Positions 1 to 64,000 of a DNA stretch of 64,000 nt are shown one piece after another. The notes below the pieces were generated by a model. That model searched no databases and had not been told where the DNA came from. It was given only the letters and a program-made list of their open reading frames with translations. Origin of the DNA: Zopfochytrium polystomum. Lineage: Eukaryota; Chytridiomycota; Chytridiomycetes; Chytridiales; Chytridiaceae. Where the stretch lies: NCBI GenBank assembly GCA_025765615.1, contig JAIVFJ010000283.1, positions 1 through 64,000 of the forward strand. Reading direction: 5' to 3'. Positions within the stretch are counted from its first letter, which is position 1; every line of letters begins with the position of its first letter. The position numbers and the translations under genes were made by a program.

Positions 1-1053
1 TGGCCCGTGTGGCCCGTGCGTTGTGGAGGGGACATGACGGCTGTCGTGAACCGATGCTGTGGGCGTGTTTCGGACCTGTCTTTATTTCAGTCGGGTGGCT
101 GAGCCGAATGGAATGACTGAGGATGCGAGCCAATGCCACGATGGAATCGGATACCGGCGTGGCCCAATCCTCCTCGCAGCACATGTTGAGAAGGTCGCAG
201 TGCAGAACGAAGCTGCATTGGCATCGCTGTCTGGCTGGTTCGCGTCGCTTTTTTGGAGAAGTGGGAAGGGGATGACCCAGGGGGAAGAAGCTCCCTCAAG
301 AAGCTCGAGATGAGGTACGACTTTCTCCTTGAAAAAAAGGACCAGGCGCCTTCGAAAGCAGTACAAGGTGTGATATGGCGACTACAAGGCAGAGCTAGGC
401 TTGTACGAGAAATAGTGCTGGAATTCCTGTATTTCTCAGACCAGCGTAGCTCTGTCTTGTAGTTCCGCCATGTCCCAGTTGTACGAAAACGAAAATTTTC
501 GTCGTCGGTCAGAACAGAATCGCTCGCGACATTGAACTCTGGTTAAACGTCAAGATTGTTTTATTTGGGCTCATTGAGCTGGGGACGACGTTGCCGTCCT
601 TGTCCTCGTGCTAGGCTTGAAATCATTCAGGCAGCCGACGATTGTTTTGCTGCAAACGAGTGCCTTGTGGTGGTGATTCGAAAAACGCTTTGTCCTACTA
701 TTCTGCTCTTTTATTGTAGTCAAGCGTTTCTTCTGTAATGTCAAGTGGAAACCGCTTTACCCCAAACCGCCGTCAACTGCATTTTCGGAGCGAAAGTGCA
801 CCACTGAAGTGAAAGTGCACTCCAGTTCCGTACGATCTTGAATAACGATATGCGAAGTGCAGGCCTTCTGACAGGCACGCGTAACGCAGCGACGACCACA
901 CTTTCTTCGTCATGTGCAGAAGTACTTGGTTCGTTAGCCTGGAGTGTCTATGTATCCGGCCAGTACTTATTCCCTGACTGCTGAGCCACCCCCACCGGCC
1001 TCCACCCAAACTCCCAACACTTGAACAGCGTTCTCCAACTTGCTCATTGGCGA
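1..1053. other. No recognisable gene (left edge)
   Basis: Only short, mutually overlapping open frames occur here (the longest under 100 codons), and none resembles a known family. The composition is mixed, with no clear repeat. The last part upstream of 1054 is pyrimidine-rich and contains several short C-rich runs, as expected for the leader of the F-box gene that follows. A distal exon of a gene lying left of the window cannot be excluded. Confidence 0.4.
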
Positions 1054-2919
1054 ATGCACGCTGCTCGAGGGACGGAAGCTGCTGTCGCTGGGTTGCTTGA
1101 TCTTCCCGTCGAGATCCTTTTCTTCATCGCCCACCAGTACCTTAACCCCTCAACGAAAAGTGACTTGCTGACCGCTTCAGCCGGCGAGACGCGTTTTACG
1201 GCTGCGACAACAGCACGGCACGAAAGAGTCTGCCTTGGGACTCTCTTCCTTGACCACGCCCGCCTGTTGTTGGTGACCACTTCCCGGGCACACATCGATG
1301 CCGCCGACGCCACTGCCGACCTGATTTCCCTCGCGTCGAGTTGCCGCCGTCTCCGCGACCTCCTGCTGTCCCGTCGGAGCGGTCCGGCCCGCGCGCTCTG
1401 GCACACCGCCTTTTCCACCTTGCGACGCTCTTTCGCCGCTCATCTCGCCACTGCCGCCAACCCACCCCTCATGCAAGGTTTCACCTCCTTCAGTGACGCA
1501 ATGTACCTTGTTGGCATCATCCGCCTTGGCGAGTTTGTGCACCGCTGCCCGACTCTGATGACCGTCCCCCTCCCCTCACACCACAAACCAGCCATCTTTG
1601 CGGCTGCACGTCGGTCCTCACTCCTCACCCTGCAGTGCTGGCTCCTCGCCCATCCGTCTTCATTCGACGTCAAAAAAACCCTCCTCCTCCACGCTCTTTC
1701 CGTCGGAAACACGGCTGCCGCAGGCCTCCTCGTCGGCCCGCTCGGTCGCACCACAATGTCAGCCCGGTACCGCCGCCCACGCCAAGGCGCAAGCCGCCGT
1801 CGTTGGAAGCCCCAGAAAAAGGCCGACCACCCTGGCTGCCCCGTCACCGCCCCTGCCGGCCGCGCAGGCATGACCCTACTCCAAGCCGTCCTCGACAAAG
1901 GCTCGCGCACATGCCTCGTCCCAGCAGTGCCGTCCGGCCTCTGCCGCGCCTCGGACACCCTCGGCTCCGACATGCCCTGGGAGCGCGCCCTCGCCGACGC
2001 CGTCCACTTCATCCTCGACCACACCCACAACGACAACGACGCCGCCGCCACCATAAACTTCCCGAGCCTCGGCGGCGTCACCGCCATGGACATCGCGTGC
2101 GACGCCCTCGCGTACTGGCGCCGCGCCGGCTCGTGGACCGACCTCGCCCATTTCGGCGCACCGGGCTCGGCCCCGCTGAAACCGTTCGCCCGCGCCCGCG
2201 CCGTCGTCCTCCACCGCGCCGTCGTCGCCCTCGCCGCCCGCGGCGCCCGTTGCGCTCACCCCGGCCGCGACCTACTCGCCCGCGTCCGCGAACTCGACGT
2301 CGCCGCCGTCAGGGACGAGCTGCGCAGAGTGGAAGGCGGCGCCGCGGCGCTCGGGGCGACAAACTTCCGCGGCCTCGCCGCGATGCCGCTGGCCCTGGAC
2401 GTCGTCGTCTGCGCCCAAGACCCGCTCGAGGGACTCACCGACCTCTGCGGCGCCGCCGCGGAGGACGCATTTGGGCTCGACGACGACGTGTTTCTCCAAA
2501 TCGACGCGGCCGCGGCGGCCCGCAGCCCCGCGACGGCCGCAGACATTGTGGGGCTGCTGCTCGACGCCGGGGCGGACCCCGCCGGGCTTGTGCAGCTGTT
2601 TCGCGACGACGGCGACGGCTGGTGGCAGCGGCCGGCGACCAGCATGGGTGGCGGCAGCTGGTCGGCGTACCACCTCGACCGGCTGCTGTGGAACATCGAG
2701 GCGGTGTTCTCGAGGGTGGACGAGGCGCGTCGACGGCGGTGCCTCGAGTCGCACGAGCTGGCAAGAGCGGTTGCGATGCGTGCCAGCGACGCGGGGTTTG
2801 AGGTGGTGGACGAGGACGAGTTTTGCGAAAAGGTGTGGAGGCCGTGGTGCAAGGCGATCGGGCGGACTGGAGGGGAGAGTCCGGGATCGCTGTTGATGGC
2901 GTTGAATAGAAAATTATGA
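1054..2919 (+). CDS. F-box-like protein with helical (ankyrin-type) repeats
   Basis: Predicted 621-aa intracellular protein. The start was placed at the first in-frame ATG; the frame stays open upstream. An F-box-like helix lies at about residues 16-35 (motif LLDLPVEILFFIAHQYL), and a second conserved block, LISLASSCRRLRDLLL, follows about 55 residues later. The middle contains ankyrin-like alpha-helical pairs such as LLTLQCWLLAHP, and the C-terminal half is Ala/Asp/Arg-rich and very GC-rich at third positions. F-box proteins normally recruit substrates to SCF ubiquitin ligases through Skp1; here that role is inferred from the N-terminal motif only. The high GC3 makes long Arg-rich shadow frames on both strands. 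A second gene of the same general architecture lies about 2 kb away on the other strand, suggesting a lineage-expanded family. Confidence 0.75.
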   Translation: MHAARGTEAAVAGLLDLPVEILFFIAHQYLNPSTKSDLLTASAGETRFTAATTARHERVCLGTLFLDHARLLLVTTSRAHIDAADATADLISLASSCRRLRDLLLSRRSGPARALWHTAFSTLRRSFAAHLATAANPPLMQGFTSFSDAMYLVGIIRLGEFVHRCPTLMTVPLPSHHKPAIFAAARRSSLLTLQCWLLAHPSSFDVKKTLLLHALSVGNTAAAGLLVGPLGRTTMSARYRRPRQGASRRRWKPQKKADHPGCPVTAPAGRAGMTLLQAVLDKGSRTCLVPAVPSGLCRASDTLGSDMPWERALADAVHFILDHTHNDNDAAATINFPSLGGVTAMDIACDALAYWRRAGSWTDLAHFGAPGSAPLKPFARARAVVLHRAVVALAARGARCAHPGRDLLARVRELDVAAVRDELRRVEGGAAALGATNFRGLAAMPLALDVVVCAQDPLEGLTDLCGAAAEDAFGLDDDVFLQIDAAAAARSPATAADIVGLLLDAGADPAGLVQLFRDDGDGWWQRPATSMGGGSWSAYHLDRLLWNIEAVFSRVDEARRRRCLESHELARAVAMRASDAGFEVVDEDEFCEKVWRPWCKAIGRTGGESPGSLLMALNRKL

Positions 2920-3068
2920 AACGAGATTTGATATGGATTTGAAGAGCAGCGGTCTCGGGTCATCGACACCAGCGGGATCGCCCAACCCATTCAACTCTCG
3001 ACGTTGCTGGACAAGCGGGGACCCGATTAAGAAAGTGTTTCCCCTCCCGCGCCTCACGCACATCCTCT

Positions 3069-3834
3069 GTGCTTGGGTCTATCACCGAGTATGCAGTCGT
3101 CCGTCGATCGGATTTTCGCGCCATCCAGACTTTACCGGCGCCTCCCACCTCACGCGCTCCCAGCTTACCCTCTCCCGGTGACGCCGTCAACGCTGAAGGC
3201 ACCGCGATCCTCACAGCGGCGCTTGACAGGGGAGAGGTGCATCTGTGGGACTTCCCGACTGCGCCACGAGAATGCAAGCTGGTGTTGCACGGCGGACAGG
3301 AGTCTTTTCAAACCTTTGGCTCGATCGGAACTTTCATTTTCTCTGCTTGCCCCCGTGGGGCAAAACTTTGGAATGGAACGACTGGTGCCTTGCTTGAGAA
3401 TCTGCCTTTTTCCTATTGCTCGTGGAGCACGAACGGCTGCAAACTGTTTTCGCTTTCGGCGGATGGCTCAATCCGCATCTGGAGCCCGACGACTGGGAGA
3501 TGGGAACGGCGAGTGCTTGTGCCAGGCAACCCCAACAACGTGCGACTCGGATCCCTTCTGGCCAATGGCAAGCTAGTCGCGCTAAAGTGGCCCAGGGGCG
3601 GCGTTTCTGTGTGGAACGTTGAGACTGGCGTCCTAGTGTCAACCATCACTTTGGAAGCAGAGACTTTCTTTTCGCCTATAATTATGAACGGAAAGAGGAT
3701 CTTCAAAGGTTCAAATTGAGCAAGTCAAGATGTGGGATATTCCTTCTGGGAGTGTACGCTGCTTCCAAGAGCCTGCATTGAAGTTTGGGATCCCGCGTGT
3801 GGACGGGACCGCTATCCTAATTTTGATACTGTGA
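3069..3834 (+). pseudogene. WD40-repeat gene remnant, frameshifted
   Basis: The frame 3069-3719 encodes at least four WD-type blades (GEVHLWDF, AKLWNGTTGALL, GSIRIWSPTTGRW, GGVSVWNVETGVL) but has no ATG at its beginning. It stops with TGA at 3717-3719. The reading frame shifted by one then immediately continues with another blade (VKMWDIPSGSVRCF, 3724-3765) until a TGA at 3832-3834. A single-base indel in a WD40 beta-propeller gene is the simplest explanation. Alternatives are a sequencing error or a very small unusual intron. The 3' end reads into a possible GTGAGT donor at 3831, so a further exon is possible. No F-box or other partner domain is attached. I regard it as a decaying copy of an F-box/WD or similar gene next to the F-box gene at 1054. 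Confidence 0.6.
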
Positions 3835-4656
3835 GTAAAGAGACGGAGCGAGAGCCATCCAGCTTACGACGATTGATTTCCAAATTGCTCATCCATTTTC
3901 CATCGCTTTCTCCCGTCGAGTGAGCAAGTCGCGACTGTCCTCAATTTAGGAGATGGAATCCCCTTCGCAAATCACTTCTGAGTGTGTGTTGCAATTGACG
4001 CAAGATAAATACATCTCAAGGAACTTGAATTGACCACTGGACCGCGGTGGGACGTGGCGAGAATCACTTCTTAATTATTCCTTCGTTTCTTTCTTGTGGT
4101 GGAAGTCTCGATGCATTCGAGAGCTCGCCAGAGCCACAAAGATATGAGGAAGTGGCGTCGACTGAATGTTGCGGTGTGGAGATGACCCTTCCGGTTGACG
4201 TGTTCAAGTGGTCGAGGGAAACTGTGACGGATCGTCCTGCTCATCTTGGACTCAAACTCGGTCCGCATCGGCCTCGACACTGTGCAGGACACCGCAACGG
4301 GACCGTCGGTGATCGAATTCAGCTCATCACAGTCCCGCACCGCCCCATTGACTGTGGCCGTGTCCGTAAGGCGATAATTACCGCGGCGATGCTCGCTGTC
4401 TCTTCTCCCCGTGTTCATTTCGCCCATTCCTCAGACCACACGAAGCAAAAGAAAGATACTGAGTCTCAGTGGGGTCCAATCGGACGACAGCGATGGGTTC
4501 CTCGTTCTCAGAGTCAGAAACTTCTCTCATAAGTGAATAGAAAGGCGATTTATTTGTGGGTAATTCACCCACCCTTGCGAAAGGCCTTCTGAAATCGACA
4601 CATAAAAGCACCTCATCAGGTTATTCTGGCAACGGCCAGTTGGCAGAAATCTTTCC
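3835..4656. other. Intergenic, nothing recognised
   Basis: Contains one 161-codon open frame on the plus strand (4047-4532) and an overlapping antisense frame. Neither has recognisable motifs or a plausible promoter, so I do not call either as a gene. Confidence 0.4.
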
Positions 4657-5496
4657 CTATAACTGCGAAATCACGCCAAGCAACTGCTCCCCGCCAAACC
4701 CAGCGTCCAGTACCAGGCGTCCGCAGGCAAACAGCCTCCTGCGCAGGCTCTCTTCGAATTTCGCTTCAAAAGCGGTCTTCACCATCATCATCGCAGTGGA
4801 ATAGTCGTCCGGCTCGACGCCCAACGCAAGCGCCAGCCGAACCGTGTCAACGTCCCCGCGCTCCAACCCGGCCTTGAACACCCTTTGGGGCCCGTTATAG
4901 TCGTCTTCCAGCAAGATGCGGTGCGCCGCGGCCGATCGAGCCGCCTGGTGCCCGTTTCGCTTCCCGGTGCCTGGGTTGTACGCGCCGAAATCCATCAAGA
5001 GCCGCAGCATCGCGAGGTCGTCCCTCTCCAGAGCGGCCCAGACCGTCGAGCTGTTGTCTTCCAAGTCCACATTGAATGGGTCGCTGCGGTTCGGATCCGC
5101 TCCGTGGGTCAGCAGGAGCCGCGCGAGGTCCAAGAACCCGTGCGCCACGGCAAAGTCGAGCAGCGACGGCGCCGGGGCGGTAGCCGTGTGCGCGAGCTCT
5201 TCGGTGTTTGCCGTGAGGAAGGTGACGAGAAGGCGCTCGAGATCAGGCGCGCAGGGCCATGATTCGAGCTGGGCGAGGAGATCGCCGCTCTGGTGGTGCG
5301 ATCTGACGACGTCCAGCTTCAGCGACTCGTTGGCTAGGATGCGCCGGAAGGATCGACAGACGGTCGAAAGTTTATAGTAGGAGCGGTCGAGGCGGTGTGC
5401 GGCAGCCAAGAGCAGGATCGACTGGAGCAACTGGTCGGGAAGATCGCAGATGGAAAGGTTGCCGCTGGGGACAACGCCGTCGTCGGGCTCAGCCAT
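4657..5496 (-). CDS. F-box/ankyrin-repeat protein
   Basis: Predicted 279-aa protein. The start is the ATG at 5496 (MAEPDDGVVPSG) rather than the more upstream ATG at 5604, because the extra 36 residues look like translated leader. An N-terminal F-box-like helix (ICDLPDQLLQSILLLAA) is followed by a second F-box helix (LSTVCRSFRRIL). Two clear ankyrin repeats follow: LLDFAVAHGFLDLARLLLTHGADPN, given here in pieces as AHGFLDLARLLL and HGADPN, and then LERDDLAMLRLLMDFGA. A degenerate third repeat is RGDVDTVRLALALGVEP. The architecture suggests an SCF substrate adaptor. It is shorter and better conserved in its repeats than the relative at 1054-2919, and points the other way. No introns are needed. 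Confidence 0.75.
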   Translation of the reverse strand: MAEPDDGVVPSGNLSICDLPDQLLQSILLLAAAHRLDRSYYKLSTVCRSFRRILANESLKLDVVRSHHQSGDLLAQLESWPCAPDLERLLVTFLTANTEELAHTATAPAPSLLDFAVAHGFLDLARLLLTHGADPNRSDPFNVDLEDNSSTVWAALERDDLAMLRLLMDFGAYNPGTGKRNGHQAARSAAAHRILLEDDYNGPQRVFKAGLERGDVDTVRLALALGVEPDDYSTAMMMVKTAFEAKFEESLRRRLFACGRLVLDAGFGGEQLLGVISQL

Positions 5497-5800
5497 GACA
5501 AGAAACCAAAATCCCTTTCCGCACACAGAACAGATTAACAGATTGCTTTGATTGTGAATACGCCGCTCGCATCTGTGTCGGCGAGATGCGGATGGTACAG
5601 CCATGGCCGTCTCTACTTTGTCGCTGTCATTAGTCCGGCTCCTGAGGTGTATTTATCCTTGCTCGCGATCGTATGTTAAAGAGGTTGTGAGGATGGACAG
5701 ACGCTCATGTGGTCAAGCCAACAACAGCAACTGGCGGGCATGGACTCGCTCACTGCTTCCCTCACGGCGCTTGCGCGTCGAAAGGGGAACTTTGAAAAAA

Positions 5801-5862
5801 AAAATATGTCCCCCGAAGGGGAATCCACTCTAGTTTTGCGTGTCATCCTTGCACAGGGAGCC

Positions 5863-5893
<31 letters not shown>

Positions 5894-5925
5894 CATATGT
5901 GTCTGCCCTGTTTCCAGGGACAGAC
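5801..5925 (-). ncRNA. U6: U6 spliceosomal snRNA
   Basis: The minus strand carries the U6 core: TTGGAACGATACAGAGAAG, which includes the ACAGAGA box that pairs with the 5' splice site (plus-strand complement at 5873-5879), then ATTAGCATGG with the AGC triad, then the internal stem-loop ending AAGGATGACACGCAAA. The 5' end folds into a perfect stem closed by a GAAA loop (5901-5925). The transcript ends in a run of ten T residues (5795-5804 complement), the normal RNA polymerase III terminator. Compared with the common GCCCCTGCGCAAGG, this gene reads GCTCCCTGTGCAAGG in the internal stem-loop. It catalyses both splicing steps with U2 and U5 snRNAs. Confidence 0.95.
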
Positions 5926-5945
5926 ATTTCCTGATATGTCGCCCA

Positions 5946-5955
5946 CTTATATATA
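5946..5955 (-). promoter_or_regulatory. TATA box of the U6 gene
   Basis: TATATATAAG on the minus strand begins 30 bp upstream of the inferred U6 5' end at 5925, the spacing expected for a polymerase III U6 promoter recognised by TFIIIB. Confidence 0.8.
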
Positions 5956-6713
5956 ACCCTTGAGGGTGCCATTGGCAAGAGCGTTGCGGGTTCGGTACCA
6001 CCAATTAGGCCGTGCTATGTCGGCGCACCCCGCTGTTCCCTGCGATACCGTTGCATGAGGACCACGGCTTTCGCTCTGAATGCAGAAAACGTACGGCGTC
6101 CCTCACGTGCTCAAAGCGCCCCCAAAACCTGTGGGCAGCGGCAGAACACGGCCCACATAACCCAACGCGCGACAGCCGTGTCAACAAATCGTCCACAAGA
6201 ACCCTTATAGAGCCACGCGCCAGCGGTGAAGTAGACTGGCTTTGGGTGGGTGGACTGCGGCGTCTGCGACCGAAACGCAGCGCCGAGCTGCAGAAACACT
6301 CGCCGTCCGGCACCTTCGCCGCAGAACGCGGAGCAAGCGCACGCGCAAAAAAAGGCGAAAAAAAATAAAAACGCGGCGGTGCTAGGAGCCTTCGTATAAG
6401 TTGAAACCGGTGTTGGTGGTTGTGCTTTGCCCCCTTCGGCTCAGCGTGCTCCCCGCTCGTCACCCAGGCGGTGGCGTGGATGTCCAGAGACGACGAGGGG
6501 CACTGCCCGCGAGCGAACGCCCAAAACGGACAATTCGAGAACCAAAGTGCACGCACCGGCCTCTCGGATTTGCTTGAGTCGCAGAGAAGTAAAGGGGACA
6601 CCAGAGCAGTGGTGACGAAATTGCACAATTTCACCGTCCCGTTCAGCCGTGCGTTGGCAATGAAGATTTGCAAAGCATACGCTCTCACGCCAGCAACAGT
6701 ATGATGGGGGGTA
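5956..6713. other. Spacer between U6 and tRNA-Val
   Basis: Long overlapping open frames exist on both strands (up to 227 codons), but they are compositionally random, Arg/Pro-rich and unlike any family. I see no gene here. It may contain an upstream U6 control element, but none is identifiable. Confidence 0.4.
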
Positions 6714-6787
6714 TGGCCATATCCAGGATCGAACTGGAGACCGTCTGTGTGTAAGACAGACGTGATAACCTACTACACCATATGACC
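6714..6787 (-). tRNA. tRNA-Val(UAC)
   Basis: A complete cloverleaf, 74 nt including the discriminator. The 7-bp acceptor stem GGTCATA/TATGGCC contains one G-U pair. The anticodon stem TCTGT/ACAGA encloses the loop CTTACAC with anticodon TAC. The T arm is TCCAG-TTCGATC-CTGGA and the discriminator is A. There is no intron. The TTCGATC segment forms the B box and the D-arm TGGTGTAGTAGG the A box of the internal polymerase III promoter. Confidence 0.93.
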
Positions 6788-7321
6788 GATGTGCTTCCAA
6801 ATGTCATAAGCTACAGAAGCAAAAAATTTCTTCGTGTGTGTTTTCCGTGCCAACAAGAGTGTGACTTGACTGAAGAGCAGTTGCAGTGTTGTTTGCTGGA
6901 AAGCGGACTTTTTTGAAGATGGGAAACAGTGTTGTCCCCCCCCCTTCCCCCCCGATCGGGGCTGCGCGGAGCCAAGCAACCGAAGGCCTGATGCAATGCC
7001 GTGTGTGAGACGAGTGGGAGGAGGATTAGGGTCGGTTGGGGGCGTGACGGTGTACTGTAAAAAATAACGAATACAATATGCAGCTAGTGTGTGGAACTTG
7101 TCTCGTACGGGCGGCCTTGTGGTTTCTCCCCTCTTTTTTTTTTTTTTTGTTTCCTGGTCGCTGCTTCCTCCTGTTTGTTTTTAGGTGTCCGCAGCTGCCC
7201 CAGCGACACCGGCCAGTTTTGAATTTTTTGGAGAAGAGAAGAACAAGAGGTGCGGAGAAAGACACGCCCACTTTCTTTGTTTTATGGAGCGTAACCGATA
7301 AGCAGACAGACAGACAGACAG

Positions 7322-7354
<33 letters not shown>

Positions 7355-7868
7355 TAGACAGACAGACAGACAGAGGGAGAAATGTGCGCACGCGCAGGAA
7401 TTTTTTGTCTCTCTCCCGACCTCCGCTCGTCCCTTTGTTTGTCGCAGTCTTTGTTTACCCTCCCCCGCTTGCAAGCCCGGTTCCAACGAGCCGCTCTCGC
7501 CGCTCTCGCCGCCGCGCGCGCGCTCGCCCAGCGCCGTCCTCCTCGCCTTCAACAACAACAACGCGACCTGCCTGGCCGCGTTCCCCCCCTAACCCACTCC
7601 CTCCCTACAAGCGACGCGAGACGGCCTGCCCACACGAAGGGGTTCACTTCCGCTCTCTCTACGTATCCACGACGCTCAGGCTCCCTTCCCCCTCATCCCC
7701 ACAAATCTCGCTTGTAGAGTGCCGCGACAGCCTCCCTCCTCCGCATCACCACCACCAAACCGGTCCGTTGATGCAATCCGCCCCCGCTCCAACTTCGATA
7801 GCGCACTCATCAAAGTAGCTCCCACGTAACCCAACTTTCTCGAACCACGAACGAAAACAAAAGCGCCC
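6788..7868. other. Intergenic with microsatellite and T/C-rich leader
   Basis: Apart from the CAGA microsatellite (separate entry), this holds a C-run (near 6937-6951), a T-run (near 7132-7148) and pyrimidine-rich sequence leading to the ATG at 7869. Open frames across it consist of repeat-encoded Ser/Leu/Cys or Thr/Asp runs and are artefacts. Confidence 0.5.
7303..7375. repeat. (CAGA)n microsatellite
   Basis: About eighteen units of CAGA with isolated substitutions (CGGA and TAGA units). It lies in noncoding DNA between tRNA-Val and the small membrane protein gene. Confidence 0.95.
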
Positions 7869-8183
7869 ATGGCCTCCAACTATAACGACACCTTCACCTC
7901 CACCACCACCACCTCCACCTCCACCCCCACACCCATGGCCGCGCCCGCAGCCTTCTCCGCAACGCTCTACCCGTCCGAATCGACGGCTGTCGTCGCTGCC
8001 GTCGTCGCTGCGGCCGTCGTCGTGGTCGTCCTCGTCATCCTCACAATCGTAGTTGCCGTCAGGCGGAGGAAGACGGGGAGGACCGGCAAGATGATGATGG
8101 GGCGGGGAAGAGTCGCGGCGGCGGCGGCTGCTGGCGTCGGGGAGCGGAGCGAGACTGTCAAGAGAGCTGGCGTGTTCGCGTAG
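7869..8183 (+). CDS. Small single-pass membrane protein
   Basis: Predicted 104-aa protein. The first 38 residues are Ser/Thr-rich (a run of Thr/Ser-Pro that would be O-glycosylated if extracellular). A roughly 26-residue hydrophobic segment of Ala/Val/Ile follows (about residues 39-64), then RRRK, a positive-inside stop-transfer signal. The cytoplasmic tail is basic, with an Ala run. This is the layout of short fungal cell-surface proteins with Wsc/Mid2-like topology, but no cysteine domain is present and I recognise no family. The ATG at 7869 is preceded by a long pyrimidine-rich leader and has a C at -3, a weak initiation context. It could also be the 5' exon of a longer gene, though the frame ends in TAG without an obvious donor. 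Confidence 0.5.
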   Translation: MASNYNDTFTSTTTTSTSTPTPMAAPAAFSATLYPSESTAVVAAVVAAAVVVVVLVILTIVVAVRRRKTGRTGKMMMGRGRVAAAAAAGVGERSETVKRAGVFA

Positions 8184-8280
8184 CCCGTAAATGGGGACAG
8201 GGGAGGGGGATTCTTTTTCGTTTCGAGTTGTGAGTAAAGGCGGATAAATAAATACACTAGATTCGAGTCAAGAGCGAACG

Positions 8281-9246
8281 ATGTTGGGATGTGATCCGCA
8301 CGAGACTCGTACCATTTGCCCACACCGTAATGAGGCCAAACGCTTACCGGAAGGACTTCATCCACCTCGGGAGTCGGCGACGACGATCCCTCTCGCCCTC
8401 CAATCGCACCCTCCCGCCGACGGCCTGTATAGTGGCGTCTCGTCGTGTGCGACGAGTGCGCGAACGGCATCAGAGTTCCAGCCCAACTCGCCAGCCGCCC
8501 GCATCCTTCGACCATCCCTCAACATCCTGCTTTCCTCCTACGTGCCCACCACCGCAATCGTCGGCGCCTCCTTCCTCGCCGCCGCCCTCCTGCCGCGCAA
8601 CGTCGTCCTCGCCCTCGCCGCCCTGGCCCTCACACCTCCGGCCCTCTCCCTGCTCACCCGCCTGACGGGCACCAACCCCGCCCACAACGCGGCCGCACGC
8701 ACCATCCGCCGCGGCCGCTTCGCCGCGACTCTCAAGGGCGACTTTGTCGTCTTCCTCATCGGCCTGCGCGGCAACGCCGCGCTCCCCCTCACCCCGGCCT
8801 TCAAGCAAGCCGGCGACGCCTTCGCCGCCATCCTCCGCGAGCTCGACGCGCGCCCCGAGCTCGGCTGCCTCGGCACCGAGCAGTACGTCGGCGACTCGGA
8901 CACCGGGTCGCGCTTCATGTGCGTGCAGTACTGGCGGTCTTCGGAGCACCTTGCGCGGTACGCGGCCGCGTCGGGGAGCGCGCACCACGGCCCGTGGAAG
9001 TGGCTCATGAAGCTCGGGAGGGAGTCGCCAGAGCTCGGGTTCTGGCACGAGACATTTGTCGTGCGCGACGGCGACTACGAGTCGATTTCCGTCAATTGCC
9101 CGCCGTTCCACTTGTGCAACGCGAGGACCGCCGAGGTTGTGCCCGCCCACCGTAATATGGCTACCATGAAGGGAAGGCTCGGGACGGGCACCGGCGACGC
9201 CAAGTCCGAGTGGCCCGAAGGGTTCGACCAGGAGGCAAAGTACTGA
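8281..9246 (+). CDS. DUF4188 (dimeric alpha/beta barrel-like) protein with membrane anchor
   Basis: The open frame encodes 321 aa. The C-terminal 180 residues match the fungal/bacterial DUF4188 family, related to small heme or monooxygenase-like dimeric alpha-beta barrels: RGRFAATLKGDFVVFLIGLR, LGCLGTEQYVGD, MCVQYWRSSEHLARYA and GFWHETFVVRDGDYESI, the last followed by the N-C-P-P-F-H motif. Two hydrophobic stretches (about residues 95-135) precede the domain and may anchor it to a membrane. The start is doubtful. The first 75 residues are unlike the family, and an intron with donor GTATAG near 8426 and acceptor near 8465-8480 could replace them, starting from the ATG at 8331 in another frame. 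The function of the family is not settled; a role in aldoxime or secondary metabolism is known only for distant relatives. Confidence 0.75.
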   Translation: MLGCDPHETRTICPHRNEAKRLPEGLHPPRESATTIPLALQSHPPADGLYSGVSSCATSARTASEFQPNSPAARILRPSLNILLSSYVPTTAIVGASFLAAALLPRNVVLALAALALTPPALSLLTRLTGTNPAHNAAARTIRRGRFAATLKGDFVVFLIGLRGNAALPLTPAFKQAGDAFAAILRELDARPELGCLGTEQYVGDSDTGSRFMCVQYWRSSEHLARYAAASGSAHHGPWKWLMKLGRESPELGFWHETFVVRDGDYESISVNCPPFHLCNARTAEVVPAHRNMATMKGRLGTGTGDAKSEWPEGFDQEAKY

Positions 9247-10123
9247 AGAGAATCAAGGGGCGAAAGCAGAGTTGGTTTGGGCTTTCGGTGCCAGATTTGT
9301 GTTTTCTGTTCTGGTCAGCAGTGCTTGAAATAAAACAACAACAATCAAACCTCAAAACTTGAACAATCAACGACTTTTTCGGCTTTCCGACTTTCGTCTT
9401 GGCGTGGAGCACGTTGTTTTTTTTGAGCCACCGGGCGACGCGCCCCAGTGGTCTCGCGGCTCCAGTGCCTCACCGTGCGGCTGGCGCCGTTCACAAGCAC
9501 CGAGGGACGCGTGCTGACGCTGCTCGGAGATCTGGCGCTCGTCGGTTGGTTGCCGCTTTGGCGGCAAAATGGTGCGAGGGGGTGAAGCGGTTGCAAGTTC
9601 GGAGCTGTTGTGCGGTGTGAGTGTTGAGGTGGGACGAGTTCGAGGCTGACATTTTTTCCGGAACCCTCAACAGAGTCGTGGCTCCCATCTCTTCTCGAGT
9701 CGCCGCCAGACCTGCACCGTCTGACCATCACCGAGCGGCCCACCAACTTGACGCGGACTTCGCCGCGCTGTTGGAGCGTGCGCGGCGCGGCGATATGGCG
9801 CTCCGATTGGCACACTGCATGTGGCTGCGGCGTCGAACAACGCGGTAAAGCGCTCTGTGGTCTGCCTAATGTCGAGGCCTGAAGATGGGCAAAATCGTCG
9901 CCGCACGTCCACTCAATGTCGACGTTATAGTGCTCCCCGATCCTCCATGTACCATTCTTCCTTTCTCTCCAATGCATCTTTCCATGCTGCGATAACCTCA
10001 CCCGCACCCGACAAGACCCTCCGAAACCCAAAGCCTGCTTCCTCAGATCGCGTTAAATATACGAACCTTGCACTCCTGCAGAACGTTGCCTGCACCCACA
10101 CCTCTCTCAACCAGTATTCCTGA
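9247..10123. other. Intergenic, nothing recognised
   Basis: Several random open frames on both strands are present, none convincing. Confidence 0.4.
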
Positions 10124-10483
10124 GCACCCCTTGCTCATTTCGAAGGACTCCCGCAGGTCTACCTGCCTCTGGGAACTACCTAACACGAACTATTTTGGAC
10201 CTCCAACGCCGCAAGCTCGTCAAAAGTTCTTGTCGACCTCCTGGACGGCTTATTCTCCCTCCCCTCCTAGTTTGCCTCGCCGGGCACCCCGTCCTTTTTT
10301 GAGCACAGTCGGACCAGGACGATGCAGCTCTCGAGCGACGCTGGTACGCTCTTTCGGCCGGCAACACCCTCGGTGTCGTGTCCCTTCACATCGGCGGCAC
10401 CGTCCACTCCATTTCTATGGACGACTGTCCTGGCTACGAACGCGCCATCGCAATCACAATTCCGTGGACTGCTTTGCTAGAAC
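10124..10483 (+). pseudogene. Possible remnant of an unidentified gene
   Basis: One plus-strand frame reads sensibly across the interval, interrupted by a single TGA near 10300. Upstream of the stop it has TRTILDLQRRKLV and PPLLVCLAGHPVLF; downstream it has ALERRWYALSAGNTLGVVSL, then HIGGTVHSISMDD and CPGYERAIAITIP. The coding-like stretch ends exactly where the subtilase pseudogene on the other strand begins (about 10484). I do not recognise the family. It may be a gene truncated by the same rearrangement that created the subtilase copy. Support is limited to amino-acid composition and frame length. Confidence 0.3.
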
Positions 10484-12578
10484 GGGCGCGTCAGTCCAGT
10501 TGCCGACCAAGACCGCGTATTGGACACTGCGAGGTAACCCGAAAAGATTGGGAATCATTGGCCTGGAAGTGCCTTTGCCGGCGTGAACCGGGCTGTCTCA
10601 GGTTTTGTTGCTTCTCGTTTTGATGGTGTAAGTGGCGGGTTGGTCTGGACCAGCGTCTCCCACCGTTGCTTTTGCCTGGTTGGTGGTTGCGTGAAGCTGG
10701 CGTCGAGTGAGCATTGCGTCTCCCCAATCTTGAGGGGAGCGAAAGTCAGTGCTTTGATGTGGTTGATGGTATAAACAACGTCCTTCACATTTAAATTTTC
10801 GATGGTGATTGAGTACCTCTGGAGCATCCTGAAAGTGTCGTTCAATCCGAGCTTTGCAGGCGTGACCCTTGATTTTGCGATCCCTGCATTGTACACATTC
10901 ACAGGGCTCGCACCCTGGATCGCCACGGAGTCGATGACTTTGGAGTCGAAAGATGGACTGGCAGGGCTCACTGTGGCGTTGAAAAACGGCGAAGGGGTCG
11001 CATTGTTGAGGAGCGCAGCTTGCAATTCTTCAAGAGCTTTGTTCCGTTGCTGCTGGAGAAGCAACGCGATCGAACCCGCAGGGTAAGGTGAAGCGGCCGA
11101 AGTTCCATCGAAAAAATTGCACGCTGTGCCCGATTTTATGGGGGAAACCACCGTGTAAATGGCATCCCCGATACTGGCTAGATCTGGCTTCAGATGAAGT
11201 TCTGGGTCGAGTCCCGGTGAGGAGAAAGAGGTGACGCTGGGCGCACCGAAAGTAGTCATTCTCTTGAGCTTTTAGGCGAACTGGCAAGTAGTACTCCAGT
11301 GGCCAGCTCAACCCCCGCTGTGGGAAGTGCGGTTTTTCCTTGACAGCGCTATTTACGGATACGCAGCCACCGTCGATGACAGAAAGGTTCCCAATTACAG
11401 AGGGATTATTTGGGACTATTTGGAGCGTTTGGGGAACGATAAGTTTTACAAAAGACCCCTGGCCGACACTAGTATTCCTTGCTGTCGATTGTCAGAAAGT
11501 GCGACCAGGAGGCTCGAATGCCGCCGCCGAAAAGGATTTTGCTGGTTGTCCCGGTCCGCCCGCGAGGAACATCCCGCAATAGTCGTTTCCAGCGCTTCCG
11601 ACCATCGCAACCACTTTATCTTCGTCGGCATAGTTCTGGCTGCCGCTGAAGAACATGTTTATGACGTCTGCAAAGTCCGCAACGGCACGGAAGATTGCGG
11701 CAGTTCTAAAGTCTGTCCCGCGCTCGAAACGATTTTGCACGCGCGGAGTGTGACTGCGGGCGAGGCCTGAAAAATGGACCACGAGGACGAACCCTTCTGC
11801 GGTAATGTTGCTCCCATCGGCGGCTGCGACGCCAGCAACGCTCGTTCCGTGAGAGCCCTCATTGCATGTGTTGAGCGGGTCCCGTCGGGTTTCACTTCTT
11901 GCATCGTGTCGTAATCGTCGCGAATGGAATCCTTGCCGAATGTGACGCGGCAGGTAGAACCGAAACAACCGCCCAGCGCTTTTGATGCCTCTGCCGTCGA
12001 GGCCCAGCTTTTCGCGTGCCTCGTAAACGAAAGTGGCAGAGTGGACAGGGGTCCCGAGTGATGGATGCGTTGACTCCGCCAGTCCTCATAATGCGCTGGT
12101 GGGAATAAATGGGATGAAGCATTGCGCCACCCGACTGCAAGGAGGCGACATGATCCGCAACTGAAAGATGCGGGTAATGACGTCAGGCAGCAGACCGAGG
12201 GGTGGGGGACGTGATGGAGAGAAATGGCTCAGATCAACGGAAGTGCCACTCAATAGAAAAATTTACTCACCAACATCAGTTTGGTCGTTCAACTCGAAGG
12301 AGAAGCCGCAAATCAGGGATGTGTTGGTTTCGGTCCGTGGCTTGAACTACACGCCTTTTTGCATTGAGCAAACTCGAGACTCGGCTGGCGGCGTTGCAGT
12401 CGGGCCAGGAGGAAACTCCACCAGGGCAATGTGAGGCCAGCACTCGGTTCGACAACCGGATCCCGCTTGGCCTAACGAGACGTCTATCAGGGGGAGCAGC
12501 TGCGACGTCGACCGAACGCGCGGCGAGCACAGCCGTCGTGGCGGCGGCGGCTGCGGAGGCAACTGAAAAAGGAAACAT
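10484..12578 (-). pseudogene. Subtilisin-like protease pseudogene (decayed tandem copy)
   Basis: Nucleotide similarity to the intact subtilase at 13219-16383 runs through almost the whole interval in the same order and orientation. Examples are the exon-1 block VLASHIALVEFPPG, the HPIYSHQRIMRTG block, an aspartate-region frame, GSHGTSVAGVAAA (His region) and DGTSAASPYPAGSIALLLQQ (Ser region). Reading frames change at least four times. About 200-300 bp, including intron 2 and the middle of the protease-associated domain, are deleted near 11325. The copy lacks everything after the equivalent of residue ~770 of the intact protein; homology stops at about 10484. The coding potential is therefore dead. 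It arose by tandem duplication, as the spacer between the two copies is only about 640 bp. Confidence 0.9.
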
Positions 12579-13218
12579 CGGAGTTGCCGCAAAAATACAC
12601 GATTCGCTCTTCCGTTAAAAGCGCTCTGTTTGTGTAGAAGGAAGAGCAAACCATGTAAAGAGAATCGCACAATCAGCACAACCACCGTCAAACAACCATT
12701 TCTCAAATTCGACTTCCGCGTGAAGTCGGAGCAGAAAGAAGTTTAAACACAGCAGAATTTTTGTGGCCATATATAGACTGTCTCCTCTTCTTCCACCAGT
12801 ATCTTCTTACTACAATATTGCATGTACAACAAACATTGTTCCACTAACAACCAACTCCTCATAGTCTTTTTCGCACACTTTGGTCTGACAGCTTGTCAAT
12901 CGCCCGGCGCTCAGGCCTGGGTCCGTCGACCAACCCAAGGAATGCTGCGAGGTGCCCGACGTGATTGCATTCGTATTTTAATTGGCTGGCTGAAGAGCTG
13001 CGGCAGTGTCGAAGCACCGAAATTGGAAAAATACTGCTTATTTCGAAGTGCACCCAAACAAAAATAAAATGAAATCCAATCTGTTATCGTCGGTCATCGG
13101 TCATAGCAGCCAAAGATAAAATGAAAAATACTCCATTAAGAAGGCAGAAACCGCACCTCAAACGCACAATGGTTTTCAAAAGACAATCAGGAAAGGGCAT
13201 GATCCATCCCTTAAACTG
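12579..13218. other. Spacer between subtilase copies
   Basis: No gene seen. It contains a TATA-like CATATATAGAC near 12768 and AT-rich 3' flank of the intact subtilase. Confidence 0.5.
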
Positions 13219-16200
13219 TTAGTAAGCAATCTTGACCGCTGGAATGTCCACGATCTGAACCCAAAGTGAAAGTGGGAGTGAGCTAAAAGTATAGCAACTT
13301 TGGACACACTCACGTCAAATGACTCATCATCGTCGAGGCTTGAAAATGGCACAAAATGCTTAAGAGCCTTGATGCGAAGCTTGTAATCGCCAGAAGGAAG
13401 TGAGACCTGTGTGAAGTTGAAAGACGTTGCCGTCGTCGCGGTTACGATCGTAGACGGCACCGCAACATCGCCCCAGAACTGCGAATTGCCCGGAACCCCG
13501 ACCGTCTGGACGCGGGTCGTCATAAAAGTCTGCCTCGACGCGACGCCCCACAGCAGGAAACCGCTCATCAACGCGACGCCCGCTGCGACACCTTGTTTCG
13601 GCTTGCCGATCAGCGATCGATTGGACAGCCCGTTGTCTTTCAGGAACTGCAAGACGGCGGGGTCTTGACCCATGTACGCGACTTCCCCAAACAACAGCCG
13701 CGTGGTAGAGCTGATCGGTAAGAAGCAATTGATCTGCGAGTCGGTCCCGTTGAACTGGAATCCGCTCTTGACCGGTGTAACACCGCCCTCGTCCTCGTAG
13801 CACCCGATCTTCGGAGAAAATTCGGTCGAATGCTTCGCCAGCACTGGCGCGTCGGTCCAGTTGCCGACCACTCCGGCGTACGGAACGTGTTGAACGGTTG
13901 CGTCAAGGTTGTTGGACACTGCGAGGTAGCCTGAAAAGATTGGGAATCGTTGACCTGCAAGTGCCTTTGGCGCTGTGAACCGGACTGTCACGGTTTTGTT
14001 GCTTCGCGCTTTGACAGTGTAGATGGCAGGTTGGTCCGGACCAGCGTCTCCCACAGTTACTGTTGCTTGGTTGGTGGTTGCGTGGAGCTGGCGTTGAGTG
14101 AGCATTGCGTCTTCTCCCGTCCTCAACGGAGCATACGTCACTGCTTTGACATGACTGACGGTATAGACAATATCCTTGTCGTTCAAATTCTCGATGGTGA
14201 CGGAGTAGCTCTGGAGCATCCTGGAAGTGTCATTCAATCCAAGCTTTGCGGGAGTGACCCTCGTCTTTGCGATTGCTGCGTTGTACACATTGACCAAGCC
14301 TGCGCCCTGGACCGCCACAGAGTCGATGACTTTGGGGTCGAAAGTTGGACTGGCAGGGTTTGCTGTGGCATTGAAGAATGGGGAAGGGGTCGCATTGTTC
14401 AGCAATGCAGCTTGCAATTCTTCAAAGGTTCTGTTCCGCTGTTGCTGGAGAAGCAACGCGATCGAGCCCGCCAGATAAGGTGCTGCCGCTGAAGTTCCGC
14501 CGAAGAACCCGTACGCAGTGCCCGATTTAATCGGAGAAACCACGGTGTAAATGGAATCCCCGATGCCACCCAAGTCCGGCTTCACGTGCAGTTCGGGGTC
14601 GAGCCCCGGTGAGGAGAATGAGGTGGCAGTGTTCGCACCGAAAGTAGTCATTCTCTTAAGCTTCTCGTACACGACAACGGTCGCATTCGGCGAGGTTGCG
14701 AGCCGCACTCCTGTTGCGAGCTCAACACCAGCTGTTGGGATTCGATCGGACCCGGTCCAGCTTCCTTTGAAATTCTGATCGCTGACCATTATGCACGCAA
14801 TGGCGCCAGCATCCGCGGCGTTACTGCGGAGAGATCACGAAAGAGACTTTATGAGCATACTAGTAACACAGTCGAGAATCGGGGAACCTACTTGCATGCA
14901 GTAAAAGAGCCGCAAACGGTGCCAAGCTGGAGAATGGCCGTTTTCCCCTTGACAGCGCTTGAAACAGATTTACAGCCATCGTCAAGGACAGACAGGTTTC
15001 CAATCGCGTGCGGGTTGTTTGGGACGACCTGAAGCGTCTCAGGGAACGAAAAATTCGCCAGCAGGTTAGCCGCCGACCACTGGTATTCCTTGCCGTCAAT
15101 GGTCAGATAGTGCGACCACACTTCCTGAGGCTGGAATGCTGCTGCCGAAAAGGCTTTAATCGATTGCCCCGGTCCGGCAGCGAGGAACATCCCTGCAATA
15201 AAGTCATTTCCAGCGCTTCCGACCACGAAATGCCCATCTGCGGCCACCCTGTCAGCGGCGATCGTCGTGATATCGTCGGGATAGTTCTGGCCGCCGCCCA
15301 ACGACAAGTTTATAACGTCTGCGGCATCCGCAGCGGCGCGGAAGATTGCGGCTGTAATCACATCGGTGAAAACAATGCCCGCGCAAGAAATGATTTTGTA
15401 CGCGCCGAGCGTGGCTGCTGGTGCGACGCCGGAAAAGGGAACCGCGGGCACGAACCCTTCGGCACTGATGTTGCTCCCATTAGCGGCGGCAACGCCCGCA
15501 ACGCTCGTACCGTGAGAGCCTTCTTGGCATGTGTTTAGTGGATCGCCGTCTGGCTTCAGAACTTGGGTGGTGTCGTAATCGTCACCAACAAAATCCCAGC
15601 CGAAGGCGACGCGGCAGCCAAGACCAAAGCAGCCGCCCAGCGCCGGGTGCTTGTAGTAGATTCCGTCGTCAAGTATGGCAATCTTGATGCCTCGACCGTC
15701 AAGGCCCAGCTTCTCCCGGACCTCATAAACGCCGGTGGCTGAGTGGACAGGGTCTCGAATGGCGGATGAGTTCAGTCCGACAGCGGATGTTGCAGCGGTG
15801 CTAGTCTGTCCAGTTCTCGTGATTCGCTGTTGGGAATAAATAGGGTGAAGCGTTGCGCCACCCGACAGCAAGGATGAGACGTGATCGGCAGCTGAATGTT
15901 CCGAGATTCACGTACGTACGTGGGGCAGAGAGCAAGAGGAGAGGAGAAGAAACAGCGGATGGTTACTGAAGAGACTTTTGTACGACCCAAAAAGGAAGCA
16001 AAAATTCGCTCACCAACGTCGGTTTGGTCGTTCAACTCGAAAGAGAAGCCACAAAACAGCGATGTGCTCGTTTCAGTCCGTGCCTTGAACGACACACCCT
16101 TTGCGTCAAGCAAACTTGAGACTTGGCTGGCGGCGTTACAGTCTTGGCTGGGAGGAAACTCAACCAGGGCGATGTGTGGGACCAGCACACGGTTCGATGA

Positions 16201-16383
16201 TCGAATGGCGTCCCCTCGAAAAGGTTCGGCGTCGGGATTGGCGGCAGCAGCAGCCACTGGGGCGACGACATCGGCTGGTAGTCCGGCGAGGATGGCGGAC
16301 GCGGCTGCGAGAAAGGCGGCCACAAGGCCGGGGCCGTGGCGGCCGCCTGCGAAGCGGAGGACTCGGACGAGGGGGAGCCCCAT
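13219..16383 (-). CDS. Secreted subtilisin-like serine protease with PA domain
   Basis: Four-exon model: 16383-16014, 15891-14892, 14823-13314 and 13254-13219, giving 971 aa. All introns are GT-AG and the frame closes exactly. The protein starts with a basic-hydrophobic signal region. An inhibitor-I9-type propeptide follows, split by intron 1 (VLVPHIALVEFPPS to AADHVSSLLSGG). The S8 catalytic domain has Asp198 in IAILDDGI, His250 in GSHGTSVAGV, and, after an inserted protease-associated domain (about 380-490), Ser568 in FFGGTSAAAPYLAGS. A long Ig-like C-terminal part with many N-glycosylation sites follows, and the protein ends IPAVKIAY. It belongs to the Vpr/minor-extracellular-protease-like branch found in fungi. 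It probably degrades extracellular protein. The last tiny exon of 36 nt is inferred from splice signals; reading through would add an unlikely tail. Confidence 0.9.
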
Positions 16384-16685
16384 GAAGAGAGTTTGTGTGA
16401 CTGTGTGTGTGCGGGTGTGTGCTTATTTATATTATTTTAGATTTTATTTATTATTTTATTTTTATTTCTTCTTCGCTCTTCCCTTCGTCGTTCGTTTCTT
16501 CAAGGCCTGTGTTTGGAGTTTGGAGGGGAAGGTCCGCCACTGGGTTGAAGCGCGTGCCCACAAGAAAAATTAAATTCTCCTCTTCTGTGTTTGGCGGAAA
16601 CCACCCGGAAAAATTGCTCCAAGCTCGTGCAGACGCATTACCAATCTTTGCCACTTATTGAAAAAAAAAACATGAAAATATTTTT
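16384..16685. other. Subtilase promoter region / spacer
   Basis: Begins with GT-rich and T/A-rich simple sequence directly upstream of the subtilase ATG and runs to the MULE terminal repeat. No gene seen. Confidence 0.5.
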
Positions 16686-16743
16686 AAGGGAACGGCTACA
16701 TCCAGACTCCCCCACTCCAGGTGACGGAAAGACTCCATTGAAC
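16686..16743 (+). repeat. MULE terminal repeat, copy B
   Basis: Begins AAGGGAACGGCTACATCCAG and is about 80-85% identical to 37487-37544 by eye. In this copy it lies next to the C-terminal end of the transposase; in the other copy it lies next to the N-terminal end. This is what a terminal inverted repeat would give. Confidence 0.8.
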
Positions 16744-17486
16744 GACAACCTTTTTTTTTCCGCTTTTATTTTTTTTTCAATTCTTTTGCATTTCCCTCAC
16801 TCTGATCGTCGGGCACGTTCGCCGGTCATGACCGGCAACGTGACACGGACCGCATTTTCCAGGCACCTCCACGAGCTCAAAGCTGCTGGGAAATGCGAGT
16901 CGTCGCATTTGCTGCCAGCCGCTTTTGCTTTCTGGACTTTGGCCAACCTCGCACTGCTGCGGGCTCCGGGTTCAAAATACTTTGCTGCACCAGTCCGTCA
17001 GCAATTGCTTGGGATTGCTCAAGGAGGCGCTGCTTTGTCGATACCGGCATATCAGTGGCAAAGCCTCAAGCTGTTTGTCAAGAGACGATAGAGGCATGTG
17101 CGCAGGTTGAATGACCTTATTGAAAATGCACCAATGTGGGTGAACGTCTTCCGTGGTGATTGCCCTCCTGCTGTGCATGGCTGCGGAAATTTCGTGGACG
17201 CATGGGAGACTGAATGATGCTCAAAAGCGACTGTTGCACTCAGTAACTCCTTCTAACCGATGTATCTGCAATAGAATTAAGTCCATAGCGTAGTGGGATA
17301 TTCTTGTGAGGCCAGGTCCAAGGAAACGATGAAAGAAACACAAAGGTCGATTTGTTAAATTCTCAGCCCTCAGGTCTAGCTCTCGTTCAGGCTGGTGAGA
17401 CAAATAGCGTTCGATGCATAGAAATGCGCCAAGGAGGTCGTTGTTGGACTGTTCCAGATATTTTTTGACCATTGAGTGATTTTCAT
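16686..17486 (-). mobile_element. Truncated MULE transposon fragment
   Basis: The left 58 bp (16686-16743) match, with a few differences, the terminal segment at 37487-37544. From about 16850 to 17486 the reverse complement matches the 3' part of the transposase copy at about 38800-39424, for example the segment encoding NDLLGAFLCIERYLSHQ. This fragment therefore retains one terminal repeat and the C-terminal third of the transposase in reverse orientation, with stops and indels. It breaks off abruptly at about 17486 inside the conserved ENHS motif, where the unrelated RNA-polymerase-bearing block begins. Confidence 0.85.
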
Positions 17487-18347
17487 CGGTCTGTCAGTAT
17501 TCATGCTCTTGCATTCTGGATCTTCATTTTAAACACTGGACCACAGCACCCAATGGAGCATACACCACCTGAATTCACGCTCAGCCGCTATGTACAGGTG
17601 CACTTGAGGGTAGATGCCCCCAAGATCACATCCATTCAGCTGACAGCGATTGATGTACCCAATCTCAAGTATATATCACCAGATGCTAGTGACAATGTAA
17701 GCACGAGGCTGTGTCACATTCTATCGCATACCTTCTCTGCTGCAGTCAAGCAACTGATGCTAGGTAAGCGAGGCATGGTGCGTGGCTCCACCTTCAGTAT
17801 ACGCAGTATGACCAATGCATGTGGTGTTGCTGTGCCAGTGTGGGACATGCAGTCCAACGAGATCAGAGTGCCCAGCAGATGGCTTGCGCGGATGAAGGTA
17901 CTGATTCGTGTGACAGATGGTGAGCTGCTGTTGCCGGCCTTCAACTTCTGTGCTGCTACAGATGGTGACTGCGGTCTGCTGTGGCGATGCCCTGTGATCT
18001 CTGTTGACTCACTCCAGCCTGTGTTCATACGAGCATGGGAGTTCAATTGCATCAGCTGTCACCCAAATATGTGCAAGAGATTTCATTGCATCTTGACTTC
18101 GATGGAGACGAGGTGCACTTTTGTGTGGTATCAAGCCCCGGTGCAGTTGCCGAGATCATGGCAGGTATATCCAAGGAGGCAAACACTAAGTTCAGCAGCA
18201 GCGTTATCAACCAAGCATATGAACAGCAGATACGTTTGCTGGTGCCAGATGTTGGGAACAGTGACTTCATGCTCGCGTCAACCATCAGTATCACTACAGC
18301 AGGTGCGTATGACTTCGACACACCATACTACGCTCTGTGCCGGTGCA

Positions 18348-18597
18348 CCCTCTCCGCTGTCCACTGGACACTCTCCGCAGGGCCTCGGCCCACCTTATTC
18401 TCTTCTTTTCTCTTTCCTTGGTTGTTGTTGCTTCTCTTCTTGTTGTTTGTTTCCTGGTAGCGTTAACGGCTAGGGTGGCCTGTGCATGGAGACACGCTTG
18501 GTTCTGTCAAGGTTCTTGGCTCCCTACCATACCTGTGTGGCATTTCACTCTTCCCTTCACACAGCTTCTGGCTGCGTGGAATAATAAAAATAAAAAA
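18348..18597 (+). mobile_element. SINE-like retroposed insertion
   Basis: A 250-bp segment ending in the A-rich tail AATAATAAAAATAAAAAA. It is flanked by perfect 16-bp direct repeats GCTCTGTGCCGGTGCA (18332-18347 and 18598-18613). A perfect long target duplication plus a 3' A-rich tail is the signature of LINE-type target-primed insertion. Inside are TAGCGTTAACGG and, about 50 bp on, GGTTCTTGGCTCC, which loosely resemble polymerase III A and B boxes; a tRNA-related SINE is possible but unproven. The insertion interrupts the RNA polymerase frame. Confidence 0.75.
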
Positions 18598-18872
18598 GCT
18601 CTGTGCCGGTGCAAGGAAGAGCCGCGCATGCAAGTGGCAGCTACGAACAGCAATGTCAGGAACAGGGCAGGACAGGACAAGGCAGACATGGAACTGAGAG
18701 GAGTGATGATTGTATTGTAAACAATAATTCAATTGAGGGATGGGACAGGTCCCCCATCCTCCTTTTATACCATTTAAGAGTCCCTTGTCAAGACTCAAAG
18801 AAAGTTCCAGAAAGAGCAATTAGTAATACAATGATACCAATGATACCAATGACAACAAGACAAGTCAGGAAA

Positions 18873-18950
18873 GCAAAGGAGGTTCCAGAAGGTTCCACAA
18901 GGTTCCATGAAGGAATGTTCTAAAAGGTTCCAGAGGTTTCCAGAGGGTGA
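18873..18950. repeat. Short GGTTCCA iterations
   Basis: The heptamer GGTTCCA, or a one-base variant, recurs irregularly five to six times within about 75 bp in the noncoding gap of the RNA polymerase pseudogene. This may be a residual tandem repeat or the end of another inserted element. Confidence 0.5.
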
Positions 18951-19973
18951 TTCATAACAAGCAAGGAGCACAACCTGGATGACCCAGTTCAGGACAGCCT
19001 GAAGCGTCTGGCAAATGTCATTGAGAGTCACCTTAGAGTGTCTAGCAGCTACGTTGTGTCACGTTATCTCAAGGTAATCCAGCAGCAGATGGCATGTTCG
19101 ATGTGCAATGGCTGGAAGCTAGTGATCAGCGCCCCGATATCCCTCGACTCACTGTCCCTCACGGCCTTGCTGTATATGGTCTCCCTGGCTTGCGATTGGC
19201 TACTAAGCTCACAGAGGCTATGGTGCAAGAGAGCCTGACTTGTGCCAAGCATCAAGCAGATGGTGATCAGTCTTCTGAGGATGTAATGTCTCTGCTGACA
19301 GGCACAGGCCAGGTGATGTTGTATTACTCGAACACTGCCAGTGATTCACACATCAAGCATACAGCACATAGCAACAATGTGTCATCTGTAGTACTCAAGC
19401 ACAGACCGCCGCTGTTCATCACCAGCAGGGAGCATGCACAGTCACCATTCAGCGGTCCAAAGTCGCGTCTCATGTCTCTGCTTATGATGACCAGCTATAT
19501 CTGCCAGAAATACAACATACCAGCTGCTAGAGAGGAGATAGTGGATTTCGTTCCTATACTCGATGCTAGTCTGCAGACAGCGGATGTGAGTAAGCCAATG
19601 ACCAGCACCACACAGTGCGACTTCATGCTGTACACGCAGTCCAATTTCCTGTCTCTGATACTGTGCCACAATGTCTCGCTGTTCAACAGAAGCCCAGTGC
19701 ATGAGTTCAGCATGGAGCGCATGACAGCAAATGGCCTATCTCCCCTCTTCTGCATAGCAAGTGGCAATGTGAATCCAATTGCATATCTCTCAGTGTCTAG
19801 TGCACAGTAGTTTAAAACTGCACTGGAATGTCACGTACCATGAGCAACTGGAGGAATGCTACAGTTGTATGTGATCTGCTCATGACAGCATGCACTCCAT
19901 GCTCGATGACCTGCAGTAGCGCAAAAGCTGTGGGCGGGAGTCCCTGTGTAGCAACCAAGCCATCTGCCATGAT

Positions 19974-20857
19974 TCACACATAACCATTGCGTGTTGCCGT
20001 AATGCCCATGGACCTGAATCTGAAGTTGGTGATCTCCTTGACCACCAGGTATCCCAGTCTGTGTATAGCATCAGCCAGTATGCTCAGTGCGGTGGGTGTC
20101 AGGAGGCATGTTACTGTCTGCTTGTCATATCTCACTATGGCATTCAGCACACTGCCGTATGTATACAGGAACGTGGGATCTGATGCAGGAATAGCCTCTC
20201 CCTGTGCCTGGAGCATGTTGTGGATGGGTATGGCCAGTCTCCCGCTCAGTCTGGGTCTCTCGTCTATGTATGTGGAGAGAGGAGCGGAACATGGGTGACC
20301 GCTGCTACTGCCCTGGTGCACAATATGCAGCCTCTCAAACATGGCTCTCCTATGAGCCTGTGATACCTGCAGCAGCTCTACCGTTGATGACGCGATGTAC
20401 GGCTGTGTCATACCTACCTCCACTGTAAGTCTGGGGCCTAGCGTCCACATTCCAAAGGATATCTCCTGTCCCAGTTCAGTGGGAATGCCTCGATCACACG
20501 TGTCGTTACCATGTTCTCCACTATCTTCCTGTGCAAGGCTATCTCCTCGTTACACATTGGCACTACAGTTCCCCACTGTGATGCAAGACAGTACGCAGCT
20601 AGTCCCTCCAGTTTGCCACTCCACTTCCTGTCTGCAATGAATGCATGGATATTGCGCTTGTTGTTCTCATGTCTCTCAGTGATAGTGTTGTTCTTGTTCT
20701 CGCCTGTTGGTACGACCTGGTAGCTAGTACATGCTCTAGGTGCTACTGTCACTCCATCAGACACCGGACTCATGCTAGTAGCCAGTCCCGATGCTGGTTC
20801 TGTAACCTGTGCTCTGTTAAATGAAGCAAGTGAGCGGATAGAGGACATTGTATCCAC
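19974..20857 (-). pseudogene. Unidentified ORF pair in the foreign block
   Basis: Two overlapping minus-strand frames, 20857-20438 and 20450-19974, read as one protein with a frame change near 20470. Segments include NKRNIHAFIADRKWSGK, then GLAAYCLASQWGTVVPMC, and in the second frame GMWTLGPRLTVEVGMTQ and ILADAIHRLGYLVVKEITNF. The composition matches the RNA polymerase blocks and not the host. Another minus-strand frame upstream (to about 21131) may be its 5' part. I recognise no family. It is transcribed convergently toward the RNA polymerase gene, ending about 170 bp from its stop. Confidence 0.45.
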
Positions 20858-21266
20858 AAATGTTGCATCCTTGCTAGTGCAGGCATTAACAACATGAACT
20901 GGGCCACGCCCGAAGTGCCTGCTCTATGTACTCATTGTCACAATCCAATGTCTGTAGCGGGTGGTAGCAGCAATGTGAGACGGGCATTATATCTGTTCCT
21001 GGACAAGGTGAGGATGCAACTACTACCAATTGCACTTCAGTGTATGCGCCCAGTATCACACATACATTGCGTGTATTTCCTGCTCTGTGCCTCATGTGAG
21101 TATCTGCACGATTGTGTACCGCTGCGTGCACTTGATGCTATGATCTCCCGTGGATATGTGAGCTGGTATGATGCGCGTATCAGATGCTCTCGTGCTGGTG
21201 CCGATCACTGCAGGGATTGCATTCTGCTGGTGCTGTCTCGGGCCTTCTTGCTATTCGCATCACGAC

Positions 21267-21572
21267 ATGAACAAACTGATCGCCAAGCTAAGTAAGTGCA
21301 CAACAGTTGTTGATTTTGAAAACAGCACACTCGATGACCTGAGTATGGAGAATCTACTGACCGACACACGCGTTCTGCATAATGTGCTAGAGCAAAAGAC
21401 ACCAATCGTGGATCAGAGTATGTATGAAGCATGGAAATGGATCCTCAAGTTGCATCACAGGCTCAGTCCAGGTGACATATTCGAGACTATGGTCTCATCC
21501 GTAGCATATAGCTTCAATCCAGACACATTCGCTTGGCCTGCAGCTACTGATGATAACTACGGGCCTTGTAGC
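21267..21572 (+). pseudogene. 5' fragment of an unidentified gene of the foreign block
   Basis: From the ATG at 21267 (MNKLIAKLSKCTTVVDFEN) an open frame runs about 100 codons. It has SMENLLTDTRVLHNVLEQK, then MYEAWKWILKLHHRLSPGDIF, and composition like the rest of the block. The sensible part ends near 21572, where host-like sequence takes over. It is probably truncated at the right-hand junction of the block. The function is unknown. Confidence 0.4.
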
Positions 21573-21600
21573 GTGTGGCGAAACGATGGACAATGTTCGA

Positions 21601-22068
21601 AACTAGTCTTTTGACTGCAACGCGCATTCTCCCCACTAAGGTTTTGAACCTATCCGCAATTTCTAAGGCGGTCTCTTCGTGTAGTACTTGATTTTGAGGC
21701 CGCTGGTCCTGATGCTACAGCAGCCGCCAAGAAACAAGGCTGACGTTAGCAGAAGCGTTCTCCGTTGTGTGACGAGATCAACGCTATGCAGTTACAAAAC
21801 AGAGGGACCAAGCGCGCTGGGCGAAGCGCAGCTGCGAGCCTACCACGTTCGCCTGCAGTCGTTGGAGAATCAGCGGCTGCAACGGCTGGGTGCCCTGTGC
21901 AGCGTCCGAAGGGAGGGCGACCGAGACGGGAGGTTGGCCCGTTTGTGGTGGCTCGGCGCGAGACGAGTGGGAAGAAAATGGGTACCCACCCTTCACTGAT
22001 TATTGTCACCTTGTGGACACATTCACATCGGATGTGCGTTTCCACACCCCTTTGTAAAGTAAATATAT
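21601..22068. other. Right flank of the foreign block; possible downstream exon
   Basis: Host-like GC-rich sequence. A minus-strand frame (21784-21996), containing PLQPLILQRLQANVVGSQLR, could be exon 2 of the small gene at 22069-22167 if that gene is spliced, with a GTATGA donor at its end. This is not certain. Confidence 0.3.
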
Positions 22069-22167
22069 TCATACAGTATGGACGAACTTCGTCAGAGCGT
22101 GCGCAAAAATGGCCATGAAAAGAGCGGTGAAGAAGACGATGATCGATTTTGCGCTTGTTGGCGTCAT
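22069..22167 (-). CDS. Very small membrane-segment ORF or first exon
   Basis: The frame encodes 32 aa from the ATG at 22167: a short Ser/Thr/Lys N-terminus, then one hydrophobic helix (IIVFFTALFMAIFAHAL). A good TATA box (TATAAATA) lies 55 bp upstream of the ATG, at 22222-22229 on the same strand. This is the main reason to list it. The frame ends at a TGA inside GTATGA, which could be a splice donor, making this the signal or anchor exon of a longer gene continuing toward 21780. The function is unknown. Confidence 0.35.
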   Translation of the reverse strand: MTPTSAKSIIVFFTALFMAIFAHALTKFVHTV

Positions 22168-22221
22168 GGTGAGGGGTGGGAGCGGGATGGCAGTGTGAAG
22201 GGGTAGCCTTTCCCATTCACT

Positions 22222-22229
22222 ATTTATAC
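22222..22229 (-). promoter_or_regulatory. TATA box
   Basis: TATAAATA on the minus strand, about 55 bp upstream of the ATG at 22167. Confidence 0.5.
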
Positions 22230-23236
22230 TCGAGGTATTCCTGTCTTTCCTGCCGTCACATGCCCTATCAGGCAGTCCGCGAGGCAGACGGACTCTCTCC
22301 TTCACGTCCACTCGATCTCTACTTCTTCGAGTTCGATCGTCTTGGCACGCCTTTCTCTTCCGCGCCTGTCTTTCGCGAAATCACGAGCCGCTGGGAGTCA
22401 CCTCCAATGAAAGCGAAAGACAGCATCGTTGGTCACGTAATCGCTTGGGGTAGCGTCCCACCAATAACGAGCGCCAAAAGTCAATCACTTCTGTCGCTGC
22501 ATTTCGAAAGGGGAATCACTGGTGGGAAACAACAACAACACTGATAGCGTACGAAGGCACCAAATCGGCGAGCGCTTATCGTCCATTGTGGGACAGACGC
22601 GTCCAAAACGAGCTGAACGATTGGTGAATCCGCGCGTGGGCTTCAGGGCAGGCTTGGCGGTAGGCAAGCCAGCCACTTTTCCGCGGGTACCCTGGGTGTG
22701 TCTTGGACAGCTCACGTGGGTGAACGGACGTTCCAAACGCCAGAACCGTGAAGTCCACGGCGCTTCAAGATGGTTACAATGATGAACAGGCATGTAATGC
22801 ACAACTTCAAGAGACACGAGCGTTTTGCCAGAAAGAGATTCAATATTGACGAGGGCGGAACCCCAATATAAATCAGGTGACGAATTTTTGTGCAAACACT
22901 CATGCAATTTTCCACGGGAGGGCCAGCTAAGCTGCGCGCCCAAGGAGGTCGAGGCAACGATGGCGGGCAGTGCAGATTTGAGAAGGTGGCTCGGAGCGGC
23001 CAGAGGTGTTACTACTAACGCCAGATACTTTCAATTGGATATATTGATATGCACAGCGTGACCAGCATCGTGGACAAAGTGAAAACAATCAAAAAATGAA
23101 AACGATGAGCGACGAGTAGAAAGGGTGACAAAATTACCCGAAAGAGCAAATGGATAACAAGTTTGAAAAAAAAAAGAGTAGGAGGGGTAGTGGTCACACT
23201 GCTGAGCTCGTCAACACAAAATCGTCTTGCTCACAA
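22230..23236. other. Intergenic, nothing recognised
   Basis: Only random open frames occur. The last 200 bp (from about 23040) are the AT-rich 3' flank of the Hsp20 gene. Confidence 0.5.
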
Positions 23237-23722
23237 TCACGAAATGCTGATCTTCTTAACAGCCTCCTTGGGGGCCGCAAGCTTCGGTACGACAAGCTCC
23301 AGCACACCATCGGCCATTTTCGCTTGCACGTTGTCCCGGTCAGCGTCCTGCGGAAGCCGGACGGCCCTCTCGAAGCGGCCGTAGCTGCGCTCAACGACGT
23401 GGCGCTGCTCGTCCTTGATCTCCTTGTTCGCGCTGCGCTCGCCGGAGATCATCAGCACGCCGTCGTCCGAGATGGATACATCAACCTTGTCCTTCGGGAT
23501 GCCGGGAAGGTCGGCGTGCACGACGTAGCCGGCGTCGGTTTCGGCGAGGTCGAGGCGCGGGTGGAAGCCGGCGCGCGTGAGGATCGTGGAGCGTGGGGTG
23601 CGTTGCTGGCGTTGGCCGTTGCCGCTCGAAGAAGCGGATGTGCTGGCGTCGGGGTCGAAGAAGGCCGAGACGATGCGGTCAAAGTCGCCGAACGGAGAGT
23701 CGCGAGGGAAGAAGACGGCCAT
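23237..23722 (-). CDS. Small heat shock protein (Hsp20/alpha-crystallin)
   Basis: Predicted 161-aa cytosolic chaperone. The N-terminal arm MAVFFPRDSPFGDFDRIVSAF is short. It is followed by a flexible Ser/Gln/Arg linker and an alpha-crystallin domain from about residue 53. The domain has HPRLDLAETDAGYVVHADLPG (in pieces: RLDLAETD and YVVHADLPGI), then the P-K-D-K-V-D-V strand, RSYGRFERAVRLPQD, and the GVLELVVPKL signature near the end. The protein ends KKISIS, with the usual I-x-I anchor motif. Small Hsps hold unfolded proteins for refolding by Hsp70/Hsp104. Length and domain order are typical. The promoter has a TATA box and a heat-shock element, consistent with heat induction. Confidence 0.95.
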   Translation of the reverse strand: MAVFFPRDSPFGDFDRIVSAFFDPDASTSASSSGNGQRQQRTPRSTILTRAGFHPRLDLAETDAGYVVHADLPGIPKDKVDVSISDDGVLMISGERSANKEIKDEQRHVVERSYGRFERAVRLPQDADRDNVQAKMADGVLELVVPKLAAPKEAVKKISIS

Positions 23723-23860
23723 AGCGGTTGGTCTTTGGGATGAGGAAGAGAACTCGGGTTTGTTGGGGGCTTTTTTTTGGTTGTGCTAGCTGTTTGCAAA
23801 GAGAGGTACTGCAAAGCGCGGGTTGATTTGTGATTTGATGGAAATGAAGAACTCGCGCCT

Positions 23861-23867
23861 TTTTATA
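23861..23867 (-). promoter_or_regulatory. TATA box of the Hsp20 gene
   Basis: TATAAAA on the minus strand, about 140 bp upstream of the Hsp20 ATG. Confidence 0.75.
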
Positions 23868-23928
23868 CTGGAGCCTTTGCTTGCTGGGGAAACAGAACGA
23901 TTGTTCGTGGTCATGATGACTGGTTTTG

Positions 23929-23946
23929 GAAGCTTCTGGACAATTC
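23929..23946. promoter_or_regulatory. Heat-shock element
   Basis: The pattern GAA-gc-TTC-tg-GAc-aa-TTC forms alternating nGAAn units spaced for Hsf1 trimers, about 65 bp upstream of the TATA box of the Hsp20 gene. The third unit has one mismatch. Confidence 0.7.
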
Positions 23947-24019
23947 CACAAAGAGGTCAGGTGACAAGTTCGAGTCAACCTCCAAAAAAAAGAGAAAAAA
24001 AAAATTGGTGTTCCGCTTA

Positions 24020-24387
24020 GCACCTGAACTGATCCGACACCCGAGAACGTTCTTCGCCGGCCCACGATGCCGCCCGTCAGCAGCGCCGTGTACCGCCCAT
24101 AGATGCAATAGTTTGCGGCCGTCACAGCGGTCCTGGCCGTGACGTTCAGGACGCGCCCGTCGTCCAGCTGAAACACCAACACGAGCCCGTCGGGCGTCCC
24201 TTGGTGTAGTGGCTCGCCGAGACGGCACCCTTCTGGCACGACGCGGCGACGACGCGGAGCGCGGTGGAATACCCCTTGGACGCATCCGAGACGAAGCCGG
24301 ACACGTGCTCGACCCCGTCCGTGCCGATTGCGAAACGATGGAAAACGGCCCAAGGCGGCCGTGGCCCCAGTACCAGCTCTGGCAGAA
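24020..24387 (-). pseudogene. Partial copy of the Diels-Alderase-like gene
   Basis: The minus strand matches the 3' third of the neighbouring gene (24507-25789) at the nucleotide level. It starts at the equivalent of SWYWGHGRLGPF, with GTDGVEHVSGFVSDASKGYS in one frame and, after a short deletion and one-base shift, TPDGLVLVFQLDDGRVLNV and YTALLTGGIVGRRRTFSG in another. The upstream two thirds are absent. A tandem partial duplication followed by frameshift explains it. Confidence 0.85.
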
Positions 24388-24506
24388 TGCTCAAATTTTT
24401 GCAACAACCACTTTTTTTTTTCACCCCCTCTCGTTTTTCAACCATTCACCCAATCTTTGCCTTTCCTCTGCTTCATGTCTGACCCAGCAAAGCCGGGGCG
24501 TTCGCA

Positions 24507-25789
24507 TCAGAACCTGAACTGCTCCCACAGCGCGGTGCCCGTGAAAGTGCGCCTCCGCCCCACGACGCCCCCCGTCAGCAGGCCCGTGTACCGACCGTAG
24601 AAAGGAAAGTCCAGAATAACCGACGTAGTTCTGGCCGTCACGTTCAAAAACCTCCCATCGCCCAGCTGAAACACCAGCACGAACCCGTCCGGCGTGCCAG
24701 AGTTCAGGTGGGGCGGGTACTCGCTGTTGTTCCCGAACGGCCGCGCCGAGACGGCGCCCTCCTGGCACGACGTCGCGACCACGCGGAGCGTGGTCGAATA
24801 CCCCTTGGACGCGTCCGAGACAAAGCCCGACACGCGCTCGACGCCGTCCGTGCCGATCGCGTCGAACCAGACGATAGAGAACGGCCCGAGGCGGCCGTGG
24901 CCCCAGTACCAGCTCTGAATGAGGGCGGCAAACGGCTGGTCCCCCCAGTTCTTGTCGTGGTAGCCGTACCCGGAGAACTCGAGGCGGCGGCCGCCGAGGT
25001 CAAAGACTGCGCGGGCGTCGGCGTCGGGGACGGCGTTGGCCCAGCCAATGTGCGGGGATATCTCCTCCGTGGCGTTGGGAGTCACGAGACCGCATGGAAG
25101 GTGTGCCTCGGCAGTCTGTTAATGGGGAGGCGAAACGGTGAGAGAAACACAAAAGAGACGCGTACAATTACCGATTTGAGAGTCAATTCGCCGACTAAGC
25201 CGGCGCTGGTATTGTTCACACGGACGACAAAGTTCTTAAGTCCGTTCGTGCCCTTGAAGCTAAACCCCGTGGTAGACCAAACTCCTTCAACAGCCCCGTC
25301 GTTGCCAGTAGTAAAGGTGATGACCCCATCGTCCCCAGGTGCCGCAGCAATCCGCTTTACAAACTTGGTGCCATCAGCAAAAGTTGCGCTGATCACTGCA
25401 GACACAATGACTCCTGGGTCGACGAAGCCCGTCGGGAAAGCTGTGCTGGAAGTATGGAACAGAATGATGACGATGGAGGTGTTGGCGTTGTTCTGATCGG
25501 ACGTGACGGCGTCAAAGTACCACCAGTCGAACGATGCGTTGTTGGGGCGAGGATGGATCTTTGGAGCGTCGAGGCGGGCCAGTGCACATGCCGAACTGTT
25601 CGAGGGTGCAGTAAATTCGGCCAACGCGGTGCCGTTAAAGAGCGAGTTGGGGAAAGAATAAGCAGAAGGTGGACAGCCCTTCGGCGGCCATGACGAACTC
25701 GTATCTTGGGCGACGGCAAGGGAGGAGATGGTGACCCAGGCAACCACCCCGGCTAGCACAACTGACTGCAGTACGACCCTGAGCATCAA
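24507..25789 (-). CDS. Diels-Alderase / CrtC-like (lipocalin-type) secreted protein
   Basis: Two-exon model: 25789-25172 and 25115-24507 with a 56-nt GT-AG intron in phase 0, giving 408 aa. An N-terminal signal peptide (about 28 residues ending SLAVAQ) is followed by the family's WWYFDAV motif at about residues 89-95, the first lipocalin-like barrel. The second barrel begins near the sequence YGYHDKNWGDQPF, with SWYWGHGRLGPFSIVWFDA. The C-terminus is RRTFTGTALWEQFRF. The fold is shared by fungal decalin-forming Diels-Alderases and bacterial hydroxyneurosporene synthase. No polyketide synthase or other biosynthetic gene is nearby, so cyclisation activity is not implied. Early-diverging fungi carry such genes outside clusters. 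The substrate is unknown. Confidence 0.88.
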
Positions 25790-26162
25790 TCGTGGATGGG
25801 TGGAGTTTCTAGTTGGTTTGAGATCTCAAAGCGGCTCGGGTACCAGATTCGTTTGGATACAGATCAAAAAGCTCACCGTGTCTCCGCCATCGGCAGTGAT
25901 CAGCGTGCAAAGCCTGCTGGTGGCTTCGAGCGTTTTCTATTTTCTCATATTCCAGGAGTTTGCTTGTGAGTTCAAAGCAATCACCTTGCTTGCTTTATTT
26001 ATGTCCTTTTTTCTCCCTTACTTGTGCTGTGCGTAATCTCCCTGTTTTGAGTAAGGTAAATTGGGGGATTTGGACAAGATAGTTTGGTTCGAGGGACGCG
26101 CTCGGCAGCGTCGGCGCTGAGGCAGTGTTAGTGGAAGCGACGAAAGAGTTTCCAACAACTCC
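25790..26162. other. Promoter and 5' flank of the Diels-Alderase-like gene
   Basis: No convincing gene. A minus-strand ATG at 25892 followed by a GTGAGC could be a cryptic upstream exon, but this is not supported otherwise. Confidence 0.4.
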
Positions 26163-26441
26163 TTAGCGCCAGCCACCCCGGCGACGACGCCAGTGGCTGC
26201 GATAGTTGCGCTGATGGGTTCGAGTCGGCGGTACAGCCTGGAACGAAAACTGAGAGAAGAGGACTCCGCCTGCTTCGTTCGACGTTGGCAGCAGTGGGGA
26301 GGCTAGTGACTCGGACTGACCGTCGGCCGACGCGCCACCACCGCCGGACAGCAGCGCTGCGCTTGTCCACGCCAGCGTGCCGACAGACTGGACCAATGGG
26401 ACGGCCAAACCGACCACGACGCTGCACTGGCTGAACTTCAT
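26163..26441 (-). CDS. Possible small secreted protein
   Basis: A 92-codon frame begins with a plausible signal peptide (MKFSQCSVVVGLAVPLVQSV, cleavage likely near TLAWTS), followed by a Gly/Ser-rich segment. The last 20 residues are Arg-rich. They look like a wrong frame, because the adjacent frame continues with a better hydrophobic segment (ISATIAATGVVAGVAGAKEL). Either an unrecognised intron or an indel lies near 26235. No family recognised. Confidence 0.35.
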   Translation of the reverse strand: MKFSQCSVVVGLAVPLVQSVGTLAWTSAALLSGGGGASADGQSESLASPLLPTSNEAGGVLFSQFSFQAVPPTRTHQRNYRSHWRRRRGGWR

Positions 26442-26503
26442 CGTGTTTGCTTGGGAGTGGTGGGAGATTGGGAAATGCGAAGGACAGCGCTGTTTTATTG
26501 CCT

Positions 26504-26505
<2 letters not shown>

Positions 26506-26534
<29 letters not shown>
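26506..26534. repeat. Poly(dT) run
   Basis: An uninterrupted run of 29 T residues. Confidence 0.95.
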
Positions 26535-26537
<3 letters not shown>

Positions 26538-26991
26538 CTTCGCGGTAACCTGTTGCCTCTTCTTCCGCTAGCGGAGCTGGAGGGGAAAATAAGAAAACAC
26601 TCCAGAATTGTGGGCTGCGCCGTCGGAAACGAGCTTCCGAAACTGGTTACTTTCTGCGTTTAGGCAGACATCGATGTCAGAGGAAGCACCCGTACCGATG
26701 ATATGCCAAGGACTTTCTTTTGGTATCGGGAAATTGATCGAATTCTGGTCTGGCGGAGGCAGTGTCCGGCGTGCTGATAAGGTTGCAAGTGGGGGATTTC
26801 CTTTTGGTTTGTTCCTGTTTGAGGGTGGGAGCGACACAAAAAAAAATAAAATTTTCTGTCAAAAACAATGCGCGACACAGCCAGTAATCCCGATTCACGA
26901 CAATCCGCCCGCACAAAAGAACCTGCTTTGCCGATCGAGGACGAGCAAATGAGAAAGATCCAGAGAGAGAAAGAGATAGGTAGATAGAGAA

Positions 26992-26993
<2 letters not shown>

Positions 26994-27070
<77 letters not shown>
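26994..27070. repeat. (GA)n microsatellite
   Basis: A near-perfect (GA)n tract of about 38 units. It generates long Ser-Leu and Glu-Arg shadow frames. Confidence 0.97.
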
Positions 27071-27076
<6 letters not shown>

Positions 27077-27911
27077 TGAGTGTGTGTGTGTATGTGAAAT
27101 TGTGTGCGAGAGGTTCTTCCGAGTGTTTTTGTCGTTCTCTCCTAATGCGAACAAACAACTCCTTCCGTCCAACTTTTCCCCACCTCCAGTGCCGGAACGG
27201 CCGGACAACCTCCCTTGCTTCTTCCCTTCCTCCCTTGGCGCAGGAACCATCGGTATAACTCTGCTCTTCTCGTTCGTGCATCAGGCTAGTGGTTTGTTTG
27301 TTCGCTCGCCAATGCGATGCGCGCAGCGCCGCCAAACCGGGGCAAGTCACTCGCCTGCGCAACCAACGTGCACATGTAATTTCAACCGAACCTTCACACG
27401 TAGTTCGGCCGCAGGAATCAGGATTTGCAACTCAAGAGGCGCGAGGACACAAGCGCCAGTAGGGTCAACAGGCAACAAGACCAGTACGGGGCCAAATGCA
27501 TTTTTTTCTTCCGGGGGGTACGGGGGGGAAGGGAGGTAGGAGTAGGGGGCAGGTGGAGGGCGCATCTATGCAACCAGCGTGTGTCTCAGTGTCGAAGAGT
27601 GACGTTCCAAAAGGAAAACGAGGCGGATGGACACAAACGAGAAGGGCCAACGAAGGGATGAAACAGCAACAAGATAGAGAAAAAAAAATAGAAAAAAAAA
27701 GAAAACAGTGTACAACTACAGGAAGGGCCAAAAGCTTAAGAATGTGCAAAGGCGAAGCTGAAGAGTGGCAGGAAAGTGGGGTCACAATGGCGCCGTGGGG
27801 AACGGTGAAGGGTACTCACAAAATCACCCAGAGCGAGAAGGAAGACCAAGGCCGAAAGGCGCGGGCAAATGGGGGGGAAAGAAGAAAAAAAAAGGCATCC
27901 CAGTTTCGTCA

Positions 27912-30853
27912 TCACTGCTTCAGTCCCCAAAACGGTACAAAATCTGGTACATTCACAAGCACTGGCCGGACCAATCCCGCCGAGTCGATCGAACTCGCGC
28001 CTTGCTCCGGCACGCCTATCCCTTTCGGGCCCACCCACACCACCCCGCGGATGGTCGGCGTAGGCCCGCTCCCAGCTGCTGCCGTTAGCGGCATCGTCGC
28101 TGGCGGCGTCCCCGTTGCTACGGCAAGGGTACCTCGCGGCTGCCCGATGGTCGGGTCGATGTGCACACGGCTTGCTCCTCCGCGTGCGACGACACTCGGT
28201 CCTGCCCACCAGCCTACTCCGCGCACTTCGCCACATCCTATCGCGTTAAGCACTTCCAGTCTACCAACAATCGTTGCGCTTCCGGGAGGCGAGGTGGCCG
28301 CGCCGCCGTGTTCCAGCAGTTCGCGGATCCCGTGATCGGTGACGCCCAAACAGTAGTTGAGACACAGGTAGCGAATTCCTACGTACGGTGGGTCAAGTGG
28401 AGGTGGCGGTGAAGGCATAGGTGGTGCAGGTGTGGAGACTGACACGGGTGGAAGTGGGTCCTGTGGTCTAGAACTTGATGGAGCAAAGGTTGGAGTCGGT
28501 CCGAAGGGAGTAGCTGCCGTGGGTTGGGTTGGCGGTGGGGAGCTCGTCGGTGTGGGTGTTGCCGCCGGCGGCAAATGAGCTCCTGCGATTGAATCGGACC
28601 GGGGTGGGGTGCGAGAAAACGGAGCAGGTCGGCGTCGGAGATGAAGGGGCCAACCAGATGACGAAGATTGCGGCCGTGAGGCAATGTCGTCCTCCTCCAA
28701 ATTTAGCGCAACAGAGCTTCCAGCCGGTGGGGGTGACGGCGATGTTGGTGGGGTTGGCGTCAGTGGGACTGGAGTGGCGGGACGGTCTGTTGTGGCATGG
28801 TGGCTGCCTAAGAGAAGCCCCGTGGCAGGGGGTGATAGAGGACTCGAAACACGACTCGATGCGGCCGAATCTTCGCCTGAGGGGTGAGCAGCTTTCCGTG
28901 ATGGTGGCGCTATAGTCCACCGTCGGACGATGGCCAAGCAGCTGAAGTCGCCCACACGATGGCAACCAGACAAGTCGAGCCATTCAAGACCCGGACAGAG
29001 TCGCACGACCTCCTTGACACAGAAATCTCCCACTGCCGGGTTCCAGCCAAGTCCAAGTCGCTTCAGGCTCGGCCCGCATTCCCGAGCCACCTTGATCACA
29101 CAAATCTCGGATCGCCCTCCGCCAGCAAGGTTCAGAGCCGTCAATCGGGACAGAGCATGAGCACATCGTTGGAGGGCAAAGTTTGTCACCCCTTTACAAA
29201 ATCCAAGGTCCAGAGTCGACAAATGGAAATCTGGAAGCATCAGCAGTCGGGTCAGCAGCGGTGAAAGCTTTCCAGAGTAGCGATCGGGCTCTGGTAGAGT
29301 AGCAGAGAGGGTCAGATCCTTCAGCAAAGAGGGATAGCTGATTTTCATGTCCGCAGTGGCGCTCTGACCAAGACCCCCAGCGCTTCCATCCCGTTCCGCT
29401 ACTTTGACCAGCTTTTCGAACTGGGCAGTGTCATGAAGCCACGGGCGCCTCCAAAGAACTGTGACGGCAGCACGGTTCCACCACCGATTGACAAGGGCGC
29501 ATGCGTGAAGGGGCGCTGTGGTCGAGGCTTTGGAAAGCAAAAACAGTGCATCGGTTGGGTGCGGGTCAAAGTGCGACAATATTTGAAGAAGAAGCTCGAA
29601 GGGAAGAAGAGCAGCGACAGAAATCTTCTTCCCAACCGAAATCAGGCGAGAATCCGACATCCAGGTTGGCTCGGCTGCTCTTGCTGCTCCCAAACTGATA
29701 AGACCGAAAGAGTTTATCAAGATGGCCGTCTGATTGGGCGCAACTGCGAGGGAAGGATAAGCCGTCTCACAGCTGTCGGCAGTGACGAGCCGTTGGATGT
29801 CGTCGCTGACATTGAGGGCGGCAAACGCCGAGAGCTTGCCAAACTCGACAATGTGGGTGGCGGGAAGAGACAAGATCTCTGGTGGGCCTGGGGATGCGGC
29901 TCGTCTCTGCCCATGCTGCTCCCGAAACTCGAGAGATCCCTGGGCACCGTGGTTCGTGTGGACGGCGCCGTGCACATTCATCCCCTTGTCATCGTCCTCG
30001 GCGGCCTCTGCTCCCGAGTCCTCCAAAGAAGCACTCCTTTCAGCGCTGGCAGTCCAAGGCATTGACTTGAAAGCGTCCCGTCTACTGGACACAGCGCTGC
30101 TGCTATTGCTACCATTGAAAGCCTTGCCTGCAACATGAAGATCGGTGACGATTGTGTTCTGGTTTGATATTGTCTGTGCAGGATGAAGGTTGGATCTAGT
30201 TGGTTTCAAAGCACATGAAAAAAATTCACAGAACTAACCAAGTGTGTATCGCCAGTGCTTGCACCACTCTTTCGTGGAGATAGGCTCGCACTATTCGAGT
30301 GCCAATGATGGCTGGTGCCATCGCTGGTAGACGCATCGAGGAAGCTTTTCGTGCGATTAACGGCAATTTTAAGAGCGCCACCTGGTTGCTGCTGTTGCGT
30401 GGCTCCCTGCGATCCTTGCTGGTTTGTGATTGAAGGACTGCTCGTCGTCAAGCTGGAGCCGGAGAGCTGGTGAAGATCGAGATGCTGCGGATGTTGCGAT
30501 GCAAGGGAGGCTGCGGCAGGCGAGTGTGTGGATGAGGAGCTCGCGTTGCCCGGAACCGAAGAACCTGGCGTTGTGGTTGGTGTTGAAGACATGTTCATCT
30601 TGAAATCGTCTTCGGCTCTTGTAATGGGAGGCGAGGGATGGAGGGAAGGGGAGATGCGGGAATGATGGGCGATGGCGTGGAATGAGACCGACTGAGACTG
30701 CGGACGGGATGGCAGTGCATCGGATGGCGCAGACGATCCAGCAGAGGATGAGGACGGTGAAGAGTGGTGAGAAGGTGGTGGGGCGTGGGTGGCAGCGACG
30801 GGAGCTGGTGTGGAGGGGGGGAGTGGTGGCGGACAAGGAAGCACCACCACCAT
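27912..30853 (-). CDS. F-box/leucine-rich-repeat protein (AMN1/GRR1-like)
   Basis: Two exons, 30853-30239 and 30173-27912, joined by a 65-nt phase-0 GT-AG intron, give about 958 aa. The N-terminal 390 residues are low-complexity Ser/Pro/Gln/Thr. The F-box is at about 393-440 (ISVAALLPFELLLQILSHF, then ALVNRWWNRAAVTVLWRRPW). Leucine-rich repeats of the cysteine-containing type follow: LSTLDLGFCKGVTNFALQRC, given in pieces as LDLGFCKGVTN, SLKRLGLGWNPAVGD, LEWLDLSGCHRVGDFSC, and, after a 160-residue Pro/Ser insertion, GIRYLCLNYCLGVTDHGI and LEVLNAIGCGEV. Such proteins select phosphorylated substrates for SCF ubiquitin ligase. The start is uncertain: the frame is open upstream to about 31150, and 30598 is an alternative ATG with good context. 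Confidence 0.8.
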
Positions 30854-30883
30854 TCCGGCGCCGATTGTGCTGCTGCTGTCCGC

Positions 30884-30955
30884 TCCTCCTCCTCCTCCTC
30901 CTCCTCCGCTGCCGCTGCTGCTGCTGTTGCTGCTGCTGTTGCTGCTGCTGCGGCT
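30884..30955. repeat. Trinucleotide tract (CCT)n/(CTG)n
   Basis: Runs of CCT followed by CTG/TTG units. If the F-box/LRR gene starts further upstream than 30853 these would encode Ser/Asn and Gly runs; otherwise they lie in its leader. Confidence 0.85.
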
Positions 30956-33812
30956 GGGAGATACGCCGGTGCGACTCGATAATGTGCTCGCGACGGAGGC
31001 TGGGCAGGTACGGGATACGGGTTTTGAGGCTGAAGGAGGAGGAGGGAAAGGGGGAGGGGGGGGGATGTTGCTGCTGCATCTGGTCAGGGGTTTGTGCGGC
31101 CAACACGCAAACACAAACAGTCCAGTGCGAGTCAAGAAAGGTGCCCACAAATTGGTTCGGGCTCAAATTTGACTGGTCCAATCTCGTTCACACTCGAATC
31201 TCGATTTTTTGTCAGAGAATCGATCACAGTAAATAAGCCCGCAGAGCGCAGCACATGGAGCGAATATCTCGCAGGCAGCTCCACAGGGTATAAAAGATGA
31301 ACTGCAGCCACACCCATCCCAATTTTGAATGTATAATCATCCATCTGACGGCAACGCCGGGGAAAAGACATCTGATGAGTCTACCAGGCGAGTGGGTTTG
31401 CTGCGTTTGCATCGAACAAGAAAACGTATCGAATCCTGAGCGTGGTGGAAAAACTGTTGCTAGTTTGTGCACGGAAACTCGATCAGACGAAAAAGTAAAA
31501 ACATTTCGATGGCCCACAGAAATTCTTATAAGGAATTGGATGGAAGTAGGTTCTGATATTCACGATGGGTCGAGCTGGCTCGGTCGTTGCACTCGCTGCT
31601 CCTGCCGCATCCCCCGCAACCTTGACCACGACCGGCTGTGGTGGAGTTCCAATAAAGGTGCGATGAGACACAAGCTGCCAAAGCTGCCGAGAGAGGGTGG
31701 TGTCAGAAGGATCGCCTATATCGTCTCAGCTGCAAGCTCCGGCGAAAGCTGAGAGAACGCTTAACGGCCAGGTGGCTGCCAATCCGTTTTGTTTGTGCGT
31801 TGTTCGTCCCTCCATATTTCTTTTCAGTGCTGAACTGGGCATTCTCAAATTGGTCGTTCCGCTTAGCGACGCACCTCGGGCTGTCTTTCCAATGGGTTTT
31901 GTTGCTGAAGTGAATGACAAAGCTTGTCGGTTTGGGACGAATTCAAACGAGTGTCTCTCCAGCCCTCCGACTTTCGGAGCGGAGATTCCCAGATTGGGGC
32001 CGCTTCTGACAGCGACCCAGGTAGAGTCATCCAAGTGTGTTCCCGAGTGCGCCTGTCCGCGGCAAGCCCCCGAACGCGCGAAGTTCCGCGATTACGAGAC
32101 CCTTGGAGGAAGTATTCAAGCTCTGTTTCCTTTGTTTATTTTCCTCTTTGACTCACTTTGTTAACAAACCCCTCTCTTTTCTCAATCTGCATTTTCAATT
32201 GTACCTCTAGCACCAACTGTAGTACCACCTTTAAGAGGTCAAAACGGGCAGCATCCAGTTCCATCCGCGCCTCCCCCAGCAGCCCCATGCTTCCGCCTCC
32301 CCAGCTAGAGAATGTCCGAAACATCCGAGCAAGCAAAGAGAGCGACAGCTGCAGCTCATGCAGCCACAGCAACCACCGACACCGTTCTCGTCTGCCCAGC
32401 GGCTCCCTTCGCCGAAATCGAAAATTGCGGAAAGTCCAAAAGTTCGCCCAATACTGCTAATAAATACCCAACAAAAAATGATTTTTCTCTGGTTTTCCTT
32501 TTAACACGGTGCATGTGCCCTGTTTTCCCCTTGCAGCCGGTGTCGTCCCGTTTTCTTTTCGCGCTTTGTGAATGCCGCCTGCTCGATGGTTTGTCCCGCC
32601 CAGACAATAAATTAATTGTCTTCTAAACAGCATGCAGTGAGCGAATAATAAGCGCGGTCCGCCAAAACTGAACGCTGTTAATTTTTGATACGGGTCGTTT
32701 CTTCAACTTTATGGGAAAAGCGGCGGCTATGTTTGTGTTTAGGGTCGGCTCCGTGCATCCTTCCTTGCCACCAACGAGGAAAGGGAGCTGCCGGGACGCG
32801 GCCCCGATCGACAGTCCGCTTTTTCAAAGACGGCGACTCGAGAAAAAAAAGAAAAGAAAAGAAAAAATACACAGCCGTGGCTTGGTGTCGGCCCAACAAG
32901 CAACAGAGCAGAGGAATACTTCGGAGAGCTGACCTGCTTGAAAGAAAAACCACCCAACGAACAAGCAACAAGAAGAATACGGTCTTGAACACAACAAGAA
33001 CCCAGGGGTGGGGAGGGGAGTGCACTCAGGAGAAAACAAAGAAAACGTCACGAGGTTCTATCAACCGATTTTTCCCTTTCCTTTCCCGCGGGCACACATG
33101 CGTCCCTTCCTTCGTTGGTCGTTCGGGGAGGACCACCATCCACACCGCACCACCCCACCACCGCACAGCACACACACACTACAACAGAGAGGCGCAACAA
33201 CGGGGCACTGGCGAAAAGAGAGGTGGGGAAGGACAGAGACGAGAGTATCCGCACAGCGGCATCAACGCCCAATGGAGGAGGAAATCAAAGGGGATGGTTA
33301 GGGGGGAATAGAGGCTTCAAGCAAAAGAAGGGTTCGAGTTCGTGTGTGGCTGAAATCGAGCAACAGCCCCGCTGCAGCTGGGCAACCTCGTTGTGTGAAA
33401 GAAAAAGGGGAGGCAACGCAACAAGCAGAGACTCAGGAACAACAAAAAAAGAGTGAGAAAAGTAGTCGTCAACAGGAAAAGGACAAGAAAAAAAACAAAA
33501 GTAAACCGAAACGGATAGAAACGAGAGAGGGCGGGAATCTGGGTGTCACCGAACAGGAGGACCCCAAGTTTAGAACGAGAGAGACAGAAGGGATAGACGG
33601 CCAACAAAAATTAAAGAGCAAACAAAGTACCCAACAAGGGAACAGCCGCGGACGAGAAGAGAGGAGATGTTTAGGCATAGCAACACATCATAGAGGGAGG
33701 AGACGGCAGTCACTTTCCCGCTAATCACATCTGAGCAACAAGAATAACGACGAAAAGGTCAAGCAACACGTCAAACAGGTCGCAGTTGCGAATGAACAAG
33801 AACGCATTAAGC
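30956..33812. other. Long intergenic interval, no confident gene
   Basis: Two plus-strand TATA-like sites (TATAAAAG at 31289 and TTATAAGG near 31525) precede short ATG frames at 31375 and 31564, and a 104-codon frame lies at 32312-32626. A minus-strand frame at 32136-32372 has coiled-coil-like LDAARFDLLKVVLQLVLEVQ. None can be assigned. From 32650 to 33812 the sequence is purine-rich plus-strand DNA forming the 3' flank of the Tag1-like gene. Small or spliced genes may be hidden here. Confidence 0.4.
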
Positions 33813-36686
33813 TTAAGCGTTGATGGTCAAACCAGCGGTGGTCTGGTTGTAGTTCAAGGGCACCGCAAAGCCTGCTCCAGCCGCTCCACCCAGCACTCCC
33901 CCGAGCGTGACGCGAACCGAAACTATCAGTGACCCGGCCGCAAAGCTCTGCAGCAGAGCGCGGTTCGTGTTCAATCCGTTCTGTCCGATCAGGTTCAGGT
34001 TGGTCGTCACTGTGGTGGTGGCGTTGGACTTTGCCGGCACCGACAGACCTTCGTAGGCGGCAGCTGTTCCCGAGGGAGTTGTGGAGACCTCGATCAAACC
34101 AATGTCGGTGGACACGGTCGTTACGGGATCCACCCACGTCACCGTGCCGTTCGTCAACGAAGTGAGCGAAAGAGTGGTGTCGAACGGGTTGAACAGGGTC
34201 ATCGTGGTGCGTCCAGTGGCGTTGAAGAACGAGTTCAACGAAACGTCAAGCCTCGCCTGCTTCACAACTGTGTCCGTGTTCACCGGAATCTGGAGCGAGT
34301 CGATAGACACGTTTGAAAGGGCGGCGTTAAGCGCGCGGTTTGTTCCTGCGGAACCAGAGTAGCCAGCAAGGGTCAGCGGGACAGTTTGCGACGTCAGGAA
34401 ACGCGAAAGCAAATCCGAAACGGCTGTTTGGCTGGCCGCCGTTGGATTGCTAATCGCAATGGTAGAATTGAATGTGGTTGCGGTGCTCCGAGGCAGAGTA
34501 AGAGCCGTTATGGAAAGGTTACCGACTGTGGTGCCAGCAGAAAGTGGGTAGTTCACATTCAGGTTCACAGCGCCCATCGTGAGGAGTGTGGTGGACGGGT
34601 TGGTCAACGTGAGCGAAGACGTAACAAATAGCGTGGTCGGGTTTCCACCGGTTACTTGGAATAACGGGATGGCAGAACCCGTTTTAAATCCCTTCAACGG
34701 TTCAACGCCGTACTGAGTGGTCCTGTTGGCAGTCGGCAAAGGGATTTTTAAAAGAGCAATTTGGCCGATTTTGGTCGATAAGGTATAGTTGCTAAGACCG
34801 TCTACCCCGAGGTTGACAGTGCTGTTGCTGTTGATAATGTCCACGACCCAGTTCTGGTACGCAGTGTAGGAGTCGTTTACAACCAACTGCTTTGGTGCAA
34901 GTGACGAAATGATGGAGCTTCGGTTGCTTCCAGCTGGTGGGGGCCATGATCCGGTGGAATTCGCTTCGGCACCAACCCTTTGCCCCACATTGTCCTTGTA
35001 GGTCAAATTCAAGCCACTGGTGACGCTTACGACATCGAAGGGGAAGTTGAATTTGAATCCAAAGTTGGTTGTGGCATTGTCGAAGCCCAATAGCGGAAGG
35101 TTGTCAGTTGCCGTTGTGAAGTCAAGGGATGGTCTCGCCAGCTCAAGCGACTGAACAAAGCTATTTGCAGAATCGGTAGGAATGAAGGGAAGAGTCAGGT
35201 TGAAAGATTGGAGAGCTTCATTGATCCAATCAATTGTCGGAATTTTGGAGCCGAAGTCGGTTTGAACAAGACCCGTCAACGCAAGGCTGTAGTTCTTGCT
35301 CCCAAGGAACGTGTTAAAGAGGGACGTGATCAATTCCTTCGTGTTGCCCCCGTTTTTATCGATTGGGTCGATTGCTCCAATGAAAGGGAAAGGATTAGCG
35401 CCCGTTTTAAGACTCCAGCTGTGAACAATAGCACCACCGACAGTGGTGAGGGAAGAGTTTGTTGCACTGTCGGTCACGTTAACGAGACCGTTGGCAGGGA
35501 GCGACAGGTTGAATCGACAATCGCCCAAGTCAAGAGTGAATGGAGATGGATTGTTAATGAGAACCGTGAGATTCGCCTTGATGCCCGTAAATGGATCCGT
35601 GGCGTTATCCAAAAGATCCCAAGCGACAACACCGCTGCCAGCGAATTGGTTGATTCCATTGAAACCGAAACCCTTGTTCGAGATTGTTCCACTCACGAAG
35701 ATTCCTCCGAACACCTTAACCTCAACGGCGGAGTTCAAGGCGAGATCAAGGCGGTCGCGAATGAAGAGATCCTTCGCAAAGTCGCCAAGAGCAGTGCCGG
35801 AAGCATACGTCGCAGGGAAGCTCGAACTGAAGGTGGCAGTGCCATCCGAGTTGATGCCGATGTTACCGGGGTTGTTGATAGTGAAGACTTTGGTTCCATT
35901 ATAAGTAACGTCAATGTCGGATGTGAACCTCAACCACTGAGTGAAACTCGCAAAGCCCGAAAATTGCGAGTCAAGGGCAATAGTAAAACTCGAGGTCGTC
36001 GGCGCGCTCAATTGAACGGAGTTGACACCGAACGATGAATTGTTGATGGCGAGCTCTGCGAGTGTGGACATGCCAGCGTTAGGAAATTGCGGTCCCCAAG
36101 CCGAAGACAGTACGGAGATATACTTACGCACGACACGAGGAAGAATAACCCAAATGACGACGGGAATCATGACAGCGGCAATGATGAAGACAATACCAGC
36201 GCAGACGAAGCATACAATCCTCCTACGACGGGTCCAAAACGTCCGCTTCACACCCTGGCCTGGCGTCAGCTGCGAAGACGACTGCACCTGGCCGCCCGAA
36301 CCCGAGCCTGATGAGGACGTGGCAGCAGCAGCGGCGCTGCCGCCCAGGCCTGGGTACGGCTCAGCCCTCCGGCGAGGGGTGGAGGGAGTCTTTCCGGTGT
36401 CTGACGAGGAGGCCAGCGCCGGCTGCGATGGTGGCTGCGAAGCCGGCTGCGATGCGCTGTACCCCGATTCCGAGCCGCCATAGGAGGCCTCTGTAGGCGC
36501 AAAGGAGTCTGAAGAAGGTGGATGGCGGTCGTAGGTGGGAGAAACGGAAGTGATGATGAGAGGCAAGGCTGGAAGGAATGCTTGCTACTTATCACAGAAC
36601 GTCCATTCCTCCAGAGCCAGCACACCTCCCTCCCCCATCCCACTCGACATCCCACTTCAGCACGTACCAGGATTCCTGGAAGTCAT
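33813..36686 (-). CDS. Tag1-like DUF3712 vacuolar membrane protein
   Basis: Two exons: a 19-nt first exon at 36686-36668 (MTSRNP plus one base) and 36568-33813, separated by a 99-nt GT-AG intron, giving 924 aa. The long frame itself has no ATG before the membrane segment, and the micro-exon supplies a start in the correct phase. The cytoplasmic N-terminus is Ser/Pro/Gln-rich (about 125 aa). One transmembrane helix follows the basic RRRR motif (IVCFVCAGIVFIIAAVMIPV). The rest is lumenal, built of repeated LEA2/immunoglobulin-like DUF3712 units with dozens of N-glycosylation sites. Yeast Tag1 sits in the vacuolar membrane, controls V-ATPase activity and helps end autophagy. The same topology makes that a reasonable role here. 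Confidence 0.88.
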
Positions 36687-37486
36687 GGCGATGATTAAGA
36701 GAGCGTCAGCGATCCGCCAGAGGGTCTGCGGTCAACAGAAGGTCGAGGGCGAATCGGGAGATGCAAGTCTACGCAGGGACCGTGTGGGTGAGCGGTTGCC
36801 CTGTCTTCTAGGTGTAACTGGAGGGGCAGTGGGTGGGGAGAAGAAGGGATTTTTGAATACGAAAAAGGAAGTGGGGGGGTTTGCTCGGATTCCTTTGGCG
36901 CTTCAGCGTCGCGCGATGCCGGCAACCGTTGCTGTCAGTCTGTTTCTCCTCTTCCTTCTCTTTTTTTTTTTTTGTCGTTTTCCCCAAAACGGGAAGAGAA
37001 AGGAAAGGAATTAGGTGAAAATGTGGAGACAGAAAATTTTTTCTCCGCGTGTTGTCTTTCCCAAGTGGGTCCTTTCCTGACTGCGCAACACTGCCCAGAC
37101 GAGGAGTGAGTAAAAGTGTGGAGAGACATCCAGACAGACTGATAGACAGACAGCCGCCCAATCAGAAAGAAAGAAAGAAAGAGATGGCAACAAAAAACAA
37201 GGTTTGTTGCGCAACCAAATTGGAGCGAGAGCGGCAGTGACGAAATGTATTCTCCTCATCATCGTCCAGAGGCAGGCACCCACTGGAAGTGCGCCGACCT
37301 GGGCTGGGAGGGAGGTCTTGCGCAGCGCGTTGTCCCGAAAATGAAACTAATAATGAAGAAGGACTACGCAATATCCAGAAAATTTGGCCTTGTCCAAACC
37401 CTCCTTTGAACCAAAAATGCGGAAAATGGAACCTAAATATTCCACCCAATGAAGTCACAAAAAAATGAGAGCAAGAAAAGTATAAA
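36687..37486. other. Intergenic
   Basis: Promoter side of the Tag1-like gene. It contains a T-run (36960-36973), a degenerate CAGACAGA/GATAGACA stretch near 37126-37152 and an AAGA repeat near 37165-37182. No gene seen. Confidence 0.5.
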
Positions 37487-37544
37487 AAGGGAACGGCCAC
37501 ATCCAGAATCCCCCCAGTAAGTGACGAAAAGACTCCCCTTGAAC
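37487..37544 (+). repeat. MULE terminal repeat, copy A
   Basis: Begins AAGGGAACGGCCACATCCAG and matches 16686-16743. It lies about 155 bp before the transposase ATG. No reverse-complement partner is visible downstream of 39424, so the right-hand end of this copy is probably lost. Confidence 0.8.
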
Positions 37545-37698
37545 CAATTTTCTTTCTTTTTCCACTTTTTCGTTCTTTGTTGCTTTTATATATAATCTGA
37601 ATGAGAGACAGTTGCTTTTATGGAAGGCAAGGGACAGATGATCCAGACAGCCCCTCCAGACAATGTCGTCTTGAAACCAGACAGAGCGGGTCGAGTAC

Positions 37699-39424
37699 AT
37701 GACACACCATGCAATCGAGAACAGTTACCATGTGAAGATCACGAACAGCGGTGCCAATAGGGTGCAGATCAATTGCATGCAAGGTGGAAGCTATCAAAAA
37801 CGTGACTATCGATCAGGCGAAGACATCAACCATCGCCCAAACACCAGTACTCGTTTGGTTGACTGTCCATTCAAGCTGAATGGTAGGCTCATTGGATCAG
37901 GGCTGGATTGTGGGCTTTGGATTGTTGTAACGAACAGCTCACATACCTGCTCAATCGAGGTCTACGATCACTTCCAGCTGCAATCTGGAGGCTTTATCAC
38001 ACTTGTCGTCGACGGGGTTGGAAACGGGCTCGTTCTCAACTCACTTCGATCCAGATTCCCAGGCATCCTCCTAAGGTCAAAAGACGTCGCGAATATGCAG
38101 GAAAAGCTGCGAATGGAGGAGCGTGGGGGGCAGACTTCAATGGAGGCGCTTCTACAACGACTCCAGGCAACTGGCTACCACAACTTGTTTCAGCTGGATC
38201 CCTGCAAAAATTGTGTCCAACACCTCTTCTCTGCATCTCGTTCTATTGAGAACTTTCGCGCTCGATCTTCAGTTTTTCTGATGGATTGTACTTACAAAAC
38301 CAACAAGTTTCAGCCTCCACTGCTTAATATCGTTACGGTTTCGGAAAATGGCCAGACCCTAGATGTAGCATTTGTTTTTTTGTGTTGGGAGGAGGTGGAG
38401 GACTATATGTGGGCGCTTCAGCAGCTTTCAAATTTGCTTGATGGACGAGTTCCTTGTGTCGTGCTCACCGACTTTGATGAATTCATTACAAGTCTTTCCG
38501 TCGTCGAGCAATTTTCTTTGTCGCTGCCACATCAATAAGAATGTTCTTGCAAACGTAAAGCCTATGTTCACTGGCGCTGGTGCAGGGGAAAAGTTCGAGA
38601 CCTTCTTGAAGGAATGGACTGCAGCGACCAATTCCAAATCTTTGGAGGAGTTCTCAGTTGCCATGTCTCGCTTGCGAAGACGAGCCAGCAGTAGTCAGCT
38701 ATGCCGAAAAGTGGTTGGAGCATAAGGAGTGCTTCATCGATGCATGGACCGACTTGAAGCTGCATCTTGGGAATACTGCTACATCTCGTGTCGAAGAAAA
38801 TCACTCAGTGGTCAAAAATTATCTTGGACAGTCCAACAACGACCTCCTTGGCGCATTTCTATGCATTGAACGCTATTTGTCTCACCAGTACAAACGAGAG
38901 CTAGACCTGAGGGCCACGAACTTAACAACCTTTGCCTTTCTTTCATTGTTTCCTTGGACCTGGCCTCACAACAATATCCCACTACGCTCTGGACTTAATT
39001 CTATTGCAGATACAAGAAGAAGGAGCTACCGCTGAGTGCAATGGTCGCCTTCGAGCATCATTTGATCTCCCATGGGTTCACGAAATTTCTGTGGCCATGC
39101 ACAAGTGGGAGGGCAATCACCATGGAAGACGTTCACCCACATTGGCGCATTTTCAATAAGGTCATTCAACCCGTGCACATGATGCCTCTCTCGTCCCTCG
39201 ACAAACAGCTTGCGGCTGTTTTGGAGGTTGCCGCTGATATGCCAGTGACGACAAAGCAGCGTTTCCTCGAGCAATCCCAAGCAATTGTTGACAGTTGGCC
39301 AAAGTCCGGAAAGCCAAGGCAGCTGGCGGCAAAAGCGACGATTCGCATTCCCAGCAGCTTTGAGCTCGTGGAGAATGATTGTGCCTGGCAAAGTCTGTTT
39401 GGGTTCGTCAAACCATGCGGATAA
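37699..39424 (+). pseudogene. FAR1/MULE transposase, frameshifted
   Basis: The first frame runs from the ATG at 37699 to 38538. It has a FAR1-type zinc-binding N-terminus (NCMQGGSYQKR, STRLVDCPFKLNGRL) and the start of the MULE DDE domain (SVFLMDCTYKTNKFQPPLL with the first Asp, and PCVVLTDFDEFI with the second). Frame 2 (to about 38690) continues with CRCHINKNVLANVKPMF, the conserved C-x-x-H region, and frame 3 with KWLEHKECFIDAWTDLKL, then the ENHSVVKNYL motif. A further frame carries the C-terminal SSLDKQLAAVLEVAADMP block to the TAA at 39422-39424. At least three frame changes make it inactive as it stands. Short introns are conceivable at one junction but not at all of them. Confidence 0.8.
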
Positions 39425-39511
39425 GTGACTAGGCCCGGAATTTCGAAAAAAAAAGAGAAAGAAAAAAAAATAATAAAATAAAACAATAAACGAAAAAAAT
39501 AAAGACACAAG

Positions 39512-40318
39512 ATGCTCCAGAGCGACCCAGCGCAGCGGCGACAGCGGCGACAGCGGCCCCCTCAGCAGCAGCACCTGCTGGAGCAGGCGGCGCCAGCTAC
39601 CTACGCCACTGCTCTCCGCACACAGAAACCACCCACGACATTCCCTACAGTTCGGAGCAAGCAGCGCAAAAGGCGCGGCAACTCGGCGCCCTCCACTCGC
39701 AGCAACACCGCCGCGGTTGCCTCCACAGCCGATCCACCTCATCCAGTCACACCAGCAGCCGTTGCAGCGGAACAGCGCTCATCCAACAACGCCAAAAGTG
39801 CATTGGAGCCCTCTCCGGCGGCAACCCCAGCTCCTGCATCTCAGTCCATCACGCCCCCAAAGCCGTCGCAGCCTGCCGCGTCCCCCTCTCCCTCACCCCC
39901 GCGGCCCGCGGCTCCCCTTCCGCGTCTGCAACTCCCCCGCGGCGTGTGCGTCAAAGTCGCCCACCTCCGCCCGCGCTTCGACAACCTGCAGGCCTGGCGC
40001 AGCCACCCGGGCCACGTGCTCGTCACACGCGCCGGCCGCATCTTCATCACGGACCCGGAGACGCGCAAGAGCCGGCCGTACGTTTACGAGGCGAGCCCCT
40101 GGGCCAACCCGTTCAAGCTGTCGCAGTACTCGCTGCAAGAGTCGCTCCGCCGCTTTCGCGCGCACCTCGAGGAGCTGCTGAAGGACCCGGGCACGTTGAA
40201 CGCGTTTTTGGAACTGAAGGATGCACAAGAGATTGGGTGCTTTTGCGAGCCGGGGAGCGACTGCCACCGGAACGTTATTTTGGACGTTCTTAGGAGACGC
40301 TTGTCGGGGTTGGAATGA
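39512..40318 (+). CDS. DUF4326 domain protein
   Basis: Predicted 268 aa, single exon from the ATG at 39512. The N-terminal 145 residues are low-complexity Gln/Arg then Pro/Ala/Ser. The C-terminal 120 residues form a DUF4326 domain: a basic start (VCVKVAHLRPRFDN), then YEASPWANPFKLSQYSLQES, matching the family's W-x-N-P-F motif, then RRFRAHLEELL, FLELKDAQEIGCFCEPGSDC and HRNVILDVL. The cluster G-C-F-C-x-P-G-x-x-C-H suggests a metal or nucleotide site. The domain occurs widely in phages, bacteria and eukaryotes; its biochemical role is unknown to me. The gene begins about 90 bp after the MULE copy, so its promoter may contain transposon sequence. Confidence 0.8.
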   Translation: MLQSDPAQRRQRRQRPPQQQHLLEQAAPATYATALRTQKPPTTFPTVRSKQRKRRGNSAPSTRSNTAAVASTADPPHPVTPAAVAAEQRSSNNAKSALEPSPAATPAPASQSITPPKPSQPAASPSPSPPRPAAPLPRLQLPRGVCVKVAHLRPRFDNLQAWRSHPGHVLVTRAGRIFITDPETRKSRPYVYEASPWANPFKLSQYSLQESLRRFRAHLEELLKDPGTLNAFLELKDAQEIGCFCEPGSDCHRNVILDVLRRRLSGLE

Positions 40319-40591
40319 GTGGGCTTCCCAGGTTTTGGTTTTTTTTTTTTTTTTTTGGATGATGAGCGATGAGATCGAACTACATTGAAATAAACGTAAT
40401 TATTTCGTCGATGGTTGCAGTGCGATATTGATGAGCCGATCGTTGCTTGATGATGCTGTGTCTTCCCGCTGCACCCAATTTGGTCCCTTGGGAAAAGAAA
40501 GCTGTGGGGTCCACGCCCAACTTCGCCACCAACCCCACACTTGTGGGGTGACAGGCGGAAGAACTGTCTTTTCGAACGCGCGAGATCAACC

Positions 40592-41812
40592 ATGGTGGAA
40601 CTCAAAGGTGAGCACGCCGTCCAAACGTGCTGACGATGCAGAGCTGTTCTGAAAACGCACCATCTTGCTCCTCACTATCAGATTGCTACTTCGCGCAGCT
40701 GCAGTTTTGTGCAGAGCATTACGTCCCCGGACTGGACACATTTGGTGAGGACTTTATTGATTCAGTCGTTTCATCGTGTTTGATCTAACGCTTGGATTAT
40801 CTGGTTAGGCCAGATTCTCACGTGCGTTTCATTAGTTTCAATCGCATTGGGAGTCCTCTTGATCGGAGTGTCCACGCTCCATCGAGAAACCAAGGCGAAA
40901 CTCTTGAACGCCCGTGCTGCACCCCCCATCTTCGTTTTCAGCCAATTCGAGTGGTTTGTCGTCCTATTCACCATCTCGAACACGATCTCGGGAGTCGCCT
41001 TGGCCATCGCTTCATTCGCCGGAACCAGCTCTACAGTATTTCTGTGTTGTACGGGTGTTTTCCCCCTGTGAAGAACCAGATCACTTTTTAACAACGACAT
41101 TTTTTTCGCGACCCAGATCGCTCATGGGCCTTCGAAGCCTCCTTGTATTCGTGGCGACGCTCGTCTTCGTCGACATCGTCCTGAGATCCGTGGATCTGCA
41201 GACCCCCTTCATCAGGCGCCTGCGCACCCGCTTCCTCCCCAGCCTTGTCATACCCGTGCTTGGAACGTTCGCATTCACCGTCTACCAAGCCCGCTACTCG
41301 GACTACTCGCACGCCCACGCGGACGAGGAGCCGTGGCTGGTTGACCGCTACCACCACATCATGGCGGCGTCCTCCGTGCTGTACATCCTCTGCTGGCTTT
41401 TGATGCTCGTGCTTGTCCTCGTCGGCCGCCACGCGTACTCGCAGCAGCTGTTCCTTCTGATGCGGCCCACCTTCCGGTCGGCCGTCGTTCGCAAGCGGCC
41501 GAGCTTTCGGTTTTACGAAGAGCGAAAGTGGGGGCTGCGCGCTGTTAGCGACGGCGCCGGCGGCGGCGGCGCACGTGGAGAAGCGGAGCTGGAGGCGCTC
41601 CTGGACGCTGTCGAGGCAGCGAATTACGCGCTGAACTGGTTCGCGGCGGCGATTGGCCTTTTTGTGGTGTACAACGTTGCGTATTCTTTGATGGTGCTCC
41701 TTTACTCGGGTGCGCCGCCCATGTTTTGGTACTTGACGATGTTCGTCAACTTTGCGTAAGTCGACATCCTCGCTAGTGTGCTTGTTGGCTCTAATGCTTT
41801 ATTTTGTTTCTT

Positions 41813-41897
<85 letters not shown>

Positions 41898-42137
41898 GGC
41901 ACCTGTGCTTGTGCATTTGTGCGGGACTGTTGGCATGTTGGCAGGTCTCCCTTTGTGATCTCGATCCCGCTCTTCCTCTTCTTTTTCCTCCGGATGACTC
42001 GCAAGCTGTTCAGGCTCGTGCGCGAAGACGCACGTCAACGGGGCCAGATTGCGGTGGGAGTGGGGCCACCAGCCGCCTCAAGTGATGACGGTCCCGTCCC
42101 GGCGAACCAGCTTCCGGTGATGCACGTTGGCCCGTAA
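40592..42137 (+). CDS. Multi-spanning membrane protein of unknown family
   Basis: Five-exon model: 40592-40607, 40682-40744, 40809-41043, 41117-41755 and 41945-42137, giving 381 aa with a continuous frame. Hydrophobic segments occur at about residues 28-46 (ILTCVSLVSIALGVLLIG), 70-100, 110-125 (LLVFVATLVFVDIVL), 140-155, 180-205 (YILCWLLMLVLVLVG), 265-285 and 320-335 (FVISIPLFLFFFL). This suggests seven or so transmembrane helices and a cytoplasmic tail. The layout resembles a receptor or fungal 7TM protein, but no signature motif is visible. The third donor (GTGTTG) is weak and was chosen only because it is the one that keeps phase. Intron 4 contains a long (CA)n repeat. Confidence 0.65.
41818..41895. 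repeat. (CA)n microsatellite inside an intron
   Basis: A perfect (CA)n tract of 39 units occupying much of the 189-nt fourth intron of the membrane-protein gene. Confidence 0.97.
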
Positions 42138-42143
42138 ATTCTT

Positions 42144-42162
42144 TTTTTTTTTTTTTTTTTTT
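42144..42162. repeat. Poly(dT) run after the membrane-protein gene
   Basis: A run of 19 T residues starting seven bases after the stop codon of the preceding gene. The 420 bp from here to the metalloprotease ATG at 42582 contain further A-runs and a pyrimidine/purine-rich promoter, but no gene. Confidence 0.9.
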
Positions 42163-42581
42163 GTGGAATGGACTCGCTCGATCGAGACAATGTTTAATAC
42201 ACGAATATGTTTGAGAACGATGACGCATTGTTTGATTCTTCCAGAAAAGGAGAAAAGGAGAAAAAAGGAGGACCCTACGCCACCCGCCTTGTTCTGGGAA
42301 TGCGGCCCACCCTTTTGCCTCTCTTGTCTTCTTCGTTCTTCCTCAAAAAGGAAAAAACGGCGAAAGGAGGCGTCGAGTGAAAGAAAAAAAAAAAAAATAT
42401 GCGCGTCGCCGAGGCCACCTCCATCACCGCCCTGACACCGTCCGTTGTCGCCGTCGGCTCTGTCGGCACCCGTCACGAGCGCGAGGGCCACCGCGGCGGC
42501 GGCGGCTTCGGCAGTGTCAGACGCCGACAAAGACGACGACAAGCACGCGCACGAGCAGCAGTGCGGGCCACCGTCGTCAAC

Positions 42582-44030
42582 ATGTCGCTCCTACTCCTCA
42601 CCCTCTTCCTCCTCACGCTCGACACGCTGGTCGATCGGGTCCACGCCGCACACACGGAGCTGGTCCCCGTGTCGGACCTGCTCATCGACTCGGTCCCAAT
42701 CGACTCGTACATCAACGATCCGGCGATCTCAGCACCGATCATGAAGGGCTCCACTCTCAACCTGTCTTTTGCCATTGCGTCGACGCGAATGACCGCGTCC
42801 AAGCTGTCCTCCATCCCAATCGAGAAAGTGTGGGACCAGTCCACCACGGGCACCGTCACGGTGGAACACGCGGACGGATCCACCTTCGAAGCCGACACCC
42901 CAGACCTGCACTACTCGGGAGTTCTCGACGACGGATCTGCCTCCATCACCGCTACTTTGTACGACGACGGAATCCACTTTGTTGTGTACAACCGCACATC
43001 TGGCAGCCTGTTCCAAGTGGACCCCGTCGCGCACATCGTAAACGCCTTCACACCAGAGGAGCTGGTTTCCATCGCCGGTGCCTCCCACGTTGCGCTTGTT
43101 CCCACCGCAAAGAACCTGAGCGAACCTCTGCGTCGCCCAAACAATACTGCGACGCGCGCGAACGCAAGCGAACCCGCAGGCGCAGGCTCTCTATTCCGTC
43201 GCTCGGACCCTGATGTTACTATTCCATCAGTTGGTTTCGCGCCGTTGTTTGACAACTGCTTTCCAAATATCCTGCAAAACCACACTGCCCGCATCGCCTT
43301 TCAAGTGAGCTACGGGTTGTTCCTCCAACTGGATGGTGCAGGCGCAACGGCACCCGTCAAGACTCTTGCAAAGCTCGGTCAGATTGTCACTGATATGAAT
43401 ATCATCTATGAGCATCAGTTGCGAATCACCGTCCAGGTAAGTTTTTTTTTTTTTTTTTGGAGCGCGCAGTTCCAGGATCGAGCTGCATGAGAGAAATCAC
43501 TAAACGCTCGCTCCCCACAGGTTCACACTGGCGGAACGAAGATCATGATGGCGCCAAATTCTACCGCTGCCAATTATGTATGGAATTACGGTCCAGGATA
43601 CTGCTACAACACCATCGAGGACGGCGTCATGTCCCTGTCAACGTACGTCAGCACACTGCCGCTGGACTCTACTGTTACGACGTACATTCTCCTATCAACG
43701 TGCTCAAGCCCGAACAGCGAAGTTGGGCTTGCGTGGCAGCCAGGCGCCTGTGACTCGCCTTACAACACGGCCGCAGTGCAGTACAGCAGTGGCGCATGGT
43801 TGATTGTGGCCCACGAATTCGGACACAGCATCAACGCGTCACACACGTTTGAAAACGGTCAAGGAAAAACCGGCGGCATCATGGACTACGCAGACGGGCG
43901 CTACCCCATCGGCACTGGATGGTACGGATTCCATCCCACTTACAACAGGGACGAAATTTGCTCGTACCTCTCCATCTACATGGGCCGTACCTGCCTTCCA
44001 TTGTCCAAGAACGCTGCCGGAACAGTTTAA
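42582..44030 (+). CDS. Secreted zinc metalloprotease (metzincin, ADAM/reprolysin-like)
   Basis: Two exons, 42582-43436 and 43521-44030, with an 84-nt phase-0 intron, giving 454 aa. The start was chosen at the ATG that gives a clean signal peptide (MSLLLLTLFLLTLDTLVDRV), not the upstream in-frame ATG, whose extension is Arg-rich. A propeptide occupies roughly residues 30-215 and ends in a basic SLFRRSD site suitable for processing. The catalytic domain has HEFGHSINASH at residues 383-393: three zinc-binding histidines and the general-base Glu384. The Met-turn GGIMDY follows at about 403-408. This is the metzincin consensus, closest to the M12B type. It probably acts extracellularly on host or substrate proteins, alongside the neighbouring aspartic protease. 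A T-run begins right after the intron donor. Confidence 0.88.
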
Positions 44031-44412
44031 TCTTCTTTAAAAACACCTTTCTTGCCGAAATATATGGCACTTTGGTTCAACTTTTTTTAGAATAAAAGCA
44101 ACGGCTGTTCTTGCTGTGTTCCCCTCCGTAAAATATTCTTCCTAGTTGGCAGTTTGCACTTCCAGCGCAATTGGTTTCATTTCCAAAGTTGGAATCGACT
44201 TCGCAGTAAGCTGCATAGTATGTAACACAATGAATGAAAGGTAAAGGGTATTTCCAGAATTTTTTTATTTTTCCAGCCTTCAAACCTGACAGGTACTGAA
44301 CTTTGTATCGAAATAAAAAACTACGACACATAGCCCTTCCACACACCCCCTTCCCCCCGCCACTTTCCCCTTCCTCCGACTTTACCCTTTGAGAACGACA
44401 ACCGAGGCCACG
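44031..44412. other. Spacer between the two protease genes
   Basis: AT-rich sequence, then a C-rich pyrimidine tract just upstream of the aspartic protease start. Nothing else seen. Confidence 0.5.
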
Positions 44413-45816
44413 ATGCTGCCACCAAACACCACGCGTCGCCCATCCGCCCTCCCTCTGATTTTTCTCGCCTTCCTCGTTTGTCTCCCAGCTCCTTCCTCCG
44501 CCTACAAAGCCAAGCTCCTCCGCCAAATATTCTTGGGCAGCGGCACAAGCGTCGAAAGTGCAACGGGAGGACCACGGATTGGCTCCTTCCTCCGCGACAA
44601 CAGCGCCACATCTGGCGATGATCAGGCGTTGTCGGGCGGCCCGCTGATACGGGGGTGTTACACCGTGGATCTCGTCATCCAGAACCAGAAGGTGGGCCGT
44701 GTTCCTCCTCCAGTGCAGCTATGCACCTTGTGACACGTCGCCAAAACATATCCCCAATATCAAAACCCCCTATTCAGTTCAGCGTCCTCCTGGACTCTGG
44801 GTCAACGGATCTTTTGATTCCCGGCACGGGCCTTCCGGCGTACCCAGCCACATCCCCGTCGTACAACTACGCCGGCAAAACCGGGATTTCGGGAAGCGTC
44901 TCGACGACGTTCATGGACGGATCGTCCTGGTCGGGCCAATTCTACAAGGACGACGTCAGCATTGTTACCTCTGACGGGAGGACGCTGCGGGTGTCGGCTC
45001 CGATGGCGGTGATGAAGGATCAGGTTCGTCGGATGAGGTTGAACTGAAACAGCCCTCCAGCAAATTAAGTCCATGCATTTTTGAAAGACAACGAACCCAA
45101 CCGTGACCAGCGGGAGCGGATCGAATGGCCTTTTGGGGATCGCGTTTGACTCGATTGCGAGCTATTCCGGCAATCCGCCGCACTCGTTCATGTCGGCGCT
45201 CGTGCAGTCTTCGATCGTCAGCAAGGACCGAGTCGCGTTCCGAGGCTGTCCGGCCACTTCTTCCACGGGGTCATACGTGGACTGGGGCGCCCAGGCGACG
45301 GATTTGGCGACGTGCAAGTGAGTTCACCTACGCGTCAAAACCCCTTTCATAAAAAAAGGAACCGCGTTTTTCCCCCGGCTCACGCGTCACTCACACGCAC
45401 TCCTCCACTCCTCCACCCACTCCCCAAACAACTAAAGGACATCAACCGACGAGATCCCCGGCGTCCTCGGCTGGGCCAAAGTCGTCGACTCCACGCACTA
45501 CTCGGTCGACGTCCGCGCCATCACCATCACCACCTCCGCCGGCGTCGCCACCTCCGTCGCGCTGCCCTCCAGCTGGCAGTCCGGCGGCGCCAACGGCCAC
45601 AGCATCGTCGACTCGTGCACCACGGTACTGGTCCTGCCCTCCGCCGCGCAACAGGCTCTGGTGCAGGCGGTGAAGAGCAGCGGCGCGTTTGCAAATTCGG
45701 GGCTGTCGGCCGCCGGGATCGACAGCTTTTTGACGAATTTGCAGGCCGTGTCTGGGGTGGGAACTGATGCCTTTGAGGTTTTCATTCTGCCTGGGCTTAC
45801 CGCGAGAACTCGACAC

Positions 45817-45851
<35 letters not shown>

Positions 45852-46310
45852 AAACACACACACACACACACACACAAAAACGAATCGTCGCAGGTCACCA
45901 ACATCGACTACTCGCTTCTACCCAGCATCACGTTCACCCTCACCGGCGCGTCATCCGGGACCGTCGACGTCACGCTGACGGGCAAGAACTACATCCAGGG
46001 CAACGGCGGCGGCTGGTTCTTTTTCGTCGTGCAGCCGACGTCCGACACAAAGGTCGTCCTCGGCGCCGTCGTGTACGACTCGTTTTACATCGTCATGGAT
46101 CGCGCGAACGCTCGCGTCGGTTTCGGGCTGGGATGCGATTGCAATACGTGGGTGACGCGGTTTTGTTTATTTTTTCTTCTTTTTCCTGGTTCAGCCCCTT
46201 CCCTCCTCCTTGCGTTTCACTCTCTTGAATTTGAGGCGTTGCTGAGGAATAGCTCACCAACCATCTCAATTAGGTCGAATAATCCTTCATCAGTTACTGC
46301 TCATGCGTGA
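44413..46310 (+). CDS. Secreted pepsin-like aspartic protease
   Basis: Six-exon model: 44413-44691, 44778-45023, 45088-45317, 45438-45777, 45894-46147 and 46274-46310, giving 461 aa with all phases agreeing. A signal peptide (PLIFLAFLVCLPAPSSA) is followed by a short propart. The first catalytic motif is FSVLLDSGSTDLLIPG, with Asp99. The conserved NGLLGIAFDSIAS is present. The second motif, GHSIVDSCTTVLVLP, has Asp310 but Cys in place of the usual Gly (normally D-S/T-G-T). The C-terminal lobe has SFYIVMDRANARVGF, the usual F-Y-x-V-x-D-x-x-x-x-x-x-G-F end. The donors at 45024 (GTTCGT) and 45778 (GTTTTC) are unusual; a donor ten codons upstream (GTGTCT) would also fit the phase. Intron 4 holds a 32-A run and a CA repeat. 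Confidence 0.82.
45819..45877. repeat. Poly(A) and (CA)n within an intron
   Basis: About 32 A residues followed by a CA-repeat, inside the fourth intron of the aspartic protease gene, between its donor and the CAG acceptor at 45893. Confidence 0.95.
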
Positions 46311-47354
46311 TGTAAGTGCCAAAGATGGGCTACTCTCGTTCTTTCCTTCCATCCTAATCTTCGTTCGATGGAACAGCTCTGGAATGAGCCCTTTTTTGTA
46401 GATATTCGTTGGGCAATAGTTTGCTTCCCTTCATTTATTTAGTGGACTATGACGATGACATTCTATCAGTGGACATACTACTATTATTTCATTCTATTAT
46501 GGCATATATCAGTGCATTATTCTATTATACATTATGAACATATAGAGATCAGTGTTTGTCAATTAAAAAGACAGTATGTGGTAACCCCCGGCCCAGGAGA
46601 CGTACCGAGCATCATGCTCCCTCGTTGTTGATCTTACAGTCTCGATATCACCCCAAAGTGCAACAACAGCTTTTGCTTTTCAGCAACATATTTATTGAAC
46701 CAAAAAAAGAGAAAAAAAAGAAGGAAACTCGCGAAAGAGAACGGACACAGAACGAAGGCAGAAAAGAAATTAAAGCAGGCGGAAGAGGGAAAAGGAGCGA
46801 AGCACACCAACAAGAGGTTTCATGCCAGAGAGTGGGAAGAAATGGCAACAGGTAGTGAAACGAGGCAAAACAGAAAAGAGGTTTGTGTATCCGAAACATA
46901 ACAGCACAGCAAGCAAGGATGTCGAAGACGATGATCAACGGGAAGAGCGGCAAACCCATGAGCAGGAAAAAGAAGTGGGGGAAGGCCAAACTTGCATCAT
47001 CCGATACGATTGATCAACCGAAACGGGAAGGGCACAAGCTAGCTAAGCAGAAAACCAATCAGAAGAAAAGGACGAGAACTAAGCAAAGAAGAAAAAAATT
47101 GCAATTATTGCGTACAATAACGGCAAAGACCGCAATAGGGAGAGCAGAGAATATGCGCACGAAGGCGGTGCACGAGCTCCGGTTGAATCCGACCCCTCCC
47201 TCCTGCGGGTGTCCGAGGTTTTTTCTATAATTTTATCCTTTTTTTTTGAGATGGTTTCGCGAGTTTTGCAGTTGTGTTCTTTTTTTTTCGGTTTTCCGTT
47301 TTATGTGCTTTGTTTCGAGGTAATAAGTCTGCTGCTGCGGCGATCACTACTGTT
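46311..47354. other. Intergenic, AT-rich then purine-rich
   Basis: The 3' flanks of two convergent genes. The plus strand is strikingly A/G-rich from about 46690 to 47120. The open frames there (Lys/Glu/Arg-rich) reflect composition only. Confidence 0.55.
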
Positions 47355-48925
47355 TCACTGGTAAACGTGCAGGTTGCGGCATCTGTCGCCGAATCGGCAG
47401 TCGCCCCGCAAGAAGAATTGGCAGATTTGTGGTTCTCCTTGTTGCGATGGTGGGCGCCTGCTGCCGCCACCGCTGTTTCCGTAGGGCTGGTAGCTGCCGC
47501 CGTATGGGTCACCGTTGCCAGCAGCCGTGACGGAGCCCGGAATGACCCCTCCCGACGACGACGTTGAGCCACCCGGCGCGGACGGTGAGCCGGAGCCTGG
47601 CGAGGGGAGTGGCACTCCAACAGTTCCCATAGCTTCCACCGGAAGGTCCATCAGGTCCCACACCTTCAGCGTACCGTCTCCGGACCCGGTCACGACGCGG
47701 CCGGCATCGGCGATGGCAATGCAGTTCACGGATTTCGCGTGGGCCTTCCACGTCGCGACACAAGCTCCGGTAATCAGGTCCCAGACGCGGACCGACCCGT
47801 CCCACGATCCGGTCAAGACTCGCGGGCCGCCTGGAGGTTCCATCCCGATGCCGGCCACGACAAGCCCAGCCTCCGCTGCCGCAGCATCTTCCGACGCGTC
47901 TGCGGCGGTATCGCCGGCGCGCCGCCGCTTGCTCCGTGCACGTGCAGCGTCTAGTGCTTCGCCGTCCAGCAGCTCGCCGCTTCCAAGGGTCCCGGCAACG
48001 CAAGACACATAGCCGGTGTGTCCGCGGAACGCTCGACCAGGCCGCCACGAGCCCATGTCCCATTCGTGAAGCGCGCGGTCGTTACCACCAGAGAAGAGGC
48101 GGCCGCCGGCGAGAACGAGGAGAGAAGTGACTTCGTGAGGTGATGCGGAGGAGGATTCAAGGCATTCGCCCGTGGCGGCGTCCCAGAGTGAAACGGTTCC
48201 GTCCGATCCGGCGGAAACGATGAAACCGCTCGCAGAGGGGTCCGCGGGTGGGTCCAGCTCGGAAGATCCGCCGGAGGAGACCGGGAGGGACGATCCGACA
48301 GCCGCAAGCGCAGAGATGGATCCAGATCCAGCGACATGCCATGTGTCGATGGTTTCGCCTGTATTCAGATTGTACACCGCAATCGATCGGTCGTCAGCTC
48401 CAGAATACAGCCTATTTGCTTCCTCGTCGACAAGGACTGCGTTGATGCCGAGATCGTGGGCACCATCGAAGACGCGAACGCAAGAACCGGTTTCCAGGTC
48501 CCACTCACGGACGGTGTCATCCCACGATCCGGAAAAGATCCTGCCGTTTCCCACGCAAATAGAGCGTACCCAGCGAGTATGGCCAACAAAAGTGCGGAGA
48601 CATTTGCCCGACTCGATGTCCCATTCCTGCAACGAGTCCAAAGATCAGAAAGGTCGACGTGTGCGATTGGAGGAGGTTACGTTCACTTCCTCGCTCCATC
48701 GTTCCGCGCTCCCTATCAATTCTCTCGTGGTCCACTACGCCTAGGAAAGCTTTCCACCAGCTTCTCATCCAGGGTCGCCGTTGCCGTGAGCAGAACTGCT
48801 CGGCTCCACCAACATGCCCATCTCTGGGGGGTCATATGGGAAGCTGGGATGGGAGAGCGTGACCAGTTCGACGAACCGACCTTCGTCTCACTCTCTCTCC
48901 CTGCGTGCGTTGAGCTGCAGTCATC

Positions 48926-48957
<32 letters not shown>

Positions 48958-49141
48958 CGTGAACCTAGTTCGTTCCCGCACCCCCCATCATCCGCTCGCT
49001 CGCTTCGCTTCGCCCGCTCACCTTTATTGTTCCGTCCTTGCTTCCCGAGTAGATGCAGCCGCCCGTGACGGCAACGCACGAGACGGCATTCGAGTGACCC
49101 TCGAGCGAGTGGAGCGGCTCCAGCGACGCGGTGGTTGCCAT
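47355..49141 (-). CDS. WD40-repeat protein with C-terminal CCCH zinc finger
   Basis: Two exons, 49141-49022 and 48626-47355, joined by a 395-nt phase-0 intron, give 463 aa. WD blades begin at once (LEGHSNAVSCVAVTGGCIYS, then KDGTIK). They continue with EWDIESGKCLRTFVGHTRWV, WDDTVREWDLETGSCVRVFD, DRSIAVYNLNTGET, SDGTVSLWDAATGECL, NDRALHEWDMGSW, WDGSVRVWDLITGACVATW and GDGTLKVWDLMDLP, forming a seven-bladed propeller. A Gly/Ser/Pro linker leads to a C-terminal CCCH finger, ICQFFLRGDCRFGDRCRNLH (C-x7-C-x5-C-x3-H). Plant ZFWD proteins have the same two modules with the finger N-terminal. RNA binding through the finger is likely. The intron is several times longer than others here and contains a GGCT microsatellite. 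Confidence 0.85.
48926..48957. repeat. (GGCT)n microsatellite in an intron
   Basis: Eight units of GGCT within the intron of the WD40-CCCH gene. Confidence 0.9.
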
Positions 49142-49746
49142 GGCTGCTGGTGAAGAGTTCTTCTTTTTTTCTTCTTCTTCTTCTTGTCGCTCTGTCTCTG
49201 TCTCTGCCTCTCTCCGTCTCCCTTCATTTCTCCGAGGAGAAAGGGGCGCCAAAAGAGGGGGGGGTGGTCGCTGTGGCCGCGTACGGAGAAGTGTCAAATG
49301 TCAAATAAGTCCCATGTGCTGCATCTTCTACTGGGCGTTCGTTCACTTTGGTTCACATTGGCCTTTTTCTCACCAAAAGGCCCCACCTCACGTCTCCAAA
49401 CGCTGGACCGACATCAACATCGAAATTTGCCCCAGCTGCACTGCCTGCGCCTCCAACCGCGACAGCACACAACGCCCTCCTCCGCAGCTCGCCAAGCCTC
49501 GGCGGTGAGTTCGGTAGCCCCCAAAACCGCCGCATTCTCTCGCGCCAGACAGTGTCGCGACCGCGCTTGCTGCCTTTGCAGCCCCGTCCTGCAGTGAAGA
49601 GCTCATCATGGATGAAGAGGGCCGCGAGGATGAACCGACCAATGTTTTGTGCATTTCGAGGGCCTCCGCCAGCGCGTACTCCGTGTCCTCGTTCTGCACC
49701 AGCACCAGCAGTTGCAACACCGTCGCGGCCTCGGCGGCCACACGCG
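49142..49746. other. Promoter region and possible 3' part of the 50-kb unknown gene
   Basis: Pyrimidine-rich CTTCTT tract directly upstream of the WD40-CCCH start. The minus-strand frame 49388-49750 (VAAEAATVLQLLVLVQNEDT, EYALAEALEMHKTLVG) may be the continuation, after a frame change, of the locus at 49747-50501. Confidence 0.35.
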
Positions 49747-50501
49747 TCACTTGTCGCTCCTGCTTGAATGCGCAGTGTCAGAGTTGGTGTGCGTGGCGGA
49801 GACAGCGGCGCGGGAGCTGGGTTCGGCCGTCGCGCAGCACACCCGCACCGCGTCGGCCGCGCACGCATCGCCGGCCGCGCCGCCGCCGAACACGACGAGT
49901 GACAGCGCCGTTCGGGAGCCTTTTGAACCACCACCCCTAGCGTGCGCGCTGCCGCCGGTCGAGAGCATCGCCGGGCCTCTGACTCGCAAAGCAAGCTCTG
50001 CGGCGACGAGCAGTGCGCCGACGGCGCTGGTAATTGGAGTGGCTGGCGTTCGAGCGACGGCGACAAGGCTTGAGACAATGGACGGCAACAAGATCGCGTG
50101 GACTGCGTGAACCAGGGCGATGGGGTCAGGTCCACAGCGAGCAGAAATGTCAAGCAGGCGGGCGACGGGTTTCCCGGAGGATCAACGCCTATACATGTGC
50201 GGGTATGTGGCGGGACGGGCCAGCAGCGGCGTGTGGAACAGAGCAACAGCAGCCGCAGGACTGTCGGCGCCTCTCCAGATACGCGCTTCACAGTGATCTT
50301 GTCAATAGCTCGGTTACCGCCACCACCATCATCGACGCGCACCGACGAAGCTTTCATCACAGCGCGCAGGTCCATTGCACCATGGATCCACCGCGTCACC
50401 ACAGCTGCAAGCAAGTCCGAAGCTTCAGATGATTGACCTAAGCGACGGACGAGGTCTAATAATTCTTGGTATGTCGGCCTTGGAAAACACGGTCGTGTCA
50501 A
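49747..50501 (-). pseudogene. Unknown helical protein gene, copy 1 (frame-disrupted)
   Basis: The minus strand first reads YQELLDLVRRLGQSSEASDL and SDLLAAVVTRWIHGAMDLRA, then changes frame near 50200 and continues as LLDISARCGPDPIALVHAVH, SIVSSLVAVARTPATPITSA and AVGALLVAAELALRVRGP. The latter block is clearly related to the copy at 51230-52262. No domain family is recognised; Ala/Leu-rich alpha-helices suggest a solenoid or HEAT-like fold. No ATG-started continuous model can be built, so it is either a pseudogene or has introns I cannot place. Confidence 0.5.
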
Positions 50502-51229
50502 TGCAAAGAACAGCCGACTTCGCTCGCGCTTTCGGAGACGCCTGAATCATTGAGCTCGGTGGCGAGAGAAAAGGCTGCCGCATTGATCTGCCAACTCTGT
50601 CAACCAAACTTGCTGAAGGACGTAGTGTTCTTCGGTGCGCAGCCACACTCTTCAAGCTTCCGCCATCACTTTGAATTTCTCTCAGGACGGATTGCATCGC
50701 CTCTGTGGCCACTTTCCGTCGCAGCAAGTGTGTAATCGAGTATCCAGAATATGAAATTAGCAAGCTGGGTCGCTCGTTCAGCTCGACGTCTTCTGCAGGG
50801 CCTCCTTGGTCTCTTTCAATTCTCGCAGAACCGCGAATAGCCTCGGCTGCCGGTCATTGTTGCCGCAAGGATATGCTCATGAAGTCGGAAGGAAATTGGC
50901 CCCCATTTCCTTGCATGATTCGTGCCCGGCTCCACATCTTCAACTGAACACTGTCGGAAAGTTGTGAATGATTCCGTCCGCACCGCTGTACTTCAACAAA
51001 GGGACAGCGCCCAAATACGTGCTGCAAAATCCTGAATTTTGGCGTCCGTTGCGTCGACTCACAGCTCCGAGTTCATCCAGTATGGGTCCATTTGTTGGTA
51101 CTTACGCAAGCGCTCGGTGACCATGAGCATTGCCATTCCCGCTTTACCTTCTCCAAACAGTAAGGAATATTGATCCACTTTCAACGAAGCAACCACAACA
51201 CTCTCCAGAGCGCCAGGACGGTCGCTATG
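50502..51229. other. Spacer between paralogous loci
   Basis: Random frames only, nothing recognised. Confidence 0.4.
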
Positions 51230-52262
51230 TCACCTCTCTCGAATCTGGTCACAACATTTTCGATGATTCGCTGTTATCGCCGTCCGCTGCACCTCGTGGG
51301 TGCTTGAGCCGGTCGTGGTTGGCAGTTTCGAGGACGTGTCATACACGGATGCTCGAGTGCCCCACCACCGCTCCTTAACACAGTGCGCTCCCTCCCCGTC
51401 CAAACCTGCCAGAAACCGAAGCACTCCAGAATTGAAAGACCTCTCCTTTTCCAGCGCTGCCAGCGCCTCAAACATCGGACTCCGAACCGTCTCGTCAACG
51501 TGCGGAACCAGCGCGCCGAGCACCAGCGTCCAAGCGTCCTTGCCGGATTGTCGACGGCCGTCGGCTGAGCGCTCAGCTGATACCGTCCACGCAAGGTCAA
51601 ACAGGTCGCGTCGGTCCGCAAGAACGAAAGGGATGAGGGCGGCAAGCAGCATCGCGGCCAGAGTATTCATAATTGTAGATCGCGACTGAGCTTTCGGGAG
51701 CGCACCACCGTTACCGACGCTGCAATGCAAAAAACAAGAAGCGTCAGCGCCGTGGGAGGCCCTTCCGGATCGCCGGTCGTCAGCATCGCCGCGCCGAGGG
51801 CGGAAGCTGGATTGCCTGGACACTGGATGTCAGGGTAGGTGGCGCAGACACTCCGACAGAGTCGGACGAAAGCGGCGCGAAAGCAGGCATCGGCTGTGCT
51901 AGCAGGGGCGCCGTCCGTTTCGTCGGCGGCGTCTGGTAAGCGGCCCAACGATTGCCGGGCGAGCGTGACGAGCTCGGCCACCGCGTGCAGTGCGCCAATC
52001 GCGCTGGCAAGTGGGGTGGACGAGTCGTGGGCGACGGCCACGAGCTGCGAGACGATGCAGGCTGGATGATTCCGCGGATCGCGTGGACAAGGGCGAGGGC
52101 TTCGGGCCCACAACACGCAGGTAGCTCGAGGAGACTCGTGACGGGCGTCTCGCCGAGGATGACCGCCCATACTTCGGCTGGAATCCGGCGAGAAGGGGCC
52201 GTTGTGAGGATGCAGCAGGCCACATGGGACGTTTTGAAAAAGACGCTTGGACAGAAAACCAC
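51230..52262 (-). pseudogene. Unknown helical protein gene, copy 2 (frame-disrupted)
   Basis: Starts with RRIPAEVWAVILGETPVTSL and LLELPACCGPEALALVHAIR in one frame. It then continues, one base shifted, as ACIVSQLVAVAHDSSTPLAS and SAIGALHAVAELVTLARQSL. This parallels copy 1 residue by residue. A strong splice acceptor (a T-run, then GCATTGCAG) lies near 51716. The last part is LAAMLLAALIPFVLADRRDL and SPMFEALAALEKERSFNSGV up to the stop at 51230. IPAEVWAVIL could be a degenerate F-box start. The frame break near 52050 cannot be explained by a GT-AG intron, so at least this copy is probably inactive. Confidence 0.5.
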
Positions 52263-52383
52263 AGCGCCCTCGCTTTCGTTTGGGCAATGTATATAAATAT
52301 GTAGCGCTCAAAGCAGCGTGCATTTGGGACCTCCCTCCCGGGCGAGCCAAATGGTTACAAAGCAGCCCACTTCACCCCTCACG

Positions 52384-55300
52384 TCACATCCGCATAACCG
52401 AGGCCCACGCAGTGTCCTGCAAATTTCGCGCACGCATGGCAAACTCGGAGACCGTTTTCTTGAACTCGCGTAGGTTGCCCCTCCTAAAAGAATACGACCG
52501 CGAGGTTAAAGAAAGGGGACAAAACAAGACGTTTTCAATAACTCGCTTACATCATATTTGTCACAAACGTCTCCTTGACTTCGGCAGTGCAGTACCGCGT
52601 TGGGAACCCATCCACACTGAGGGCCTTGATCGTCCACGCTCGCGCTTCTTCCGGAAAGTGGTGGAGCAGTCGGTGAAAGAGGTCTGCGAGAAGCGGAAGC
52701 TTCGTTGAAGGTTGCCCTCCACCAATGCTCTGAAGACATTTGTCAATACGAAGAAAACAAAAATATTGCGAAGCGACCAACTCACCGCAATCAAGATGCG
52801 GACCACATTTTCTCCATACACCCGAACCAAAGCCTCGATCCCAGCCCTCCATCGGGCCGCTTCTGCCTCCCCGGTCCCCGGCCCATCCTCGTCAATCACC
52901 ACAGCCCCATCATTCGCCGTGATCCAACTTGTCGCAGACCGCATCGCGCCAGCATCGCACGAAACCAAATCACGAAGGAAATCCACCGTTGCCTCGCTCG
53001 ACAATCGCTCTTGCACTTCAAGACCCCAGCCCACTACAGTGCCAAACAGGCGCTCTATCAGGACTCCAGGGAGACCGAGGATCGCATATGGATGCGCGTA
53101 GAGAGTTTTCGCGAGAAGTCGGAAGCTGGATTCAACGAGATCTGGTCGGTCGCAAAGGGATTGCGGGTTCGAAAGGAGGTGGAGTACGAGTTCGGTTATG
53201 TGGGTTATAAGCGACTGAACCCATGCACGGATGGCTTGGCGGTTGGCAGGGAGGAGTGGTGATGCGGAGGCTGCAGACGCGGCACTAGGTGGAAGCTGAG
53301 GCAAGAGTGATTCGTCCGTGTCGTTTACCGATTGAACGAGGAGGGTGAGGCAGCGAAGTTGATGCGACGAGGGTTGCGCCCGGAAGGAGGCAACTAGCAC
53401 TGACGCTAATTGAGGGAGAGGCGCTGAAAATATTGGAAGACTATTGATCAGAGTCGTGCTGACGAATTTGCACGAGGCCTGCATTGCTTGTTAGAACAGA
53501 TTTCGACAAAAGGGACGTTCAAAGGAAACACTTGCCTCGATCACGACTTCGTCTCGTTGGAACATCTCAAAAATGGCGCCCACCGTCTCCCACACAGTTC
53601 TCCGCACGTTCTCCATTGCGTTTCTCGTCTCTTCGTCCACTGCATCCGTATTACTGATCCCGGCGGTATCTCCGAGGCCGGCGCCACCGCGACCGCCTCC
53701 ACCGCCTGCTTCGTCGCTGTCGTCTTCGTCGTCGTCCTCGAATCGATCACCCGCATCTCCAGCGTAAAGACCATCGCATGAGCCTGTCAGCATTGTCATC
53801 ACTTCCAGTATGACGTTGCGAGTCTCTTCGAAATTCGCTCCTGGGTTCCCAGAGGCGACTAAAGCCATCGCCTCTCTAGCACGGTTCACAGGCGCACCGA
53901 TTAGTGTAACGAGGTGATGAAGTTGCTGAGAGGGAGGAAGCGGTTGCATTATTGCGGCCACGGACCGGACCAGCTTCTCGCGATCGGGGGGCTCGTTTAT
54001 TGATGGGTAGGGTTCAACGTGTCAGTCTATAACAGGCAGCAACGACTCGATGGTACCGAAAGGTTCCAGTATCCAGATTCCCATGCCCGCATCATCTCTG
54101 CAACGACGTGTCCAAGCTGCTTTCTGCATACGGTGCAAACCTCTTGAAGACCAGTTACAGCCGCACGTGCAGTGTGGGTACTGTTGAGGCACCTTACAAG
54201 GAACTCCACAACGGGAAGGATTGCAGAAGGATGGCGTTTGAGCCATTGCGGATGCTTGTGATCGCCTGAACCGGAGTACAATCATAATCTTTAGCGCGAC
54301 TCAAAATAATTTACAAACAATCGGGAAATGCACTCAACTGATGAGTAGACAAAACGTGACCTTCACCCTCGTGTAAGATTCTGGCAACCCAGCGACTCGT
54401 CCCAGAATTTCGCTTCCAAACAGAATTGGTAAATAGCGGTCATCACGAACGGCTGCGTATTCTGCGATCGATTTCAGACAGAACAGGGTGGCCTCCAAGA
54501 CCTGGTACAGGTGGGATAAGACTCAAGGGAGAGGATAACGATTGAGACGCCTCCAAGTTCCAGTTTACCTGCCCGTTTCCTAGAGGATCTGACATTGCTT
54601 CTCGTGCCTGATCAACCGCCAAAGGAAGGTAGAGCTCGTACAGACTCTGCCCCAAAATTTGAAAGCACGAGGTGCACGTGTCACCCATGTCGTTTCGGTA
54701 AACCCTAAATTTCTCGCGGGTTTCTTTGTGGACACGAAGAAAAACATTATCAGTTGCCACATGGCAGGGGAGCAATGCATCTCGCTCACCTTGCTTCCAA
54801 GTGACCCATTCCGACTCTGGCGGCCGCTGCACTTTGTCCCTCACAATGAGAGCCAACATGGCGAAAACCTCCATCGCCACGGCCCACACCTGCGCCGCAC
54901 TTTCTGCCGTGGCGCCTTCGTTCGCACCGCGCCCGTCCCACCGCACGCGCCCGATGGAGCCGCCAACTAGGTCCGCACCCAGCCATGTGCCTGCACCCGT
55001 CTCCCTGTGTCGAGTCACAATTTTCGACACATCCAGAGCGCGACTGGAGCGCTTGCTCGAGAGCGCGGAAGCTGGTGTGACTGGAGTGTGGATGATGGGC
55101 TCGCGTGTCACTGGATCGGTTGTCAAGTCTGCTGAGGACCCCGGGTTCGACCCAGCTGGTGTCAATCCTTCTGGAATTGGGATAGTGACGCCATCCGTTA
55201 GAACCTCTTGCAGCTCAAACCAGAATTGGTGTGGCGCAGCTCTGTGACGGTGGAGAGTGCGTTACGAACAAGGCCAAACATTGCTAAAACTAATGGATGG

Positions 55301-56768
55301 CTCTCTTACGACAGGTCTTCATCCACGCCGTAATATCCTGGGAAGTTTGTGAACGCCAGCTGCATGTTGACTAGTCTCAGAACGTCCGGCCGCGTCAAGT
55401 TTCTGATAACGAACCGCGGGAAAGACTCTCCAAATTGCGACAGAAGCTGACAGAGAGGTTGCGCAATGGATGTGTCCTCGTCTGTTAATATTTTGATCGA
55501 TCAGCACAAGAGAAGAAAGTGATTATTATCCCTAATACCTTTCATGCATTCGTTAAATTGCTCTAAAACCCATCCGTCTGAAAGAACGGGCAAGAGTCCC
55601 TCGCACACTGTTTGCTCATACTTTGCCAGGTTCGTTAAAGCGAGTAAGTCTGTTAGGACTTGGCATGCAGTTTCGAAAGTCTCTTTCAGCGGAAGGTGGT
55701 TTATCACAAGCGAGAGTATCTGGTCCATCATACTGAATGCCACATTAGAAAGGTCAACGTCAATCTGTATGAAGAGAAAATTAACTCACTCGAACGGAAT
55801 CCCCTGATGCAGATTTGCCCAAGATAGAACGCAAAGCAATCCCTTTTTTTTCAGCGCAATTACTACGTTCCTCTCGTCCTCGCCAGTTCCTTCGACCAGC
55901 TCGGTCCGCAACACCGTTAAGGCCATTTCCAGCGCTAACGCTGCGTCTTGCTGGACTTCAACCTGAAAGCGGTGCTTCCGCGAGTCCGGCGTGAACACAG
56001 CCTTCTGCATCTCCTCGGGGAGGACCGTGAAGAAATCCAGCAGCGCCAGCTCCAGCGCAACCCGCTGCGACGGCGTCGCGGTTGCTGATGACATTTGGGC
56101 GCGGAAGTCCTGGCAAAGCGAGTGGACGGGACGCGGCCAGGATTCAGGGACGGCTTTGAATGCAAACGCAGCCAGCTGGTGGGGTCGGGGGGAGTTGCCA
56201 AGAGTCAGATGTCAAACTACGAATATTCCACCCATGCTTGGCTTACCGCTGTGCATATTTTTGTCGTGACAAACGGCGGACCAGCAGCGGATTGAACCAA
56301 TCGCGCGACCAGCTCCTGGCGTAGCGGCTCGATATCTGTTGGTGAAAGTGTTTGCCTGCATGGATGTGGCACGTCAGGCGAAAGCTGAGCAAGCGTGCGG
56401 CCCATCCGAACCAGTCTCGCGAAATCTTGATCTGCATCGTCAACGCGCCAAAGAATCTGCATTCGGGGCTGGTCTACTAAGAGTTAGGATCAGCATGGAC
56501 CAGATGGCATCGAATGCAAGAAGTAGCGTGAGCGCACCTCGTCGGCGAGAAGGGAGCGCGCGATGCCCCACGCCGCTGGGGAAGCCTGGAATGCAAGCAA
56601 CCACGTTTGCGCCTCGTTGTGCGCGGTGGGAGTCGCCGTTGGCGCGTACAGTTGCGCGATTGCCAGGCGCACGAGATCGAGCGAGTAGCCGTTGCCGTCA
56701 AGGGGCGCTGCCGGCGCATTGAACAGGAATGGACCAGTGCCTGCGCCTGGCGGCACATTCGCGAACAT
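52384..56768 (-). CDS. Importin-13/transportin-3-like karyopherin (Kap122/Mtr10 group)
   Basis: A many-exon gene from the ATG at 56768 (MFANVPPGAGTG) to the TGA at 52384. N-terminal repeats contain AHNEAQTWLLAFQASPAAW, the hallmark first helices of this group. Later pieces include LAAFAFKAVPESWPRPVHSL, RVALELALLDFFTVLPEEMQ and EKFRVYRNDMGDTCTSCFQI (the conserved R-x-Y-R-x-D-x-G-D motif), then LVRCLNSTHTARAAVTGLQE. The C-terminal exons are secure: 53478-52786, 52729-52551 and 52483-52384, encoding SIGGGQPSTKLPLLADLFHR and FKKTVSEFAMRARNLQDTAW. Proteins of this group carry SR proteins, tRNA-related or exon-junction cargo through nuclear pores with RanGTP. About ten introns are needed; several upstream borders (54.0-54.3 and 56.4-56.5 kb) are unresolved. 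One intron appears to use GC-AG (53535-53479). Confidence 0.85.
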
Positions 56769-57042
56769 GTCTCTTTTCTTTTTTTTTCTGTGAACGCGAT
56801 GGATAATCAGCGATTCTTGCTCCAAAAACCGAACAGCGAGCGGCGCCAAAAATATAAAAAGTAACGAGAGCAGGAAATCAGACTGAACAAAACTTTAAAA
56901 AGGCCGCGACGGGAAGCGAGCGGAGCTCAGCGAATGCGAAGGAAATGGGAGAGAATCGGATCAGAACGCAAAAAAGGCAGAGCAAGGACGGTTACGGGGG
57001 AATGCCCAAGAAAAGCCCGCCGAAAGCCCAACGCAAAGCACA

Positions 57043-58081
57043 CTAGCAGCCGCACGAGTCACCCGAGCCATCTTCCCCATTTCCACCCATAACGACATTT
57101 ACAGTCCCGGGACGCGTTACTTGCGACTTTTGCCACAGCTCTGGTGTCTCGATGATCTGATTCGCGGATCAGAGGAAGCAAAGAGAAAAAGAATTGAATC
57201 CATAAAACAAACCTTCCGGACGACCTCGACAAACGCATCTCTCACTCCCGCCTTCGTCTTTGCGCTCGTCTCGATGAAAAGCGTTCCCATCTTCCTCGCA
57301 AAGGCCTCCCCGTCCTTCCTCGGCACTTCTCGGTGCGCATCCTTGTCTGTCTTATTCCCGACTAGCATTTTGACGACTTCGGCGGTGGATGAGTATGTCT
57401 CGAGTTCCGTAAACCACGTCTGAAGGTGATCGAACGTTTGGCGGTTTGATACATCGTAGACTGTCCGCGTTTGTTCAGATTTGTGTGTGCGGTGGGAAAA
57501 GATTGCCCATGATTCGCATCGTTGGTAGCGTGGAACATGTTTTTGGGGGGCGCAGCGACGAAAGGAGATCAGCACTGGTCATTTTCGGCGTAGGAATCAT
57601 CGTTACCCATTATGACGCCCTGAGCGCCGCGGTAGTAGCTCGAGGTGAGTGTCCTAAACCGTTCTTGCCCGGCGGTATCCTGGGAGCGCACAGTGTCCAG
57701 ATCATGCCCGAGATTAATGTCCGAGCCACCAAGACCAGCCATCACCCAATCAACTCACCCAAATGGTTAACTTGTACTTCTTCCCGTCGACATCTATTAT
57801 CTTCACTTTGAAATCAACCCCTATCCAGTTACGCAGGTCAGTGCATTGTGGCAGGATGCGATGAAGGGCACGCGCAAACTTGGAGTGTTCACGACCGTCG
57901 ACTACTGTCGCTTCTCCCGCGGTGTCTCTCCGTCGAAGTCCTCACCAATCGTCGCGGACACCTCGTCGGGCTGCAACCACGTGTCGTCGGTGAAGCGTAG
58001 CAGCAGCGACGACTTGCCCGTGCCCGAGTCGCCGATCAGCAGCAGCTTGAAGGTCGCGGTCACCGCGTCGCCCGATGCCAT
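57043..58081 (-). CDS. RAB18: Rab18-type small GTPase
   Basis: Five exons: 58081-57946, 57820-57759, 57679-57607, 57460-57213 and 57156-57043, giving 210 aa with every phase matching. Motifs are all present: P-loop GDSGTGKS (residues 17-24), switch I region with [12 protein letters not shown], switch [14 protein letters not shown], guanine-specificity NKTD (126-129) and ETSAK. The Rab18-diagnostic [24 protein letters not shown] and the ELETYSS segment are clear. The C-terminus CGC is a double-geranylgeranylation signal. Rab18 acts at ER and lipid-droplet membranes. It is missing from many Dikarya yeasts, so its presence fits an early-diverging fungus. A possible oddity is Thr in place of the usual Val in the P-loop. 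Confidence 0.93.
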
Positions 58082-58264
58082 GGTTGGTTGAAGTGTTGTT
58101 GTGGTTTCCCAGTTCCACCCAACTGCGTCGGTTTGTCTTTTGATCTCTCGAAGGCCTTTAGTTTTGACCCCTCCCTCCACCTTGTCAGAACGATGACATC
58201 ATCATACAAGAGTCCAACACGAAATATATAAAAATTCACTATGCTTACTCGTGGGCAAAACCCC

Positions 58265-59881
58265 TTAAGGCTCCTCCTCCTCACCGGTGCTGGCTCCTGC
58301 AAACAGCAGACCCTCCCGCGCCGCCTCTGCCTCTTTCCTTATAAGACCATAGTGGTTCCGCTCTTCGGCTCGCCTGCCCGTCTTGCCCCGACCGCCCACA
58401 TCACTTCGGCCTGCCGCTCCGACCACGGCGCAGCCCTCCTCGACCTGAGCAAACCCATCCTCGAGGCCAGTGTCATCGGTCGTGCACGGCATGTGTAGCA
58501 GCCCAAGAATCCCATCATCTGCCGCCGCAAAAAGCGTCTTGTACGCAGTCGTCAGCTTTGGCACGATGAAAGTGACGTAGGTTAAGAGCACCGCGGCGAG
58601 CAGCACCAGAACGAGGACCGTGCGCGATGTCAGGTCCTGTGACGAAGAAGTCAGGGAAGCCGCCGTCGCGCCCGCGGTCACGCTGGTCAGGTTCAGCGCT
58701 CCTGCGAGGATCACGCTGCCGCCGAAAGAAGACGGAGAGACAGCGGCCAGGCCGGACTGCACGGGGTGCTCCTGCTGCGCCGCTGAACGAGGGAGCTCCG
58801 CGGACATCGCTGACGCATAGGCGATCCGCGCGACGACGGAGAGGGCCGTCGTATGCACGACGCACGACGTGTTGGTGGGCGACGTCGACACGACGTCCGT
58901 CACGACCAGCGCGCCGTCCGATCCGCGGACGCTGACGACCCGGTGCCCAATGTTCCGTCCGCACGGCAGGCCCGCGCCAGGGACCGTCGAGTTCCCGACG
59001 TCCACTACCTGCCGCCCCGTCAGCGCGACTCCGCTGATGGTCGTGGTGATGACTTTTTCCGGGGCGTGGTCGCCGTGCGGTGAGTAAGCCTCGCTGTTGA
59101 AGACCTGGACCTTTGATGGCGCCAAAGACCGGAGAGTGACGCTGCAGAGAATGACGGGGCGTTCACTGGCATTGGTACTGCTGTCGCTACTGGTGTTATT
59201 GGCGGTAAAAAGTAGTGACACCGGTTCAGCACTCGATGCAGTCACCTCGGCGATCCCTGCCAGGTGTACGATTGTGTTGGGGTCTGTCGGGTGAACGTCG
59301 ATGGAGCACGTCCGTTCTAAGAGCTCGGCGCGGATCAGCGGATCGACCACGGATCCCTTCAGCACGACGCGCTCGAGGCGTGTGTCGTTCATGGAGATCG
59401 CCGGCAGGATATACCCAGGGCCGGCGGTTAGCGGTGTGTCCAGGAAGATGGTGACGGTGCCAGTCGTGGCGGCTGTGCCCAGCACAGAGTAGGCGGCGAG
59501 AGCAGCAACGAAAGGCCCTAGCGCCTTAAAAGCCACAACGAAGATCTGCCGACGGGCAAGGGGAGATCGGCGGAGGAGGTTCAGCAGTGCGGCAGCAGAG
59601 GAGGATGCGGCGAGGGCAGTCCCTGTGGGATCGGCCGAGGAGAACGCATCGTCATGGCTTTTTGCCCGGCCGTTGCCTTTCGTGATGGCGTGGACGGCGG
59701 CGGTGCGCTGCAGCAAGACGGGGACGGCCACGAGCGGCAGGGACGCCGACAGGGCGAGGGCCTTTGCGGCAAAGTAAGGGCCGACGGTGCGGGTGGCGAC
59801 GGCGTGGGCGAGGAGGCTCCACGCGAAGGCGGCGACCAGGGCGGCGGCGGCGGCCGCAACGACGCAGGCAGCGACGTGCAT
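58265..59881 (-). CDS. Membrane protein with large extracytoplasmic domain
   Basis: Single-exon, 538 aa. Two N-terminal hydrophobic helices (VAACVVAAAAAALVAAFAWS and LALSASLPLVAVPVLL), a third near residue 115 (IFVVAFKALGPFVAALAAY) and one C-terminal helix near residue 440 (TVLVLVLLAAVLLTYVTFIV) bracket a roughly 320-residue Ser/Thr/Val-rich, N-glycosylation-rich domain. The domain has a few Cys (LLERTCSIDV, LPCGRNIGHR, TSCVVHTT). The cytoplasmic tail is acidic and ends EEEEP. Similar cysteine-poor ectodomain proteins are abundant in chytrids, but I recognise no named family. The leader upstream of the ATG at 59881 contains a GTCT repeat. Confidence 0.7.
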   Translation of the reverse strand: MHVAACVVAAAAAALVAAFAWSLLAHAVATRTVGPYFAAKALALSASLPLVAVPVLLQRTAAVHAITKGNGRAKSHDDAFSSADPTGTALAASSSAAALLNLLRRSPLARRQIFVVAFKALGPFVAALAAYSVLGTAATTGTVTIFLDTPLTAGPGYILPAISMNDTRLERVVLKGSVVDPLIRAELLERTCSIDVHPTDPNTIVHLAGIAEVTASSAEPVSLLFTANNTSSDSSTNASERPVILCSVTLRSLAPSKVQVFNSEAYSPHGDHAPEKVITTTISGVALTGRQVVDVGNSTVPGAGLPCGRNIGHRVVSVRGSDGALVVTDVVSTSPTNTSCVVHTTALSVVARIAYASAMSAELPRSAAQQEHPVQSGLAAVSPSSFGGSVILAGALNLTSVTAGATAASLTSSSQDLTSRTVLVLVLLAAVLLTYVTFIVPKLTTAYKTLFAAADDGILGLLHMPCTTDDTGLEDGFAQVEEGCAVVGAAGRSDVGGRGKTGRRAEERNHYGLIRKEAEAAREGLLFAGASTGEEEEP

Positions 59882-60262
59882 ATCGATAAAATTAATTAAT
59901 TGTGAGGCGGTCTGTCTGTCTGTCTGCCCATCTGTCGCTCTGTCTTGAGCCTCATAAAAGGCAGAGCGCGGAGGGCAAAAATGCCTCCCTCTTGGCGTTC
60001 AGCGTTCAGTGAGGCGTTCGTTAATCACCGTGACCCATGGTGAAGGCTACGCGCATTCGTTGCTGGGTGTGCTCGTACTGTAAGTCTGCCACCAAGCTGC
60101 CTGGATCGAACGGCACAACAAATTAACCCCCCCCTCTGGCTTATTATACAGTAGCTCTCTCGGCATGTTCCGCGAAGGCTGCCCGTTCAACCTGGTTTAG
60201 CAGGAGCTTCCAGACCTATATCAACAACATCGACAAGTCAAAAGAAAGGGACTGTCACCGCT
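59882..60262. other. Spacer with short GTCT repeat
   Basis: A (GTCT)n run near 59910-59926 lies in the leader of the gene at 58265-59881. A plus-strand ATG at 60037 with a donor GTAAGT and an acceptor at 60151 opens a frame that would run antisense to the small gene at 60263-60571. I prefer the minus-strand gene. Confidence 0.4.
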
Positions 60263-60571
60263 TCAATAGTCCGCCGACATACCCACTACATAGTGAGGTT
60301 CCGGAACATAGCGCTGGTCAGCCCGTTGCGGCGGCGGCTCGCAGACGTACGTGGCTCCGCCCACCTGCCACTGGTTCTCGTCCTGCTGCAATCCATATCG
60401 GGGTTGGGAGTTGCGAGAGGCTTCTGTCCGAAAAGAGTGGAGTAGGAAAAGTGAAATCATCAAAACACATTGGATTTTGGTTCAACGAGCACCCTCTTCA
60501 GCGCCATAGAGAGAAGGGGCAACAGGCTTCCCCGCCCAGTTATTTTTTCTTAGCGGATCGGGCTCATCCAT
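60263..60571 (-). CDS. Small spliced protein, 79 aa, unknown
   Basis: Exons 60571-60493 and 60423-60263 joined by a 69-nt GT-AG intron in phase 1. The product is acidic/polar, with balanced composition unlike shadow frames: MDEPDPLRKNNWAGKPVAPS, then YGLQQDENQWQVGGATYVCE, and near the end PHYVVGMSADY. There is no signal peptide or membrane segment. The donor GTGCTC is weak. I recognise no family. Evidence is frame continuity across a plausible intron and protein-like composition. Confidence 0.5.
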
Positions 60572-61068
60572 AAGTATCAATTGAAACCTCAAGGTCTTGC
60601 GGAAGCAAGCTCTTAGCGACTTTGTCTCTTCAGCGGAATGTATGGCACAAATCCATCTGGCTGGTCACACGCCAAACCCCAAGGGCTGGGCTGGTGCCTT
60701 CCTGTTTTGGTCCGCGGTCGGGTTTCAGGGCTCACCCAGTTCCAATATGGAAAGCAAGCGGGACCGTTCCCGACCGGCCGGCTTGGGAGCACTCGCGTAG
60801 CACGCGGTTTCCGCGGTTTGACCAACGCCGCAAAACTTCCTCGGGCGGTCACGCGGCCGGCTCTGTTAATAGGAAGCTCGTCAAGTCCGTCCGGTGCTTA
60901 CGACGTCGCCGAACCGTAAGGCGGATTTGACCCGGCCACACACATCGCCGTTGCTTTCTTTGTCTTGAAGACGCGAAGTATAAATATCTCTGTGTTTACA
61001 TTTAGGGATCCGCCCCCGATTCTCTTCACCAACGCTTCTACGAGGTCTCTCCACAAGAAACATTGACC
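60572..61068. other. Promoter region of the first GPR1-like gene
   Basis: Nothing coding recognised. AGTATAAATATC near 60977 is a likely TATA box about 90 bp upstream of the ATG at 61069. Confidence 0.5.
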
Positions 61069-61977
61069 ATGCCCCACCCTCTGACAAGAGTCGCCGATGG
61101 GACTCCCCTGGGTATGTCGAAAGTGAAATCAGCAAACCGCAGCTGTTTCTGATTGCTCGATCCTCTCGTTTAGGCCTCTTGGCTATCGGCACAACATCCC
61201 TTGCCAGCTCGCTCATTCAAATCGGCGCTCGCGGCAGTATGTATTGCACTTTGTGCCAGTTGTTTCCGCCAATCCTGTAAGCTGACCGAACCCGTGGTTA
61301 CTTTCGGCGACGCACACGAGAACAGCCTCGCTCCCGTTCCTGATTATGCCCCTCATCTTGTTCTACGGCGGCGTCGGAAACTTCATCGCCGGCATCATGC
61401 AGTACATCAACAAAGACACATGGGGCGCGACCACCTTTATCACGGTCGCTTGCTACTTTTTCCAGCTGGGATACATCTTTGTTCCCAGCTCGGGAGTGCT
61501 CACCGCGTACGCGAACAGTCCCGAAGAGTTTGACAACGCGCTCGGCTTCGTGCTTCTTTCGTTTACAATCGTTATCCTCAGTAAGTCACCATTATTTCTC
61601 ACTCCGTCAACTCATATTTACCAACGTTTACAACTCTGCCCTCCACCCGTTTTATTTCAGTAATCACGGCATCTTCGCTCAAAACCACCGTCTTCACCAC
61701 CGCTTCTCTCGGAACCCTCACGGTCATGTTTGTCCTCTTCACGGCTGGCCGTCTCACCCACAACAGCGATATCCTCAAAGCGGCCGGCTGGATCGGCATC
61801 GTGGTCGCCTTCGAAGTCTACTACGCCGCCCTCGCACTCATGGTCGGAAGAGATATGGTGGGCTTCGATTTCCCCGTCTGGCCTTACGCGCTTATTGGTA
61901 AGAACCGAACGGCCACGGTGACAGCCGTTGTAACGGAAGGGAAAATCGAGGGTACGTCTCCGGAGGAGGCTGTGTAG
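61069..61977 (+). CDS. GPR1/FUN34/YaaH (acetate/succinate channel) family protein
   Basis: Four exons: 61069-61111, 61174-61236, 61326-61580 and 61661-61977, giving 225 aa with all junctions in phase. The N-terminal RVADGTPLGLLAIG corresponds to the family's N-P-x-P-x-G-L entry motif. Six hydrophobic helices follow, including SLPFLIMPLILFYGGVGNFI, TWGATTFITVACYFFQLGYI, ALGFVLLSFTIVIL and SLGTLTVMFVLFTAGR. FYGG and the G-A-T-x-F pattern line the hexameric channel in bacterial SatP and yeast Ato1. The protein should transport acetate or ammonium-linked solutes across the plasma membrane. The first helix is short compared with Ato proteins. An apparent tandem paralogue starts at 63790. Confidence 0.9.
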
Positions 61978-63789
61978 TGAAGAGTTAGTGTCGCTCTCCC
62001 TTCGTCTCGTGGACGAGTGTTATTTTTGTTCGTTTGCTTCTTGTACTCGTTTGTTGTTTCACTCAAAGCACATTGGATTGCAGCATTTCTTTGTCACGAC
62101 CTCTTTGAATCTTGATCATCACCGCAAAACCTAAACAAAAAAAGCTACATCAATTGTTATGAAAACTCTTGAGACCAACCGGCAGGAAGGTCTTACGTAA
62201 GAATGATCGAATGAACGCGTGGCCGAGGTTACAAGATAAAGCGATGTCGAATCTCGGTGAGCCCCGTCGCAAACCAATGCGCCTCGCGTGACATGACGAA
62301 TATCCTTGAGTTCAGTTTCCGTGGTCTCCGCCGGCAGCTCACTGAAGTTAAGCAGAAGCATTCGTCTATTTTCTGACATCAATGGATTGCTCAGTGCTAG
62401 CCACCCGTGTTCTTGCTTCCATTAACATTGGGAGTCAGATAACCGAAGATTGGGTCTATCGACCCAGTAAATGCAGATCTCGACTGGATGGCGACCAACC
62501 GCTTGCCTTTCAGCCCTTTTTTCTCAAATTCGGTCGCTTCCATTTATCCATCTTGTGTTGCCGAAAATTGCGATTGCATCCTGAAGTCTCTAAAAATCTG
62601 CCCCGCAAGGTCTTCCTTGGGGCAAATCGTTGTGAAAGAGTGTAATGGGATTTTGCAAATTTCGCTCACCTCATCGGAGCATTTCCTGTTTGTTCGTGTG
62701 GCCAAACAGAACAAAAAAGTTTGAGTATTATCTGACGAATCGGAGTTTTCTTGTCGCTTTGTGTGAGGGAGCCGCGGCGCTGCACGGCGTGGTCGAGCGA
62801 GGTTGGAGTTCGCGGGTCTTCTTGTTGACGACTCGCGACTCGCAGGAATAACGAAGGAAACTCTGTCACACTTTGGGAGAGATTTTTAGAGCCAAACTTA
62901 TAAATGTTTGAAAATTGCACAATCACGTATTGATATGCTGCGGGAATACACCCTTAAACAATTTCGGATACCGCCTTGTTCTTGCAAACCTCCCCTTTCG
63001 CCACAAGTTGTCCGTAAATCGATTTGTGGCGAAGGTAAGCGAATCAAGGTTGATGCAAGACCTTCTAAATAATGAGCAGGCGTCTTGGCATCGGTGAAGA
63101 CAATCCCAACACATGACACGCAAATGCAAATTTCCCGTTTCGGCCATAGTGCGGAAAGTTTCTTGGCACACATGTGATGCACTTTTCCGCCCACCACTAT
63201 CCGCGAAAAGTTTGCCCATCCCAGCTATCACATGCATTGATGGCCCAAGTTGATGGAGGAGCGATGGTGCTGCCGCCAGCACCAAACCCCAGTCAGCAAC
63301 ACCTCCGCAACTCTCCATTTAACCCTGACATTGCGAACAAGGACACTGCCCTCAACCATCATCGATGGCTCAACCCGTTCTGTTGTTCACTCTGTCGAAT
63401 CTCGGACTGAACGGAAAGTATATTGTGGGGAACGGGTAGTTTGCCGACGATGGGCGGATTAGCGTCTTTGGAGGCCCGAATCCCCGGAAATTGGCAAAGA
63501 AAAAAATACAATTTTGCTACCTGTGGATCACTCGACCAAATGGACCTCCGGTGCCGCATTTTCCCCTTGCCTACTTGCGCCGTTCCAGCCAGCGGGAGGA
63601 TCCCATGGCTGGCAGTGGCTACTCTGCGATATCCGCGGGCAACCAGCCTTGAACTCGCTTCGTCTCTGATCACGCGACAATGCTCCAAAGTGTTCGACTG
63701 CTTAAATAGCCAGCTCAACCGCGATGGTTCATTGCAGTCCATCATCGCCCTACTAGTCAAACGAAACCTTATCGTCGAACTGATCCAAA
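61978..63789. other. Spacer between tandem GPR1-like genes
   Basis: Several minus-strand frames read protein-like (62131-62379 with NFSELPAETTETELKDIRHV; 62898-63197 with SCVGIVFTDAKTPAHYLEGL), but they have no start, splice support or clear family. SCVGIVFTDA recalls a segment of the subtilase at 15.4 kb (SCAGIVFTDV). Flanking similarity is too weak to call it a third subtilase relic. Confidence 0.35.
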
Positions 63790-64000
63790 ATGGGACCCCC
63801 TCAAACCGCTTACCGAGTCGCCGATGGCACCCCATTGGGTATGTTGTGCCAGCCACTCTTCAGCAGGTTGCTTCCCCACTTATTCGATCCTGTCACGCCT
63901 GCGCAGGCCTGTTGGCGATCGGCACTGCAACCTTGGCTGGCGCGCTTATCCAGATCGGCGCTCGTGGGAGTAAGTATACGGAATTTGGCCCGTTGAGCCC
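63790..64000 (+). CDS. GPR1/FUN34/YaaH family protein, second copy (partial)
   Basis: Exon 1 is 63790-63838 (MGPPQTAYRVADGTPLG), intron 1 is 63839-63906, exon 2 is 63907-63969 (GLLAIGTATLAGALIQIGAR) and the donor GTAAGT is at 63970. The rest lies beyond the window. Both intron positions and phases are identical to those of the copy at 61069, and exon 2 has the same length, so this is a tandem duplicate in the same orientation. Confidence 0.88.

Follow-up and report, generated by a model that had tools for sequence, protein, structure and literature searches.

A decayed RNA polymerase beta-prime gene in a Zopfochytrium polystomum chromosome and the probable family of autonomous DNA elements from which it came

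The window, i.e., the whole 64,000-nucleotide stretch of Z. polystomum DNA analysed here, contains a broken gene for a beta-prime (largest) subunit of RNA polymerase, followed by remnants of three further genes, named B, C, and F. The parts are given below; contigs of the same genome are written as C7, C175, and so on, and coordinates without a contig are those of the window.

17485..18347, + strand: beta-prime remnant, N-terminal and active-site part, frameshifted (88-92% nucleotide match to the C491 and C64 copies; family profile 151 and 85 bits)
17763-17786, + strand: GKRGMVRG (lid/zipper), motif read in the window
17859-17882, + strand: EIRVPSRW, motif read in the window
18095-18109, + strand: DFDGD, motif read in the window
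18348..18597, unstranded: retroposon-like insert of 250 bp within the beta-prime remnant (A-rich tail, perfect 16-bp target duplication)
18598..18653, + strand: short beta-prime segment from the insert to the LTR (92.9% to the C491 and C64 copies)
18654..18959, unstranded: solo LTR, 306 bp, from an LTR retrotransposon of 5.2 kb (LTRs of complete elements, e.g. C175:129337-134585, are about 95% identical to it)
18960..19807, + strand: beta-prime remnant, C-terminal part (family profile 102 bits; 90% to the C491 copy)
19190-19237, + strand: bridge-helix/trigger-loop-like LRLATKLTEAMVQESL, motif read in the window
19808..19821, unstranded: gene-junction sequence TAGTTTAAAACTGC, a variant of GTTTTAAAAC, between the convergent beta-prime and gene B
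19815..20725, - strand: gene B remnant, convergent, frameshifted (protein identity 89% to C491 gene B, 26% to C374 gene B)
20924..21226, + strand: gene C remnant, weak (profile A3 match)
21330..21581, + strand: gene F remnant (tblastn with gene F of C160, C175, and C374, E 9e-6 to 6e-5)

The four motifs by which the first-pass annotation had recognised the gene are all present on the + strand; they are spread over two frames, and the window beta-prime is therefore not a single open gene. Compared with the C491 and C64 copies, to which its DNA is 88-92% identical, it has lost about 155 bp near 17731 and changes frame somewhere between 17882 and 18095. The 250-bp insert is bounded by its perfect target duplication at 18332-18347 and 18598-18613, and the solo LTR by a 5-bp one (AGCAA, 18649-18653 and 18960-18964). 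The insert is absent from the C491 and C64 copies, nothing in the fetched loci matches it, and we infer its retroposon-like nature. Because of the deletion, the frame change, the insert, and the solo LTR, the window copy is a dead, decayed pseudogene of a roughly 600-residue largest subunit. Thus, of the embedded gene proposed at first, the beta-prime homology stands, while the gene itself is frameshifted and decayed.

The G+C content of 17485-21620 is 0.495, compared with 0.55 for the whole window. A Pfam scan of the broken pieces gave nothing useful, and in a six-frame search of 1.5 kb with profile A3 the gene C remnant is significant only over 21143-21226 (E 1e-6). Elsewhere in the window, the - strand carries putative subtilisin-like open frames (13176-15871 and 10558-11271), relatives of which lie near another element copy (C7:321244-324185).

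The identity of the remnant was assessed with a family profile (alignment A5) of 19 proteins, all from outside the Z. polystomum genome. Three window frames match it far beyond chance: 17469-18470 with 151 bits (E 2e-45), 19046-19807 with 102 bits (E 2e-30), and 18008-18457 with 85 bits (E 3e-25). The best host RNA polymerase frame reaches 36 bits, the control being intron-cut frames of at least 50 aa from the fetched loci of four host polymerase genes (C51, C36, C26, and C49). Since the window scores 151 bits against these 36, its best match is not to a host polymerase, and the initial claim of a divergent beta-prime gene at 17487-19807 that is not a host polymerase copy is borne out.

The D[FY]DGD motif, kept in the window at 18095-18109, has its three Asp and its Gly unchanged in all 19 outside sequences. 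The PF00623 threshold is passed by intact relatives (the C7 copy with E 7e-9), and apart from PF00623 and OrsD no Pfam family was matched by the beta-prime proteins scanned. Comparison of predicted structures revealed the overall largest-subunit fold, the whole-chain TM-scores of the Foldseek matches being low (0.15-0.34 on the query) and their identities about 10-21%. In both sequence and fold, the best matches are largest subunits of eukaryotes, archaea, and eukaryotic viruses, and the model aligns with those of vaccinia and ASFV. The jumbo-phage-like origin that had also been considered gained no support: tblastn with P0003 against 50,697 phage records gave no match. The PHROG family phrog_2987 matches the C7 copy (E 6e-8) over 65 residues, in the active-site region only, and five named phage rows occur among the best 50 matches listed in the viral fold search; both observations fit shared polymerase ancestry.

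The search for other copies, advised in the first-pass annotation, was productive: with two beta-prime proteins as queries, matches were found at 18 or more places on 17 contigs, including two on C491 (C491a and C491b). Several of them are fragments (the shortest of 48 residues) and several copies are broken; uninterrupted frames of 623-794 aa remain in six cases (C7, C175, two on C491, C64, and C374). P0001 and P0002 are Z. polystomum members of the family, and the gene model of P0001 begins upstream of beta-prime with an OrsD-like domain.

Outside this genome the family has at least 23 members, found among 25 proteins retrieved in a search that scored the 7,994 candidates sharing most words; P0028 and P0029 proved to be ordinary bacterial-type beta-prime. 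Another protein search gave P0005 in addition to the host's P0001 and P0002. Sixteen of the outside relatives are 594-651 aa long. They come from Melampsora americana, Boothiomyces sp. JEL0866, Ascosphaera pollenicola, and metagenome contigs, and are known here from their beta-prime proteins alone; the longest contig falls in the range 13-28 kb for 13 of the 23 and below 6 kb for nine, and that of Boothiomyces reaches 37.8 kb.

In a maximum-likelihood tree of 29 rows, 10 of the 26 inner branches are well supported, three rows (P0022, C158, and the window) are filled by half at most, and the branch of P0027 is very long; for these reasons, only well-supported groups are used. The window groups with C491a and C64 (100/100), and the wider clade around them (97/95) includes C160, C158, C374, and P0012 of Boothiomyces. 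C7, C175, and C491b form another deep lineage (100/99), and the chytrid’s own copies occupy at least two separate regions of the tree.

Among the C7, C175, and C491b beta-prime genes, dS is 0.23-0.24 and dN 0.024-0.028; the dN/dS near 0.1 (0.10-0.12) shows purifying selection on these putative subunits, which could in part reflect host use rather than viral life. Between C7 and C175, dN/dS is 0.11 for gene B, 0.25 for gene C, and 0.14 for gene F. In contrast, the C491a/C64 duplicates differ by 13 nonsynonymous and 6 synonymous changes (dN/dS 0.67). Given this contrast, C7, C175, and C491b most likely stem from related genomes that were captured separately and had diverged while the predicted genes were still being used.

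The C491a and C64 copies lie in a 4.3-kb duplication (C491:21142-25430 and C64:60627-64939, loci L009 and L014; 98.6% identical), in which an intact beta-prime frame stands head to head with a LysM/GH18 chitinase gene. Upstream of beta-prime, a 1.9-kb flank is shared by C7 (345249-347165), C491 (25427-27344), and C175 (107873-109670). It is mostly 94-99% identical (about 97% over most of it) and so more alike than the synonymous sites (0.23), and short pieces of it also occur on C8, C88, and C209. This flank may represent a terminal region of the element genome that has been conserved.

When the open frames of the fetched stretches were compared all against all, arrays of 19 kb on C175 and 37 kb on C374 became apparent, in which beta-prime is accompanied by beta, a DNA polymerase (PolB), a D5-like helicase, and a capping candidate, as well as by about a dozen genes without recognised function. 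The C175 array is arranged as follows:

109956-111968, + strand: beta-prime
111987-113114, - strand: gene B
113062-113973, + strand: gene C
114013-114702, + strand: gene F
114720-116057, + strand: gene G
116067-118577, - strand: beta
118581-120863, - strand: PolB
120860-122284, + strand: helicase
122610-124442, + strand: gene I
124806-126695, - strand: capping candidate
up to 129038: gene O remnants

On C374 (9000-45883), the genes in common with C175 are collinear in reversed orientation, with the additional genes D and E on the far side of beta-prime, H next to I, and J, K, L, M, N, and O past the capping candidate; PolB and beta are separated by an LTR element (about 28515-33824), and the PolB frame is interrupted. 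In all five contigs in which both were matched, PolB and beta share a strand, with PolB upstream. Beta passes PF00562, its match to TIGR03670 (NCBIfam) being below the curated cut-off. PolB belongs to family B (PF00136, E 3e-40), with PF03175 (E 1e-5, 24.7 bits) under its cut-off of 25.8; searched over the whole genome, the PF03175 profile gave no match, and no control match either. For the helicase, a match to the phage/plasmid primase C-terminal (D5-like) family (E 5e-12) stays under the NCBIfam cut-off. In the capping candidate, the stretch DGVVAI...TYRIKNLTIDML is followed by VIVDVGSGRM, which we take to be NTase-like and SAM-type, respectively; its match to Pfam mRNA_cap_C is sub-threshold (E 0.19), PDB gave no match, and PHROGs and NCBIfam nothing relevant.

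Gene N carries ricin-type lectin domains (E 5e-17) and lies in a secreted-looking gene run (C374:9000-18077, locus L037), where K has a hydrophobic C-terminal segment and L a signal-peptide-like start; K, M, and N carry the gene-end motif described below, as do the replication genes. No capsid or packaging gene was recognised in the frames scanned over the fetched 37 kb of C374 and 21.5 kb of C175, and no complete element genome with both ends was found among the fetched stretches. PolB queries match C175, C384, C111, C48, C94, C319, C104, C374, C270, and C70, and more weakly C51 and C466; C384 (1102-10762) carries a PolB 97% identical to that of C175 together with an open capping candidate. 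Beta and capping-candidate queries match further contigs, a few of the weakest beta matches covering only 52-86 query residues at the frame start, where they overlap the LTR.

Eight distinct sites in the fetched loci carry the exact palindrome GTTTTAAAAC (10 matches in 8 of 39 loci, two loci repeating others), and every one of them overlaps an element gene stop or falls within 35 bp after it. TTTTAAAA occurs 25 times in 259,144 bases: 17 occurrences fall in the interval from -2 to +62 around the stop of an element gene, three in the 1.9-kb flank common to C7, C175, and C491, two elsewhere inside arrays, and three elsewhere. A motif of this T4-A4 type, taken as three or more T plus three or more A, at least 7 bases in all, within -8 to +63 of the stop, is found at 20 of 31 element ORF ends on C374 and C175 (at least four of these 31 are not whole genes: one antisense frame, one cut by the border, and two pieces of broken genes) versus 0 of 87 control ORFs. 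We suggest that it ends transcripts. The window retains TAGTTTAAAACTGC at the junction of beta-prime and gene B, and a search of the window for GTTTTAAAAC with up to one mismatch gave three chance-level matches, none at the element. A4T4-like promoter words, noticed by eye upstream of a few C175 and C160 genes, were discarded; the count is 3 of 30 versus 1 of 87.

Pattern scans of IMG/VR with beta-prime, beta, the capping candidate, and the helicase gave no relatives, and a scan of the GTDB genomes gave no beta-prime relative. The PolB pattern picked out two IMG/VR contigs (L038 and L039), set aside as carrying generic family B polymerases (23-24% PolB matches); no matches of other element genes were found on them. 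Among the phage records, 1,154 match PolB, none covering 80% of the query and the best rows having 22-26% identity, which we read as general PolB kinship. A gene B profile run against 5.8 billion proteins matched none and thus gave no outside relative. A literature search, with most subscription papers and all preprints outside its scope, returned no description of the element family, and its novelty in print is not proven.

We consider the window block to be a broken chromosomal copy from a family of autonomous DNA elements with their own transcription (probability about 0.85). The integrated DNA virus or plasmid supposed in the first-pass annotation is thereby supported, the element family carrying beta, PolB, a helicase, and a capping candidate. 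Most likely, we are dealing with an undescribed DNA virus of fungi, or a virus-like element, that has its own transcription and the genomes of which have become endogenised; since no capsid gene was recognised, we infer the virus, and allot to it, rather than to a plasmid, slightly more than half of this probability. The sequence itself shows separate beta-prime and beta genes, a family B PolB, a D5-type helicase, a conserved gene order, the T4-A4 palindrome at gene 3' ends, and purifying selection. As beta-prime, beta, and a DNA polymerase are encoded together, the elements would have transcribed and replicated their own genomes. Beta-prime and beta may assemble into a minimal two-subunit RNA polymerase, the transcripts of which would be capped by the NTase-plus-methyltransferase-like protein, and the T4-A4 palindrome would tell this polymerase, in either direction, where a transcript has to end. 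By analogy with poxviruses and yeast linear plasmids, replication and transcription would proceed outside the host nuclear machinery, probably in the cytoplasm, and the lectin-bearing secreted proteins may contribute to cell-to-cell spread. Pieces of the element genome would have been captured many times in the chytrid chromosomes, the window being one old, dead piece.

According to PMC10640383, no double-stranded DNA virus infecting fungi was known as of 2023; the same paper reports a giant-virus region in Rhizophagus. The available part of a mycovirus survey that includes Zopfochytrium concerns RNA viruses (PMC7482067).

Possible, and less probable than a virus, is a plasmid without a virion, akin to the yeast cytoplasmic linear plasmids and having its own RNA polymerase, capping enzyme, and PolB. 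It would account for a gene set of the same kind (RNA polymerase, capping candidate, and PolB), for the compact mixed-strand genes, and for the lack of a recognised capsid gene in the C374 and C175 frames scanned, and a comparable system is described for Kluyveromyces in PMC6211774. However, beta and beta-prime are separate genes in the elements, PolB is of the PF00136 type with PF03175 under its cut-off, the helicase is of the D5 type, and the yeast-plasmid promoter ATNTGA occurs within 60 bp of the first ATG in 3 of 30 element ORFs versus 2 of 87 controls.

It is unlikely that the copies are fragments of an ordinary giant-virus (Nucleocytoviricota) genome inserted in the chytrid. PolB, the D5 helicase, two RNA polymerase subunits, and the capping candidate do correspond to giant-virus core functions, and the same genome holds one NCLDV capsid fragment (PF04451, a single match at C206:50226-50384, 78 bits over 53 profile positions, a search in which a diverged capsid could be missed) and one VLTF3 (a single match at C340:1080-1538, 117 bits, outside the element contigs). 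Nevertheless, C206 and C340 are absent from the lists of beta-prime, beta, PolB, and capping-candidate matches, and the two markers are single, whereas beta-prime occurs at 18 or more places. The beta-prime of about 600 aa also contrasts with the mostly about 830-1,430 aa of unfragmented giant-virus entries in the fold search, and the longest contig of 13 of the 23 relatives is only 13-28 kb. We regard C206 and C340, which lack element matches, as traces of a giant virus in the same chytrid genome.

Still less credence is due to domestication, in which the host would keep the polymerase proteins for fungal use: the six long open frames and the dN/dS near 0.1 among three copies agree with it, but several copies are broken, the segmentally duplicated C491a/C64 pair has a dN/dS of 0.67, and the chytrid’s copies are scattered over two or more separate regions of the tree. 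For a host Pol I, II, or III largest subunit that was duplicated and then diverged, only the PF00623 homology speaks; this reading is practically dismissed by the profile comparison with host frames of at least 50 aa from the four fetched polymerase loci and by beta and PolB beside the intact copies.

Returning to autonomous elements, and probably viruses, one can propose a fungus-wide undescribed lineage of DNA viruses of roughly 25-40 kb with self-sufficient transcription, having a miniature cellular-type RNA polymerase (beta plus a 600-residue beta-prime) and a palindromic T4-A4 two-way terminator between convergent genes, and forming a missing link from poxvirus-like viruses to the cytoplasmic plasmids of yeasts; to this broader proposal we give even odds. 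If it is true, the 600-residue beta-prime would be among the smallest full-span largest subunits, and the putative minimal two-subunit RNA polymerase is offered for structural work. There is sequence evidence in Chytridiomycota, Basidiomycota, and Ascomycota records for DNA elements with their own transcription and replication genes, including intact element genes under selection in a chytrid, and it becomes possible to test directly where poxvirus-like transcription and the cytoplasmic plasmids of yeasts originated.

Among known enzymes, the plant Pol IV/Pol V largest subunits give both the best PDB sequence match of the element beta-prime (8hyj, E 1e-13) and the best Z of its model (8xme, 18.9). 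Pol IV and Pol V are cellular many-subunit enzymes, and the sequence similarity is confined to 78 residues around the active site. Baculovirus and nudivirus LEF-8/LEF-9 are a reduced beta and beta-prime pair of a DNA virus, and LEF-9 stands at ranks 38 and 45 among the best 50 viral fold matches listed. In contrast to LEF-9, the element beta-prime has only PF00623 and OrsD in Pfam, and the LEF-9 fold E-values are weaker than those of Pol II-type viral subunits.

In the yeast elements, ORF6 fuses beta and beta-prime, PolB is protein-primed, and the terminal inverted repeats have a bound protein. PMC6211774 describes RNA polymerase genes ORF6/ORF7, a capping enzyme, and ATNTGA promoters in these virus-like elements and argues for a poxvirus-like origin; with such linear plasmids (pGKL2-type) our elements share a DNA genome, a divergent multisubunit RNA polymerase, a capping enzyme (here a candidate), a family B PolB, and short conserved gene signals. 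They differ from them in the separate beta and beta-prime (C175:116067-118577 and 109956-111968), in a PolB that is apparently not of the protein-primed profile, in the D5-like helicase, in the lack of ATNTGA enrichment, and in having relatives in Chytridiomycota and Basidiomycota. Three tested features thus set the elements apart from yeast linear plasmids: separate subunits, PolB type, and no ATNTGA enrichment. With poxviruses and other Nucleocytoviricota they share PolB, the D5 helicase (below the NCBIfam cut-off), RNA polymerase large subunits, and the capping candidate, while their beta-prime is only about 600 aa long, VLTF3 was not found in the arrays, and no capsid gene was recognised there; here, one tested feature, VLTF3, separates the elements from Nucleocytoviricota.
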